Assembly: GCF_965363235.1 (NCBI RefSeq)
Contig: NC_134842.1
Location: forward strand, 5,483,112-5,547,111
Direction: 5' to 3'
DNA: 64,000 nucleotides
DNA from: Mytilus galloprovincialis
Taxonomy: Eukaryota; Mollusca; Bivalvia; Mytilida; Mytilidae
In this document: piece by piece, positions 1 through 64,000 of the stretch
How the letters are laid out: every line of letters starts with the position of its first letter
Numbering within the stretch: position 1 is the stretch's first letter
Notes under the pieces: model-generated
Database searches by the model: none
What the model saw: only the letters and a program-made list of their open reading frames with translations
What the model was told of the DNA's origin: nothing
Translations under genes and position numbers: made by a program

Positions 1-420
1 GTGCTCCGGAAAGGTAAGCAGACTCTGGTCTATAACAAATCCGGTAAATAGTCTAATTCGGTAGATCACATTCATAAAAAAAAAGATTGATTGTAGTTAG
101 AACGTAAGGAACATATCCGGTATCATCTTTAAAACGGTTATTCCATAACGGTCAACCAACTAGTGATAGAGTCCGTAAAATTTACGAAGGGATGATTTCA
201 ACTTCACCATTGGTTTATTAGCTTCCTTGTGAGCAGTAACCCTCTATCAAGAAAATAATGATAGGAAATACAAGCACGGGAATATCGTATGAACTGTGAG
301 ATACATACCTCGTATGCAGGTGCTGCTGGAATGTTACTACTTAGAAATGGACAGTTCACAATTGGAAAGCTTAAATCATCTCTTATAGAGCTCTCTTCAT
401 ATAATATCAACTACATGAAT
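1..420 (-). mobile_element. Fragment of a Penelope-like reverse transcriptase element
   Basis: On the minus strand this stretch reads as the C-terminal part of a reverse transcriptase family common in bivalve and coral genomes. Recognisable pieces are SSNIPAAPAYEV, FIRYSRACISY and LTRKLINQ, which match the block after the catalytic core of the copy at 6098-7075. Only the last part is present and the window edge cuts it, so it is a dead fragment. The clade is uncertain: the LYTTIPH/GIPMGTNCAPL type is Penelope-like, perhaps the permuted Naiad group. Confidence 0.65.
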
Positions 421-764
421 AAAACATAAATATTAAATACAAACTTATATAAACAATATACATATATGTAAATATATAATAAAAATAATATCTGATGATG
501 CAAGTCGAGTATTATATGCTTGTATGACAACTCAGGTTAAAAGGGGTGTGTTCAAACTATGTATATATATACTCCGATTCAAATGCACTGATCATCCAAA
601 AAAGGGGGTTCCAACCCCTGGAACCCTCCCCAATGGATCCGCGACTGGGTTCACTGATTTGGTTGTTAGGCTACATAAAACAAGTTTGTCCCTTGAACTC
701 AAATGTGTAAGACCCTCAAAGTAGTAAAGGTCGTTACTCTCCTTTCGTCGTGGTGATCTCTTCT
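421..764. other. Intergenic, no gene seen
   Basis: AT-rich sequence with a short piece near 600-650 (GGGGGTTCCAACCCC type) that also occurs, rearranged, at 16590-16730. No coding signal was found. Confidence 0.5.
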
Positions 765-932
765 GCTAATGAGCCTATACAAAACCAGTTTGTCTTTTGA
801 TCTCTTGAGCTAATGAGTCTATACAAAACCAGTTTGTCTTTTGATCTATTGAGCTAATGAGCCTATCCAGTTTGTCTTTTGATCTCGTCAGCTAATGAGC
901 CTATACAAAACCAGTTTATCTTTTGATCTCTT
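765..932. repeat. Minisatellite, about 4 units of 38-46 bp
   Basis: Four tandem copies of a unit starting GCTAATGAGCCTATAC and ending TCTTTTGATCTC; the third copy is shorter because it lacks the internal ACAAAA stretch. Confidence 0.85.
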
Positions 933-943
933 TAGTTTAAATA

Positions 944-1156
944 TATTATGGATTCATTTATTTTCGTTGATACCAATTTTCATGCATTAAGTAAAACTTG
1001 CATTTTCGTGAATATTTATCTCATGGTTTTCACAAAGTCTGCATACAAGCCTTATATGTGAAATTTGTCATTCGTTGAACATTTAAATTCGTGGTTCACC
1101 TTATCCATGAAACCTACGAAAATTGGTATCATACGAATAATAATGAACCCACAGTA
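944..1156. mobile_element. MITE with TA ends
   Basis: Imperfect terminal inverted repeats of about 45 bp: the left arm contains GGATTCATTTATTTTCG and GATACCAATTTTC, the right arm the reverse complement of a near copy, ending ACAGTA. The element at 28839-29031 has the same ends. TA at both ends suggests Tc1/mariner-type mobilisation (inference). Confidence 0.65.
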
Positions 1157-1900
1157 CTTAGTTTGTCCGTTTCATTTCAGAAATCAAAAAAATTTGCGAT
1201 AACTCTACACATTTATAGCCTTGATGTTTAGTTCCTCCTCTTCGGGCACCTACAATGTCAATGTATAATAAATGTTATCGTTTAAATGCTTTTTTTCAAA
1301 TTGCGTTAATTTAAACATAAGAAAAAGCCTCTGTCCTGTGTTAGTCTCTAATTTTTTTTGTAATTCTACTAATTTTATATGACGTCCATTTTCACTGAAC
1401 TTGTACACATTTTTGTTTAGTGGCCAGCTACTGAAGCCCGATTTAGGTACGGGTTTTTTTTCGCTGTTTTGAGATCAATTACTCCATCAAAATATTTCTT
1501 TCGAATGCCAATGAGACAACTAAATGCATGTCACTATTGGGCATCAACGTATACTACTCAAATATAATTTTAAACAAAAAAGCTCTGAAAAGTAATAAAG
1601 GGTATGTTACTATTTGTTTATTTGTCACAGTGTGCCGATTTAAAGACAAGAAGATCATAAAGCTCTTTAAAAATCATAGAGTTATTTTTGAAAACTTTTT
1701 ACTAAGCCTCTACATTGATCAACTAAATGACTTATAAATAATGTTCCTATCCTCGCAGACAAAGCCCAAACAATGCCGTTTTGTTTGCTTATATGGTTTT
1801 TGTTGAAATTTTATCCATTTTGCTTACCAATATTTTACTATTTAGTTTATATATTCTAATCTGAATACAAACACAAAGACACACATAATAAAAACAGTTT
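1157..1900. other. Intergenic, no gene seen
   Basis: AT-rich sequence downstream of the Fuseless-like gene. The frame at 1528-1737 shows no family motif and is taken as chance. Confidence 0.5.
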
Positions 1901-1904
1901 AAAT

Positions 1905-2150
1905 ACTGCCGAACACTCAATTGAATTTGATGTGACTGTCATACAAGTGAGAGATTTAGTTTGCTATAAATCCAGGCTCAATCCACCATTTTCTACATAA
2001 GAAAATGCATATACCAAGTCAGGAATACAGCAGTTGTTATCCATTAGTTTGATGTGTTTGCGCTTTTGATTTGCCGTTTGATTAGGGACTTTCCGTCTTG
2101 AATATTTCTCGTGCAGTATTTTTGTGATTTTACTTTTTTTTTCAATCTCA
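1905..2150 (+). repeat. Interspersed repeat R1, copy 1
   Basis: This is the first of about seven copies of one mussel repeat, called R1 here. Typical pieces are GACTGTCATACAAGTGAGAG, CCACCATTTTCTACATAAG, ACCAAGTCAGGAATA and GATTAGGGACTTTCCGT. Its distal part overlaps, in antisense, the last 30 codons of the Fuseless-like gene. Confidence 0.8.
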
Positions 2151-5100
2151 CCTTTACAGATTTGATACTTCCAATGATATCATTAGGGAGTTGGTACCAG
2201 TTCCTTATTTCTCCGTCCATTAACAAACCTCCACTTCTGCATGAGCATGTACAGGCTAGAATGATAAAGCTTCCAACACATATACATGGCAGTCCTATAT
2301 CTGACCCAGACATTTCTATGAGCATGTCTACTAATATCCAGTAAGTTCTCCACATGGCAACATTACCAATTCCAGCAATCGTAAAAAAAATATCCTGTAT
2401 TATTAAACTGATGAAATAGTGAATAGTTTTCAATTTTTTAACGTTAGCCTCAAATAATAATGATACAATTTCTATAAAAATCTGCACGCCTATAGATATG
2501 ACAGCCGACCATATCAATGTCTTAGTTTTATCATCCGGGTATAAATTCAAATCAAACAACTTCCATGTGTTCCGCCAAAACAATATAACTAAACTCCATA
2601 ATATGGAAATGGATAAGATAATATCCAATACAAATGGCAGCTCCTTTTTAATCTATAAAGAAAAAATAAATCCGTTGATGCAAGAGTAGCAAAAACTAAA
2701 ATCATAATAATATCGAGGCAAAATTCAAACGAAAAGTATCTAATCAAATGGCAAAATCAAAAGCTCAAGCACATCAAATGCATGGATAACAACTGTCATA
2801 GTTCTGACTTGGTACAGGCATTTTCTTATGTAAAATATGTTGGTTAAACCTGGTTTTATCCTAGCTAAACTTCGGACTTTAGCAATGCGTGCACTATTGT
2901 TTCTGTAGTGCCTAACAAGATTTTGTGAGGTCGACAGATATATTTTGACTTAATATGTTGGATTAAATTTAAATGTTTGCAGCTTTAGCTTATGTTTTTA
3001 TGGTGTTTTTGTTGACTTATAGACGTTTTTCGATAATTAGAAACATGTTTATTTTCTGTTAAGACACGCAATCTGTTTATCTTTAGTAGTGCTTAAAAAA
3101 TATGTTTCATTGTGTCTCTTCAAAATAATACCTTTTTGTCAAAGAATAAAAATTATGATTTATAAATCGTCAAATTTATGAAAAATGAGCTATTATACTG
3201 TGAAACCATTTTATTCTGTTCGTAATAAAAGTAATAACTGCCAAATCGAACCTTTCATACCTTTTGTTTCATTGTAACAAAATTAACACGATCTCGTCCA
3301 GTGCCTAGTTTAAATTATGGTTATTAAATAACTGTACATGAACATGTAATATGAAAGGTAAATGAATATGTTTTCATACACAAGATGTTAGTATGTAAGT
3401 ATATCCTGGGACTATTTTACAAACTTAGTATAATAGTCCCAATTTATTTCTTAAAGGCTAAATTGTTCACATTAGAAACTTTCAACACAGTTGAGTTATA
3501 ATAATAAAGATTATAACACAGTGTTGACTGCTGTACCAATATTTGTGACATTTTTACCTATTAGGTAGAATTTTTTCCTCACAATTTGTTGCCCATACAA
3601 TAAAATTGAATGCGAGAATCATACAATTGAGATGTTTAGCTAGCTATAAAACGAGGTTTGGTCAGCCTGTAATAAGTCAGGAATATTACAGTTTTTTTCC
3701 AATTCGTTTGATAAGCTTTTGGTTTGTCATTTAATAAGGAATCTAATTCCCCTTGGAGTTTGGTATTTTTGTTAGTTAACTTTTAGGACCCACAAACCAA
3801 AGTAGGTTGGTAATTTCTTAAATATCTTTTAACTTCAGATCTTTAGTTGCTGTCCTTGTCATAATTTAAAACATATATTATTGTTTGTGAATACTACCAC
3901 GCTTAACACAGTGTTAGAGGTAAATGGACGTGGCAACGTTGTATTGTAGTCCTGTCATGTAATGTTGTCATTTTAATGTTATATTTAACATTGTCATAAA
4001 AGCGGGAGGTTTGGCTAGCCATAAAATCAGGTTCAACCCACCATTTGTTTCTTAAAATGTCCTGTACCAAGTTAGGAAAATGACCATAATGATTGTTATA
4101 TTATAGTTCGTTTCTTTCTGTGTTGCATTTATCTTTTTTTTTAAAGAATGTCACAGTTATAGTCCAGTCAATCTAGCATAAATTTGACCCTAACCTTGAA
4201 GTAATTGCAATAGAAGATTTTAAAATTTTAATCTTTAGAATTATACCCCAAATATACACAGAAAAAAAGTCCCATAAAATCTTACTTGAGGAAAACTAAA
4301 ACATAATGATTTTGAAATTCCTATGGAGATTTGCATTGATATGGGAGATGACTCTGCGAAAAAAGGCAGAAAAATCAATAAAAATTGATACAAAATTATA
4401 ACTTTACCGCTTCTATTCAACAATTACGATATTTTATCTCTCTTTAGAATTAAACAAACAACTCTGAAGGTGTTTTCATATCTTTTATCAAGCTACAACG
4501 TAGATTTCATAATTCATTAGTTGACCATTTATTAGATTTTTCAGCATGTCAAGGTAACGAAATTCAAATTGAATAAAACAAACTATCTTTTTGTGGTTTA
4601 AAGTTTCTTTGAACAAGTGAGATGCTGCACAAATATAATTTACAGATATAAACAATACCAAATATTCACATTATTTTTTTCAAAATGCTCACAAAGCCAT
4701 AAATTTTCAATTTCTTTAATGAAAAAATATATATATCCATTACACTTCGTTTTGTTTTTACATGTCATGACCAGAGGATTATATAACATAGTCAAATACT
4801 TACTTATGACCCCATCAAAGTATCATATTTTACATGAATTTAAGAAAATCAACCAAAAACTGACAAAAAAGACTCATTTTTGCGGAGCTATCTCCCTTTA
4901 CAATGTTAATTTCCATAAGAAATTAAAAATACTAAATTTTAGTTTTTCCTCAAGTTAGATTTTATGGGACTTTTTTCTGTGTATATTTGGGGCTAAATGC
5001 TATAGATTAGAACAACATATGTTCTGTTGCAATTAGTTTGAGGTTCAAATTTAGTTCGACTGGACTATTAAACCTCTTTTCCGTAGCAAAAATTTTATAC

Positions 5101-8100
5101 TGGTCCAATATGCAACAAATTTTATTTTTAATGAAATTAAATATTTTTAAATAAAATAATTAATCGAACAAACTGAAAAAATATGAAAATCTATTAACCA
5201 AATTGTGATGAAACACTTGTATTGGATCAAATTATTTCTGAATTTAGAAATTTATCATTTTATTGTGGTGCTCTAGTGTACTGTCGTGGTGAGATGGTGT
5301 CCGTTTTAATTCTGTGGTTTACATATTGTAATGTAGTGTTGCATTATTTATTTATGTATATCTCTGTCCAGAGTGTTCTTGCGTTTATTTGTAAAGTATA
5401 TCTCCGTCCAGAGTGTTCTTGCGTTTATTTGTAAAGTATTCCTGTCATGTAATGTTACCATTTTGGCGGTATTTGTAACATTGCTTTATAAATTTTTAGA
5501 TAAAGTTTTAAATTTGTGGAACAGCCTACTTGACCATTTCAGGACTGAAAACAGGTTTTCTCAATTTAAGAGCTTTGTACTATTTTGAAATGGTTCAAAA
5601 TGTTGATGTTCTGCATGTAGATAAGCTTTTTCATATTTTAGAAGTTGCTCTAACATGCTAGTATGCCTTAAATGTTTCCATTTGTGCTATATATTTAATT
5701 TTAGTTGTGCTTAACTTTAAGTTGTGCTTCAGTTTTGACATGTCTAGATATGTATTTTAGTAGTGCTTTGCATGTATTTCAATGTGCCTGTGCTGTTATA
5801 TATCTTGTCTCCATATTGTGTGATTTAATGTTGGGTTTATGTTATTATATTCGGTAAAAAGCTCTTAAGAGATTATGTTTGTATTGTTATGTTTGTATTG
5901 CAGCTGCTACTCTGTGGAACAGCCTTTATTGTGTACTGTCGTAAATTCATTGGAGATGATGTCCGTTTTAATTCTGTGGTTTACATGTTGTAATGTACTG
6001 TTGCATTATTTATTTATGTATATCTTTTTCCAGAGTGTTCTTGCGTTTATTTGTAAAGTATATCTCTGTCCAGAGTGTTCTTGCCTTTATTTGTAAATAC
6101 TGTGAAACTGTTTACTCGCGTAGTGGTATTAACCATATGTGGATTCTTAAAAATTCTAAAGAACTTCTAGACAATTTTAAATCTCGGTCTTTTTCTGAAG
6201 ATAGTTCTATCAAAACATTTGATTTTTCAACCCTGTATACCACCATTCCCCATGTGAAATTGAAAAATCGCCTAAAAGAAATAATCCACAATGCCTTTCA
6301 ACATAAAAATGGTAGCATACGCTATAAATTTATTACTTTGGGATTTCATAAGGCATATTTCGTTAATAGTGACAAACAAAAAGGTAAAACATGCGCTACA
6401 CAAAAGAACAAGTGGTCAGTATGCTGGAGTTTCTTATCGACATATTTGTTGAGTTTGGAGGTAGACTTTTTCAACAAATTGTCGGCATTCCTATGGGAAC
6501 GAACTGCGCGCCTCTCCTTGCTGACCTCTTCTTATTTTCATATGAATCGGAGTTCCTTCAGACACTTGTCAAAAACAAGAAGATCAAAGAAGCCAGGTTA
6601 TTTAATTTCACTTTCAGATATATTGATGATGTTCTTTCCATTAACAGTCCGAACTTTTCTGATTGGGTTCCATTAAAATATCCATCAGAACTAGAAATTA
6701 AAGAGAAAACAGACACGGCTTCCTCTGCCTCATTTTTAGACTTATACCTCGAATTTGACATACCCAGTCATCTTAATTAGTACCAGAATCTATGACAAAC
6801 GAGACGATTTTGATTTTGAAATTATCAATTTCCCCCACCTTAGTAGCAATATATCAACTTCACCTGCATATGGAAAATACATTTCCCAACTTATTCGGTA
6901 TTCAAGAGCTTGCAGCTCCTATTCAGACTTTGTAAAACGTCACCAATGTCTGAGCAGAAAGTTGATGAACCAGGGGTATGTCAAAGAACGTCTCGTCCTC
7001 TTTCTAAAAAAGTTCATCGGAAGATACCCAGAACTTGTTGATAAATATTCCTTCACAAATAATACACGATAGTCTTGAAGTATAGATTTTGCGTACTGAC
7101 GTTGTTTATCGTTATATTATTCTTTTATTTGTCTTTATTAATATTACTTTTACTATTAAGTCTGTTTTTTTTAGATATCCTTTTTGACTTAACTCTGTGC
7201 TTATGTATTCCATCATACTTTGAACGACAAAATTATTTTATGATGTGACTCTGTACCTATGTATCTTGTGATACTTCGAATGACAAAATTATTTTATTTA
7301 TTAATAGTACTTTTACTGTTGACCAACTTTTTTGTGATATACATTTGACGTGACTCTGTACTCATGTATCCCGTCATACTTTGAACCACACTATTATTTT
7401 ATTTATTATTACTTTATACTGTTTAGTCAGTTTTTGTTATATCTATTTTGCGTGACTGTATTTATGCATCCCGTCATACTTTGAACGACAAAATTATTTC
7501 ATGTCTACCTGTGCGAATTTCAAACGCGCAATTTTACACTAGTACTCAAAACCCTCCTTCCTTGGTGGGTGCATTTTACATACTAGACAAATAAAATCGT
7601 ATAATATAATCAAAATGAGGATGTTATTTTGATGTGTGCTTCTTCGCTACATCATTTGTTGTTTTCATAGTGATTAATATGATAACACAATGTTGACTGC
7701 TGTACCCCTATTTTTGACATTATTGACTATTGTGTCTGTTTGTTTTGTTCAAGCATCGGTGACAATATAATGGAATGCGACTGTCATACAAGTGAGAGGT
7801 TTAGCTAGCTATAATTAGTTATCAAAAGTACCAGGATTATAAAATCAGGTTCAATCCATCATTTTCTACATTTGAAAATGCCTGTACCAAGTCAGGAATA
7901 TGACAGTTCTTGTCCATTCGTTTTTTATGCGTTTTGTTATTTGATTTTGCCATGTGATTATGGACTTTCCGAATTGATTTTCCTCCGAGTTCAGTATTTT
8001 TGTGATTTGACTTTTTATATGTAAGCCGAATCAAAAACTTTCGTATTCGTATTCGTATTAAATGGGAGGTTTGGCTAGCCATAAATCCAGGTTTTATGCT

Positions 8101-9165
8101 GTCTTTTTTTTTTTATTTTGCTTTGTTTCCTTTAGTCATTTTTCGTTTTTTTCAATAGCATTGTCAGTTTGAATTTGAATTATGAGCTATGGTATCTTTG
8201 GTATCTTCTGTCTCTCTTTCATATTAAATAAATTCATCATAGATACCAGGACTAACTTTAGTATATACGCCAGACGCGTGTTTCGTCTACTAAAGACTCA
8301 TCAGTGACGCTCGAATCCAAAAAAAGTTAAAAAGGCCAAATAAATTACGAAGTTGACGAGAAAAATTCCTAAAAGTTTTGCCAAATACAGCTAAGGTGAT
8401 CTATGGCTGAGGAAGAAAACCCTTAGTATTTCAAAAAATTTGTAAACAGTAAATTTGTAAATATGACCATATCAATGACAAAAAGTGCTGACTACTGGGC
8501 TTGTGATACCCCCAGTGATTGTAAATAAACTCATCATAGATACCAGGACTAACTTTAGTATATACGCCAGACGCGCGTTTTGTCTACAAAAGACTCATCA
8601 GTGACGCTCGAATCAAAAAAGTTAAAAAGCGCACAAATGTGGGTGATATGAACTTTCTTAATTGATAACATATGGCAATAAAACCTACCACTTTGCTAAA
8701 TATCATCGGCTTGATAAAGAACTTATCTTTGCGTCGATCGTATCCATTCAGATATGGCATAACTATTACATTCCTAATGCTGCGTAATACAACTAGCAAT
8801 GCAACAACAGGGAGGAGTAATATCAATGGTGAAATATCAGCAGTATAGATGTCTATGAAATTCCACAGTCCTCTCCAATGACAAACATCAAGAAAAGCCC
8901 AAAGGAACGCGATCACTCGTGAAAAGATTAAATACAAAAGTATGTGTTTATCCTGAAACAGTTTTGTAAAAGAAAACTGTAATAAAGCAAGAAGACATAT
9001 TCCTATAATACCACACGATAAAGATAATCCATTGCTTAATACGGGATCATCTGGATAAATATATCTATCTTGAATATTCCATGCTGTATTCCAGAACCCA
9101 ACAACAAAAAATGTTAAGAAAGCATTGATGAATGCATTTCCAAGTTTCACAATTGTCTTCATCAT
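2044..9165 (-). CDS. Fuseless-like eight-span membrane protein (2 exons)
   Basis: Exons are 9165-8689 (ATG start) and 2652-2044, both in phase 0. The donor is GTG|GTAGGT and the acceptor is a T-rich tract ending in TATAG. The product is about 361 residues. Four hydrophobic segments lie in each exon, eight in all. A motif W-x2/3-W-x3-D recurs four times (FWNTAWNIQDRYIYPDD, HWRGLWNFID, FWRNTWKLFDLNLYPDD, MWRTYWILVD), so each half repeats the other and each half is itself doubled. This matches my memory of the Fuseless family (in fly, a presynaptic protein affecting calcium-channel placement), which is expanded in bivalves. The last 30 or so residues are encoded by antisense R1 repeat. The roughly 6-kb intron holds an RT element, a MITE and a retrozyme dimer. 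Family and joining of the exons are inferred; a role here is not known. Confidence 0.6.
2735..2870 (-). repeat. R1 repeat, inverted copy
   Basis: Reverse complement of R1 (CAAATGGCAAAATCAAAAGC, GACTTGGTACAGGCATTTTC). With copy 1 it forms inverted repeats around exon 2 of the Fuseless-like gene. Confidence 0.8.
3480..3790 (+). repeat. R1 repeat copy
   Basis: Diverged R1 with GTTGACTGCTGTACC, TTTAGCTAGCTATAAAA and AAGTCAGGAATA in order. Confidence 0.7.
3945..4090 (+). repeat. R1 repeat copy, partial
   Basis: GGTTTGGCTAGCCATAAAAT and CCTGTACCAAGTTAGGAAAA are R1 pieces, preceded by CCTGTCATGTAATGTTGTCA, a sequence that also occurs near 5445. Confidence 0.7.
4160..5067. mobile_element. Harbinger-like MITE, TTA duplication
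   Basis: Long imperfect inverted repeats run inward from both ends. They start TAGTCCAGTC and include an arm of about 60 bp with CCCCAAATATACACAG and AAGTCCCATAAAATCT, mirrored near 4930-4993. The element is flanked by TTA at 4157-4159 and 5068-5070. A TTA 3-bp duplication is typical of PIF/Harbinger. The two frames inside (4241-4423 minus, 4617-4958 plus) show no transposase motif, so it is non-autonomous. Confidence 0.65.
5275..6098 (+). repeat. Direct repeats 655 bp apart upstream of the RT element
   Basis: About 165 bp at 5275-5440 recurs at 5930-6098 (GTCCGTTTTAATTCTGTGG, GCATTATTTATTTATGTAT). Each copy itself contains a doubled 39-bp piece with CCAGAGTGTTCTTGC. The second copy runs straight into the RT element and may be its leader. 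Confidence 0.75.
6098..7075 (+). mobile_element. Penelope-like reverse transcriptase element, broken
   Basis: The plus strand encodes recognisable RT blocks in order: FDFSTLYTTIPH (motif A region), GIPMGTNCAPLLADLFLFSYE spread over 6480-6550, the catalytic box FRYIDDVLSIN near 6618-6650, the thumb-side block ASFLDLYLEFD, then SSNISTSPAYGKYISQLIRY and the C-terminal KKFIGRYPELVDKYS. The family is non-LTR and Penelope-like by its motifs. The reading frame changes more than once, so the copy is dead. No endonuclease part was recognised next to it. It lies inside the Fuseless-like intron on the opposite strand. Confidence 0.75.
7090..7505 (+). repeat. Tandem tail behind the RT element, about 4 units of about 100 bp
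   Basis: Diverged tandem units share GACTCTGTACTTATGTAT, CCGTCATACTTTGAACGAC and AAAATTATTTTATTTATTA. Position directly behind the RT frame suggests the element's 3' tail (inference). Confidence 0.75.
7670..8100 (+). repeat. R1 repeat copy, long
   Basis: The longest R1 copy: it begins TGATAACACAATGTTGACTG, continues through GACTGTCATACAAGTGAGAG and TTTGAAAATGCCTGTACC, and ends near 8090 with GGTTTGGCTAGCCATAA. Confidence 0.8.
8267..8310 (-). ncRNA. Hammerhead ribozyme, type I, copy A
   Basis: The minus strand reads GCGTCA-CTGATGA-GTCT-TTAGT-AGAC-GAAA, then a short helix III region, the pre-cleavage GTC, and TGGCGT. Both core boxes (CTGATGA and GAAA) are intact. Helix I pairs GCGTCA with TGGCGT in six pairs including two G-U. 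Helix II is four pairs with a five-base loop. Helix III is very short, as in Penelope and retrozyme hammerheads that favour dimers. Confidence 0.8.
8564..8607 (-). ncRNA. Hammerhead ribozyme, copy B, core altered
   Basis: Same fold as copy A with the CTGATGA box intact, helix II GTCT/AGAC and helix III ACG/CGT. The second core box departs from GAAA, so cleavage is doubtful. Confidence 0.7.
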
Positions 9166-9774
9166 GAACTTTTTCTTCTAGTAATATTTTCTCGTCCTAC
9201 TACATATGTGTTTCAAAAGTTCAACTTTGAAAAGGCTTAACCATTAATGTTTCTCGAACTGCATCAGTTCACGTTAACAAAAAAGACAAAAGGTTTAATG
9301 AGCATACGATTGTATAGTCTGTTCCAACTTAGGTAAATAGTTTGTAAGTGTTTTCCAAATATTCAGGTTGTTTTATTGTATAGCAAAATTATAAAAAAAT
9401 CAAATATTTTTTCTCAGTAATTTAATATCAATTCAATCAATTAATTCAACATACATATACAGCAAATAACTAAAAAATGATATTGACTTATAAAAGTGTC
9501 TTTGTTTTCATTAGTTTCTGAATGATTTTCATTTATACACCGAGTACTCTTTTATTGCAAACTTTATTTATTTAATAAATTAATTAATTTTATAAATGCA
9601 TTGCATAAGGAAATCAATTAAGCACAGAAAAGTAAATAAGGGCACTACATGTAAAATGATGAGAAATACAATCTTTTATATAAATATCAAAAGTAACAAA
9701 ACTTTTAATATATTTGCAAAGTCACAATTAACAATAATTCACTTCATTGTTCAGTTCAAATGGAGAAGATGGGA
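9166..9774. other. Upstream region of the Fuseless-like gene
   Basis: AT-rich sequence with no recognisable coding signal. It should hold the promoter of the gene at 2044-9165 if the ATG at 9165 is the true start, but I see no clear motif. Confidence 0.4.
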
Positions 9775-9783
9775 TGTTGCGAC

Positions 9784-9893
9784 GGAAAAAAAGTCACAGG
9801 AAAAAAAGTCACAAAACCTCTAGGAAAAAAAGTCACAGGAAAAAAAGTCTCAAGAAAAAAAGTCACAGGAAAAAAGTCACAATTAATAAAATT
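9784..9893 (+). repeat. Left iterated terminus of the MULE
   Basis: Six boxes of (G)GAAAAAAAGTCAC, one with AGTCTCA and one followed by an AAACCTCT interruption, ending GTCACAATTAATAA. Confidence 0.9.
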
Positions 9894-10007
9894 ATTTGAA
9901 AGAAGTATATAAAATGTTTTTTAAGAAGTATGTTGGAATGCACATGACAAAAGTGATTTTGTATATCAGCTGTATGAAATAAATAATTTAAAAAATTGCA
10001 GTTTTGT

Positions 10008-10116
10008 TAAATAAAAATAATACTTCTTGTAAAAGTGTATCAGATCAATTATTTTTAAATAAAAATAATACTTCTTGTAAAAGTGTATCAGATCAATTAT
10101 TTTTAAATAAAAGCTT
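10008..10116 (+). repeat. 48-bp tandem duplication inside the MULE
   Basis: Two nearly identical 48-bp units containing TACTTCTTGTAAAAGTGT and ATCAGATCAATTATTTTTAA. Confidence 0.9.
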
Positions 10117-10690
10117 TTAAAATTTATATAGGTAAAGCGCACATCGATATTAACAGATTTCGTTTTATTTATGGGTTAATAAAATAAAAAAATATATTCT
10201 TTTCATCATTTTTAAAAAAAAATAAATACACTAAAAAAAATGATAATAGTATTAAAAGTGTAATAATTTATGTTTTCTTTTTCAAAACAAACTCTTAAAC
10301 AAACAGGATAAGCCATTTGTTTCCTTTTCATTCATGATAAGCCCTAGTTGTTTTTCATGGGTAGGGCTTCCTTCCAAAAGAGGAAGTGAAAGGTCTACAA
10401 AAAAGGGAAAGGTGCCACAAGAAGCCACTAATTAATCTCAACAGTCACTGTCAATAAATGTTGTAATTACATAATTATTGTTAATGGGGATGCTTTGTTT
10501 GTTTAACATGTAATTGAAGGATTCTCATGATATTGGTAAAAACACAGCTATAGAAAAACAAAAATCACAATAACATGTGGTCAAACCATACCATAGACTT
10601 TCTAACTTTGACTCAAATTAAAGAAAATGTATGACTTCATTTACTTTTCTATATAAGAAAAAAATAATTTCAAGTGTTATTAAATAAAAT

Positions 10691-12142
10691 ATGGAAGTCA
10701 TCAAGAGCAACAAAGGCGGGTCCAAACTTTGCTACCAGGGGTACATGTACACCAAGCATACTACCAGAAAGACAGTACAGTGGTGGAAATGTGTGAAGCG
10801 ATCCAGCACTGCATGTAAAGGGTCCATTACAACTTCTCTGCAGAATGAAAATCCAACTCCTGGCCAGCCACACAACCATGATCCAAGTGATATTAGCATA
10901 AAGTACACTAAGTCCAGGTACGCAATGAAAGAACAGGCTGCTCTCACCAGAGACAAACCAAGCCAGATCTTCGCCCAGGTTGTTTCAACATGTGAAGATG
11001 ATGTGCAAGCAACGATGCCCAGAGAAGAGAATTGTAAACGCACCATGCGCTACCAGCGTCCAGCACCACCTGTTCCCCATTTCTTTGCAGATGTCACACT
11101 GCCAGCAGAATTCACCATTACAACCAACAACCAACAGTTCCTACTGTATGACAATGGACAGAATGCTGAGAACAGAATGTTGGTCTTTTGTAATCCTGAC
11201 AGTTTAAGACGTCTAGCTGAAGCCCATACCCTTTTTATGGGTGGTACTTTCTCTGTAGCTCCACATCCTTTTAAACAGCTGTACACCATCCGAGTACCTT
11301 TTAAAGATGTTACAGTCACCACAGTGTATGCTTTCTTGCCGAACAAGAATCAAGATACATACAGAGAGTTATTTCAGTCATTGGTCGACAAATGCCAAGC
11401 CAGCCACCTACAGTTAAATGTTCAGACTGTGGTAACAGACTTCGAAGATGGCGTTCTACGTGCAGTGTCGGCAGTATTTGGCCGCCATATCAACAACCAG
11501 GGATGTTTCTATCATCTTACCCAAGCAACTTGGAGAAAGATACAGAACCTTGGTTTGGTTCCCCACTACAAGATGAGCGATGACTTCCGCCTGTTCTGTG
11601 GTATGATGGACGGCCTTGCCTTTCTGCCTGTAGCTGATTTGCCAAATGGTGTCCACCTGCTAAGAACTTTGTGTCCAGATGACCCACCAGAAGCAGCTGA
11701 ACTTCTTGATTACTTTGATGCAACCTATGTAAGTGGCAACATGTGACGTAACCCAGCACCAGGTCAAGGTCTTCGTTTAGTAATGCGACGCACTCCACCC
11801 ATGTTCCCACCAACTATATGGAATGTCCATGACGCAACAGTAAACGGTGATTCAAGAACCAACAATGTATGTGAAGGTTGGAACAACAAATTCTTCAACT
11901 TAGTAGGTTATGCCCACCCATCAATATGGAGAGTAGTAGAATGGTGCCAGAAAGAAGAAGAACCAGTGAGAACCTTGATACAACAAGACGCTGTAGGCAC
12001 CCCGCCAGTTAAACGGGTCCAACAACGTTATGTCCAACTTCAACTAAGACTTCAAAACTTGTGCAGAGACTTGACATCAGGCAACAAGACCATTGCAGAA
12101 TTTCTCAGGGGTGTTGGTTGGAACATAAGACTTAACCATTAG
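10691..12142 (+). pseudogene. FLYWCH zinc finger and MULE transposase, interrupted once
   Basis: Residues 1-65 form a FLYWCH-type finger (YQGYMYTKH, WWKC, TACKG, HNH). The MULE transposase domain follows from about residue 180: GGTFSVAPHPFKQLYTIR, VVTDFEDGVLRAV, the GCFYHLTQATWRKIQ block, then NNVCEGWNNKF and HPSIWRVVEW. One in-frame TGA at 11744-11746 splits the frame into 351 and 131 codons; otherwise it stays open. The first catalytic block, usually DGTF, reads GGTF, so one of the three acidic residues is missing; the second (TDFED) and third (CEGW) are present. It is therefore probably inactive. ORF start is the ATG before VIKSNKGG. Confidence 0.85.
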
Positions 12143-12374
12143 TTGTCGTCTTTGCCATATATCAAGTGAACTTTAAGTAAAACTATGTGCATCACTTGTT
12201 CATTATCTGTTGTTCATTGATAAAGACATTTATTTGTGCTTGATTATTTATTATGTTGCTGTTATTGACTTATATTATTATGATGTATACATTAACTCTA
12301 CATTACTATGTCTTCAATTCGTTTTGCTTAATTTATTTCTTTAACACAATATCAACAGGTCATACATAAAAAAA

Positions 12375-12800
12375 AAGATATGAAACAAAAAGAACTTCAA
12401 CATGTATCAGTACACAATCTTGTACAGGTGACCTATATTTGTTAATTTCTGGGTCATTTTGGTCTCTTGTGGACAGTTGGGTACCACATCTTCTTTTTTA
12501 ATATATCAATACACGAGCTTGTACAGATTTCTTTTGCTTTGCGATTTTAAGTGTAATTTCCAAAGCAAAAGAGCATAAGACTTGTAGAAAAATACGTTTA
12601 GCTGTCTATAACTAGCATCATTCAAGAAAGATATGAAACAAAACTTATTACAACAAAACATTGTATCAGTTCACGAGCTTGTACCGGTTTTCTTTTGCTT
12701 TTGTAGAAACATATGCTAAGCTGTCTAATTTGCTTCTAATGTAAAAACACATGAAACAAAAATAATTACAACAAAACATGTATCAGTAACATTACAAAAT
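12375..12800. repeat. Degenerate repeats inside the MULE
   Basis: Three to four diverged copies of a unit with ATATGAAACAAAA, ACATGTATCAGTACAC and GAGCTTGTAC. They lie between the transposase and the right terminus; their role is not clear. Confidence 0.6.
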
Positions 12801-12819
12801 TCCTTTGAATGACATTGAA

Positions 12820-12915
12820 GACCTGTTGGTGAACGTCTGCTGTTGTCTGTTCTATGGTCGGGTTGTTGTCTCTTTGGCACATTCCCTATTTACATTCTAA
12901 ATTTTATAATAAAAC
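12820..12915. repeat. Fragment of a mussel interspersed repeat
   Basis: GTCGGGTTGTTGTCTCTTTG and neighbouring sequence are the reverse complement of the repeat at 37545-37920. Confidence 0.6.
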
Positions 12916-13046
12916 AAAAGGATATGGGGTACAAAAAACACAAAACCATACTTGCACATGAACAGCAGAAAAAAAACCCACACACAGACAAAAGTCATTA
13001 CCAATATATAAGTGCAGATCATATGACAGTTTTCATACAAAATATA

Positions 13047-13135
13047 AATTGTGACTTTTTTTCCTGTGACTTTTTTCCTGTGACTTTTTTCCGTGACTTT
13101 TTTTTCGTGACTTTTTTTCCTGTGACTTTTTTTCC
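13047..13135 (-). repeat. Right iterated terminus of the MULE
   Basis: Six TGTGACTTTTTTTCC-type boxes, the inverted counterpart of the left array. AAATTGTGAC at its inner edge mirrors GTCACAATT of the left. Confidence 0.9.
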
Positions 13136-13159
13136 TACATTCGTTGCGTCAGAGTAATC

Positions 13160-13800
13160 TACCACGTTGATGTGTCCTTGTTGGTATCTGTATATGAGTC
13201 TGGTGTCTATTACTCTGTACGGTCGTCTTTACGGTGAGCGGGTTCCTCCTGCTGCATACTGGATAATGTTGCATTCTGTTAGTGCTTTTGTCTTCTTCAG
13301 TAGCTCAATGATCTCGTAGATGTTTGGGTGGGCGTGTTTGAGTCGCTTCTTATGTTTGTTGTGCCATCCTTCCAGGTGATTTGTGCATGGTGCGGGGTCC
13401 TTCTGTGTAATAGTGGTTCCATAGAAAGCGGTAGTTTTCAACCCAAAACTCTGTCACGTAATCTGTAAATGAACTTGTAGCGGGTATGTTTTCAGTTTCT
13501 CTAATGTCTTTTAAAGTGTTTAGCTAAACATCGTCAACAAAGTGGGGTCACAAGAGGTACCAGTAGTACTGCGGCTCGTCGTATCAGTTAAGTAATGTCT
13601 TCATTTTCTTTATAATAGGACTGTAGTCAATATTTCTGTGTCTTTTGCCATATACACTGGGTGAAGTGGAAGAAGCAGCCTTTCACGGTTACCCCTGGAC
13701 ATACTGTCTGTGTTGCGTTGTTGGTTGCTGTCTCGTAGTCAATAGATAGTGTTTCTGGTTGAAGCTGTAACTGGTGTTGTTGATCAATGGCTACTGAACA
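13160..13800 (-). pseudogene. Decayed MULE transposase fragment
   Basis: The minus strand carries the C-terminal half of a second, different MULE transposase. From 13800 downward one reads IDYETATNNATQ, then VKGCFFHFTQCIWQKTQKY, a decayed middle, and from 13441 TNHLEGWHNKHKKRLKHAHP and ALTECNIIQYAAGGTRSP. These match the GCFYHLTQ and CEGWNN blocks of the neighbour. Several stops interrupt it. It starts directly beyond the right end of the first element. Confidence 0.75.
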
Positions 13801-14990
13801 GTTGCATTTATATTCTAGTTGTAAAATTTTATTGGATAATTTTATATTTTACTAAATTTTGAAACATTGTATTGTATTGAAATTTAAAAAAAAAATAAAA
13901 TGAGTAAATTTAAAGATATTTAAATGAGATTTATTCTATTTAATCTTTAGTTTCATTATTTTACTTGCACCTTTTTTCAGAATGTACCAATAATTAAAAA
14001 TATTGGTTGATAAATTGAAATATTTATTCATTTTAGTACACATTTTTCTTATTTTTTTGAATAAAATACATTATCCTGCCAAATATATATGAAATATAGA
14101 ATTTTTTTGCACATTTTCCTTGATATAATATTCTTTTTAAATTTTACAAGTAAAATATAAGGTAAAAAATATGACTATAATTCAGAAATAAACTATAATT
14201 GTTAAAACAACAATTCCCTCTATGTTTACAGATTCAGATTCAATATTTTATTAAAGTCTCACCACATACAATTACATATATTTACACAATAAAATATTCA
14301 TACAGGTACATAAAACATACATATATAACAACAAACTTTAAATTCACATTGTATGTGCCAATCTTAAAAGATTTATGAGAGACTGTATAATCAATATTAT
14401 TAAAAAACAATAAAATATTGTACATATTATTTATAATATATATTTGCTTATGAATATCATTAAAATACAGCATAATCAATTATATAAAAAAAAACATTCC
14501 TTCTGATTAAAATGCTATAGCAGGTTCTGGCGACACTTTCAAAAACTTTATCATTATACATGTACATATACATGTAATTAAAAGTGGGCAAACCAGGATG
14601 ACACCCTTTTAAACATACCCACTATACCATATCAAAAGAAGATTTCAATTATTCAAACAAATTCAAAGTCCTTAATTGCTCATATGACATCATGTCGTCT
14701 TAATATATGTTAGCTACTGTATTTAAGAATGGGTTATGCAAAGAAACGTCATAAAAAACCAAGACCAGATTTTTTTTTTTTAAAACCATGATACAGGAGG
14801 ATTGTAATTAGAAAGACCGTCTGTAAATGCTTAAAATTGAGATTATACTATGGCAACATATCATAATGATACCAGACGTTTTTTAAAAATTATACTTTAT
14901 AGTAGTAAGCGCTTCTGTGTTGACATGAATTATCATTGATATGATCATTATTATAAATTAACTGTTTACAAAACTCAATATTTTTAAATA
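13801..14990. other. AT-rich intergenic, nothing recognised
   Basis: Very AT-rich sequence with homopolymer runs. The frame at 14282-14479 is low complexity and shows no family. Confidence 0.5.
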
Positions 14991-15002
14991 CGGCGGCTTT
15001 TC

Positions 15003-15190
15003 TACCTCACGAGTAGAGTTACCTTAGCTGTATTTGGCAAAACTTTTAGGAATTTTTGGTCCTCAATGCTCTTCAACTTTGTACTTTACTTTCACTTTCA
15101 CTGGTGAGACATTTGTAGACGAAACGCGGGTCTGGCGTAAATACAAATTTTAATCCTGGTATCTATGATGAGTTTATTTATATTCAGTAT
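15003..15190 (+). mobile_element. Retrozyme-like copy C, decayed
   Basis: TTAGCTGTATTTGGCAAAAC, the hammerhead remnant, and CCTGGTATCTATGATGAGTT match, in opposite orientation, the monomer at 8226-8640. Only one copy is present. Confidence 0.7.
15095..15138 (+). ncRNA. Hammerhead ribozyme remnant, copy C
   Basis: Helix II (AGAC loop region), the GAAAC box and the GTCTGGCGT cleavage region are kept. The first core box departs from CTGATGA and helix I is weaker, so it is likely inactive. Confidence 0.6.
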
Positions 15191-16060
15191 GTATAAAAGT
15201 TTTAGTTTTGCCAATTGCATGTCCCGGATTTTACTTTGATATGGTTTACCTGACATCCGTTGGATAATAGTTAGGATTTCAAGCCATGTTGCTTTTTGTA
15301 ATTTTGCATATTTATTCAGATAAAATCTTTAGATAGAATAGATTTACGGATGCTTATACTTTATATTCCGTGCACATTTAGAAAGTGACTTTGGTCTAGT
15401 GATTAAATATCAAATAGCTGTTTTTGGTTTTCTATCTTGTGTTTGTGTATTGTTGGTTGTCTGTTAGTCTTTATGTTTTTGCCCATGGCGTTGTCACTTT
15501 AATTTCGACTTTTTAGTTGGAATGAAGCATTTTAATGTTAGACTACCACTTTATGACCAAAAACGACAAACCAACGTAAGATAACCAAATACATATGCAT
15601 AATTTGTATTTTAATGATCTTGCTACAATGAAAAAAAAATCATCTTATTTAGTTCGTTTCTATGAGACACAAAAAAGATTTACTGTTAATTTTGTGAGTG
15701 TCTTCATATTTTTGTTTGAAAAACATCATTGGACTTCAAACTGGTTTATCAAGTCAATTTTCATTTTTGTCAATATGACGTATTAAGGTTTAAATGATTT
15801 AAAGCTTTACCTTTGCCTATTGATGAGATTTGCACATTGGTTACCTGCTGACTATTTAATCGTGTAGAAAATGATTGCATATTGAAATATCGGTTCACAT
15901 ATTTGTACCTAGAATGCACTCAGGGTCTTTATAGATATACAAGTGATCGGGATTTGCCTAGTTAAACTGTTGTAGGATGTTCAAAAAATGTATAATATAG
16001 TATATATATATGTATATTTGACTATTACCGTTATTTGAACTAATAGTTGAAGATGCATTC
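15191..16060. other. Intergenic, nothing recognised
   Basis: AT-rich sequence. The small frame 15595-15786 has no family motif. Confidence 0.5.
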
Positions 16061-16062
16061 AC

Positions 16063-16145
16063 CCTCTAATTTTGAAATTATCAATCCACCCATTCCCCAC
16101 CTCAGTAGCAATACACAAACTTCACCTGCATATGGGATATGCTTG
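16063..16145 (+). mobile_element. Short fragment of the RT family
   Basis: TTTTGAAATTATCAATC, CCCCACCTCAGTAGCAATA and TTCACCTGCATATGG align with the NFPHLSSN...SPAYG block of the RT copy at 6098-7075. Confidence 0.6.
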
Positions 16146-16174
16146 CTTGCATATTTCTTTGTTTTTATAGAGAT

Positions 16175-16510
16175 TAAAATAATAATACAATTTTGACTGC
16201 TGTACCCTCATTTTTGACATTTTGAACTATTATGTCTGTTTGTTTTGTTCACACATAGTTGTCAATAAAATGGAATTTTATGCGACTGTCATACAAATGA
16301 GAGGTTTAGCTAGTTATAAAACCAGGTTTAATCCACCATTTTCTACATAAGACAATGCCTGTACCAAGTTATGAATATGAAATTTGTTGTTCATTTGCAA
16401 TTGTTGGATATGTTTGAGCTTTTGATTTTGTCATTAGATTAGGAACTTTCCGTTTTAAATTTTCATCAGAGTTCAGTATTTTTGTGATTTTACTTTTTAT
16501 TTGTGTACGT
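16175..16510 (+). repeat. R1 repeat copy
   Basis: Begins with AATACAATTTTGACTGCTG and proceeds through GACTGTCATACAAATGAGAG and CATTTTCTACATAAGACAAT to TCAGTATTTTTGTGATTTT. Confidence 0.8.
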
Positions 16511-16589
16511 TTTGTAACCTGCACGTTTATTGCGTATGTATAAAAAGAGAAAATGCACCGAGAGTCGTTTGCAAGGTAGCGACATAACC

Positions 16590-16730
16590 TGCATTGGCGG
16601 ATCCAGGGGGGGGGGGGGGTTCCGGGGGTTGGAACCCCCTTTTTTTGGCCGATCAATGAATGGGGACATATAGTTGGAGCCACCCCTTTGTCCTGGGTTT
16701 GGAACCCCCCTCCTTTTTAAAATGGATGGA
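16590..16730. repeat. G-rich interspersed repeat with a 14-G tract
   Basis: Contains GGCGGATCCA, a run of 14 G at 16606-16619, and GGGGGTTGGAACCCCC, an inverted repeat. A related piece lies near 600-650. Confidence 0.65.
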
Positions 16731-17699
16731 TTCTGACCTGAAAATATTTATATTTTATGTTTATATTTATGTAATATTTACTTTTCTTGCTTTTTCGCTG
16801 TTTCGAAATGTATTTGTAACGGTTTATTTCTTCCTCTGTGATATTTTATCCTGAGGATAATTTGTCACTGTAATTTTTTTCCAGGCATGGTATTTCACAC
16901 GTAGAATTTTTCCAGAGTAGTGAAAATCTATCTGTGTTATGCAGATAGTATGTATATATCGACATATATTTGTCGTATCATATTTCACAGAACCTTGTGA
17001 AATATAGATCCCATTAACTAGTATGTAAGTTACTCGCAATCAATATATAACTGACTTTAATCATGAAATGTTTAGAACAAAGGAGCTGGGATGTAACTTA
17101 CCTTATTTAATCATGATATTATTTCACAATTACGATCTTTGAGATTATTTCTGGTTTTCTTTCTTATGTTTTTTAATGATAATTTTCTTTTTAAAAGAAT
17201 GATACTTACTTGAATTTTGTCAGGAAATTATTTTCAATGATAATTTGTGAAATAATTCCCATTATAATACATTTTTTTTTTACAAAATAGGTTTAATTCA
17301 AATACTCTATTATTATTTCATAGTATTTTTTTCTAATAACTATTCAATAAGTTAACTACCCAGATAGAATTTCAAGTCAAAGGAAAAAATATCCAAGGGA
17401 AAGATTTTCCTCTGGATAAAAAAATTATTTAACAACAACTACAGTACTGTGACATTTTTTCCTGTGGATCAAATTTCACCCGGATATACTTTTACTTTAC
17501 ATATTTACCCCATCGATTGATTATGCTACCCATTTTGAATACAGTATTTATATTTGCTTGCTCATATAATATCTTATTTATCAAAAAAGAGGAAAACAAT
17601 ACACTACAAAATAGTCGGAGAAAACCTACAAAAAATCGAGACATTTTCCGGATTTAACTCTTATCCGGAAACCGCATGATATGTTTTATTTTTCGATTC
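16731..17699. other. Upstream flank of CFAP251
   Basis: AT-rich, with no coding signal found. Confidence 0.5.
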
Positions 17700-17827
17700 T
17701 TTTTGCGCATGCGCACTCAAGTAAACATTGATGTTGCTAAGGTCGAAACAGTTAAAATTGGTTAATCTTTATTGGTCTTTACTACCTTTTTTTACCGTTT
17801 TCTTAAACTAAATAGCATAGCTTTAAT
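17700..17827 (+). promoter_or_regulatory. Candidate CFAP251 promoter
   Basis: Within 125 bp of the start codon lie TGCGCATGCGCA (17704-17715), a perfect NRF1-type palindrome, and GTAAACA (17721-17727), a forkhead core of the type FOXJ1 binds. FOXJ1 drives motile-cilium genes, so the pair would suit CFAP251. The transcription start is not visible from sequence. Confidence 0.5.
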
Positions 17828-20800
17828 ATGGCTGATGCTGACAAAGAAATTCCGACCCAGGAAGAAACTGTAGGTGACCAAAAGGAACCTGTACAAACAC
17901 CAGATGCACAAACTGATGCAAACGGTGGTGACAAACCTCAAGATGAGGAAGAACAGAAAGATAAGTCACTAGAGCAAGTAGGTACGTCAGAGGAACAGAC
18001 AGAAGATGCTCAGGAATCATCTGAATTAAAAGACGAGAAAACTAATGAAAAGCAAGAAAATGATGCTCAACCAGAACAGACAACTGAACAGGAGCAAGAC
18101 ACAGATGAAAATAAACAACAAGAAACAACACCAGAAGAATCACAACCACAAGAAACAACAGAGAAACAAGAACCACAGGAAACAACTACAGAATCTCAAC
18201 CACAAGAAGAAACAACTGACACTGCTGCACCAACTGAATCACAAACACTCGGAAATCAAACTCAAAGCACAAGACCTTCATCTGCAAGTAAAAAAGTACC
18301 TTCACCACCTCCCCCAACAGAAACTGGTAAAACTGCCAGTATTGCAGATACAAAGACTATTGACACAGTTGTTATACCAGAAGCACCAAAAATTCCTTCG
18401 CCAGACAGGCCACAGTCAGAACTAGAAGAAAAAATTGCCACAACTGCTTTGGTATGATATTCTCAGATCTGCAGTGACATCACAACATGTAACTGACCAA
18501 TCAATGATTAGCATTTTTGTTATGTAAACAATGTTGATAGGTGATGCGGATAAGATTCCTCTAGATTTTCCATAGACTTGTTGCAAATTAATTTAATTGA
18601 TATATATCATAACCAGTTGAATATAGTAATTTTACTCTTTTAATACTGTTAAAGACATTATATACTATCTCCATTTTGATTTTTAACATACTATAACCTT
18701 TGGTTAAAAAATAATTGGCAATATAAATAATCAGTTATCCCCTTCAAATAGATGAAAAATCTAGAGGATTCCGGATTTTATCACCTCCTGACAAATGTAA
18801 ATGCCAGGATGTCCGGATCTGAGAATTAGTTTACTTTAGATCCATATAATTTAAAAAATAATCATCAATTGACATCACAGACACCCCTGTAAAATGACCA
18901 TTAAAAGAAACTAATGGTTGTGTTATGTCAGAAGTTTAAGTCATTTAAAGTGTCCCAAATTCTTTGGTCTGACAAAATTAAGTGACACTTATAGTACATT
19001 TGTTATAAATAAGATGTATTCAGAACAATATAAATCACACTAAACCATGCTTACATTTGTATAAATGTACAAAATTTAAGGTATCCTAAACATAGTTCTG
19101 ATGTTCTAAATAATAGTAAATATTAAACAAATTTAACATGAATTATTATTGGCTACTTATACATTGTTGTCATATATCAAATATAAAATCACTATCATAT
19201 TCATACATTTTGTACTTTATAACACATTGAATTTTCAGACTATCTTAACACTGGGAAATCACAATTCAAACTTAACATTTAACCAAACAATATTTTTTTT
19301 ACAGTGTGAACATCAGCATCTTTATGTTATTGTTGACAAGCATGAAAAGATTATGATTAGGAGATAACTGTATTGTATTTTAAGCTCCGACGGCATAAAT
19401 TGGGGATTTGATGGTCGCAAATTAAGTTTACTGGCGACGCGTTAGCGGAGACAGTAAACAGGTATTTGCGACCATCAAATCCCAAATTGATGCCGTCGGA
19501 GCTTAAAATACAATATTGTTATCTCCATTCTAATGAAACTGACAGAAAACAACGTAAAAACATGTATTTAAAATCTGTCATATGCCGTCTGCGCTTGCGC
19601 GTACGTCCCATAGCATCAATTGTCAATTGATGGCATGTAAGAAAGTAACCAGGGATGGGGTAATTAAAAATGTAATGGTAATTAAGTGTAATGCATTACA
19701 ATTTTCCATGTAATTGAATGTAATGTGTAATTGAGCATTTTTTTAATTACATGTAATGGTAATTTAATTAATTACATTGAAAAAAGCATGTAATGCTCAA
19801 TTACTTTTGAATTACATTTCAATTACATGTACTTTTTATGGTGTTACAGTTAAGGATTTGTGTTTAATAATATAAATTTTAAAATTATATATATTTTTCA
19901 AATACTAATATCAATTCTTTTTTAATATATGAAGTCTGTATTTGTTCTGAAGTTTGTATATCATTTATTTGACCTACAGATTTTTTTTTGAATAGTCTTA
20001 TAATTTAAAAAATGTGATAATCATATATTTATGGGTTGTTCAGTTTTTAAGAAAGATCTTTAACTAAATAGATTGATAAGTAATAAACACCTTGTTAAAC
20101 AAAAACAATAAAATGTGTCACTGTGAAACATCTTTCTGAAACAGTTCATTTAGAATTTAAAATCACTGCATACAATCATTTTGTCAAATTAGTATACTTT
20201 TCTTTCTTTTCTTCGTAAATTCCTCCGCAACGGAGCACCCGTGTCACACGGTAGTAAAATATAGTTCTTATATTAAAAGAGGAGGAGGTGAAGGGATATA
20301 TTTACAGGCCATTATTTATCTTTATTAGTAAACTTTAAAACACTAAAAAACAAAGCATTTGCTATGTTAAGAAAGTTTTTAAAAAGGATGTTGATAAAAA
20401 TAAGTACGATTGGTGCTCAAGAATTTACACAAAAGGATTATAGAATTAAAAATGAACAGCTGTAAAAACAAACAGTTTTTACAGCAATTAATCAGATTAA
20501 AATGTCCAGGGGCAATGCCACTATTACTGATATTTTATCTAATTAGCAAAATATTGCTAATATTTAGACATTATATACATTGTTTGTACTAAAAATTATT
20601 TTCAATATTGTGACAAGCACACTTTTTATACGCCCGTCAAAATTTTGACGGGACGTATTATGGTATACAACTGTCCAGTGTCCGTCCGTCTGTCCGGCGT
20701 AAACATGTCGCACCGTAACTTGAGAACGACTTATCAAAATTTCATGAAACTTAATATAGTTGTTTCCTATAATGGTCAAATGATCTGTATACTTTTTGGT

Positions 20801-23800
20801 GAAAATAGGATTTAAACTTTTTGAGTTACGGCACTTTATAACTAAAACAGGGGTGTGTTTTTTTCACATGTCGCACTGTATCTCAAAAATGATTCTTGAT
20901 TATGACTCAAAACTTTAAACACTTCTTAGTTATATTAATCTCAATATCTGTATACTTTTTGGTGATGATTCAAAATTTCATTTTTGAGTTATTTAGTATT
21001 TTGTAAAAAAGGGGGAGGTTTTTTTTACATGTCGCTCCATATCTCAAAAACTATTTACGACTATTGCTTAAAACTTTACACATGTCTTTGTTATATTAAT
21101 CTCAATATCTGTATACTTTTTGGTGATGATTCAAAATTTCATTTTTGAGTTATTAGTATTTTGTAAAAAAGGGGGAGGTTTTTTTTTTACATATTGTGCT
21201 GTATCTCAAAAACGATTTATGATTATTGCTTAAAACTTTACACACTTCTTTGTTCTATTAATCTAAAGATCTGTATACTTTTTGGTGATTATTCAAAATT
21301 TTATTTTGGTAATATTTAGTTTTTGTAAAAAAAAACAGGGTGGGGGGTTTCACATGTCCCGCCGTGTCTCTAAAACAATATATGGTTATTGCTTAAAACT
21401 TTCTCATAAACTATTTATGATTATTGCATAAGACTTCCACATAAGACGTCGGGCGTATCATGCGCTCATGGCGCAGCTGTTTATTAATATTTTTAAAGTA
21501 CAATAAAAAAATATTTTAAATTCATTTATAATTTCTTTATTCATGTTATGTTTAATTCAAATGAGTTCATTTCTGAGATGTCAAAATACCCCTTGATGTA
21601 TTGACAAGTTAATGGGAACAAATTCCCTCTCCTATCAATATAATGATCTTCTAATCATAAAACTTCCATGTACTGATCAAGCAATATCTTGCACAACATT
21701 AGCAACAGTGGAAAGACTATTTACAATTGCTGTTTTCAGACAAGAAGATTCAGACTAATTGACAAAACCTTAAAATAACTATATTAAATGATTTTCAAAT
21801 GCAACGCTTCAACTATGCTTACATGAATATTTTAGACATGCATTATATAAACATGTAAAATATTGTTAAAAAAAATCATGATGAAATGTAATGTGTAATT
21901 TAATTAATTACTTTAGTAAAGTAATTGTAATTTAATTAATTACGTAAAGTAATTGTAATTTAATTAATTACATTTCAAAAACTGTGTAATGTGTAATTAG
22001 TGTAATTGACCATTTTTGCAATGTAATGTGTAATTTAATTAATTACATTCCAATGTAATTGACCCCAAGTCTGAAAGTAACGTTATCCAATAAAAATGAA
22101 CGTTACAAATGTTGTTGCATTAGAATTATGCATTTAATGTTTACAATGTACATATATGTAAATTTGAAAAATGTCCCATTTTTGCCTTTTTTTTTGAAGG
22201 AACAGAGTATATTTAAAAAAATAAATAAAACACTAATTTAACTAATATTTAATAGACTTGATTCCCATATGTTTAGTTTTAACCAATGATAATCATACCT
22301 AGGTAAGATAAGTTTGAAGATCATATGGTTGTACATTTGTATTGATATTTCTAATTCTTCTTTTCAGAATATTGTGTGGTCGTTTGGCTTAAACAGAAAT
22401 ATCCAAGTGTTGAACTTGACAGATGATAATCGTAAACTCATAATGTATGCCTGTGCACATGTTGGTGTACTGTTTGATTTTGAGAATAACAGACAGCATA
22501 TATTACAAGGACATGTAAGTTATTTCTAAAGGAATCACATTACTGATACTAAATTTTCTATTTTGAACAGCAAAACATATATACCTGAACATCATTCTGC
22601 CTGTTCATGATTTTTATTTTTCAAATTCTCAAAGCAACACAAAAATGAACTGCTGACATTTGTAAATTAATATTATAAGTACTGTAGGCGTTGTTTGGTT
22701 GAAAATTGTAGACTCCTTATAATTGAGCAAAACAATTACAAATGACTTTGGTTGCCATACATTAGCTACATGCGATATTATCAACCTGTATTATATCATA
22801 TAGATAAATAACATGTATCTTAACTATGTTAGTGTTGAAACCAAACAGGAATAGAAGAATACTAAAGTTATATAGGTGAACAGTGTACTAGTGCATGTGC
22901 ACATGTAACAGTATACTAGATATGATATGATCTTCTTTTTTTTAGTCTAACCCTCTGACCTGTACATGTGTAAGTGAAGATAAAAGATGGTTAGCCACAG
23001 GAGACAAAGGAGTGGACAGTATGGTCATTATCTGGGACACTTATACCGGGTAAATAAAAGGCAATTTTGGCTATACTTTAAATCATACATGTATATATAT
23101 TTGTATTAATTTTTAAGAGCAACATTTGTTGTTATATATCTTAAGACTTGATTTACAAATGTAGTCATTTTCTAATACTGTAAATTCAGAAATTATTCAT
23201 GCATTTATTATTACGATTTTGTCATTTTAGCCTTAAATGCGATTTTGAGAAAAATCCTGTTTAATTCATATAAAATATTTCAAAATGCGATTTCAAATTA
23301 TTGCGTTTACAACTCTGTCGCATTTTTCAAAATAATAAAAACCTCACGTTAATTTCTGAATTTACAGTATTGATGTATAATAAAAAATTCTAATTGCTAA
23401 TATCTTGCTTTATCTTTAAAAAAAATATTTCAAACTATTTTGATTTTATGCAATCATCAGTCTATCAAACTATTACATTTATATCAATGCAGAAAATAGT
23501 ACCTATAGAGTTATTTCCCTTTGTCTTAGAAAAAACCCATTTGTTTCTGTAGGGGGTATTTTAAAAACAAACCTTGCTAATTCAAACTGAATGAGATAGA
23601 ATGCAGTATTACATGTTTTGACATGATAACATACGTTAAGAGATGTTAAGCCCCCTAATGAATAGGAGGATGACATACTCTATGCTATCATTGATGATCC
23701 ATGAACTCAGTGACTAAGAATTGTTGTTTTGATAAAGCTGATAAACTTGAATTCTTGACACCATTATGATTTTATTGTAGAATTCCAGTACAAACAATAT

Positions 23801-26800
23801 TTGACAATGATCAAGACGGTGGAGTTGTAGCTATGGCAATGACCCCTGATGCTCGTTACCTAGCAACATTGAGTTCAGGTCCTACTCAGGTAAAATTGGT
23901 TAATTTTTTTACTAATTGATAAACTTTTTGTCCGTCTGTATTTTAATATGTAACATTGGCAGAATGTACCAGTTCCCTCAGGTAAACTGTCCAAAGTATC
24001 TTTGAAAGCATTTTTAAAAATACTAAGACAGTGTGGGGAAATACACATAGAAATTTTTTTTTTTTTTTTTCAAATTTGTTAAAACTAAATGTGAAAAATA
24101 ATCAATTTGTGACAACTCTCTTACATTTAACTTTTACAGCAATATAAATACATGTTTTTTTTATTTTTTCCTTCTCCCGAAATTAGCACATGTTGCCATA
24201 ACAGCTCATATAAAAAGAAGATGTGGTAAGATTGACAATGAGACAACTGTCCACAAGAGACCAAAATGACACAGAAATTAAAACTATACATTTTAGGTCA
24301 CGGTACAGTCTTCAACAATGAGCAAAGCCATATCGCATAGTCAGCTATAAAAGGCCCCGAAATGACAATGTAAAAACAATTCAAACGAGAAAACTAATGG
24401 CCTTATTTATATATAAAAAATGAATGAATAACAAATATGTAACACATTAACAAACAACAAGCACTGAATCACTTCATCATAGATATAGCTTTGTTTTTTA
24501 CCTAGAACTGTCCTTTTATTATCATATAAATAATATGATTTGACAAATCAAAGAAGAGTTATTGAACATTTTAAGATTGTAGATATGCCTACATTAATTG
24601 AGCCTTCTTGATTCAGGTTTTGTCAATATGGAACTGGACAGTGGATGGTGAATCTCCTATGTGTACAGCTGAGTTAAACCCTAAGTTTGGATTACAGAAC
24701 TTTATACTATTTAATCCTGATGATATACACTATCTGGTGACCAATAGTGAATCACAAGTCATATTCTATCATTGGGTAAGTATTGTAACCAAAGATTTAC
24801 ATCATATTTAAAAATAGAATTGAAGCTTTTCTAGAATACTATGTATGCTAACAGGTCACATGACATGTATCTGTTGATGACCCCTATCTTTTTAACCAAA
24901 CAAACCAGGAATAAAACAGAAAGAACAGAAAAGAATATCAACAGTTGTTCAATATTTTTTGAAATCTGTGATTTTGTTGTTGATTGAAACGCCAATGTCA
25001 TGATATTCATGAATTAAAAACCTATTAGTAAGTTCATATTTCAGTACTTCATTTTACTTGGTAAAATAAGCACTCCAAAAATCTAATCAAATATAATTCT
25101 AGAGTTTTGACCTACATTAACTGACAGAAACTTGATAGTCAATAAAAAATTCAGTTCTTAATTTATAAAAAAACAGTGGTGTTGTTTCATTACCATATAT
25201 ACTCTGCTGAGTGCATCTATTTTTGTTCATTGATTGTAAATACAAAAAGTGAATTTTATTTTTATAGAATGATGGCCATATGGAATACTATGCTCCACCT
25301 CTGACTGACCAGGACTTCAACAAACAAGTTGGACGATACAGTCAGTCTATTTTCCAGAGAAACAGCTCTCGAGTGTTGACAGCTACACATATAGGGAACC
25401 TGGTAGTCTGGGACAACAATAAACCCCTCACTAAGTGTACGTTCAAATTAAAATATGGGGAAAAAATATGATGGAGATGAGTATTAAAATGACAAATGTG
25501 AACTTAAAGTTATTTGCATAGGAAATTCGATATATATATATTGTGTAAGCTATGTAGGTATATTATACACTGTTTTTGACAAACTATATTTAAAATAAGT
25601 TGTTCCTGTTTTGCAATACTTTATAATTAGCATTACAAGTAGCTATATTTAGTTTGGAAGCATTGATTACTTTCAAAAACACATTTTTAAATTTGTATCA
25701 TTAAGTGCTAGTCTTTGTAAGAAGCAGGCAATTTAGGTAAAAATCAAAACATGATCAGAAGAAACCCACTGAGCTAATCATGTTATTTAATACTAACCAT
25801 CATCCTGAGTTAAAAATTATTAGTCTTTCGTTTGTGTGTGTCTGGTAATATCAAATAACTCTATTATAAAATTGGTTAGAATGATAGCAAATTACAGAGT
25901 TATCTCCCCTTATTCGATAATTTCTAGTGCATTTCAACCAAATTGTATCTTCTATTAACAGAACAGAAAACGAAAATGAATGTTATTTTTGTGCACAACT
26001 ACATATTATGAACTGAAATCAATGTCAAATCGGGTGGGGTTTTTTGGTCATGTTTTCACCACTGCCTGATTCTTAGGCAGACTGGCACTTAATTTAGTAA
26101 AAACAAATACATGTATGACAAAGATGATTCTATTGCAAAAACATTACAGCCTTCAGCTGTGTCCTTTACAAAGCTTTAACTGTTAACAATGTATTACAGC
26201 CTTCAGCTGTGTCCTTTACAAAGCTTTAACTGTTAACAATGTATTACAGCCTTCAGCTGTGTCTTTTACAAAGCTTTAACTGTTAACAATGTATTACAGC
26301 CTTCAGTTGTGTCCTTTACAAAGCTTTAACTGTTAACAATGTATTACAGCCTTCAGCTGTGTCCTTTACAAAGCTTTAACTGTTAACAATGTATTACAGC
26401 CTTCAGCTGTGTCCTTTACAAAGCTTTAACTGTTAACAATGTATTTTTATTTTACAGTGGTGAGCTCAGAACCATCTGCAGACAAAAAAGCATTAAAGAT
26501 AATTAAGTTACAGGACAGGGGAATCAACGTACTGACAACCACTGATAAGTGAGCATTAAAGATAATGTCAGTCTATCTCAGTCACATCTTTTTCAGGAAT
26601 TGAAAATGAGATCTCTTTGAAATTTGAATACAAGCTTATGCAAGCATACTTTATATTGTGATGTATTTTCACAGCGCTCATCAAATAGTTATCTAATTTA
26701 TTACCATGTATATATGTGTACACATAATGGTCACGTATAAACTTTTTGTCATTCTTCTTCAGGAAATCCAATGCAGAGCTTCATGTGAGCATGTGTTATA

Positions 26801-29800
26801 CTATGTGATTGGTCCAAGTTTCTTACATTTGAATAGTTACATAAATGTTACCCTAGGTATAGAACTGATACAATTAGGTTTTTGTCTGGTTTGCAAACAG
26901 GCAAGACATATCTCTGTGTTAAAAAAATATTTAAAAAATACTACTGTTGGTCCTGATATTTTATGACAATTATTATGTGATTATATTTTACAGATTTATA
27001 GTGCTTGGTGATATGGCTGGACATGTCAAATTCTTTGATCAAAGTCTCAAGTTGGTTCATTGGTAAGTAGATTTTTTCCATTACAAGTCTGTTTGATAAA
27101 CCATAGAATGTTTTTGATCATTAAAAGACTAATCCAATGGTAGACTAACACAAACCATAATACTAAATTTAGAACAGCATCATCTTAGCAGTTTTGTGAT
27201 TAACTTTGATTTTAAAATTCTCGCTTAATTAGTGAAAGCATGTTACTCAGCAAAATACTGAATATCAAAATATTTCCATTTGTAGATGACAAGTAATTTA
27301 CATGTACAACATAGTGTCTCTGGGACACTAATAATACAATATGACCAAATTAGATGATATAGAAAGTCTTATTGATTGCACAGATTATAACTTGATTAAT
27401 ACTTAACCCTTAGACTGCTGCATTCATTTCTATTGTACTTTTGTGTATTGCTGAATAAAATTTTGATCACTGATGAAATAAACATGTCCACTTACAATTG
27501 CTGTATCTTTGTAAATATTGAATATTCATCAATAAAAGTTATATAAAAAAGTATTGTTAGATTCTGTATTTTTTATTTATTTTATTTTTGTTTGAGTCTC
27601 TGGTCATTTTTTACCTGTACAGGTGCAAATTGAGGTAAACAAAGGTAAACTTATTTTTTTCATGTTTTATTAACGAATCCATCAATGTAAAAGTATCCAT
27701 GACTTCAGAATCGAACCAATATATAAAAATCTCTTTTTATGAACTAGTTCCATTGTGATTATCAAAAAAAAAAAAGTTTCTGCTAGAACCAACAGCCTTT
27801 TTGATGCAAATATTTTCCGGTATTTTCCTCCGACTTTCACTGCGCCGACTTTTACTTCCATGTACAAATATATTTATACGACAAGTTCATTGTTATAGCT
27901 TTCATCAATAAATAATCTTGACAAACTTAAAGTTCGGATCTATCGATGTCAGTCAATATTGATTCACATTTGAAAGGCGAAATGATAAACATCGCAAATC
28001 CTGTTTCATGTCATCCATTTTGGACAAGGTCTGGGAATCCCGGTGGTTCTCGCTTTAAAAGTCTTCTGTTCACAGTTTTGATAGAATATTTCTATTTCCA
28101 TCTATTATATCTTCTGTTCTCGTCCAAATCCTTTTTATCGGCCGCGGCTGTTAAATTGTTATCATTGAAATACTTCTAAACGTGTTGGCCATTTCTCCAA
28201 ATAATATCCGCCATTTTGTCACTTTTTTCATAAAAAATTTTCACTTTTGGTTTTATCGCTTATACCTGATTTAAAGTCAAGAGACACTCGAAAGAACGCA
28301 GATTTTTAACCAATCAGAATCCATACAAGTCGAAACTGCCGCAATCTCATGAATATTGACTCCGCCCATTCCATGGTAACTGTGTAAACAAACGAGTTAC
28401 GGAAAACGACTATAGTCGCGCGTAGCAGTAGCGGACTGCTTTATCGGAACGACAATAGTCGCGCGTAGCAGTCTAAGGGTTAACAAACAAACACAAATTC
28501 ATATTAAAACTTTCACTTATAATTTCCATTTCTCTTATACACAAAAGAAGTAGATTGAATAAAATCTAATCAATACAAATGAGAAGATAGTATTAATACA
28601 TGTTTGAAGGATAGGTAAGACTTGAAGTATCCCCAGTTTCTAGTGTCCACGATAAAATGTCATCTTCTGTTACATTGTAGGTATCAGGATTTCCACCTCG
28701 GACCAGCCACTGCCATCTCATTTGCTCATTATCCAGATTTCCAAGCAGTGTAAGTACCATTCATTTGTATATATTAACATACTAGCAGTTATTTCTAGTT
28801 TATTTATAAATCTAGCATATCATAGCCACTTTGTTAAATACTGTGGATTCATTAATATTATTTGGATACCAATTGTCATGGCTTTTGTAGGTACAGGAGA
28901 CCCAGGAATTTAACTGTTCAATGAAATACCGATTTTCTAAAAGAATGTATGCAGAATTTGCAAAAACAAATTTTAATATCCACGATTATACAAGTTTTCA
29001 TCAATCCATGAAAATAAATGAAGCCACAGTATTCCCAATATATATAGATGTTAAAAGTCACATGATGCTAGAATAAAAAAAATTCTGGCAGCATTTATGG
29101 CAAAATCAATCTTTTTATTGTGTACAATAATAAGAGGAACTGTAGAGTATAAATCAAAGACAAAACAATCAAACAAAAGAGTGGACATCTATATCAGTCA
29201 CTTTAACAATGTACATTATACTTGTTAATTTTCAGAGCCAAAGACGTAACTAACTAACCCACTTTATAGTATACTATTTAATTTTCAGAGCCAAAGATGG
29301 AACAAACTACCCACCAGATGCTACAATAGAAGCTAGGAAGTTTGTCATCAGAGATTTTGTTGTAGGAAGTAGTATTGCTGTCTTTGGTAATGTCACTGCA
29401 GATGGAACTAAAGTTGATGTGAGTATTGTCCATTTGTTTGTGTTTAGTGTTTTAAAAGGGAAACTTTGTCTGATATATTTTACAGTTGTTTTAAGCTATT
29501 ACCCTTGTCTTAGAGTTTTCATATCAATAGGATTCAATTATTAAAATCCCCCAAGGGTGACTGGGGTATAGAAATATGGTCACTTGGTCTTCTCCTGACC
29601 GGCAGTAAAACGCTTATGGAAGTGGGGCGTCCGTTTGGCTGTGCGGGATGTATCAAGTTTGCAGTCACGTCCGGTCAGAATGGGAACGTTAAATCTGATG
29701 CCTCATGTAAAGAGAGTGCCACGCTCTTTGCATGTTAAGAACCCTTGCAACAACTCTTTCAGAGGTCCGTAGGTAGCCTGTTGCAAGGCAAAATTTCTGT

Positions 29801-32800
29801 CCCTATCCAATATACCCTCATTTTCCAGTGGCAGTTCAAATTTCCCCGACCATCATCCCAGATGGCCTCTATTGTGACAAGACCTACCTATTGCATTTAT
29901 TGTGAACCTGTTCTCGTCCTGAATATGCATGAAATATTTGCCACTGGACGTTAAACAACCAACAATCAATCAATCAATTATTAAAATATTATTGTACTGA
30001 TCAAACATAATGGAGGCATGAAAAAGGCTAGTTAACTAGTAACTATTTAACAAATGATTTGCATTGAACTTTCATGTACCAATTGATATAAAAATTTGAG
30101 AAAAAGAGTAAGAATACTAAGGTATGAAATTTAGAAGATGTGGTATGATTGCCAATAAGACAACTCTCCACAAGAGATTAAATGACACAGAAAATAACAA
30201 CTATAATTCACTGTACATCCTTCAAAAATGGATAAACCCATATCAGAGGTCAACTCATCAAAAACAATGTTGTAACTAGAAAATTGAGAAGGACTGCTTT
30301 TTAGAGGTTAATTTTTGTTAGAGTAATTCTTTGTACAGGCAATATTTGATTTCAAATGGTAGGACAACACAAACATTTCAAAAGTGAAAATAAAATCTAT
30401 TCCTACCTTGAATATGTCAATTTGACTAATTAGGTTTTTTTTATTCAAAATGACAAAATGCAAATTAATGAGAATGTTTAACATTGTAGTTAATCCACAG
30501 AGAACATGATGCTGCTATTCATGCTTTATCCGCACATCCTACAAAGTAAGTATGTGAGAGTTATCTCCCTTTAGTATCTGCACATCCTACAAAGTAAGTT
30601 TGTCAGAGTTATCTCCCTTTAGTATCAGTATTTAATTCACAGAGAACATGATGCTGCCATTCATGCTTTATCTGCTCATCCTACAAAGTAAGTATGTGAG
30701 AGATTTGTATGTTTCATTAGATCTTGGCATTATTGTTTTTATGATTAAGTTTACTTTAATATCACACTTGTAATATACAGTGAATGTCTCTCAGTTGAAT
30801 AATGTAAAATACAGAGGAATGTAATATAATGTGATACAGAAATTTTCTGATTAATTTTTGAGGGATCAACTTATTTACTTTTTCTTTGTTTTTTCAGACC
30901 ATATTTAATAATTGGTAGCTATGCTGGATTGATAAAGATATGGGACTATGAAAAGAAGTAAGTTTGTTCATAATGTAATCATTTATTTTATCATACAGCA
31001 TACTACTGATATCTCATTAACATAATGCTTCCACAAGATGAGATGACGTTACTGTTGAATAGTTATAAAAGTATGTCTTTAATGATATTAGAATCTTGCA
31101 AGATTATAAATTGTATTTACATTGACAAAATTTAACAAATTTTTGAGTCCAAGTACTCTGGCTGACATGCACAGGCTGTATAGAACACCCATGTGTTAGA
31201 CATTATACTACCTCACCTTAATCAAACAGGATTTAGTCATTTGGACATTAAAACTATGGTACAAAATGCCTTCAAATAAAAAATAGCAACAATATGGCAG
31301 ACACAGTGATAAAGTATAATTAGGGTTATATATGACAAAGATTAAGTTTACCTGTTAGGGTGCATTAAATAAGTGCATTTAAAACTATACTGCAACAAAC
31401 TTCTCCTGTTCACTTCTCCTGTTTGAATGGTTCTCATTAACTATGAAACAAAATTTTACCAGAAACCTATGTATCTATTATTAGACAGGTGGTAGTAACC
31501 CGACAGTTTGAGAGAGGATGTTTAATTAGATGTTGTTCATTTGATCCTAAAGGACAATATATAGGTAAGTTGTATATATCAGTGGATTTAAAGGATACGA
31601 TAATTCAGGTGCTTATCCGGTAAAATTGAGGATGGAAACGGGGAACCTGTTTTTTGTAACTCGAGGAAAAATGTAATCAGGTTTTAATCCTTTGTATAGT
31701 GATCAGAGCATGTTCTGCCATATACATATATACATGTTTGTATTGTACATTCATAAAAATGTGAATAAAAAAATCAAAGGGAAAAAAAAGCAACCACATG
31801 AACCAAAAGTTCTGTCATTAAGATTGATTTAGAGATTAATGTTCAGATACATTCAATATTTTTGACAGCTATTGATTTTGAGAATGATCAGCTGAGAGTA
31901 GAAGATTTTGATACTTTTAATATTTTAGACTACTTTTGTTTTTGAGAACAGTTACCGTTTGCAGAGATGTTGATTTTGATGTTAAATAGTTTTTGTTTTA
32001 CAGCTATTGGTTTTGTGAATGGTCAGCAGAGAGTGTAGATTTTGATATGTGTATAAATTATTTTTGCAGCTATTGGTTTTGTGAATGGTCAGCTGAGAGT
32101 AGTAGATTCTATCACTTTAGAAGATGAGTTATCCGAACCTTTCCGTTACGCCAGATATGCCATCACACATTTAGCTTTCTCCCATGATTCTCAGTACTTA
32201 GCTACAGCTGTATGTATTTTACCCAGAATTCTTTTTCCATTTTAAAGGTCAAAAGTTTGATTGATCAGAAATTAAAGTCTTCACAATTAGGGCTATTCCA
32301 TTAAAATGTATCTTGGAGAGTAGGAAGGGAAGTTTTATTGAGAGTGGGTCATGGGTCCGTTTTTAGTATGTGTCTATTACCATTCTACAAAATTATCTAT
32401 AAAGTGGTTCTTGGTTGTATGGATATATGAAAGTCCCTTCCTATCCTCCTAAATACATTTTAATGGAGTAGCCCTTATTTTTTTTCAAAATATTTGTTAA
32501 TATATTTTAATGTGAAGTGATCATCACAAACAATTGTGATCACATCCATTTCGTTTGTCTGTTATTACTTGTCATGATTGTTGTCATTTTATACTGTTTC
32601 CTACAACTTTCAGAGCCAAGCTACTAAAGTAAGTCACATGCTTGTTGTAAAAACACACCAATTTATTATAGAAACAACCAAATATTTTATTCCATTTAGC
32701 TTCTTTTTCTATTTTTTTTTTCATATATACTACATCATACATATTGATTAGTTACTATTTCAGTATGCACCCTTTACTATATATGTTAATAAGTTTAAGT

Positions 32801-35800
32801 TCTTGTTACAGTGGCATATTAAGTTATATATATATTTCCCTACACCAAATATTTAGTTTATTGGTATATATATGTATAATTACCCTTTTATTCTTTTCCA
32901 AATATTGATAAGTGTTTTAATTTGCTATTCAGTGATCATTTATTTTTTCTATTATTCATGAAGCATTTATAGCATAAATGCAATATTGGAAATTAATTAA
33001 TATAAACTCTCAACACACTGAATTGTTGTGGCTACTTTTGCCAGCTTGACATGTTTACCACTCAAAGTATTCACTTAATTTCTTATCTATAAAGCATTGT
33101 TCCTGCATGAGTTATCTCCCATATCATAAGGCATGTACACTCACTGACTGACTTACTAGTTTACAAAAGAATAATTGCATGTTGTACTACATGTAGTAAA
33201 AAAACTTATCTTTTATTTATCTTAATGCAGTAGAAAAGAGCTTTATAGTCTAGATATATTTGTATACTGGTATTCAGTGGAATATTATGAAGAATCTTGA
33301 TTATAATTGGTGTTTATTCTGATATGGAGAAATTATTTAAAGTTCTAATGAAAATTGTTTAAGTATTGTTGCAGCTCAAGTTCATTGCTTGAATATCAAA
33401 GAAAAAATATAAAATATATAGTTAGGCCAATGTTTGGATATTAAGCGTAAATTCAGGAAAACTCTAACATGTCTAAGATTAAAAAAGTCACTTAAACTAG
33501 CAGTGGAACTTTGATTTTATACTTAATTTTAAAGAAGTAAAAAAAACTGTGGAAAAAAAATCAATTGTACAATAACTCAACATGCAAGTTTAATTAAGTG
33601 ACCCAAAAAATTAGACCCTACATGAAAAAGCCTCAACAAGTCAATTCAAACCAATTTTGGTAACTCAACCTTTTGGTATTATCTTGATCAATGGATAATA
33701 TGTATATCAATTTGAATCCTTTGATACTGAATGTTCTGAAAGTTAACCTTGAAATTTGAAAAAAGACAAACTTGAAATCTGGAAGAAAACCTTGAAATCA
33801 GAAGTTAACCCATAAATCTGAAAGATAATTAACCTTGTAATCTAAACCTTAACCTTGAGATCTGAAAGTAAACCTTGAATTATATATGGAAGTAAACCCT
33901 AAATTATGGAAGTATAAACCTTGAATTCTTAAAGTAAACCCTGAAATTTAAAATTAAACCTTGAAATTTAAAATTAAACCTTGATGTCTGAAAGAACCTT
34001 AAAATCTGAAAGATAACCTTGAAATATGAAATTAAACCTTGAAATATGAAAGTAAATCTTTAATGAGTTAATTTCATCTAAGGAAAAATTGGTTTAATTG
34101 TTATTTTTACATCAACAAAAACTGAAATTGTATAATATTTTATAATGTGTTAATTGTATTAATTTTCACAAATGTTTAAGGTTTGAGAGTTTTATATTTA
34201 TTAAAATATGTGTGTAATTAATTAAATGTGTCTTGAGGTGACATTTCAGCATGGAGAGTACACAACCCCCTACATTACGTGTAATTTATTTTAGGATGGA
34301 GAATACACAGTGTCAGTATATAAAAGACAGAGAGGTGTAGAGGTGGATCCCTATGTATACCTGGGAAGATATAGAGCTCACTATAAAGAGATCAAAGATC
34401 TGATGTTTGGTATACATTTAGATAATAATCAACCAAGATTGATGTCTTTGGGGATGGATAGAGTTTTAGTAAGTTTTGATACGAATAGATATTTTACATG
34501 TTTATACATATTTATTGCATAACACAATTTATCTGTAATATTTGATTTTAAAATATGTACATTCACATTTAGAATCAAATAACTTGAATTTGACATATAT
34601 ATAAAGAGATATAAGGGATTGGAATTTTTTAAACTGCAAATAATTAGAAAACCCAGCTTCTTTATACATAGGCTGTGCATGACCATGAAAATAATAATAT
34701 TTGCGGGATGGTATGGTTTGGAACTGAAAGTTTAGGATTTGAATACTGTGGATATTTTTATAGTTCATGGAATATAGATTTTTATGGACTTAATTGGCCA
34801 GGAAAACAACAATTACTGATTTTTTACAGGATGCTTATTTGGCCTATTAGTTTAAGAGGTTCATCAAAATTTGCTTAACTCCCAAGATGTTACAAAGAAT
34901 CCTGTTATCATAGATAACCTTTATACTTATCATGCTTATAAATGCTATTTCTTTCAGGTTGAATATGACCTTGAAAACAGTAGTAAAGATGACCTTAAAA
35001 TAACCAGTTCTGACAGGATCGAACAGAGTGCTGTACCTCAATGTATGACCTGGTATCCACCAATCACTAAAGAGCATTTTGTCCTCACAGCTAATGATCA
35101 GGTAAAACTTCTATTTATCTCACTGTGTGCTTATTCAACCATATAAAACGAAGCTATCATTTTCACAGTCAATGAGCGAGTTAAAACTAATTATTGCTGT
35201 ATATAACTTGATTTCTGGTATCCTACAATATCACAAAGATAGCATTTTCCTCAAATACTTGTAAACTCTCTGGTGAAGAATTTGTCGCTATATTAATGAT
35301 ACATTGGTGGTTTTCAGTTGTTTTCTGCTCTTTGGTTGGGTTCTTGTCACATTCCCCATTTCAATTCTCAATTTTATTGTCCACTGCAATACAATACTGT
35401 AATATCCAATATCCAAAGACAATTAATTTAGACTTATTGATCACTGCCTTACCTCACTACATGTTTGTATAACGCAATCTAAAAAGAAGCATGTTATCCT
35501 CCTTCTCACATTTTTGGTCACTAGCTAGGAACACATAATTATTTTACATGAAACATATCTGAACAAAATTAAACCCAGAAAATTCAAAGAATGAAAAGTT
35601 AAGTAGATATATAACTTTAACAGTATACTTTTCTCAATCTGTCAAGTTTAAGAAGTCATGACATGTTTTATTTTATCTTTTTACTTTTTTACAGTATAAA
35701 TTCAAGTTATATAATGCCACAACAAAAATGTGCAGAAAGACTTTACTTGGACCAACATATGGTACTCCAGTTAAAAGGTAAGTAGATATAAGAAGATGTG

Positions 35801-38800
35801 GTATGTCACATATACCGTATGTGCCAATAACACAACTCTTTATCCAAGTCACAATTTGTAAAAGTAAACCATTAATTATAGGTCAAAGTATGGCCTTCAA
35901 CACAGAGTCTTGACTCACAGTGAACAACAAGCTATACAGGCTGCCCTTAAAACGACCAGTGTAAAACTATTCAAACAAGAAACTAAAAGTCTAAACTATA
36001 TAAGACATGATTACTGTATATTTAGTAATGTTAAGCAGTTTTTTTTTTTATTGAGAAGACAATGATTAATCTTTCCATCTTCAAAAATACCTATAATTTC
36101 TGAATTTAAAGCAATTTATGCAAAGATTCATAATTAAACATTATCACTTTAGTTTTCGAAATGAGATTTATGTCAAAATACAAGTATGTCCATTTAATAA
36201 GATTTTTGTGTATATTTTAATTTCTATGTTCTTTTATAGAATGGAAGTAGTACCAACAGCTGACCCAGTTAAAGATAAACGTTACCTGGCCTATGTCACA
36301 ACAGATAAAGTAGGTTTAAGTATGCTGCCACTGGATGGTAACCCACACAATGCCATGGCCTTAATCACACACCCTGGGGGAGTAGAGAATATGGTGTGTA
36401 GCTACGATGGAAAGTACTTATTCACAGCAGGGGGAGCCGATGCTACGGTACACATGTGGGAAATCAACGTCAGGTATGTTACTTACGCATACGTCACACA
36501 CACACATGGGTAATAATCTTGTGGGTGATTTTACAAAAGAGGGGTCCATGAACTGATTTTAAAGTTACATCTGTTGGAATTATAAAAAAAAACAGTTGAA
36601 AAATGCATCGTTTCATGATTTGCCCTTCAACTCTGAATTTTCTTGTGTATAAAAGCTAAGATTTAAAAAAAAACTACCATCAAGTTATTAAACACATTCT
36701 GATCTTTAAAGAAACCGTGTTGTTGTTTGTACTTTACAGTGTATTAGAAGCACATTGTGAACTTGAGGGGGAAATTAAACATGTTAAAGTGAAATTAAAT
36801 AAATTCTATGTTAATATTTTACAGTGTTTTGGAAGCACAATCGAGACTTGGTGGAGAAGATTTAATACCATTCTATGGTTTACTGGAAGGTGGTAGAGAT
36901 GGAGAACTCTTCAGAGAATTGGAAGATTATTTCTATTATGCACAAATCAGAAGGTAAATTTCACTCTGAAACTGAATACAGAAAATCCTATTGACAAAAA
37001 TTGTTTCTTTATCAATATTTCCACAAACATGAAAATGAAATCATGGTAACAGAAGAAAAGTTTCCAAAATGATTTAATTTTTTAATCTTAATAATATCTA
37101 GGCTCTGTTTTAAAAATGTATTATACACTTATTTTTCACAATTGTCTTATCTCCATATGTCATTAAAGAATGAACACTTTACTTTGTAGTCAAGGTGTGA
37201 ATGCAATGGATAAGAGAGAAGTTTCAGTAAAGATTCCACTATCAGAAGTTCCATTTGTTATGAGGGCAATGGGTTTCTACCCATCTGAACAAGAGGTAAT
37301 TTATTATACAATAGGGGCTCAGTAGCTAAGTGGTCTCAGAAATCCAAAACTGTATTTCCAGCCTTTAAACTTTTAGTTTGAACTACGCATGTGGCCACCA
37401 AGAAATAGCTATTATTGCTGAAAGATGTGTTAAACACCAATCACTCAATCAACCATTATACAATGGTAGTAGTTGCAAACATAAAACACCTTATTTTAAA
37501 GTCATATGAAACGAGTGACTGGTGAAAAGTAATGTTTATCCAATTCTTGAACCAATAAAATTGAGAATGGAAATGGGGAATGTGTCAAAGAGACAACAAC
37601 CCGACCATAGAAAAAACAACAGCGGAAGGTCACCAACAGGTCTTCAATGTAGCGAGAAATTCCTGCACCAGGAGGCGTCCTTCAGCTGGCCCCTAAACAA
37701 ATATATACTAGTTCAGTGATAATAAAAGCCATACTAAACTCCAAATTGTACACAAGAAACTAAAATTAAAATAATACAAGGCTTACAAAGGCCAGAGGCT
37801 CCTGACTTGGGACAGGCGCAAAAATGTGGCAGAGTTAAACATGTTTATGAGATCTCAACCCTCCCCCTATACCTCTAGCCAATGTAAAAAAATAAAGACA
37901 TAGCAATACGCACATTAAAATTCAGTTCAAGAGAAGTCTGAATCAATACAATGTAATGCATGTATATATCAAAAACTTAGTCTTCTTTGCACGATTTTAT
38001 CATTTTTACACAAACATATCATTTAATCGTCAACTTTTTTTTCTCTCTGTCTGTAATGATGTAAAAATCATGGCAGCTTCTTAATTGGCCTGTTTTGAAG
38101 ACGTAGTTTACCAATTGTCACTTTATAGTAAAGAATCAACAAAAAAGCTTGGGTATTGAGCACGTGTATAACATGTACAATCAGATAATAGTTTATTTTA
38201 ATGACAGATTCATGGGTATTGTGATCACCAGATTTTTACGAGATATATAGTTGATATTTCTTAAACATGTTTTTATTCGTGTATAGATTGAGGACATGTT
38301 AAACGAAGTAAAGTTCAGTAGATATGTAGAAACAGGCCAGTACATAGAAGATATCGATTTGGGAGATTTTATCAAATGTAAGTTGTATGTAATGAGATAA
38401 ATAGGCAAACTTTGGGCCAGAAATTGTGTGGCTAACTGGGCTCTCTTCTGTCTAACAAAGCACATGTTATAACTTTGAGCCAGAAATTGTGTGGCTAACT
38501 GGGATCTCTTCTGTCTAACAAAGCACATGTTATAACTTTGAGCCAGAAATTGTGTGGCTAACTGGGATCTCTTCTGTCTAACAAAGCACATGTTATAACT
38601 TTGAGCCAGAAATTGTGTGGCTAACTGGGATCTCTTCTGTCTAACAAAGCACATGTTATAACTTTGAGCCAGAAATTGTGTGGCTAACTGGGCTCTCTTC
38701 TGTCTAACAAAGCACATGTGTGTGGCTAACTGGGCTCTCTTCTGTCTAACAAAGCACATGTGTGTGGCTAACTGGGCTCTCTTCTGTCTAACAAAGCACA

Positions 38801-40503
38801 TGTGTGTGGCTAACTGGGCTCTCTTCTGTCTAACAAAGCACATGTGTGTGGCTAACTGGGCTCTCTTCTGTCTATCAAAGCACATGTTATGTAGAAGCAT
38901 AATAACATAGAAACACATAAATGAAATAATGAATATGAACCATGATGTGACGTGTCAAATACGAATAAAAAAAATATACCAAAGTGCATAACAATAAGTT
39001 GTATAAAGAACAGACATGCGCATATTAAAAAGAAGAATAAGGGTTGGGACATGTTTAATGAGATAGTAATTCATCAATACAGTAGAACAAAAATATCATG
39101 AGTTTGCCTAGAGAAGTAGGGAATGAATACAACAAAAACTCTCAAATGTTTGCAATCAAATGTCTGCTATCAAAGGCTTGTCATCAACTCAAAATTAATA
39201 ATAGCACTACATGGTTCTTTTTCAGTCTTCATTAATAGTCTATGTATAATATTATCAAACACCACAGGATAATATTGTGAAACATATACTAATGCAGGAG
39301 TTTAGATCTTGGCTCGAGTTAGTTGAAAATGTCAAGTTATTCTCTGTGTAATGGCCTAATCAGTCAAATTAATACCTATTATTCTTTCTTCTATTTGATA
39401 TTATAAGGGTGAAAAACAAATATATAGCATAACAGTGTGAACATTCATTTGATTTTTTGTTGATAGTGTATATAAACCATCGACCAGCATTTGGTTTAGA
39501 CCCAGGAAAACTTCTGACAGCATTTGAGACTTTAGGTATCCAGACTTCACAAGGAAATGCCATCGAGAGAGGTGATCTCCTGGATATGTTACAAACTAAA
39601 GGTTAGTACTCTACTCTTCTTAATTAGTTAATTAGGTAAAGGAATTGAACAATTTCCACCACAGAACAGACATACTCATGTATCTATGAAAGTTTCAAGG
39701 CCTGGGCCGGCTGGACCTAGATTTACAAAATCTGTACTTAGTGAATGCTTCAGAGTATATATGATTCTTCTTCTGACAAGATTCTTGCCATTTTATTGGC
39801 TTGATGCAAATCCAATATTGTATTATCTACTGATGGTATATGGCCCAGATATCATACCCACATCTAACTGAAAATCAAGGGATGAAATATTATTAAATTA
39901 GGTTTGGTTGGCCTAATGCATTTCTGTTGAAAGCCGAAAATGCTTTCCATGTTTACAACACACATTTCTTGAATAACTTCATCAGGTTGCTTAAGCTTGT
40001 TTCCAAAGATTTGGAAAGCAAAAATTATAAAATGTTGCAAAGAATACTTTAAATTCATAAATACTTGCGAGGTTTTTATCAATGCAAATAATGTAACAGA
40101 ATGAGATAGCGATTAAAAAATTTTTTTTTTGTATGTGTGCAGATTTTTCTGAAATCCCAATAATTAATCTTGCATAGGTGTCTATTCTTAAACAATCACA
40201 ATATTGAGGCATGCAATAAATTCTGAATTAACAAATCTTAAAGTCTTGAAATACAATTGTTTATTGCTATACATTTCAGGAGAACACATGACAGAGTATG
40301 AATTAGCAGAGTATCTGACCACGTTACTAGGATTTAACGCTGAGGGAGGAAGTAGTGAGTTACAGGAGTTTGAAGTAAACACGGCCGGAGACATTATTGA
40401 TCAGAACCTCCCACATCATATCACGGGAGAAATGTTTGCCAATGAAGTGCTAGGATTTTCTATGTATAATCGGGAACTTATGTCGGCCGGATCAGAAACA
40501 TAG
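17828..40503 (+). CDS. CFAP251: CFAP251 (WDR66), cilia and flagella associated protein 251
   Basis: Exons: 17828-18451, 22368-22514, 22946-23049, 23781-23889, 24617-24775, 25268-25436, 26458-26548, 26994-27062, 28681-28749, 29289-29418, 30629-30687 (or 30490-30545), 30898-30957, 31485-31564, 32070-32209, 34295-34468, 34958-35101, 35695-35777, 36240-36473, 36825-36953, 37190-37295, 38287-38377, 39467-39601, 40280-40503. All phases join; the product is about 1109 residues, close to the human 1149. Exon 1 is a Glu/Gln/Thr-rich disordered N-terminus. WD repeats follow ([45 protein letters not shown]), then [36 protein letters not shown] and the C-terminal [13 protein letters not shown] region. 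In the family this protein belongs to the calmodulin- and spoke-associated complex at radial spoke 3 of motile cilia. Human mutations cause sperm flagellum defects. Confidence 0.95.
19361..19525. mobile_element. 165-bp foldback element in CFAP251 intron 1
   Basis: Near-perfect inverted arms of about 70 bp (GAGATAAC at the tip, AAGCTCCGACGGCAT, GATTTGATGGTCGCAAAT) around a CG-rich loop GCGACGCGTTAGCGGAGA. It is far richer in CpG than its surroundings. Confidence 0.85.
20627..21483 (+). repeat. Mollusc repeat nested inside the hAT element
   Basis: Starts TATACGCCCGTC with a 20-bp palindrome CCCGTCAAAATTTTGACGGG (20633-20652), contains GTCCGTCCGTCTGTCCG, and ends near GCGCTCATGGCGCAGCTG. Inside are about four tandem units of 150-180 bp with CTGTATACTTTTTGGTGATG, ACATGTCGC and TCTCAAAAA. 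Confidence 0.75.
21655..21770 (+). pseudogene. hAT transposase C-terminal remnant
   Basis: Plus-strand translation gives [20 protein letters not shown] and then IAVFR; a second frame gives [11 protein letters not shown]. This is the hAT dimerisation block (usual form: P-x-S-x-x-VERLFS-x-AG, then R-x-R-L-x-D-K-x-x). A frame change lies between the two parts. No upstream catalytic part was recognised. Confidence 0.75.
23176..23369. mobile_element. TA-flanked MITE in CFAP251 intron 3
   Basis: Terminal inverted repeats TACTGTAAATTCAGAAATTA and its mirror TTAATTTCTGAATTTACAGTA. Same family as 55139-55349. Confidence 0.85.
24215..24480 (+). repeat. Mussel interspersed repeat R2
   Basis: AGAAGATGTGGTAAGATTG, ATGAGACAACTGTCCACAAG and ACCAAAATGACACAGAAATT. 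Other copies of R2 are listed at 30125, 35785 and 62855. Confidence 0.75.
26141..26440 (+). repeat. Minisatellite, 6 x 50 bp, next to CFAP251 exon 7
   Basis: Six almost identical 50-bp units starting GTATTACAGCCTTCAG and ending CTTTAACTGTTAACAAT. The array stops 17 bp before the exon 7 acceptor (26457). Each unit carries TATTACAG, an acceptor-like site. Confidence 0.95.
27407..28479. mobile_element. piggyBac-like MITE in CFAP251 intron 8
   Basis: Flanked by TTAA at 27403-27406 and 28480-28483. Termini are CCCTTAGACTGCT and AGCAGTCTAAGGG, with a second AGTCGCGCGTAGCAGT box inside the right end. TTAA duplication and CCC-starting repeats are the piggyBac pattern. The 1073-bp interior shows no transposase. 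Confidence 0.8.
28839..29031. mobile_element. MITE with TA ends in CFAP251 intron 9
   Basis: Ends TACTGTGGATTCATTAAT and AATGAAGCCACAGTA; internal GATACCAATTGTCATGG matches the element at 944-1156. Confidence 0.7.
29236..29263 (+). repeat. Decayed copy of the 5' end of CFAP251 exon 10
   Basis: TTAATTTTCAG followed by AGCCAAAGACGTAACTAAC repeats, 53 bp upstream, the true acceptor and exon start (AGCCAAAGATGGAACAAAC at 29289). Confidence 0.8.
29548..29973 (+). mobile_element. SINE with AATC tail in CFAP251 intron 10
   Basis: An exact 14-bp target duplication, TCAATTATTAAAAT, lies at 29534-29547 and 29974-29987. The body ends with CACTGGACGTTAAACAACC and an (AATC) tail, a 3' end I recognise from mollusc SINEs. 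A long duplication plus short-repeat tail indicates LINE-type target-primed insertion. I could not place A and B boxes with confidence. The frame at 29745-29954 is not a gene. Confidence 0.8.
30125..30310 (+). repeat. R2 repeat copy
   Basis: AGAAGATGTGGTATGATTG, ACAACTCTCCACAAGAGA and TGACACAGAAAATAAC in order. Confidence 0.75.
30490..30687 (+). repeat. Duplicated CFAP251 exon 11 (two full copies and one part)
   Basis: Copy 1 is 30490-30545 (acceptor TTGTAG, donor GTAAGT) and copy 2 is 30629-30687 (acceptor TATCAG, donor GTAAGT). They encode [19 protein letters not shown] and [20 protein letters not shown] up to the shared last codon. A partial copy of the 3' end (CACATCCTACAAAGTAAGT) lies between, near 30580. 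Both full copies enter in phase 0 and leave in phase 2, so either can be used but using both would shift the frame. Confidence 0.85.
31869..32045 (+). repeat. Two decayed copies of the 5' end of CFAP251 exon 14
   Basis: At 31869 (after TTTTTGACAG) and 32004 (after GTTTTACAG) the starts CTATTGATTTTGAGAATG and CTATTGGTTTTGTGAATG repeat the true exon start at 32070. Each copy then diverges after 30-40 bp. Confidence 0.85.
32210..34249. other. CFAP251 intron 14, mostly unique AT-rich sequence
   Basis: No mobile element was recognised before the repeat array at 33735. A short GAGTTATCTCCC-type piece occurs near 33110. Confidence 0.5.
33735..34065 (+). repeat. Degenerate 17-24 bp tandem array
   Basis: About 15 diverged units of the type AACCTTGAAATCTGAAAGT. 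Unit length varies, which suggests an old array. Confidence 0.85.
34250..34268 (+). repeat. Decayed copy of the 5' end of CFAP251 exon 15
   Basis: ACATTTCAG followed by CATGGAGAGTACACAACC lies 45 bp before the true start GATGGAGAATACACAGTG at 34295. Confidence 0.7.
35785..36010 (+). repeat. R2 repeat copy
   Basis: AGAAGATGTGGTATGTCACA, GGCCTTCAACACAGAGTCT and ATTCAAACAAGAAACTAA. It lies in the intron after exon 17. Confidence 0.65.
36740..36781 (+). repeat. Decayed copy of the 5' end of CFAP251 exon 19
   Basis: ACTTTACAG then TGTATTAGAAGCACATTG mirrors the true TATTTTACAG then TGTTTTGGAAGCACAATC at 36825, 85 bp downstream. Confidence 0.8.
37545..37920 (+). repeat. Mussel interspersed repeat
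   Basis: GTCAAAGAGACAACAACCCG, AGCGGAAGGTCACCAACAGG, CCAGGAGGCGTCCTTCAGC and GGACAGGCGCAAAAATGTGG in order; the start of the same repeat appears inverted at 12820-12915. It lies in intron 20. Confidence 0.75.
38410..38887 (+). repeat. Minisatellite in CFAP251 intron 21, 63- and 42-bp units
   Basis: Nine copies of GTGTGGCTAACTGGG...AACAAAGCACATG. The first five are 63 bp long because they carry TTATAACTTTGAGCCAGAAA; the last four are 42 bp. Both lengths are multiples of three, which keeps long frames open on both strands. Confidence 0.95.
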
Positions 40504-40775
40504 AGAATATTTGATTTGTTACATTGAAAAGTGAAAACTATGATGAGGAATTAAATTGAACTAAATCATGTTATGTTGAAAATCTTGTGGAAGTAGTTTT
40601 CCAATATTGTTGTATGAAGGAATGACAGAAGGGATAAAAAATATTGTTTTCTATATAAAACATGTCTGTGATATTTGACTATTTTATTTATTGTACAAAG
40701 ACACTGCATTTGTATATTGTACATTTCTTATATGTTTTGTTATATGAATATGAATAAAATGACGAAAATTGTTTT
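40504..40775 (+). terminator. CFAP251 3' UTR and poly(A) signal
   Basis: After the TAG at 40501-40503 the first strong AATAAA is at 40752-40757 (TATGAATAAAATGAC). Cleavage would fall some 10-30 bp later. Confidence 0.6.
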
Positions 40776-40794
40776 TTTTTGTGAATTGCTAAAA

Positions 40795-41480
40795 AGAAAA
40801 CCAACTAGAGGCTCTAAAGAGTGTTTGTCACTCACCTTGGTATATGTGCATACTAACACTCCAACATTGTTGACCATATTAGATTTCATAACAAAAATCT
40901 TCTTCAGTTTTTGCTCAAAAACACAAAAGTGAGTAAAAAATTTTACATTTAAGGGCAACCACCAAATTTGTCTTTTTTGCAGATCTTGACTTGCTGATCA
41001 TTTTTGCTTAGTAAAGTTTCTATCTATCTATTATAAGTTTTAAGATGTATTTAAAGGGAAAAATTGTAAAAAAATCATCATCAAAGGGCAATAACTCCAA
41101 TAAGGAGTCGACTGATGATCTTTAGCATGTTATTTGTAGAACTTGTCTTGCTGATCAGCTTTTTAATTTAAATTTTCTCTTGATCCTTATTTTTAAGATA
41201 AAAGGCAAAAATGAAAAGAAATGGTAAAATTTGTCAATTAATGGCAATAATTTCTATGAGAACGTGTCTGACAGTTTGACGTATATAAACAATTGGTAGT
41301 TTTACACTAGATACCAATGTTGATTAGAGTCCAAGTTTGGTTTAATTCGGCCCAGCTGCTTCAGAGAAGATTTTTGTAAAGTTAATGACAACAAACAACA
41401 AGGGCAGCCATGTTCTGAGAAAAGTGAAAACACAACACTACAATGCAGATGTGTTTTCTTTCCCAAGAGAAGGGAAGACA
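40795..41480 (+). repeat. Interspersed repeat R3, copy split by the Tc1 element
   Basis: Begins CTAGAGGCTCTAAAGAG and GTCACTCACCTTGGTATATG and continues with GGCAATAACTCC and CCAGCTGCTTCAGAGAAGAT, all parts of R3 (longer copy at 45170-46466). Confidence 0.75.
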
Positions 41481-41482
41481 TA

Positions 41483-42855
41483 CAGAGACGTGCAAAAAGT
41501 ATTCGGTCACAATGGCGTCGTGTTTACGTTTGTACAGGTGACCGACTTTTAAATGGCCTTGCCCCACGTCAATCACGTCACTGAGTATTACTGTACTAGT
41601 CTTTTAGCGTTGTGCATCACATGGGCTACCGTCATGTGATGTTTGTTGTCGTCTGCCATTGTAGTTTCGTTAAAACAAGTAAAATAACAAAGATGGGTAG
41701 AAAAGGTCAGGAACTGTCAACAGATGTCAAAAACATGATTGTGGAAATGTTCCAGAATGGATTTTCTCGCCGAAAAATCGCTGACATACTTAGAATTCCC
41801 AAGTCAACAGTTATTGACAATGTTCAAAAATTTTTAGACACGGGTTCTGTGGAGAATAAACCCAGAAGTGGCCGACCATTGTTTGTAAAACCAAGCGACT
41901 ACCGCAAGCTTGAACGCATTGTAAAGACAAGTCGGAGGAGCTCTTTATGTGACATAACAAACAAGTTTAATGAGGAAAATTGTGTTCCCGTGTCTAAACG
42001 TACCATCCAGCACCATTTACATAAACATGGGTATCACAGGTGTGTAAATAAGAAAAAAATCGTGATCCGGGAAGTCAATCGGAAAAAAAGACTTGCATGG
42101 TGCAGAGAAAAAAGGAGATGGACGGTTAATAACAACTGGAAAAAGGTTATTTTCTCTGATGAAAGTAAAATCATGATTGGACATGATGAACGTGTGTACG
42201 TATGGCGAAAAAGAGACGAGGGGTGGAGACCGGACCTTGTGCAACCGCGGACTTCACAAACTAAATATCAAGTCATGATTTGGGGTTGTATTTGCTGGAA
42301 TGGCGTCGGTACACTTACTCCTGTAGAAGGCAATATTAATGCTGTCAAATATCAAGAAATACTTGATGAACATTTGTGGCCAGTGATAGCTCGGCATTTT
42401 CCGGGAGGAAATTATTTATTCCAGGATGACAACGCCCCTGTCCATCGTGCACGGTCCACCCAAGAGTTTGTAGCTCGGAACGGAATAACCGGTATGAGCT
42501 GGCCTGCACAGTCCCCCGACTTAAATATAATCGAAAACGTTTGGTTACATGTAAAAAGAAAACTTCAAACACGTACTGGGATGATTAAATCTAAAAATGA
42601 ATTATTCCAAGAAATCCACCGTATTTGGGTCAGTATTTCCCCTGCCTATATTCAGTGCTTATACAAGTCGATTCCGAAAAGGATATTAAATGTAATCAGG
42701 CTAAAAGGACACTTAACAAAGTATTAGAGGTAAGTTTTTATTTTTGTTGTATTTCATTGGTTGATTTATTTACAGTGCAAGCATGAACTTTACAACTTTC
42801 GTTTTGAAATGTAAACATGACGCCATTGTGACCGAATACTTTTTGCACGTCTCTG
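41483..42855 (+). mobile_element. Tc1/mariner transposon, apparently whole
   Basis: A 1373-bp element flanked by TA at 41481-41482 and 42856-42857. The terminal inverted repeats are 45 bp (41483-41527 and 42811-42855), start CAGAGACGTGCAAAAAGTAT and differ at one position. The single gene inside is open. This combination suggests a recent insertion. Confidence 0.95.
41693..42727 (+). CDS. Tc1-type transposase (DD34E)
   Basis: The product is 344 residues from the ATG at 41693 (MGRKGQELS), the usual Tc1 length; an upstream in-frame ATG at 41612 would add 27 residues and is less likely. The N-terminal half holds two helix-turn-helix domains (NGFSRRKIADILRIPKSTV and the SKRTIQHHLHKHGY region) joined by NKPRSGRP, a GRPR-like hook. 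The catalytic triad is seen at IFSDESK, FQDDNAPVH and SPDLNIIENVW with 34 residues between the second D and E. The enzyme cuts and pastes the element in the nucleus at TA sites. No stop or frame change is present. Confidence 0.95.
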   Translation: MGRKGQELSTDVKNMIVEMFQNGFSRRKIADILRIPKSTVIDNVQKFLDTGSVENKPRSGRPLFVKPSDYRKLERIVKTSRRSSLCDITNKFNEENCVPVSKRTIQHHLHKHGYHRCVNKKKIVIREVNRKKRLAWCREKRRWTVNNNWKKVIFSDESKIMIGHDERVYVWRKRDEGWRPDLVQPRTSQTKYQVMIWGCICWNGVGTLTPVEGNINAVKYQEILDEHLWPVIARHFPGGNYLFQDDNAPVHRARSTQEFVARNGITGMSWPAQSPDLNIIENVWLHVKRKLQTRTGMIKSKNELFQEIHRIWVSISPAYIQCLYKSIPKRILNVIRLKGHLTKY

Positions 42856-42857
42856 TA

Positions 42858-43470
42858 TCACACAATTTAGCCCCAGAGCTGATTATGCAGTACTTGCTCT
42901 TATTCCTCATCTGAATACTTGTGCTGCATAGCTGATGGCACCAGCTAATCTCACAATAATTACCATACATGAAGCTTGTCATTCAATTGATTTTGTTTCT
43001 CTTAAAGTAGTTATGGTCTATTCTGCAGTGACAGCATATAAGTATAACTATAAATGGTATATGGGATCCTTGCATAGTGTACATGTCCGTCAGACAGGAT
43101 TCACCTTAACTCGATCTCATTTTATGGATCAGTGATGAAGGTGATTTTTTTATCGCAGACTGGTATGCTTTATCTGACCTTGACCTCATTTTCATGGTTC
43201 AATTGGTCAATCAATGTCAAGTTTTTGTGATTTTGGCTGTTTCTCAGTTACTGTAGGCGAAATATCAGTTGTATTTGGTTTATATGGGATGTTGCAGTGT
43301 GTCTGGCAGGTTTGATCTGACCTTGATTTTTTTCATGGTTCATTGGAGAATAAAGTTTTTGTATTATGGTCCAATCTCTGATGCTATAACCAATATGTCA
43401 ACTAAATGTGATGTATGAAATGGTTGTAAGGTGTACATGGTAAATAAATGACATCCTGTTGTTTATCGGA
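42858..43470 (+). repeat. Mollusc interspersed repeat sequence
   Basis: After the Tc1 right end comes GCCCCAGAGCTGATTATGCA, then a diverged repeat with CACCTTAACTCGATCTCATT, TGACCTTGACCTCATTTTCA and CAAGTTTTTGTGATTTTGGC. No gene was seen. Confidence 0.55.
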
Positions 43471-43885
43471 CTGCTCTGGTTAATATACATGTCAAGTGTA
43501 ATCTTTGAAATCATAACGGTTCTCAAGATATATAGCAGACACAATCTTTACCATTGGACATGGGGATTGTCAACCAAAACCAGTGTTATGACATTGACCT
43601 AGGAAGTCGTACATACATTATGACACACCCTCTGGTGTTGGTTAATATACATGACAATTATAAACTTTAAAACTATAACGGTTCTCCAGATATAGAGCAG
43701 ACACAATCTTTACTATAGGACATAAGGTTGTTAACTGAAACCAGTTTTTTACCATGACCATTGACCTAGGAAGTTGAACAAGTATTATGACACACCCTCT
43801 GATGTTGGTTAATATACATGTCAAGTACAAATTATGAAATATAACGCTTCTCTAGATATAGAGCAGACACAATTTGTTACAGACG
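43471..43885 (+). repeat. Tandem repeats of about 165 bp, 2.5 copies
   Basis: GTTAATATACATGTCAAGT, AGATATAGAGCAGACACAAT and ACACACCCTCTGATGTTGG recur at 43480-43640, 43640-43800 and, in part, 43806-43880. Confidence 0.75.
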
Positions 43886-44043
43886 GACAGACTGACCACT
43901 ATAGGGCAACTAGCCATTGGCGGGGCCCTCATTAATCTGATATCAAGCAGACATGTCTTTACTCTTATGCCTCATTTCTGTGTTTTTTTATGGATACACA
44001 GAAAATTCCAATTATTAAGTCATCATTTGAGCCCATGTGTGAA

Positions 44044-44178
44044 AAAAGGCCTGTCCTCCCTCAGTTGATATCAGTCCACTACCATGAAATCAATAAGGTC
44101 TTCCCATTAAAAAAGGCCTGTCCTCCCTCAGTTGATATCAGTCCACTACCATGAAATCAATAAGGTCTTCCCATTATT
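44044..44178 (+). repeat. 67-bp tandem duplication
   Basis: Two copies of AAAAGGCCTGTCCTCCCTCA through AATAAGGTCTTCCCATTA. Confidence 0.9.
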
Positions 44179-44404
44179 ATTTGTCATCCTGTTGTACTAT
44201 TCAAAGATAACTTAAACTTGAGATATGAGGAGAAGGTACTATAGGACAACAGAATTTATTTTCAGAATTTCTATCAAAAGATTGGTCGCTATTCAATGAA
44301 AATTTATTCAGTCAGTGAGGTAGTCACAATTTCAATCAGCTGGTAGGTTTGTGGCATCGTTGAGCTAAACAACTTTTATTAAATTAAAAGAATATTTTTG
44401 TTGT

Positions 44405-44418
44405 GTATGTTTATTGAT
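44405..44418 (-). terminator. NOC4L poly(A) signal
   Basis: On the minus strand AATAAA occurs only a few bases after the TGA stop (TGAATCAATAAACAT), giving a very short 3' UTR if used. Confidence 0.55.
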
Positions 44419-47400
44419 TCAGTCCATTGTCCAGCATAATCCAATTTTATCATCATTTGTTATTAACAATCCTTTTGGAGGAATAAATGTCACTGGTGCT
44501 ATTTTTATTTTCTTCCTCGTCTCTTTTTCAAACAACTGAAAAATGAAGAAAAAAAGTCAACTTTATCTGCTGATAAATAACAAAGGTATATAATTTTGCT
44601 TGTATAGAAATACCTTGGTTATTTATGATCATATTGGAATGTACTAAAAAAATAAGTAATAGATCTGCAGGCATTACTAAAACAAATTTGTCAATGGGAC
44701 ACAGATGATTCCTCCACTTGCATATCATATAAAGTTATAAAGGGACATAACTGAAAAAAAGTAAAAGTGATGCTACCCAAATTTATGTTGATCCCAGTTT
44801 TGTGGTATAAATAAGTATTGTGTATTTTTTTAACATAACATTTGATTGTGGCTAACTTAAGTTAGAACGGTAAAAGTGATACCACCTAAATTGAAATTTG
44901 ATCTGTATTTTATGGTAATAAGTTTTGTGTATAACTTTCATAACATTTGGAAGAGGTGAAGTCAAGTAAGAGAATGGAAACCAAAAATTCAACAATTTTA
45001 AAGTTTATAAAGAGGCATAACTCAGGAAGGGTATATGTGACGCCACCTAATTTTGAAATTTGATCTGTATAGTGTGGTAATTAGCATTGTGTATAAGTTT
45101 CATAACATACAGTTGAGGCAAACTATAAAAGTTAGAGAAAGAAACGAAAAAAAATCAGCAATTTTTATGTTTAACTAGAGGCTCTAAAGAGCCTGTGTCG
45201 CTCACCTTGGTATATGTGAATATTAAACAAAGGAAGCAGATGGATTCATGACAAAATTGTGTTTAGGTGATGGTGATGTGTTTGTACATCTTACTTTACT
45301 GAACATTCTTGCTCCTTACAATTATCTCTATCTATAATGATCTTGGCCCAGTAGTTTCAGTGGAAAATGTTGGTAAAAATTTACAAATTTTATGAAAATT
45401 GTTAAAAATTGACTATAAAGGACAATAACTCCTTAGGGGGTCAACTCACCATTTTTGTCATGTTGACTTATCTTTAGGTCTTACTTTGCTGTACATTATT
45501 GCTGTTTACAGTTTATCTCTATCTATAATAATATTCAAGATAATAACAAAAAACGTCAAAATTTTCTTAAAATTACCAATTATGGGGCAGCAACTAAACA
45601 ACCGTTTGTCGGATCCATCTGAAAATTTCAGGGCAGATAGATCTTGACATGATAAACAATTTCACTCCGTCAGATTTGCTCTAAATGCTTTGATTTTTGA
45701 GTTATAAGCCAAAAACTGCATTTTACCCCTATGTCCTATATTTAGCCGTGGCAGCCATCTTGGTTGGATGGCCGGGTCACCGGACACATTTTTTAAACTA
45801 CATACCCCAAAGATGATTGTGGCCAAGTTTGGATTAATTTAGCCCAGTAGTTTCAGAGGAGAAGATTTTTGTAAAAGATTACTAAGATTTACGAAAAATG
45901 GTTAAAAATTGACTATAAAGGGCAATAACTCCTAAAGGGGTCAACTGACCATTTCGGTCATGTTGACTTATTTGTAAATCTTACTTTGCTGAACATTATT
46001 GCTGTTTACAGTTTATCTCTATCTATAATAATATTCAAGATAATAACCAAAAACAGCAAAATTTCCATAAAATTACCAATTCAGGGGCAGCAACCCATCA
46101 ACGGGTTGTCCGATTCATCTGAAAATTTTAGGGCAGATAGATCTTGACCTGATAAACAATTTTACCCCATGTCAGATTTGCTCTAAATGCTTTGGTTTTT
46201 GAGTTATAAGGCAAAAACTGCATTTTACCCCTATGTTCTATTTTTAGCCATGGCGGCCATCTTGGTTGGTTGGCGGGGTCACCGGACACATTTTTTAAAC
46301 TAGATACCCCAATGATGATTGTGGCCAAGTTTGATTAAATTTGGCTTAGTAGTTTCAGAGGAGAAGATTTTTGTAAAAGTTAACGACGACGGACGCAGGA
46401 CGACGACGGACGCCGGACGCAAAGTGATGGGAAAAGCTCACTTGGCCCTTCGGGCCAGGTGAGCTAAAAAGGGGTATTACTCAAGAACTATAAATGCAGT
46501 ACTGTAGGTTAACAAACCTGATGATAATTATTTTCCAGAAGCTCTGACAAATCTATTTCTGATGTCTGTAATGGATGTTCTATCCTGTTGGCCATCTTAC
46601 TAATATCTGGATTGTAATGAGTCTGGAGAGTCTGAAAATAGATACACAAATTATATAAAAAATTAATAAATTAGTTTGGAAACTTCAATGGTTTGTTTTT
46701 ATGACACATGTGGGTAGGATCATTTATACATGTCCTTCAAAATGAGTATAGAGGACAAAAAATTTACAGTCATTTATCTATAAAACCAGGTTTAATCCAC
46801 CATTTTCCACATAAGAATATGCCTGTCGACGGTCAGGAATATGACAGTTGTCATCTAATCATGTGATGTGTTTGAGCTTTTGATTATACCATGTGATTAC
46901 AGACTTTCTGTTTCTAAAATTCCTCAGAGTTTGTTATTTTTCTTTTTTGATTAGGCCAATTAAAATTAATTGATAGATTTTCATCCCCGCCCGGATTTTT
47001 TTATTTCTAAAAATTACGATTTCCGGATTTTGTTCATTTCCTTATCCGGTAAGCGTCAAAAATTTCGTTTCCTTCAAACTTCCTGTTTCAAATTTTGGTT
47101 TTCTGACTTATTCGAGTAATTTAAAATTATTCTGCAGCTCTATGAAGACAAAATCATCTACCGAGAATATATATTGATTACGAGAAAGGCATGAAATAAT
47201 CGGGTTACAAGTAATACGCTGTGTCCAAGAGCGCAAATCGTTAATGTTAAGTTCATGTTTTACATATTAATTATAGTTACATCTATAAGAAGAATCATAA
47301 AAGCACCAATCCTATTTTTTTTCCAAAACTGTTTGAATTTTCATTTTATTCTGTACTCATAATTACCAATGCATATTTGTTTCCTTTTATGGAGACAAAA

Positions 47401-50400
47401 AAAACATTGCTTAGAAAGACAAATAAATTTGGTGAAGGTAGTCCAACTGAAGAAAGCATTTCTCTTATGTTTTTGTTGTTTACTAAAAATAGGTTTTTAA
47501 AGCAGCGATTACATGTAGAACAGCGGTTGCCAATCAGAAATATTTATTTTTATTTAAGATTTCTTATGCAAAATAACATGTTTATACATGTACATGATAT
47601 AAGCTTATTATTACACTTGCATATACGAAGAACATGTCACAAGAGGGTTTCATAAGAAATAAAAATTAAAATATAAAATCCTCCCACCCGCCCCATTTTT
47701 TTAAAAAATTTGGATGAAAATCTACTAATTAGTTTTAGTTGGCCTTATCATGATAAATATTAAAATCTATTGATTTTATTATAATTGTTTCATCTCCATA
47801 GTTCCCAGAAGCTTTATTTGTTTATCAAAAATGTATACAACCATTTGAACTGTAAATAAATATATACAAAGTGTCTGAATATGAAAAACTTATTTGCCTT
47901 TTACAAAAATATTAAATGATGTTCTTTTAAAGCATACATGGTACCCAGGGAAAGTACTTTTAAATGGGTTACCACCTATAGAGGCAAATTAAATTTTACT
48001 TATCTTTCCACTATGGAAAAAAATAGGTGACAGCCACCCATAGCTAAGATTTTGAAGTGCTTTACTGGATCCCATGCATGTTTGTTTTAAAGGTCTTATA
48101 ATATGAAAAGAGATGGTATGATACTATCCCAAAGGGACTAAACTGCCACCTACTGACTTTAACTCAATGGTCATACTGAACATTGATTTTATACGCTCAG
48201 TCAAGCATTCAGCAAATGTTCAAAGTCCACATTATTTTTTGTCTTGTCATTAGAAGAATTATTACCTTTAATTCCCACAGTGAACTTTCTAAAGCTTTAC
48301 ATTGAGATGGGTCTGGTTCATCCATTAGAAAGGGGTCAGCTGACAGCTCTATAAACAATAAACACATGTTAAAAATAAACGACACATTTCAATATCATAA
48401 TCTATCAAATTTACAGAGATTCAGCATTTTCAAATCAAATAACTATAAATTTAGGAATTATTGCAAATGTTTTGTTAATGATAATAACGCGACTGGAAGG
48501 TATCGTAATAAAATGAATTTGCATTCTTGACATGAAATGACAATAACTAATCTCTCTTACAATAATTTCTGAATTTTAAATATCCAATCTTATTTTGACA
48601 AAGTATTCTGTTCCCTAAAGTGCTAAACATTAAAATTTTAAAAACTTATAATCATTGTTCCTGTTTAAAAATTAAATTCAATACTATCTCATCAATTTAT
48701 TAAATTCGATTAAAGTTATGTTTTTAAATAAATATTCTATATGACAACATAAATCAGCATATCCATCTCTTTCATTTGTAATCTTACTTTTGACTAGTTT
48801 GAAAGTGTTAAACAGTTCAAATTCGCATAAATGGGAACAAAAGAAAATGGATTTTCATTAAATCATTTATTTCTGTCTCTCTAGAAAATATTTACTTTCA
48901 TTGCAGTATTTTATTATATTAAGAGGTGTTGGTAGTTAATGAACACATTAAAGTATATGTACCTGTAGAACTGTCTGTTCTGTGTATCAAGACATTACAA
49001 TTAGGATGACGATTAATAAGGTTGTATATAAATGGTACAGCTATAGAGAGGCCTGGTGCAGGGGCAGTCAGACATAATCTAGATAGCTTTTTGGCAAATG
49101 CTGCTACTAAATAGGCTGGTAAATGACTGAAAATAATCAAATAAAATGTATTCTGTTTCATTATACCAAACAATACAAATATTTTTCACTACCGTATAAA
49201 TCAGGTATATAAGTAAAATATTTTTCACTACCGTATAAATGAGGTATACATGTATAAGTATAATATTTTTCACTACCCTATAAATGAGGTATATAGGTAT
49301 ATTAGATGATCTAAGAAACTTTATTTCAACATCTAAAGATTAAATCAATATTTTTTAAGATGAATCCTTTTTATTAGGATCCTCAGGCTTTACCATAACA
49401 TTACTTGGATCTCCTCTGTTTCCATTATGAACTTGAATAATTTAAATGTCCAAAACTGGATTTTTTCTTCTGCTTTTATCAAATTTTGCAGCTAATTGTA
49501 AGCATATATGTCAATTCCATTAATCAATGTCATCTTGGTTTTTGGTGGGAGTTCTGAGTGTAGTGTTTTGTGGACTTATAAAGTTGGATTTTCCTGTAAT
49601 TTGTTTTGGGTCATGGTATTGAATGTTTTTATTAGACTTCTGTTTTCTGATTGCCCCCTTGATATCTTTTCCCACTTTTTCCATTTTATTAAAAATTGTA
49701 CAATATTTATCTTCAGTTAAAAATATATCTACATTTTTTGTCATTATTCCAAATTTATACATTCCAAAATGAAGATGTGGTTAACACATTGATGAGATAG
49801 CAACCTTACTACATAATGAAATCAGAAACAAACATCAAGAGGTCAACATAATGTTACACTACAAAGGTTTCTGTACAGTAAGACCAGTTCCTAATTATAT
49901 TAGAACAACACTGATATAATTACCTGGAGGTAAGAAAAAGATCTGCTAAGAAGAAGAATCGAGCTCTATATTTAGCATGGAAAACACCAGGTTCAAACAA
50001 GGCATATAGCTTAGTAAAGAATTCAGGATAATCTCTGAAATTATAAGTTTTATATCAGATTATAATTAGTACAATTCGACAGTATGCAAGATATATCATA
50101 ATTAAAACTTATATTAAGCATGTTAAGAACTATTAAAATTTGAATAAGGGTTAAACAGTACTACTATATCTTTAGAAAATTCATCAAAATAATGATGTGC
50201 CACAATAATGATGTGTGCCTAAATATGACTTGCAGTAGGAATGTCTAACTCTTTTTTTTTTTGTCTTCCCAACAAACAGTAAGTGTTTCCATATATTTGG
50301 TGTTGAAAAACAATTACATTATGATTCTGCTTTTTTTTTAATAATTTTCCTATATCTAAAACATGCATAATTTTAATCTTTAACAAAAGAAATGATTTCA

Positions 50401-53400
50401 TCTTGCTAAAACTGAAAATTAAAGTTATTTCTAGACTATTCAAATATAATTTAATGAGAAAATCAGTTATACTTACAAATTAAATTTGTGTACTAAAATA
50501 AATAATCCATTTAAGGCTAGAAGACTAATAGCACCGCCTGAAAAGAATAAAAGAAAATGGTTTCATTAAAACATACATGTTGGTATCTAGATTGTGCAAG
50601 ATTTTTATTGTGCATTCTACTTATATGGCATATAGTCCAAATAGTAATAGCACAGAGGAAAGTTTATTTGCATGAAACTGGTGTATCCCACCCAGTGTGT
50701 GGCAGTAACAAGTCTTGCTGATAAGACCATATGTTGTTCATGAGTGATTTGTTTTTATGTCCCATATATTTGGGAAATTTTATTATAGCTTTTAATTTTT
50801 TTTTCCAAACTGATACAAAGTCTGACTGAGTCAAATTTCTTGATCACAGTACTTGACATTAGGCAAAAAAAAATATAAGCCTGTTTACGGTTACCTGACC
50901 ATCCCTATTTGTGGGTGACGACCCTATGTCATTTTATTCAAAAATGAAATTGAAAGTGAAAGTACAAAGCTGGAAACACCTACTTTCAGTTTAAAACAAA
51001 AGTGAAAGAAGTTGCATGATCATGATCGCATATTCTTATAAATTCATTTTTATGATCTAGATCTCAATAGCAGCCTGCTAGGCCCAACGGGCTGTCAGAG
51101 GCAGCAAGCGTGGTCACATTAAAATTAAAAATTGATACCAATGTGTTCCATCTGTACCATAGTAATCATGAACCTGCTAAATCTTACAAAGTAACACTGA
51201 CTTGTAAGACTGAAATTCAACAAGGTGACGGTTTTATTGTTGATAGGAACTTAGCTGTTGAAGATGTTTGAATATGTCAATGTTTAAATATAAAAGAATT
51301 CTGACACCACCCTATTGACATAACACCAATCCCTGCAATTATATTTCAAACCAAGAATTAAACCTGTTAAAATAGTCATTTTTTTTTTAATTTATAAATT
51401 CTGCAGGTAAGTTCAGTACTTATGGAGGTTAGCCAAGTACAGACATAGATAATTTGAGACTAACCTCTCATAATTAAATGTAAATACCACACATTTAATA
51501 ATATGTATGGTCTGCAGGGGTGTCACAAAACTGTTACACTAAACTTTACAACATGTAACAACATCACACATCTCACCAAAAAAATAAAATGAAAAAATAA
51601 AATAAAATGGAAATACCTACCTACCTGCCCTATTTTTTTGAAGGATGCAACCTTAAACAGACATATATATTTTGTTTGGCCTTATATAAACCAGTACAAT
51701 AAATTTGGGAAAAATAACAAAGGTAAATAAACTTTCAAAATCCTTACATTCTATATATAGTTCGTCTTAAAATCCTTACATTCTATATATAGTTCGTCTT
51801 ATAATCAACATGTTCATAATTCTTACGAATCCCTCTTATCTTTAGTTATATTCTATTTTGTTTATCAAGCAGATTTTTCTTAGCAGCACCTTTATTTCTA
51901 GGTTATTCTATTAAACTGTAAAAAAGATTCATTCCTTTTAATAAACATCTGCCTACTTACCAACATTATAGGACTCTGTTAGAAAATCTGATAACAACAG
52001 TGGATTGGTCATATAAGGCATCACTTTATCATGTAATATTACTAACACACTTCTGTATAAACTGGACGTCAACTGGAATAGAAAAAAAGTTTGATTTTAA
52101 TTGTGCTGAAGATAATATATAATATTTCGCCCTGATTCATGTTCGCCCAGGGTCCATTCGTCCTGATTTTTTTTTTAATGTTGTCCAGTTGCAAAATGTT
52201 AATTATTTGAACAGAATATGTTTAAGTTTGTTGAAAAATTTACCGAATATTTGTATTGTCACAGCCAATTTATTATTCCCTTCATTATTTGCATAGTAGA
52301 ATACTGGAATACAATGTATTAATTTATCTTTATTGATATTTGTTAAAAAAATAAATGTTTTCAGTCCCAGTATAACTGCATGATACTAGTCTTAGAATAT
52401 GATAAATGAACTTGTAAATTCTTTTCATTTACAGTTCGTACATCATTGTTTTTTAATTAATTCCAAGCTGCCTAGTTTATCAAAACAAAATGTTTGTTTT
52501 TAGAATGTAATTATTAATCCATCAACAGACATGTATGAAAAGTATCACAAGTATCAATAAGAATTATTATGTCATTGAACCCATCCTAAAAAGCCATCAA
52601 CTTTTAAATATTTCCATATGTTTTCATAAATTTCAACAATATATACCATATACATATCTGAATAAGTTTATCCAACTTCAATGCCCTGAATATCAATATT
52701 TTTTAGTAGGGCGAACTGACTCTATGGGCAAACTGAGGGCGAAAATGTTTTTAGGGCGAACGGACCCGATACCATAATATATCTTTCATCTCTCACAGTA
52801 AGTAAAATTCAATCGTAGAGAATAATATGTGAGATTGCAATTAATGAAACCTATCATTGTTGAATACAATTACTGTTATACAATAAATTCTGAAGAAATA
52901 TTTTACATGGAGGGAAATGAATAGTTTTCAAAATTAACCAAATGTCAGGCTTTTGTGTGAAATCTACATATTTATCATGTTACTGAGGTCAACGATGGAA
53001 GATTGAAAGTGAAGGCTTGTTTCTGTGAAGTCAAATTTATATACAATTGAACTTTATTAAAAAATAATATTGTCTGTGAAATGAATCTTACTTTGAACTG
53101 TAGAAACTGTACCCAGGCACTAGAAAACAACTTCTTTTGTTCTTTTAAACTGCTAACTTTAAATACTGACAAATCATCTGAAAAGATACATCATACATGT
53201 AATGTAACCAAAACAACATCTTAAGTTACTTAGAAGATGAAATCCAATACTATTTTGAAGATGGTGAAAGGCGCAGTAAACCAAATTCAAGTTCCCAAAA
53301 CATTACAATTTTCACAAAAGGATGATCAAAAAAGCTTGCAAAAATAATCCCTTTTGGTCTCTTACATCAGCAATATTTTCATAGCATTACATAACATAAA

Positions 53401-56400
53401 CTGGAATCCACTGGTACTTATCTGAATGAAAAAAGCATAAAAATCACCCGAGAACAAGCTTATGCATGTTATGCATTACAATATTTTAATTTTACTTAAT
53501 GATGGAACACTGGTTTTTCCATGAAACAACGGGCAAACAATCATACACGATTTTAAATAATTACATGTTCCGTGCAAACAATCACAGACGATTTGTTACC
53601 AGTGTTTCATTAAATGTTTTTAAAGAGTCACAAAGTTCTCTTGGTAAATGGTTTATCTAAAGCATTCCAGGAACTAACTGTCTAGTTATCAACGACTTCA
53701 TATATATTACCCGGTGTTTTACATAAGCAGTTTGACAGCACTTCATTTCCAATCAATGGAAATGATATCTGTTCTAACATGGCGTAGATATTATTCAAAT
53801 ATTCATCACTGTATTTCTGAAAAAAAAAATATGTAACTTTCTGTATTGTTTTAAGTGATACATGTTTTTTATATACATTTTGAAACAAGTGAAACTGCAA
53901 GCTACTGCTCCATGATGATACACCCACGGCAAGTGGATAATTTTAATAGTGCAAAAATATGTTTTTGGCAAATTTAAAAAAAAAAATCAAATATCTTGAA
54001 AAGGAGCTCCACTTTTTTAGCTTATTTTTAAGTAAAGCTCTTCTGGGTTGTGGCATCAATTCAAAATTCTTGATTTATTCAATTTCACCTCAGTACATCC
54101 TGAAAAGCATTTTATAACATTCAATGTATCAGGTGCTCGGTATTTTTCCTGTTGCATACCCACCATTTGAAATGTTGTTTACCTGTTGTTTCTTTTCTTT
54201 GATGTCTTTAATGAGGAACTTGAGAACATGAAACCTAACATCATCATAGTCTAAATACTCCTGGAACCTTGTTATTAAATCTTTGTGGTTGTTATCTACA
54301 GATATCAGTCCTCTCATTATTTCCTATGAAAGAGATAACAATTAATCCTATTAACTCATTGGCCCCTGTTGACACGGATATGCATCATTTTTACTTTTGA
54401 TTTGCTCCCTGGTGACGCATATGTGCGTCTGAATCCGCCATTTTGTATTTCCCGAATGACGCATAAAGCGTCATTTTGGTTGGGTCCCATTTTTGTTAAA
54501 CCTCTTCTGATTGGTTCCTAGGAGCATGGCTTTAGAGTCACATGATTCTCTAATGAATATTAATGAGATTTAACACGTGGCACAGTTTTCATTCATAAAA
54601 TACACATTGGAATTTTACTACAAAGTCATCGATCTGTGAAACGTAAACAATGGCCTTGTGAAAATGAGAAAAGGGGACGTTGCAAACAATGTTTTTCTAA
54701 CTAAGGGAGAAAAGATGTTAAAATTAAACGTAATGGATGTCATGTGTTTCTTTGTCTGAGCTGTTTCAGAGAATTTCACAAGAAATAATGGAGAAATATA
54801 TGAAAAATTTTTACAGTACAAAACTACGATAGAGTGCAATAAACAATGAAATAAAAATAAAAGTAAGAATGTATTAATTTTTATTTTACTTTATTTATAA
54901 AATATAACATATTATTGAAAAAAAAACAAAAAAACACAACAATTATATCTATTTGATAAATATTTTTAATTATTTTTTTTAAATACACCCTATTTACAAT
55001 CTATGGCAGCCATTTTCCTTCAGGGAGAGAGATACTGCTGTTGAAAATCTTATCAGGAATACAGTGCAGTTTTCTAAAAATAGATTCAGGGGGCAATGAG
55101 TTAAATCAATTTTATCAGTAGTCCAGACTTGGAATTACTACTGTAAATTCAGAAATTATTGCCATGCTTTTATTATTGCCAAAACAATTTTCAGGGTTAT
55201 AATTGCAATAATGAAAACTCACATTTTGAAATTTTTTATATGAATTAAACAGGATTTTTCTCAATATCTCAAAAATTTAAATTGCATTTTAGTCTAAAAT
55301 GACAAAATCATTATAATAAATGTAAGCAAAAACTTTTGAATTTACAGTATTCAATAGAAGTTAAAAGCCCCTTCTTAAATCCCTTAGTTCATCAGTGTTT
55401 TTCAGTGGGGTTGATGTTGCTTAATCTTTTGGTTGTGAACTACTGATTGTCTCACCTGCATTTGTCTGTTGGTCATTAGTACAAGTGTCAAAGAGACAAC
55501 TCTCCCTACAAGAGACAAAATTCTCTGTACAGGAAAATTATATTGTACTTAATTGTCACACAATTTACCTGAAATCTGTGTATTGGAAAATTTGACTGTT
55601 TAGCTGTAATGACTGTAATTGGGTTTTGACCTTCTGCTGTTACCAACTTCATCAATGTACTTAATGATAGCTCCTAAAACAGATAAAAACATTTATCAGT
55701 ACACAGCTATTTCGTAACCTTATACTATTTATGCAATTATCATTTAGATTTAGTGCCCTTCATCCTCTTTTTCAGTTCTGCAGTAGTCATTTGCCTATTC
55801 TTAGATTTTGAGATAGTATTCCTGTTATGAGGATAGTTATTATAATTTGACTTTATAACATAGAGTATATTTTTCTTTGAGCACATACTGTAAAAGCAGA
55901 AATTTTCGTGGAGGATTTAATTTCGTTTTTTTTGTGGAAAGAATATATCCACGAAATTAAAAACCCCACGAAAATTTAACCTCCATATAAAACCACTTTC
56001 AGTTTAAGGAAACCACGAAATTAAATCCCCATGAAATCTTATAGAAAGACAAAATCACGAAATTTTAACCCCACGTAAATTAATGTTTCTACAGTATGTA
56101 CTAAAATTCAAGGTTAATCATGATTGAAGTCATGTCTCTTATAGGAAAGGCATGTTTGTTGTCATATCAGTGTCTTTAATAATATAAAATAAGTTGCAGT
56201 ATGATTACAAGTGTGACAAATCTCCATTGAAGAACTACACTGTACAGCCTTCAACAAAGACAGTATGATTACAAGTGAGACAAATCTCCATTGAAGAACT
56301 ACACTGTACAGCCTTCAACAAAGACAGTATGATTACAAGTGAGACAAATCTCCATTGAAGAACTACACTGTACAGCCTTCAACAAAGACAGTATGATTAC

Positions 56401-59400
56401 AAGTGAGACAAATCTCCATTGAAGAACTACACTGTACAGCCTTCAACAAAGACAGTATGATTACAAGTGTGACAAATCTCCATTGAAGAACTACACTGTA
56501 CAGCCTTCAACAAAGACAGTATGATTACAAGTGTGACAAATCTCCATTGAAGAACTACACTGTACAGCCTTCAACAAAGACAGTATGATTACAAGTGTGA
56601 CAAATCTCCATTGAAGAACTACACTGTACAGCCTTCAACAAAGACAGTATGATTACAAGTGTGACAAATCTCCATTGAAGAACTACACTGTACAGCCTTC
56701 AACAAAGACAGTATGATTACAAGTGAGACAAATCTCCATTGAAGAACTACACTGTACAGCCTTCAACAAAGACAGTATGATTACAAGTGAGACAAATCTC
56801 CATTGAAGAACTACACTGTACAGCCTTCAACAAAGACAGTATGATTACAAGTGAGACAAATCTCCATTGAAGAACTACACTGTACAGCCTTCAACAAAGA
56901 CAGTATGATTACAAGTGTGACAAATCTCCATTGAAGAACTACACTGTACAGCCTTCAACAAAGACAGTATGATTACAAGTGTGACAAATCTCCATTGAAG
57001 AACTACACTGTACAGCCTTCAACAAAGACAGTATGATTACAAGTGTGACAAATCTCCATTGAAGAACTACACTGTACAGCCTTCAACAAAGACAGTATGA
57101 TTACAAGTGTGACAAATCTCCATTGAAGAACTACACTGTACAGCCTTCAACAAAGACAGTATGATTACAAGTGTGACAAATCTCCATTGAAGAACTACAC
57201 TGTACAGCCTTCAACAAAGACAGTATGATTACAAGTGAGACAAATCTCCATTGAAGAACTACACTGTACAGCCTTCAACAAAGACAGTATGATTACAAGT
57301 GAGACAAATCTCCATTGAAGAACTACACTGTACAGCCTTCAACAAAGACAGTATGATTACAAGTGTGACAAATCTCCATTGAAGAACTACACTGTACAGC
57401 CTTCAACAAAGACAGTATGATTACAAGTGAGACAAATCTCCATTGAAAAACTACACTGTACAGCCGTCTACAAAGAGCTAAACCCATACTACATAGTAAG
57501 CTATAAATTGTTTTCTATTTGTTTTGAGCTGACTTATCAAACCACACATATTGTTTTACTTACTTTAACTGTAGCATGTTTACACTGTAATAATTCTACA
57601 AGTCTTTCATAAACATCACTATATCTCTCATTTAACCAGATCTTATATTTCCCTTCCTTAGACTCTGTAAATAACAAATAGTATTAGTAGGCATTAATGA
57701 ATCAATACAGAATGAGATCATGTGCTTTTAAACATGGATAATTAGTGATACATCTAACATTATAAACTGTCGTGATGAATCGCACAGATCCACAACACTA
57801 CACGAGGAGCTGTCGGCAACATCACATTATTAATGTAGGTGAAATATTTAAGTCCTTAGTAGGATGCTTCATACTAAAAACTTTTTGTTCACCAGTGGGG
57901 TTTTCCATTAGTGCATTTTTAATTCCCCTCACAAAAAGCATTGGTCTTGTGAGAGGTTTAATACACATGTATATAATTATTGATGTATATATGTTAATGA
58001 GAAAATAACAGTCATGTACAGTGCTAGGGTTTACAATAGGATATACTTTTTTAAAACTATTTTACAGTGACTTGACTGTTAGTGTTGCTCTCCACCATTT
58101 GCAACTTATTCAAAATTCTGACCAAATGGCAATTTGTTTTTTAAAATCAAACTGTTCAACTGGTCAGAAAATTTGAACCAACTGCTGTAGAAAACCACAG
58201 CCAAGTCATGAAAGTGCAAGGTGATATAATAAAACATACTTACAATGCTATAAGACTTTAATTCCACTTTAATGATGTTGTGACTAAAGTAGTCTATCGG
58301 TTTGTATGGTTATATTATAGTCATTACCATGCATAAGGTGAACTTGTTATTTTGAATTGCTATAAAAATGTCCAAACTAAGCTTTCATTTAGTTTTTCTT
58401 TGAAAAAGTATTCTTTATTCATAAGAATTAGACATTAAGTAAATTAAAACATTTCATGTTCAGTAAAATATGTGTCAAATTGCAATATGTGTGTAGGAAG
58501 TTTCCATGGGGAGATAATATTTTTTTCTTTCAAAAAGTCTTTATTCAAAATCATAATGTTTTAGGTTATCTCCTCATGGAAACGTATCAATAGCATATTC
58601 TTATTTCACTGATTATATGATGTTTTATTTAAAATGATATCCAACTCTAAAATTGAATATAGAATACTTTTCCAAAGAAAAACTATATAAAAGCTTAGTT
58701 TGGACATTTTTATAGCAATTCAAAAAAACAAGTTCACCTTTAGCATGGTACTGACTATAATATACATGTACCTATACAAACTGTTAGTCTGACTTTGTCA
58801 CAACAACAAAAAGTCTTATAGGATTGTAAGCATGTTTTATTTTATCACCTTGCACTTTCACATTTTGACTGAACAATTTGTTCAAAATTTTGACAAGTTG
58901 ATCAATTTGGTTTAATAATTCAAATTGCAATTTGGTCAAAATTTTGAATGATTTGCAATTGGTGGAGAGCAACACTAACAGTCAAGTCACTGTAATAGTT
59001 TTTCTTATGTTGTACTGTTACAGACAAGAGGGAGTTTATCATAAAAAAACATCAATAACTCTGCCACATCCTGTATAATCTTGTATGTGTCTGTCCAAAG
59101 TCAGCCTGAGCCTGTAAATCAGTGGTTGTGGTTTGTACATCATATTTGTCTTTCCTTTATTGATTTATATATAAATTAGGCTGTCAATTTCTCTTTTGAA
59201 TGGTTTTACATTTGTCATTTTGGTCTTTCATATTAAACTGACTACATTGTATGTGGCACAAATTTTGCTCATTGTTGAAGGCTTTAGTAACCTATAGTTC
59301 ATAACTTTTATGTCATTTGGTTTTCAGTGAAGTTTTGGGCTTTAGAACTGTTTCTGTAAATCAGACAGTTAAATATGTACAGGTAGAAGTATTAAACCTT

Positions 59401-59923
59401 ATATGAAATAAAATACTTGAAAAATACAGAACTTCAGAAATCTGACATTTCGGATGTTAATTATCCAAAGAAATCTTGACCATAAGTTGTCATACCATCA
59501 TCTACTTCAGGTGATGTGTATAGTTCTCCATTCCCAATGAACTGTGTAAAGATCTTGTGGAAAGCTTTAACACAAGCTGTCAGAACACTTTTATCTTCTG
59601 TCTGAAATGAACAATAAATTGGTTTTTTTAGCCACCGTAAAATTTTCTAGTTTTGAAATGTAACAACATGCCTTTCATGATTTTTCTCTGTTAAGATTAT
59701 ATTTTCTTGTTAAGGCTCACTTAAGAGTTCAATGTCTCATTTCATTGATTCAACAAAGAAACAAATTGCATAAAGATCTTAAGTTATTGCATAAAGATAT
59801 TAAGTTATTGCACAAGGCCTTCAAAAATTGCCCCTTGGAGATTTGTAAATGTGCAGTGTTCTGAAGATAACAGACAAAGGAGATTTTCAATGAAATTACA
59901 CTTACATGATTAGTTGAAGACAT
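44419..59923 (-). CDS. NOC4L: NOC4L, nucleolar complex protein 4 homolog (5' end missing)
   Basis: Exons in transcription order: 59923-59906, 59601-59496, 57664-57564, 55673-55569, 54323-54183, 53816-53711, 53177-53092, 52072-51961, 50537-50477, 50034-49924, 49126-48963, 48348-48266, 46631-46518, 44535-44419. All phases join to give about 474 residues; human has 516. Matching blocks include YKIWLNERYSD, ELSLSTLMKL, FQEYLDYDDVRFH, ISLLALNGLFILVHK, VFHAKYRARFFFLADLF, HLPAYLVAAFAKKLSRL, ALESSLWELK and FIPPKGLL. The family (CBF/Mak21 domain) works with NOP14 in nucleolar maturation of the small ribosomal subunit. About 35 N-terminal residues are not found; the 18-bp first exon listed starts with ATG but may be internal. 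Introns carry several MITEs, a satellite and a long palindrome. Confidence 0.93.
45170..46466 (+). repeat. Interspersed repeat R3, long copy with two inner units of about 500 bp
   Basis: Starts CTAGAGGCTCTAAAGAGCCT and TCGCTCACCTTGGTATATG. Two diverged tandem units each hold GGCAATAACTCC, TCTCTATCTATAATAATATT, CAGGGCAGATAGATCTTGAC and GTCACCGGACACATTTTTTA. It ends with GACGACGGACGC words and the hairpin AGCTCACTTGGCCCTTCGGG. It lies in the last NOC4L intron. Confidence 0.8.
46765..46950 (+). repeat. R1 repeat copy
   Basis: CCAGGTTTAATCCACCATTT, AATATGCCTGTCGACGGTCA and TGTTTGAGCTTTTGATTA are R1 words. Confidence 0.8.
46954..47744. mobile_element. Harbinger-like MITE, TTA duplication
   Basis: Inverted ends GGCCAATTAAAATTAATTG and CTAATTAGTTTTAGTTGGCC with inner mirrored TAGATTTTCATCC. 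TTA flanks both sides (46951-46953 and 47745-47747). The inner frame 47377-47655 shows no transposase motif. Confidence 0.75.
49177..49302. repeat. Three tandem units of 40-45 bp
   Basis: AATATTTTTCACTACCGTAT and AAATGAGGTATATA recur three times, just upstream (in the NOC4L sense) of exon 49126-48963. Confidence 0.85.
52121..52773. mobile_element. Small Mutator-like element with iterated ends
   Basis: A 653-bp element flanked by the 9-mer ATAATATAT (52112-52120 and 52774-52782). Three TTCGCCC/TTCGTCC-type boxes lie in the left end and four in inverted form in the right end (AGGGCGAA). Nine-base duplications are typical of Mutator. No transposase is present. It lies in the NOC4L intron between exons 52072-51961 and 53177-53092. 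Confidence 0.65.
54355..55100. mobile_element. piggyBac-like MITE in a NOC4L intron
   Basis: TTAA at 54351-54354 and 55101-55104; termini CTCATTGGCCCCTG and CAGGGGGCAATGAG. Inside are GACGCATATGTGCGTC and GACGCATAAAGCGTC hairpins. The 746 bp hold no transposase. Confidence 0.8.
55139..55349. mobile_element. TA-flanked MITE
   Basis: TACTGTAAATTCAGAAATTA at the left and TTTGAATTTACAGTA at the right; family of 23176-23369. Confidence 0.85.
55886..56096. mobile_element. TA-flanked MITE, related type
   Basis: TACTGTAAAAGCAGAAATTT and AATGTTTCTACAGTA at the ends; interior with repeated CCACGAAATTAAA words. Confidence 0.75.
56195..57476 (+). repeat. Satellite array, about 20 x 64 bp, in a NOC4L intron
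   Basis: The unit contains CAGTATGATTACAAGTG, ACAAATCTCCATTGAAGAAC and TACAGCCTTCAACAAAGA. Units are nearly identical except for one position (AGTGTGAC versus AGTGAGAC). The order of the variants is T AAATTTT AAATTTT T AATA, which shows a seven-unit block copied once. The unit resembles a shortened R2 repeat (TATGATTGCCAATGAGACAA and GGCCTTCAACAA). Confidence 0.95.
58052..59010. mobile_element. Long palindromic (foldback) element in a NOC4L intron
   Basis: Two inverted arms of roughly 450-480 bp (about 58052-58525 and 58563-59010) share, among others, CAGTGACTTGACTGTTAG, TTGCTCTCCACC, GCAAGGTGATA, AAGCTTAGTTTGGACATTTT (as inverse) and AGTTTCCATGGGGAGATAA (as inverse). The spacer is only about 40 bp. 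The sharpest terminus, CAGTGACTTGAC, is bordered by TA on both sides, which would suit a Tc1/mariner-type MITE, but similarity continues a little beyond it. A transcript of the intron could fold into a long hairpin. Confidence 0.85.
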
Positions 59924-60048
59924 CTGCAAAGGACAGACAATTAAAAATTCTATTAGAGCAAAGAAGTCCTCAGAAATTCAAGATAAGAAACTTGTATATT
60001 TTTATGAATTATAATATTAAAATTGACAAATGGTCTGCAATTTTATTA

Positions 60049-60096
60049 TCTAAGGTCTACATGTTTAACCTGCGAAGCAGGCGTCTTCAGGACAAT
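60049..60096 (-). ncRNA. Possible decayed hammerhead of the Penelope tail
   Basis: Minus strand GTCCTGAAGACGCCTGCTTC followed by GCAGGTTAAACATGTAGACC has the order expected of Penelope hammerheads: a CTGANGA box, helix II CCTGC/GCAGG, an AAAC box, a short self-complementary helix III and GAC able to pair with GTC. The second core box departs from consensus, so the call is tentative. Confidence 0.4.
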
Positions 60097-60289
60097 TTAT
60101 ATACAATTTATTCTGCCTGAGGTACTCAAAGTGGTGCATATAAAGTGACGTTATAATTGACAATGGTAGGTATAAGTAACGTAATGGTGGTTATTATTGT
60201 ACGAATAAAAATAGAATAATTAAAAATAGATTTGAAAAAGAAAGTGTTCAAGTTATAAATAGATTGATATCAAAATGTTCTGTATATGG

Positions 60290-60939
60290 TTAGCATACGG
60301 TGGTGTTACTGGTGCATAGGTCAATTATGCTATCATCTTCAGTTAGGTCTATCATGGATGTCTGGCTTTTCCTTGAAGATGTGTCTAAATAATTATAATT
60401 GTTCGTTGTGTACTGATCCCAGCTTTCATAATGATGGTACGTCTGTTGGTGGTAGGATTTCTTTTCTGTTAAATAGCCGTAACTATTGGTACAATATTTA
60501 TTCCAGTCTATTGGAGTGGTTTGAATTTGAGAATTAATTGTGCTATTTGAATCCGATAGGTATAAATCACTTTCCAAAATTTCTGATGTTTTTTCTTTCT
60601 TTTCTGGGTAGGTCACTGATGATTTTCCGTCGATAATCCTAAATGTACTGTCCCATTTTTTTGCCTCAAAAGGTGGCACCCATTTTTCAACTTGGATGGC
60701 CATCTGTTTTGGTGTTCCTGCAGTTTCTGTGCAATTTTCTTGGTCTGTTCCATTATGTTTTTCTCGGATATATGTTTTTTGATATTATATTTCCTGGTGA
60801 AATTCGCATCGCAGATGTTGCAGTTAAAATTCTGGACGGTTCCTTCATGAAAAGTTCTGTTGTGTCTTTTCAGTGTTCCTAAGTTGGCAAAATTCTTGTT
60901 GCATTTGATTCCTATTGTTTCTTCTCTGTTTTTCACCAT
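60290..60939 (-). pseudogene. Zinc-finger frame behind the Penelope endonuclease
   Basis: The frame at 60939-60613 starts with an ATG one base after the endonuclease stop (TAA-A-ATG). It encodes two C2H2-like units: CNKNFANLGTLKRHNRTFH and CNICDANFTRKYNIKKHI (the second lacks a clear last His). An overlapping frame, 60703-60290, continues with VEKWVPPFEAKKWDSTFRI and an acidic tail. I read both as one former ORF of the element, either its own second ORF or the first ORF of an adjoining tandem copy. The function is unknown; nucleic-acid binding is likely. Confidence 0.55.
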
Positions 60940-62475
60940 TTTAGCGTCTTCTGTTCAGTCCCCAGGGTTCTGCTGTTGAAAGTTGTCTTATGCAGGCTTC
61001 CTCCGTTCTTAAGCGAATGTTGACGTCTGTTGGTGTCTTTGTAATGCCTGTTATTGTTACGTCGTGCCTACTGTGATTAGGTAACGTGAAATGTATTGAT
61101 ACTGGTTTGAATTTATTTTCCGTGTTAATGTCCTGAAAATGTCCCCTGAATCGTTTTTTTAAAGTGTTTCCAGTTTGTCCTACATATTGTAAGTGGCAAA
61201 TTCTGCACTCAATCATGTATACTACATTGTTTGTAGTACATGATATGTCGTCAGTAATTTTTATTTCATAGTTGTTAGCATGGCTTTTTGCCATTTCGGT
61301 TTTTTTTCATGTGTTTGCAAAGGTAGCAATTATGCCCACACGGCTTGCTGCCTTTCTTTCTGTATTTTGGTTTAATGTCGCTCTTGACTAGCATATTTCT
61401 TAAATTGACATTTCGATTATATGCTACTGTGTATTTGTATTTGGTGAGGTTCATGGTGTCTGGTAATCTGTTTAAAATATATTTCCGATTGGTTAAGATT
61501 TTGATATTTTTTCCGTTTTACTATTGTAGGTTGTAACAAATGGAATGATTTGGTTCTGTACTTGGTCATGTTGGTTCCGTTTTTCTATTAAAAGGTCACT
61601 TCTATTTATAGATTTGGCCTTGGATATGGCTAGTTTTATGATATTGTCTGGGTAGTTTTTTTCCAGAAATTTTTCACGCATTCTTTGTGTGTGGATTTCA
61701 AAGTCTTCTGTTTTCTTGTAAATTCTTCGTATTCTTAATGCCTGACTGTACGGGATGCTTCGTTTTTGGTGTGGTGGGTGGTTAGAGTTATAATGTAGGT
61801 AAGTATTCACATCTGTTGGTTTAGTGTATAGTGTTGTATAAATTGTTCCATCTTTTTCTTTAATCACGGTGGTGTCAAGGAAGTTGATCCGCTCATTATT
61901 TTTCTCGCTGGTGAATTTTATTGTTGGGTGAAACTCATATAGAAGGAATTAAGATCCTCGCTTGAGTGAGGCCATATAAAGAAAATATCATCAATGAACC
62001 TCCACCATACAAGTGGTTTGAGGTCCTGTGTCTTCAAAAATTCTCTCTTTAGTTTGTTCCCATGCTGGTTCCCATTATTTGTTGGTAGTATTTGTCATTG
62101 AATCTAAAGCAGTTTTTTGTAGGTATAAAATGCATGAATCTTAATAATATCCAAGTGGAGGGTTTTTTGGATTCTCGTTTGTCCAATTGTTCTTTTGCGG
62201 CTAGAATCCCTTCTCTGTGTGGTATCGTTGTATATAGAGATGAAACGTCTACTGTAGCTAGGATGCTATTTGGTGGGATTTGGCTTACATTCAGATGATG
62301 ATGTACAAGGGACAGCAAGGCCGAGCGCCGGAAGAATTGAGCAACAGGTGAATTTTTGGACATTTTAAAAGTTTTATTAACCAGAATTAAATAAAAAGGT
62401 TTCCTTTCAAACTAACTTATATCTGGTTGTCTGCACAAATAATAGACACAGAGACAATTTATTTAAAAAAATATT

Positions 62476-62497
62476 GGGGGGGGGGGGGGGGGGGGGG
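62476..62497 (+). repeat. 22-G homopolymer
   Basis: An unbroken run of 22 G within AT-rich DNA; it could form a G-quadruplex. The length may be uncertain in the assembly. Confidence 0.8.
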
Positions 62498-62854
62498 TAG
62501 GGTCAGGTGGTCCTTCAAAAATTTTAATATTGTCATTTCCCATTAAGTACACGTCGATTAATAATGAGTTTGAACACTGCCTACTATAAATTGAAATTGT
62601 TCTCTCACTATGAGACAAAAAAAAAAGTGAATTACAAAAAAAATCTATTTTTTTTTCTATTTTTTTTTTCAAAGTTTTCACCAACAAATGCAAACTTTAA
62701 CAGGAACCATGAGTCAGAGTGGGTCAACTGAACTTGGAACTGTATACACCGAATGTGACTATTATTAATGTCTGCATAACTTTCATTCTATTGAAAAGAA
62801 AATATAATATTTGCTCAGATTTTTCGAGTGTCTTTAAGTGGAATGATACTATAT

Positions 62855-62930
62855 AAAAAAGATGCTGTATGACTGCCATGAGACAACTCTCCACAAGAGA
62901 CCAAAATGACACAGAAATTAATAAAATGTA
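62855..62930 (+). repeat. R2 repeat fragment
   Basis: AAAAAGATGCTGTATGACTG, CCATGAGACAACTCTCCACA and AGACCAAAATGACACAG. Confidence 0.75.
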
Positions 62931-63373
62931 TTTTTGAATGTCATAACCACAATCCCTTTCTATTCTTCTTTGAATATGACTTCCTGAAATCAACAAATTT
63001 GTACTAATATATAAGACATATATCAAGCACCACCTCTTGAGCAGAATCAGCCTGCCTTTCCCCGAGTTAAGTGGTTTCTGGTTGCAGTCTTGTTTTCAAT
63101 GTTTTATTTTGAGGACTGCTGTTTGCCTAGTCGTCAAATGCTCAATGTTGGGAGACTTTTTCATAATTAATGCCCAATGTCTTTTGGACAGATAGAATGA
63201 CAGATGGAGTAAAGTGGTTACTATATATATCTTTTCTCATCTTTGGTGACCATGTGAAATAAATTAAACTACATGCATTATTGTCAGTTCTGTTGAAATT
63301 TGGATAAATCCATTTTTTCCAAAATCTATCATATATTTGATGCTTTCATTTTCATTTGTATATTTTATTACAG
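62931..63373. other. Region before the P2X7-type exon
   Basis: AT-rich sequence with no recognised exon. Upstream exons of the gene at 63374 must lie elsewhere or be absent. Confidence 0.45.
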
Positions 63374-63539
63374 ACAATCCCGTCTTGTTGCTTACAGACA
63401 ATTCATTTGTTGGATGCTTAAAGGAGAAAAACTTGGAAAAGGAAGAAGGGTGGTAATTCCTTCTTGTGTTGTCAAAGACATTAGAGATTCCTTCCCAGAG
63501 AACAACAATGATTATACAGGATTTCAAGCTGCTATAGAT
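63374..63539 (+). CDS. Exon of a P2X7-type cytoplasmic domain protein (partial)
   Basis: Acceptor TTTTATTACAG and donor GAT|GTGAGA frame a 166-bp exon that is open in one frame: SRLVAYRQFICWMLKGEKLG, RRVVIPSCVVKDIRDSFPE, NDYTGFQAAID. The pattern AYRQF-x2-W, then IPSCVV-x2-IR-x2-FP and Y-x-GF is that of the C-terminal ballast domain of P2X7 receptors, a cysteine-rich zinc-binding fold that in invertebrates occurs in many proteins without a channel. No channel part is visible here. The exon may belong to a gene running beyond 64000 or be an isolated fragment. Confidence 0.6.
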
Positions 63540-63559
63540 GTGAGAGAACTGTTTTGTTG

Positions 63560-64000
63560 AAATGTTTTAAAATCATAATGACAAAGGATTTGCAAAGAAA
63601 CACAAAAATTATACATGAATGTGATAGTTTTGTATGAAGCTAATAATATATTGTTAATTATATAAACTTGTATAAACTGTTGCCTTTGAATAATTATTAA
63701 AAACTACTGCATTTATATATGCACCTGTCCGGAGCCTGTTGTTTAGTGGTAGTCTTTTGTTGGTGTAGTTCATAGGTGTTTTTTTACTTTTAGTGGTCTA
63801 AAACCAATGTCTCTATTCATACAAGAGTGCACACGCTGAAATGTCTCGCCTTCTTTACTTATCATTGATATTATGTTGAGTCCTAAATATAAAGCTTTAT
63901 TACTCTGAGCAATGACAATGAGGTCAAGGTCAAATAAAACCTGCATGACTGACATATAGATCATAAAATATTTCCATACACCAAATATAGTTGACCTATT
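63560..64000. other. Nothing recognised
   Basis: AT-rich sequence downstream of the exon at 63374; no continuing exon was seen before the window ends. Confidence 0.45.

Follow-up and report, generated by a model that had tools for sequence, protein, structure and literature searches.

The window analysed here is a 64,000-nucleotide stretch of the genome of the mussel Mytilus galloprovincialis. Within it, the Fuseless domain (PF15993) is divided between two minus-strand open reading frames (ORFs), and a retrozyme copy sits in between (Table 1). As judged from the sequence, the exon with the first Fuseless piece likely ends at 8689, with a putative donor GT at 8688; the Pfam match of this piece extends slightly beyond that putative end. 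The retrozyme lies ~60 nt past the putative donor and is sense to Fuseless transcription. With PF15993 pieces on both sides and on the same strand, its placement in an intron of a Fuseless-like gene, as given in the initial annotation, was upheld, and the host is probably a mussel gene. The same intron contains, on the opposite strand, open frames (5972-7072, plus) whose YIDD motif we take to be that of a reverse transcriptase (RT); they gave no Pfam match at 0.001. Elsewhere in the window there are an open frame encoding FLYWCH and MULE transposase domains (10688-11746, plus), a 64-bp tandem unit repeated 20 times with 99% matches (56197-57476) and a fragmented Penelope-like element (PLE) that carries a GIY-YIG domain, PF01541 (60290-62411, minus).

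Table 1. Positions of the retrozyme copy, its parts and the flanking Fuseless pieces in the window
Feature	Position	Strand	Evidence
ORF with Fuseless piece 2, next exon	2047..2652	-	PF15993, E 6.8e-21, profile 165-294
Retrozyme copy, ~1.3 family units (unit 1-365 with deletions, then 1-109)	8226..8629	-	BLAST against the 365-bp unit from locus L003; same chain in L001
3' tail beyond the final cleavage site; terminal TTTATTT, as in other sub-family 1 copies	8226..8272	-	Sequence; common 3' end
Downstream type I hammerhead (copy A)	8267..8310	-	RF00163, 28.8 bits, E 2.6e-4
Hairpin remnant after the inferred start point, outer stem left	8491..8517	-	Sequence; 36-bp deletion at unit 120-155
Upstream type I hammerhead (copy B)	8564..8607	-	RF00163, 26.0 bits, E 0.0022
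ORF with Fuseless piece 1	8584..9177	-	PF15993, E 3.6e-26, profile 8-177

Two hammerhead ribozymes and the element that carries them

The initial annotation had described two hammerheads in the same orientation, with helices I-III, 297 bp apart. Indeed, cmscan of 7000-10000 matched RF00163 (Hammerhead_1) at two sites, both on the minus strand and each with all three helices aligned to the model, and a 99-bp repeat in the element (95% identity) has a start-to-start spacing of 297. The assignment to type I also held, with clear E-values at both sites; the best Rfam model for the element is Hammerhead_1 (type I), hence not a plant-type (type III) hammerhead. Both scores fall below the RF00163 gathering score of 34 bits, and a whole-window Rfam scan at the gathering threshold returned zero matches, as did scans of five other loci holding the retrozyme family. 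Because five intact ribozymes in locus L084 themselves reach only 32.5 bits with RF00163, sub-threshold scores are a property of the family under a strict cut-off. A covariance match to the downstream copy, the check that had been asked for, was thus obtained, sub-threshold (28.8 vs 34 bits) but clear. The paired hammerheads are real. They are not a product of chance either, because a 39-nt pattern of the ribozyme core had 16,344 + 16,633 = 32,977 matches (<=3 mismatches) in the genome searched (1.385 Gb, 331 contigs) and the reversed pattern, used as a control, had 0.

The two ribozymes differ in their state, much as first described. In the downstream one both core boxes are intact, and helix III has one mismatch. 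The upstream one reads GACAAAA for GACGAAA in the model, a change to A of the base that we take to be G12 in hammerhead numbering. G12 is important for hammerhead catalysis. Cleavage on the minus strand is predicted between 8570 and 8569 in the upstream copy and between 8273 and 8272 in the downstream copy.

The claim of a retrozyme dimer was likewise supported, by the two hammerheads together with the ~1.3 family units found by BLAST. The 297-bp unit stood in part: the spacing is exactly 297, but the usual unit of the family is 365 bp, from which four deletions (BLAST gaps of 36, 15, 8 and 10 bp) removed about 68 bp. The largest of them took out the inner part of a hairpin. Rare variants are common to the units of the window copy in 2/5 comparisons. 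The window locus is one integrated, damaged copy of a mussel-type non-LTR retrozyme, an ordinary representative of a kind already known (PMC7229834). Inside its Fuseless intron, the copy is probably dead, a single cut being the most that it could undergo. The initial annotation proposed that the pair could free a 297-nt RNA from the Fuseless-like pre-mRNA; this is unlikely, because it requires cleavage by both ribozymes and G12 is missing from the upstream one.

The two ends of genomic copies

A first look for the window element genome-wide gave 4,607 candidates, 51 among them listed as matches. We numbered the 365-bp unit so that position 1 is CTTTTTAAC, which puts cleavage between 61 and 62. 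The family comprises two sub-families with different tails. Arrays reach ~7 units; most copies are dispersed and shorter than a dimer. In loci chosen by the core pattern, copy length ranges from 77 to 2,526 bp (median 201.5), and 8/52 copies could hold two ribozymes. Units of one array have rare variants in common in 270/1007 comparisons, against 14.8 expected, in a count from which 17 loci were removed because their copies overlapped or had flanks in common. L084 alone supplies 128 of the 270 (128/221); without it and three rows of a tail minisatellite in L019, the count is 114/717, and 14/37 arrays have no shared rare variant. Later unequal exchange between units could also yield shared variants. 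The L019 minisatellite is a 37-bp tandem array resembling the retrozyme 3' tail (L019:2780-3466), which lies directly after an older retrozyme copy and has grown from a retrozyme tail.

To locate copy ends, the unit was mapped on 90 loci. This gave 143 chains, 127 with enough flank and 99 after merging of common flanks; 76 non-redundant copies with a mean identity of at least 85% were kept, and the 23/99 chains below this value were dropped. After end extension, the 3' ends of 65/76 copies fall inside 12 nt (unit 104-115), 43-54 nt downstream of the cut (KS against uniform for all 76 copies, p 1e-31). The remaining 11 copies end at unit 15, 60, 68, 95, 98, 100 (three copies), 121, 164 and 213. 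The common 3' end was found in both samples, in 52/62 copies from pattern-chosen loci (L021 on) and in 13/14 from similarity-chosen loci. The 5' ends are scattered over unit 2-358 with no clear pile-up (KS against uniform, p 0.11 for the 65 copies that share the 3' end). The pattern-chosen sample carries a bias, in that unit 30-68 had to be present: it lacks short copies whose 5' end lies at 31-109, and every copy in it necessarily crosses the cleavage site. A 5' pile-up at unit position 1 was an artefact of dropping BLAST pieces shorter than 25 nt and was gone after extension. The copies thus have the common 3' end and scattered 5' ends of retrotransposition of the non-LTR type.

Genome-wide counts of the tail were then compared. 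The tail 26-mer had 9,503 + 9,364 = 18,867 matches (<=2 mismatches) and the same 26-mer with the next 14 unit bases had 1,690 + 1,629 = 3,319 (<=3 mismatches); therefore, roughly four in five tails stop at the 3' end point. Single 26-mer counts showed no step at the 3' end, with 19,140 for unit 78-103, 18,717 for unit 116-141 and 25,159 for unit 290-315. For a single family, the near-equal counts for 78-103 and 116-141 would oppose a fixed 3' end; we explain them by sub-family 2, which shares 116-141. Among 56 chain pairs with a common 5' flank, the 3' flank is common too in 51, and in the other five the shared 5' flank never reaches the junction in both chains. Matches resembling target-site duplications reach at least 6 nt in 12/65 copies, against 4.3 expected, and at least 8 nt in 0/65, a weak excess, confined to 6-7 nt, that tells against the reading proposed below. 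In metazoan non-LTR retrozymes such duplications exceed 4 bp where they occur. No base preference was seen at the junctions beyond ~4 nt, within which the unit's own next bases are enriched. A 20-nt tail piece outside any retrozyme, in L008, was taken for a strongly truncated copy.

Start point, template and helper enzyme

The tail of sub-family 2, GGTACCTTTGATAACTAT, is unlike that of sub-family 1 and is not T-rich. Nine of 15 sub-family 2 ribozymes in the loci stop just past AACTAT and one stops six bases earlier; the other five are internal and continue into CCACTGGGTCG or a close variant. This stop point directly precedes (TT)ACACCACTGGGTCGATGCC, the counterpart of which in sub-family 1 is ACAACCACTGGGTCGATGCC. 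Both sub-families stop right before the same AC-rich segment and hairpin. In a circular fold prediction for one unit, bases 107-114 are mostly unpaired and lie beside the hairpin at 115-173. Across 60 aligned copies (one deleted copy of 61 was left out), 92.8% of cells in the hairpin region are paired, against at most 53.5% when the structure is slid, a control that favours the hairpin because the structure was derived from one of the sequences. Double-sided changes occupy 13 cells, against 3.3 in shuffles; nine of these cells are C-G for G-U at one pair in sub-family 2-like rows. Pairs carrying double changes number four, no more than shuffles give (94/500 reach four).

The pattern of copy ends suggests target-primed reverse transcription begun inside circular RNA. 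Transcripts of copies with two working ribozymes would self-cut, and a host ligase would close the released unit into a circle. A borrowed RT, with the nicked target as primer, would start at a fixed internal point ~48 nt past the cleavage/ligation site, before the conserved AC-rich segment and hairpin, and would go round the circle until falling off. Such a course would produce a common 3' end and scattered 5' ends and would make multi-unit copies possible. A linear monomer running from 62 to 61, with the start at 109, would give 48 nt beginning exactly at 62. By exact matching, tails starting at this self-cleaved end number four genome-wide; a control point five bases further along gave 20, this point being A+T-rich and its list seeming to include some duplicates. 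Copies beginning at unit 62 are thus rare, which argues for a template that was ligated or never cut. An uncut linear transcript is disfavoured, because there is no clear 5' pile-up, 5' flanks are not carried along and arrays have shared private variants; an uncut multimer is a possible template.

A fixed 3' end with variable 5' ends would be equally expected from a SINE, that is, from a linear RNA that ends naturally in the 3' tail and is copied from its 3' end by a LINE with ordinary 5' truncation, the hammerhead playing no part. The T-rich tail of sub-family 1 would suit such an origin. However, no 5' pile-up of the transcription-start kind was seen, arrays of up to ~7 units carry common variants, and sub-family 2 stops at the identical place with a tail that is not T-rich; we consider a SINE-like origin unlikely. 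An RNA-free spread of tandem units, through unequal exchange and transfer at the DNA level, would account for the arrays and for the likeness of units inside them, but most copies are short and dispersed, few could hold two ribozymes, and exchange is not expected to leave copies that agree in their 3' end and vary widely in their 5' end, which makes this origin highly improbable. Equally hard to credit is a host role, in which the intronic dimer would free a 297-nt circle or tune Fuseless splicing through intron cutting: its sense orientation close to the putative donor and its intact downstream core would fit, but the upstream ribozyme lacks G12, the copy carries four deletions and it is one among tens of thousands.

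Taken together, the best joint explanation, and one that we regard as likely, is a mussel-type retrozyme whose copies are made by an RT started inside circular RNA, with the window copy dead. The narrower proposal, that a Penelope-type RT copies closed RNA circles directly, with a fixed AC-rich start beside the hairpin and rolling round the circle, is put forward tentatively; we would lean slightly against it. If true, tens of thousands of copies would preserve in their ends the trace of target-primed reverse transcription on circular RNA, and the job of the hammerhead would be making the circle.

The 404 bp of the element (8226-8629) hold no RT and GIY-YIG coding region of the kind that defines a PLE, and the only GIY-YIG seen in the window is at 60941-61306. 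No helper RT was identified among the Penelope-like and tail-sharing candidates searched. A search for an abundant element with the exact 21-nt tail found none, with 22 places in which all five preceding bases differ, against 5,294 with the retrozyme bases. No hammerhead was found in pieces of two PLE copies, covering both ends of one (L091, L092) and the interior and 3' end only of the second (L093, L094), nor in the surroundings of the window's own PLE. GIY-YIG elements are common in the genome: of 1,001 candidates, 150 were scored and 147 of these matched. Several GIY-YIG matches lie two by two on opposite strands within ~0.5-7 kb, as at C13:29482393-29489131 or C8:49535925-49541044, an arrangement that points to Penelope-like elements inserted as inverted pairs. 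Just past one PLE end (L092:667-760), a match to the sraA RNA family scored 42.8 of 56 bits, below its gathering score.

Relation to known retrozymes and Penelope-like elements

In the excerpted text of Cervera and de la Pena 2020 (PMC7229834), M. galloprovincialis is reported to carry ~5000 ribozymes in repeats of ~350-390 bp, with self-cleavage in vitro and abundant circular RNA. By description, the present family agrees with these non-LTR retrozymes in its type I hammerhead, non-coding nature, unit size, thousands of copies and two similar ribozyme families; unlike them, the window copy has a 297-bp unit and one mutated ribozyme. Metazoan non-LTR retrozymes in general are short non-coding repeats of a few hundred bp and low G+C, present as dimers to multimers, and the 365-bp unit and the arrays of the present family suit them in length and tandem arrangement. 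The kind of element is therefore known, and what is new is the shape of its genomic copies. A fixed 3' end with scattered 5' ends was not found described for the mussel retrozymes in the excerpts of that paper. Among the open-licence literature, represented mostly by titles, no title states that copy ends reveal reverse transcription begun internally on an endless template, an absence that is unproven. Plant LTR retrozymes share a non-coding, hammerhead-flanked unit and a circular RNA intermediate with the mussel family but, unlike it, have type III ribozymes, LTRs with a primer-binding site and polypurine tract, and 4-bp target duplications (PMC7229834, excerpts).

As far as the excerpts of the 2020 papers go (PMC7229834; PMC7761336), the helper RT and the question of the circle as template were left open there. 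The retrozyme authors favour PLEs as helper, on other grounds, and in the excerpts of PMC7761336 the repeats are described as having no motif that betrays the helper. In the Anolis PLE PAc, according to the excerpted text of Frangieh 2024 (PMC11167929), reverse transcription begins inside the RNA, in an AC-rich stem-loop. The mussel retrozyme resembles PAc in that an AC-rich stem-loop downstream of the hammerhead marks the internal RT start (in the retrozyme, the proposed one), genomic copies extend beyond the hammerhead into a tail, and units occur in tandem. The two differ in that PLEs encode RT and endonuclease and the retrozyme does not, and in the distance of the RT start past the cut, ~85-92 nt in PAc vs about 43-54 in the mussel retrozyme; in vitro, uncut RNA is the main substrate of PAc (PMC11167929, excerpts). 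Against this background, the copy shape favours a template without ends, pins down where synthesis would start and points to a hairpin that may serve for recognition, which makes the question of helper and template directly testable; copy ends as a record of internally started reverse transcription are the part worth following.
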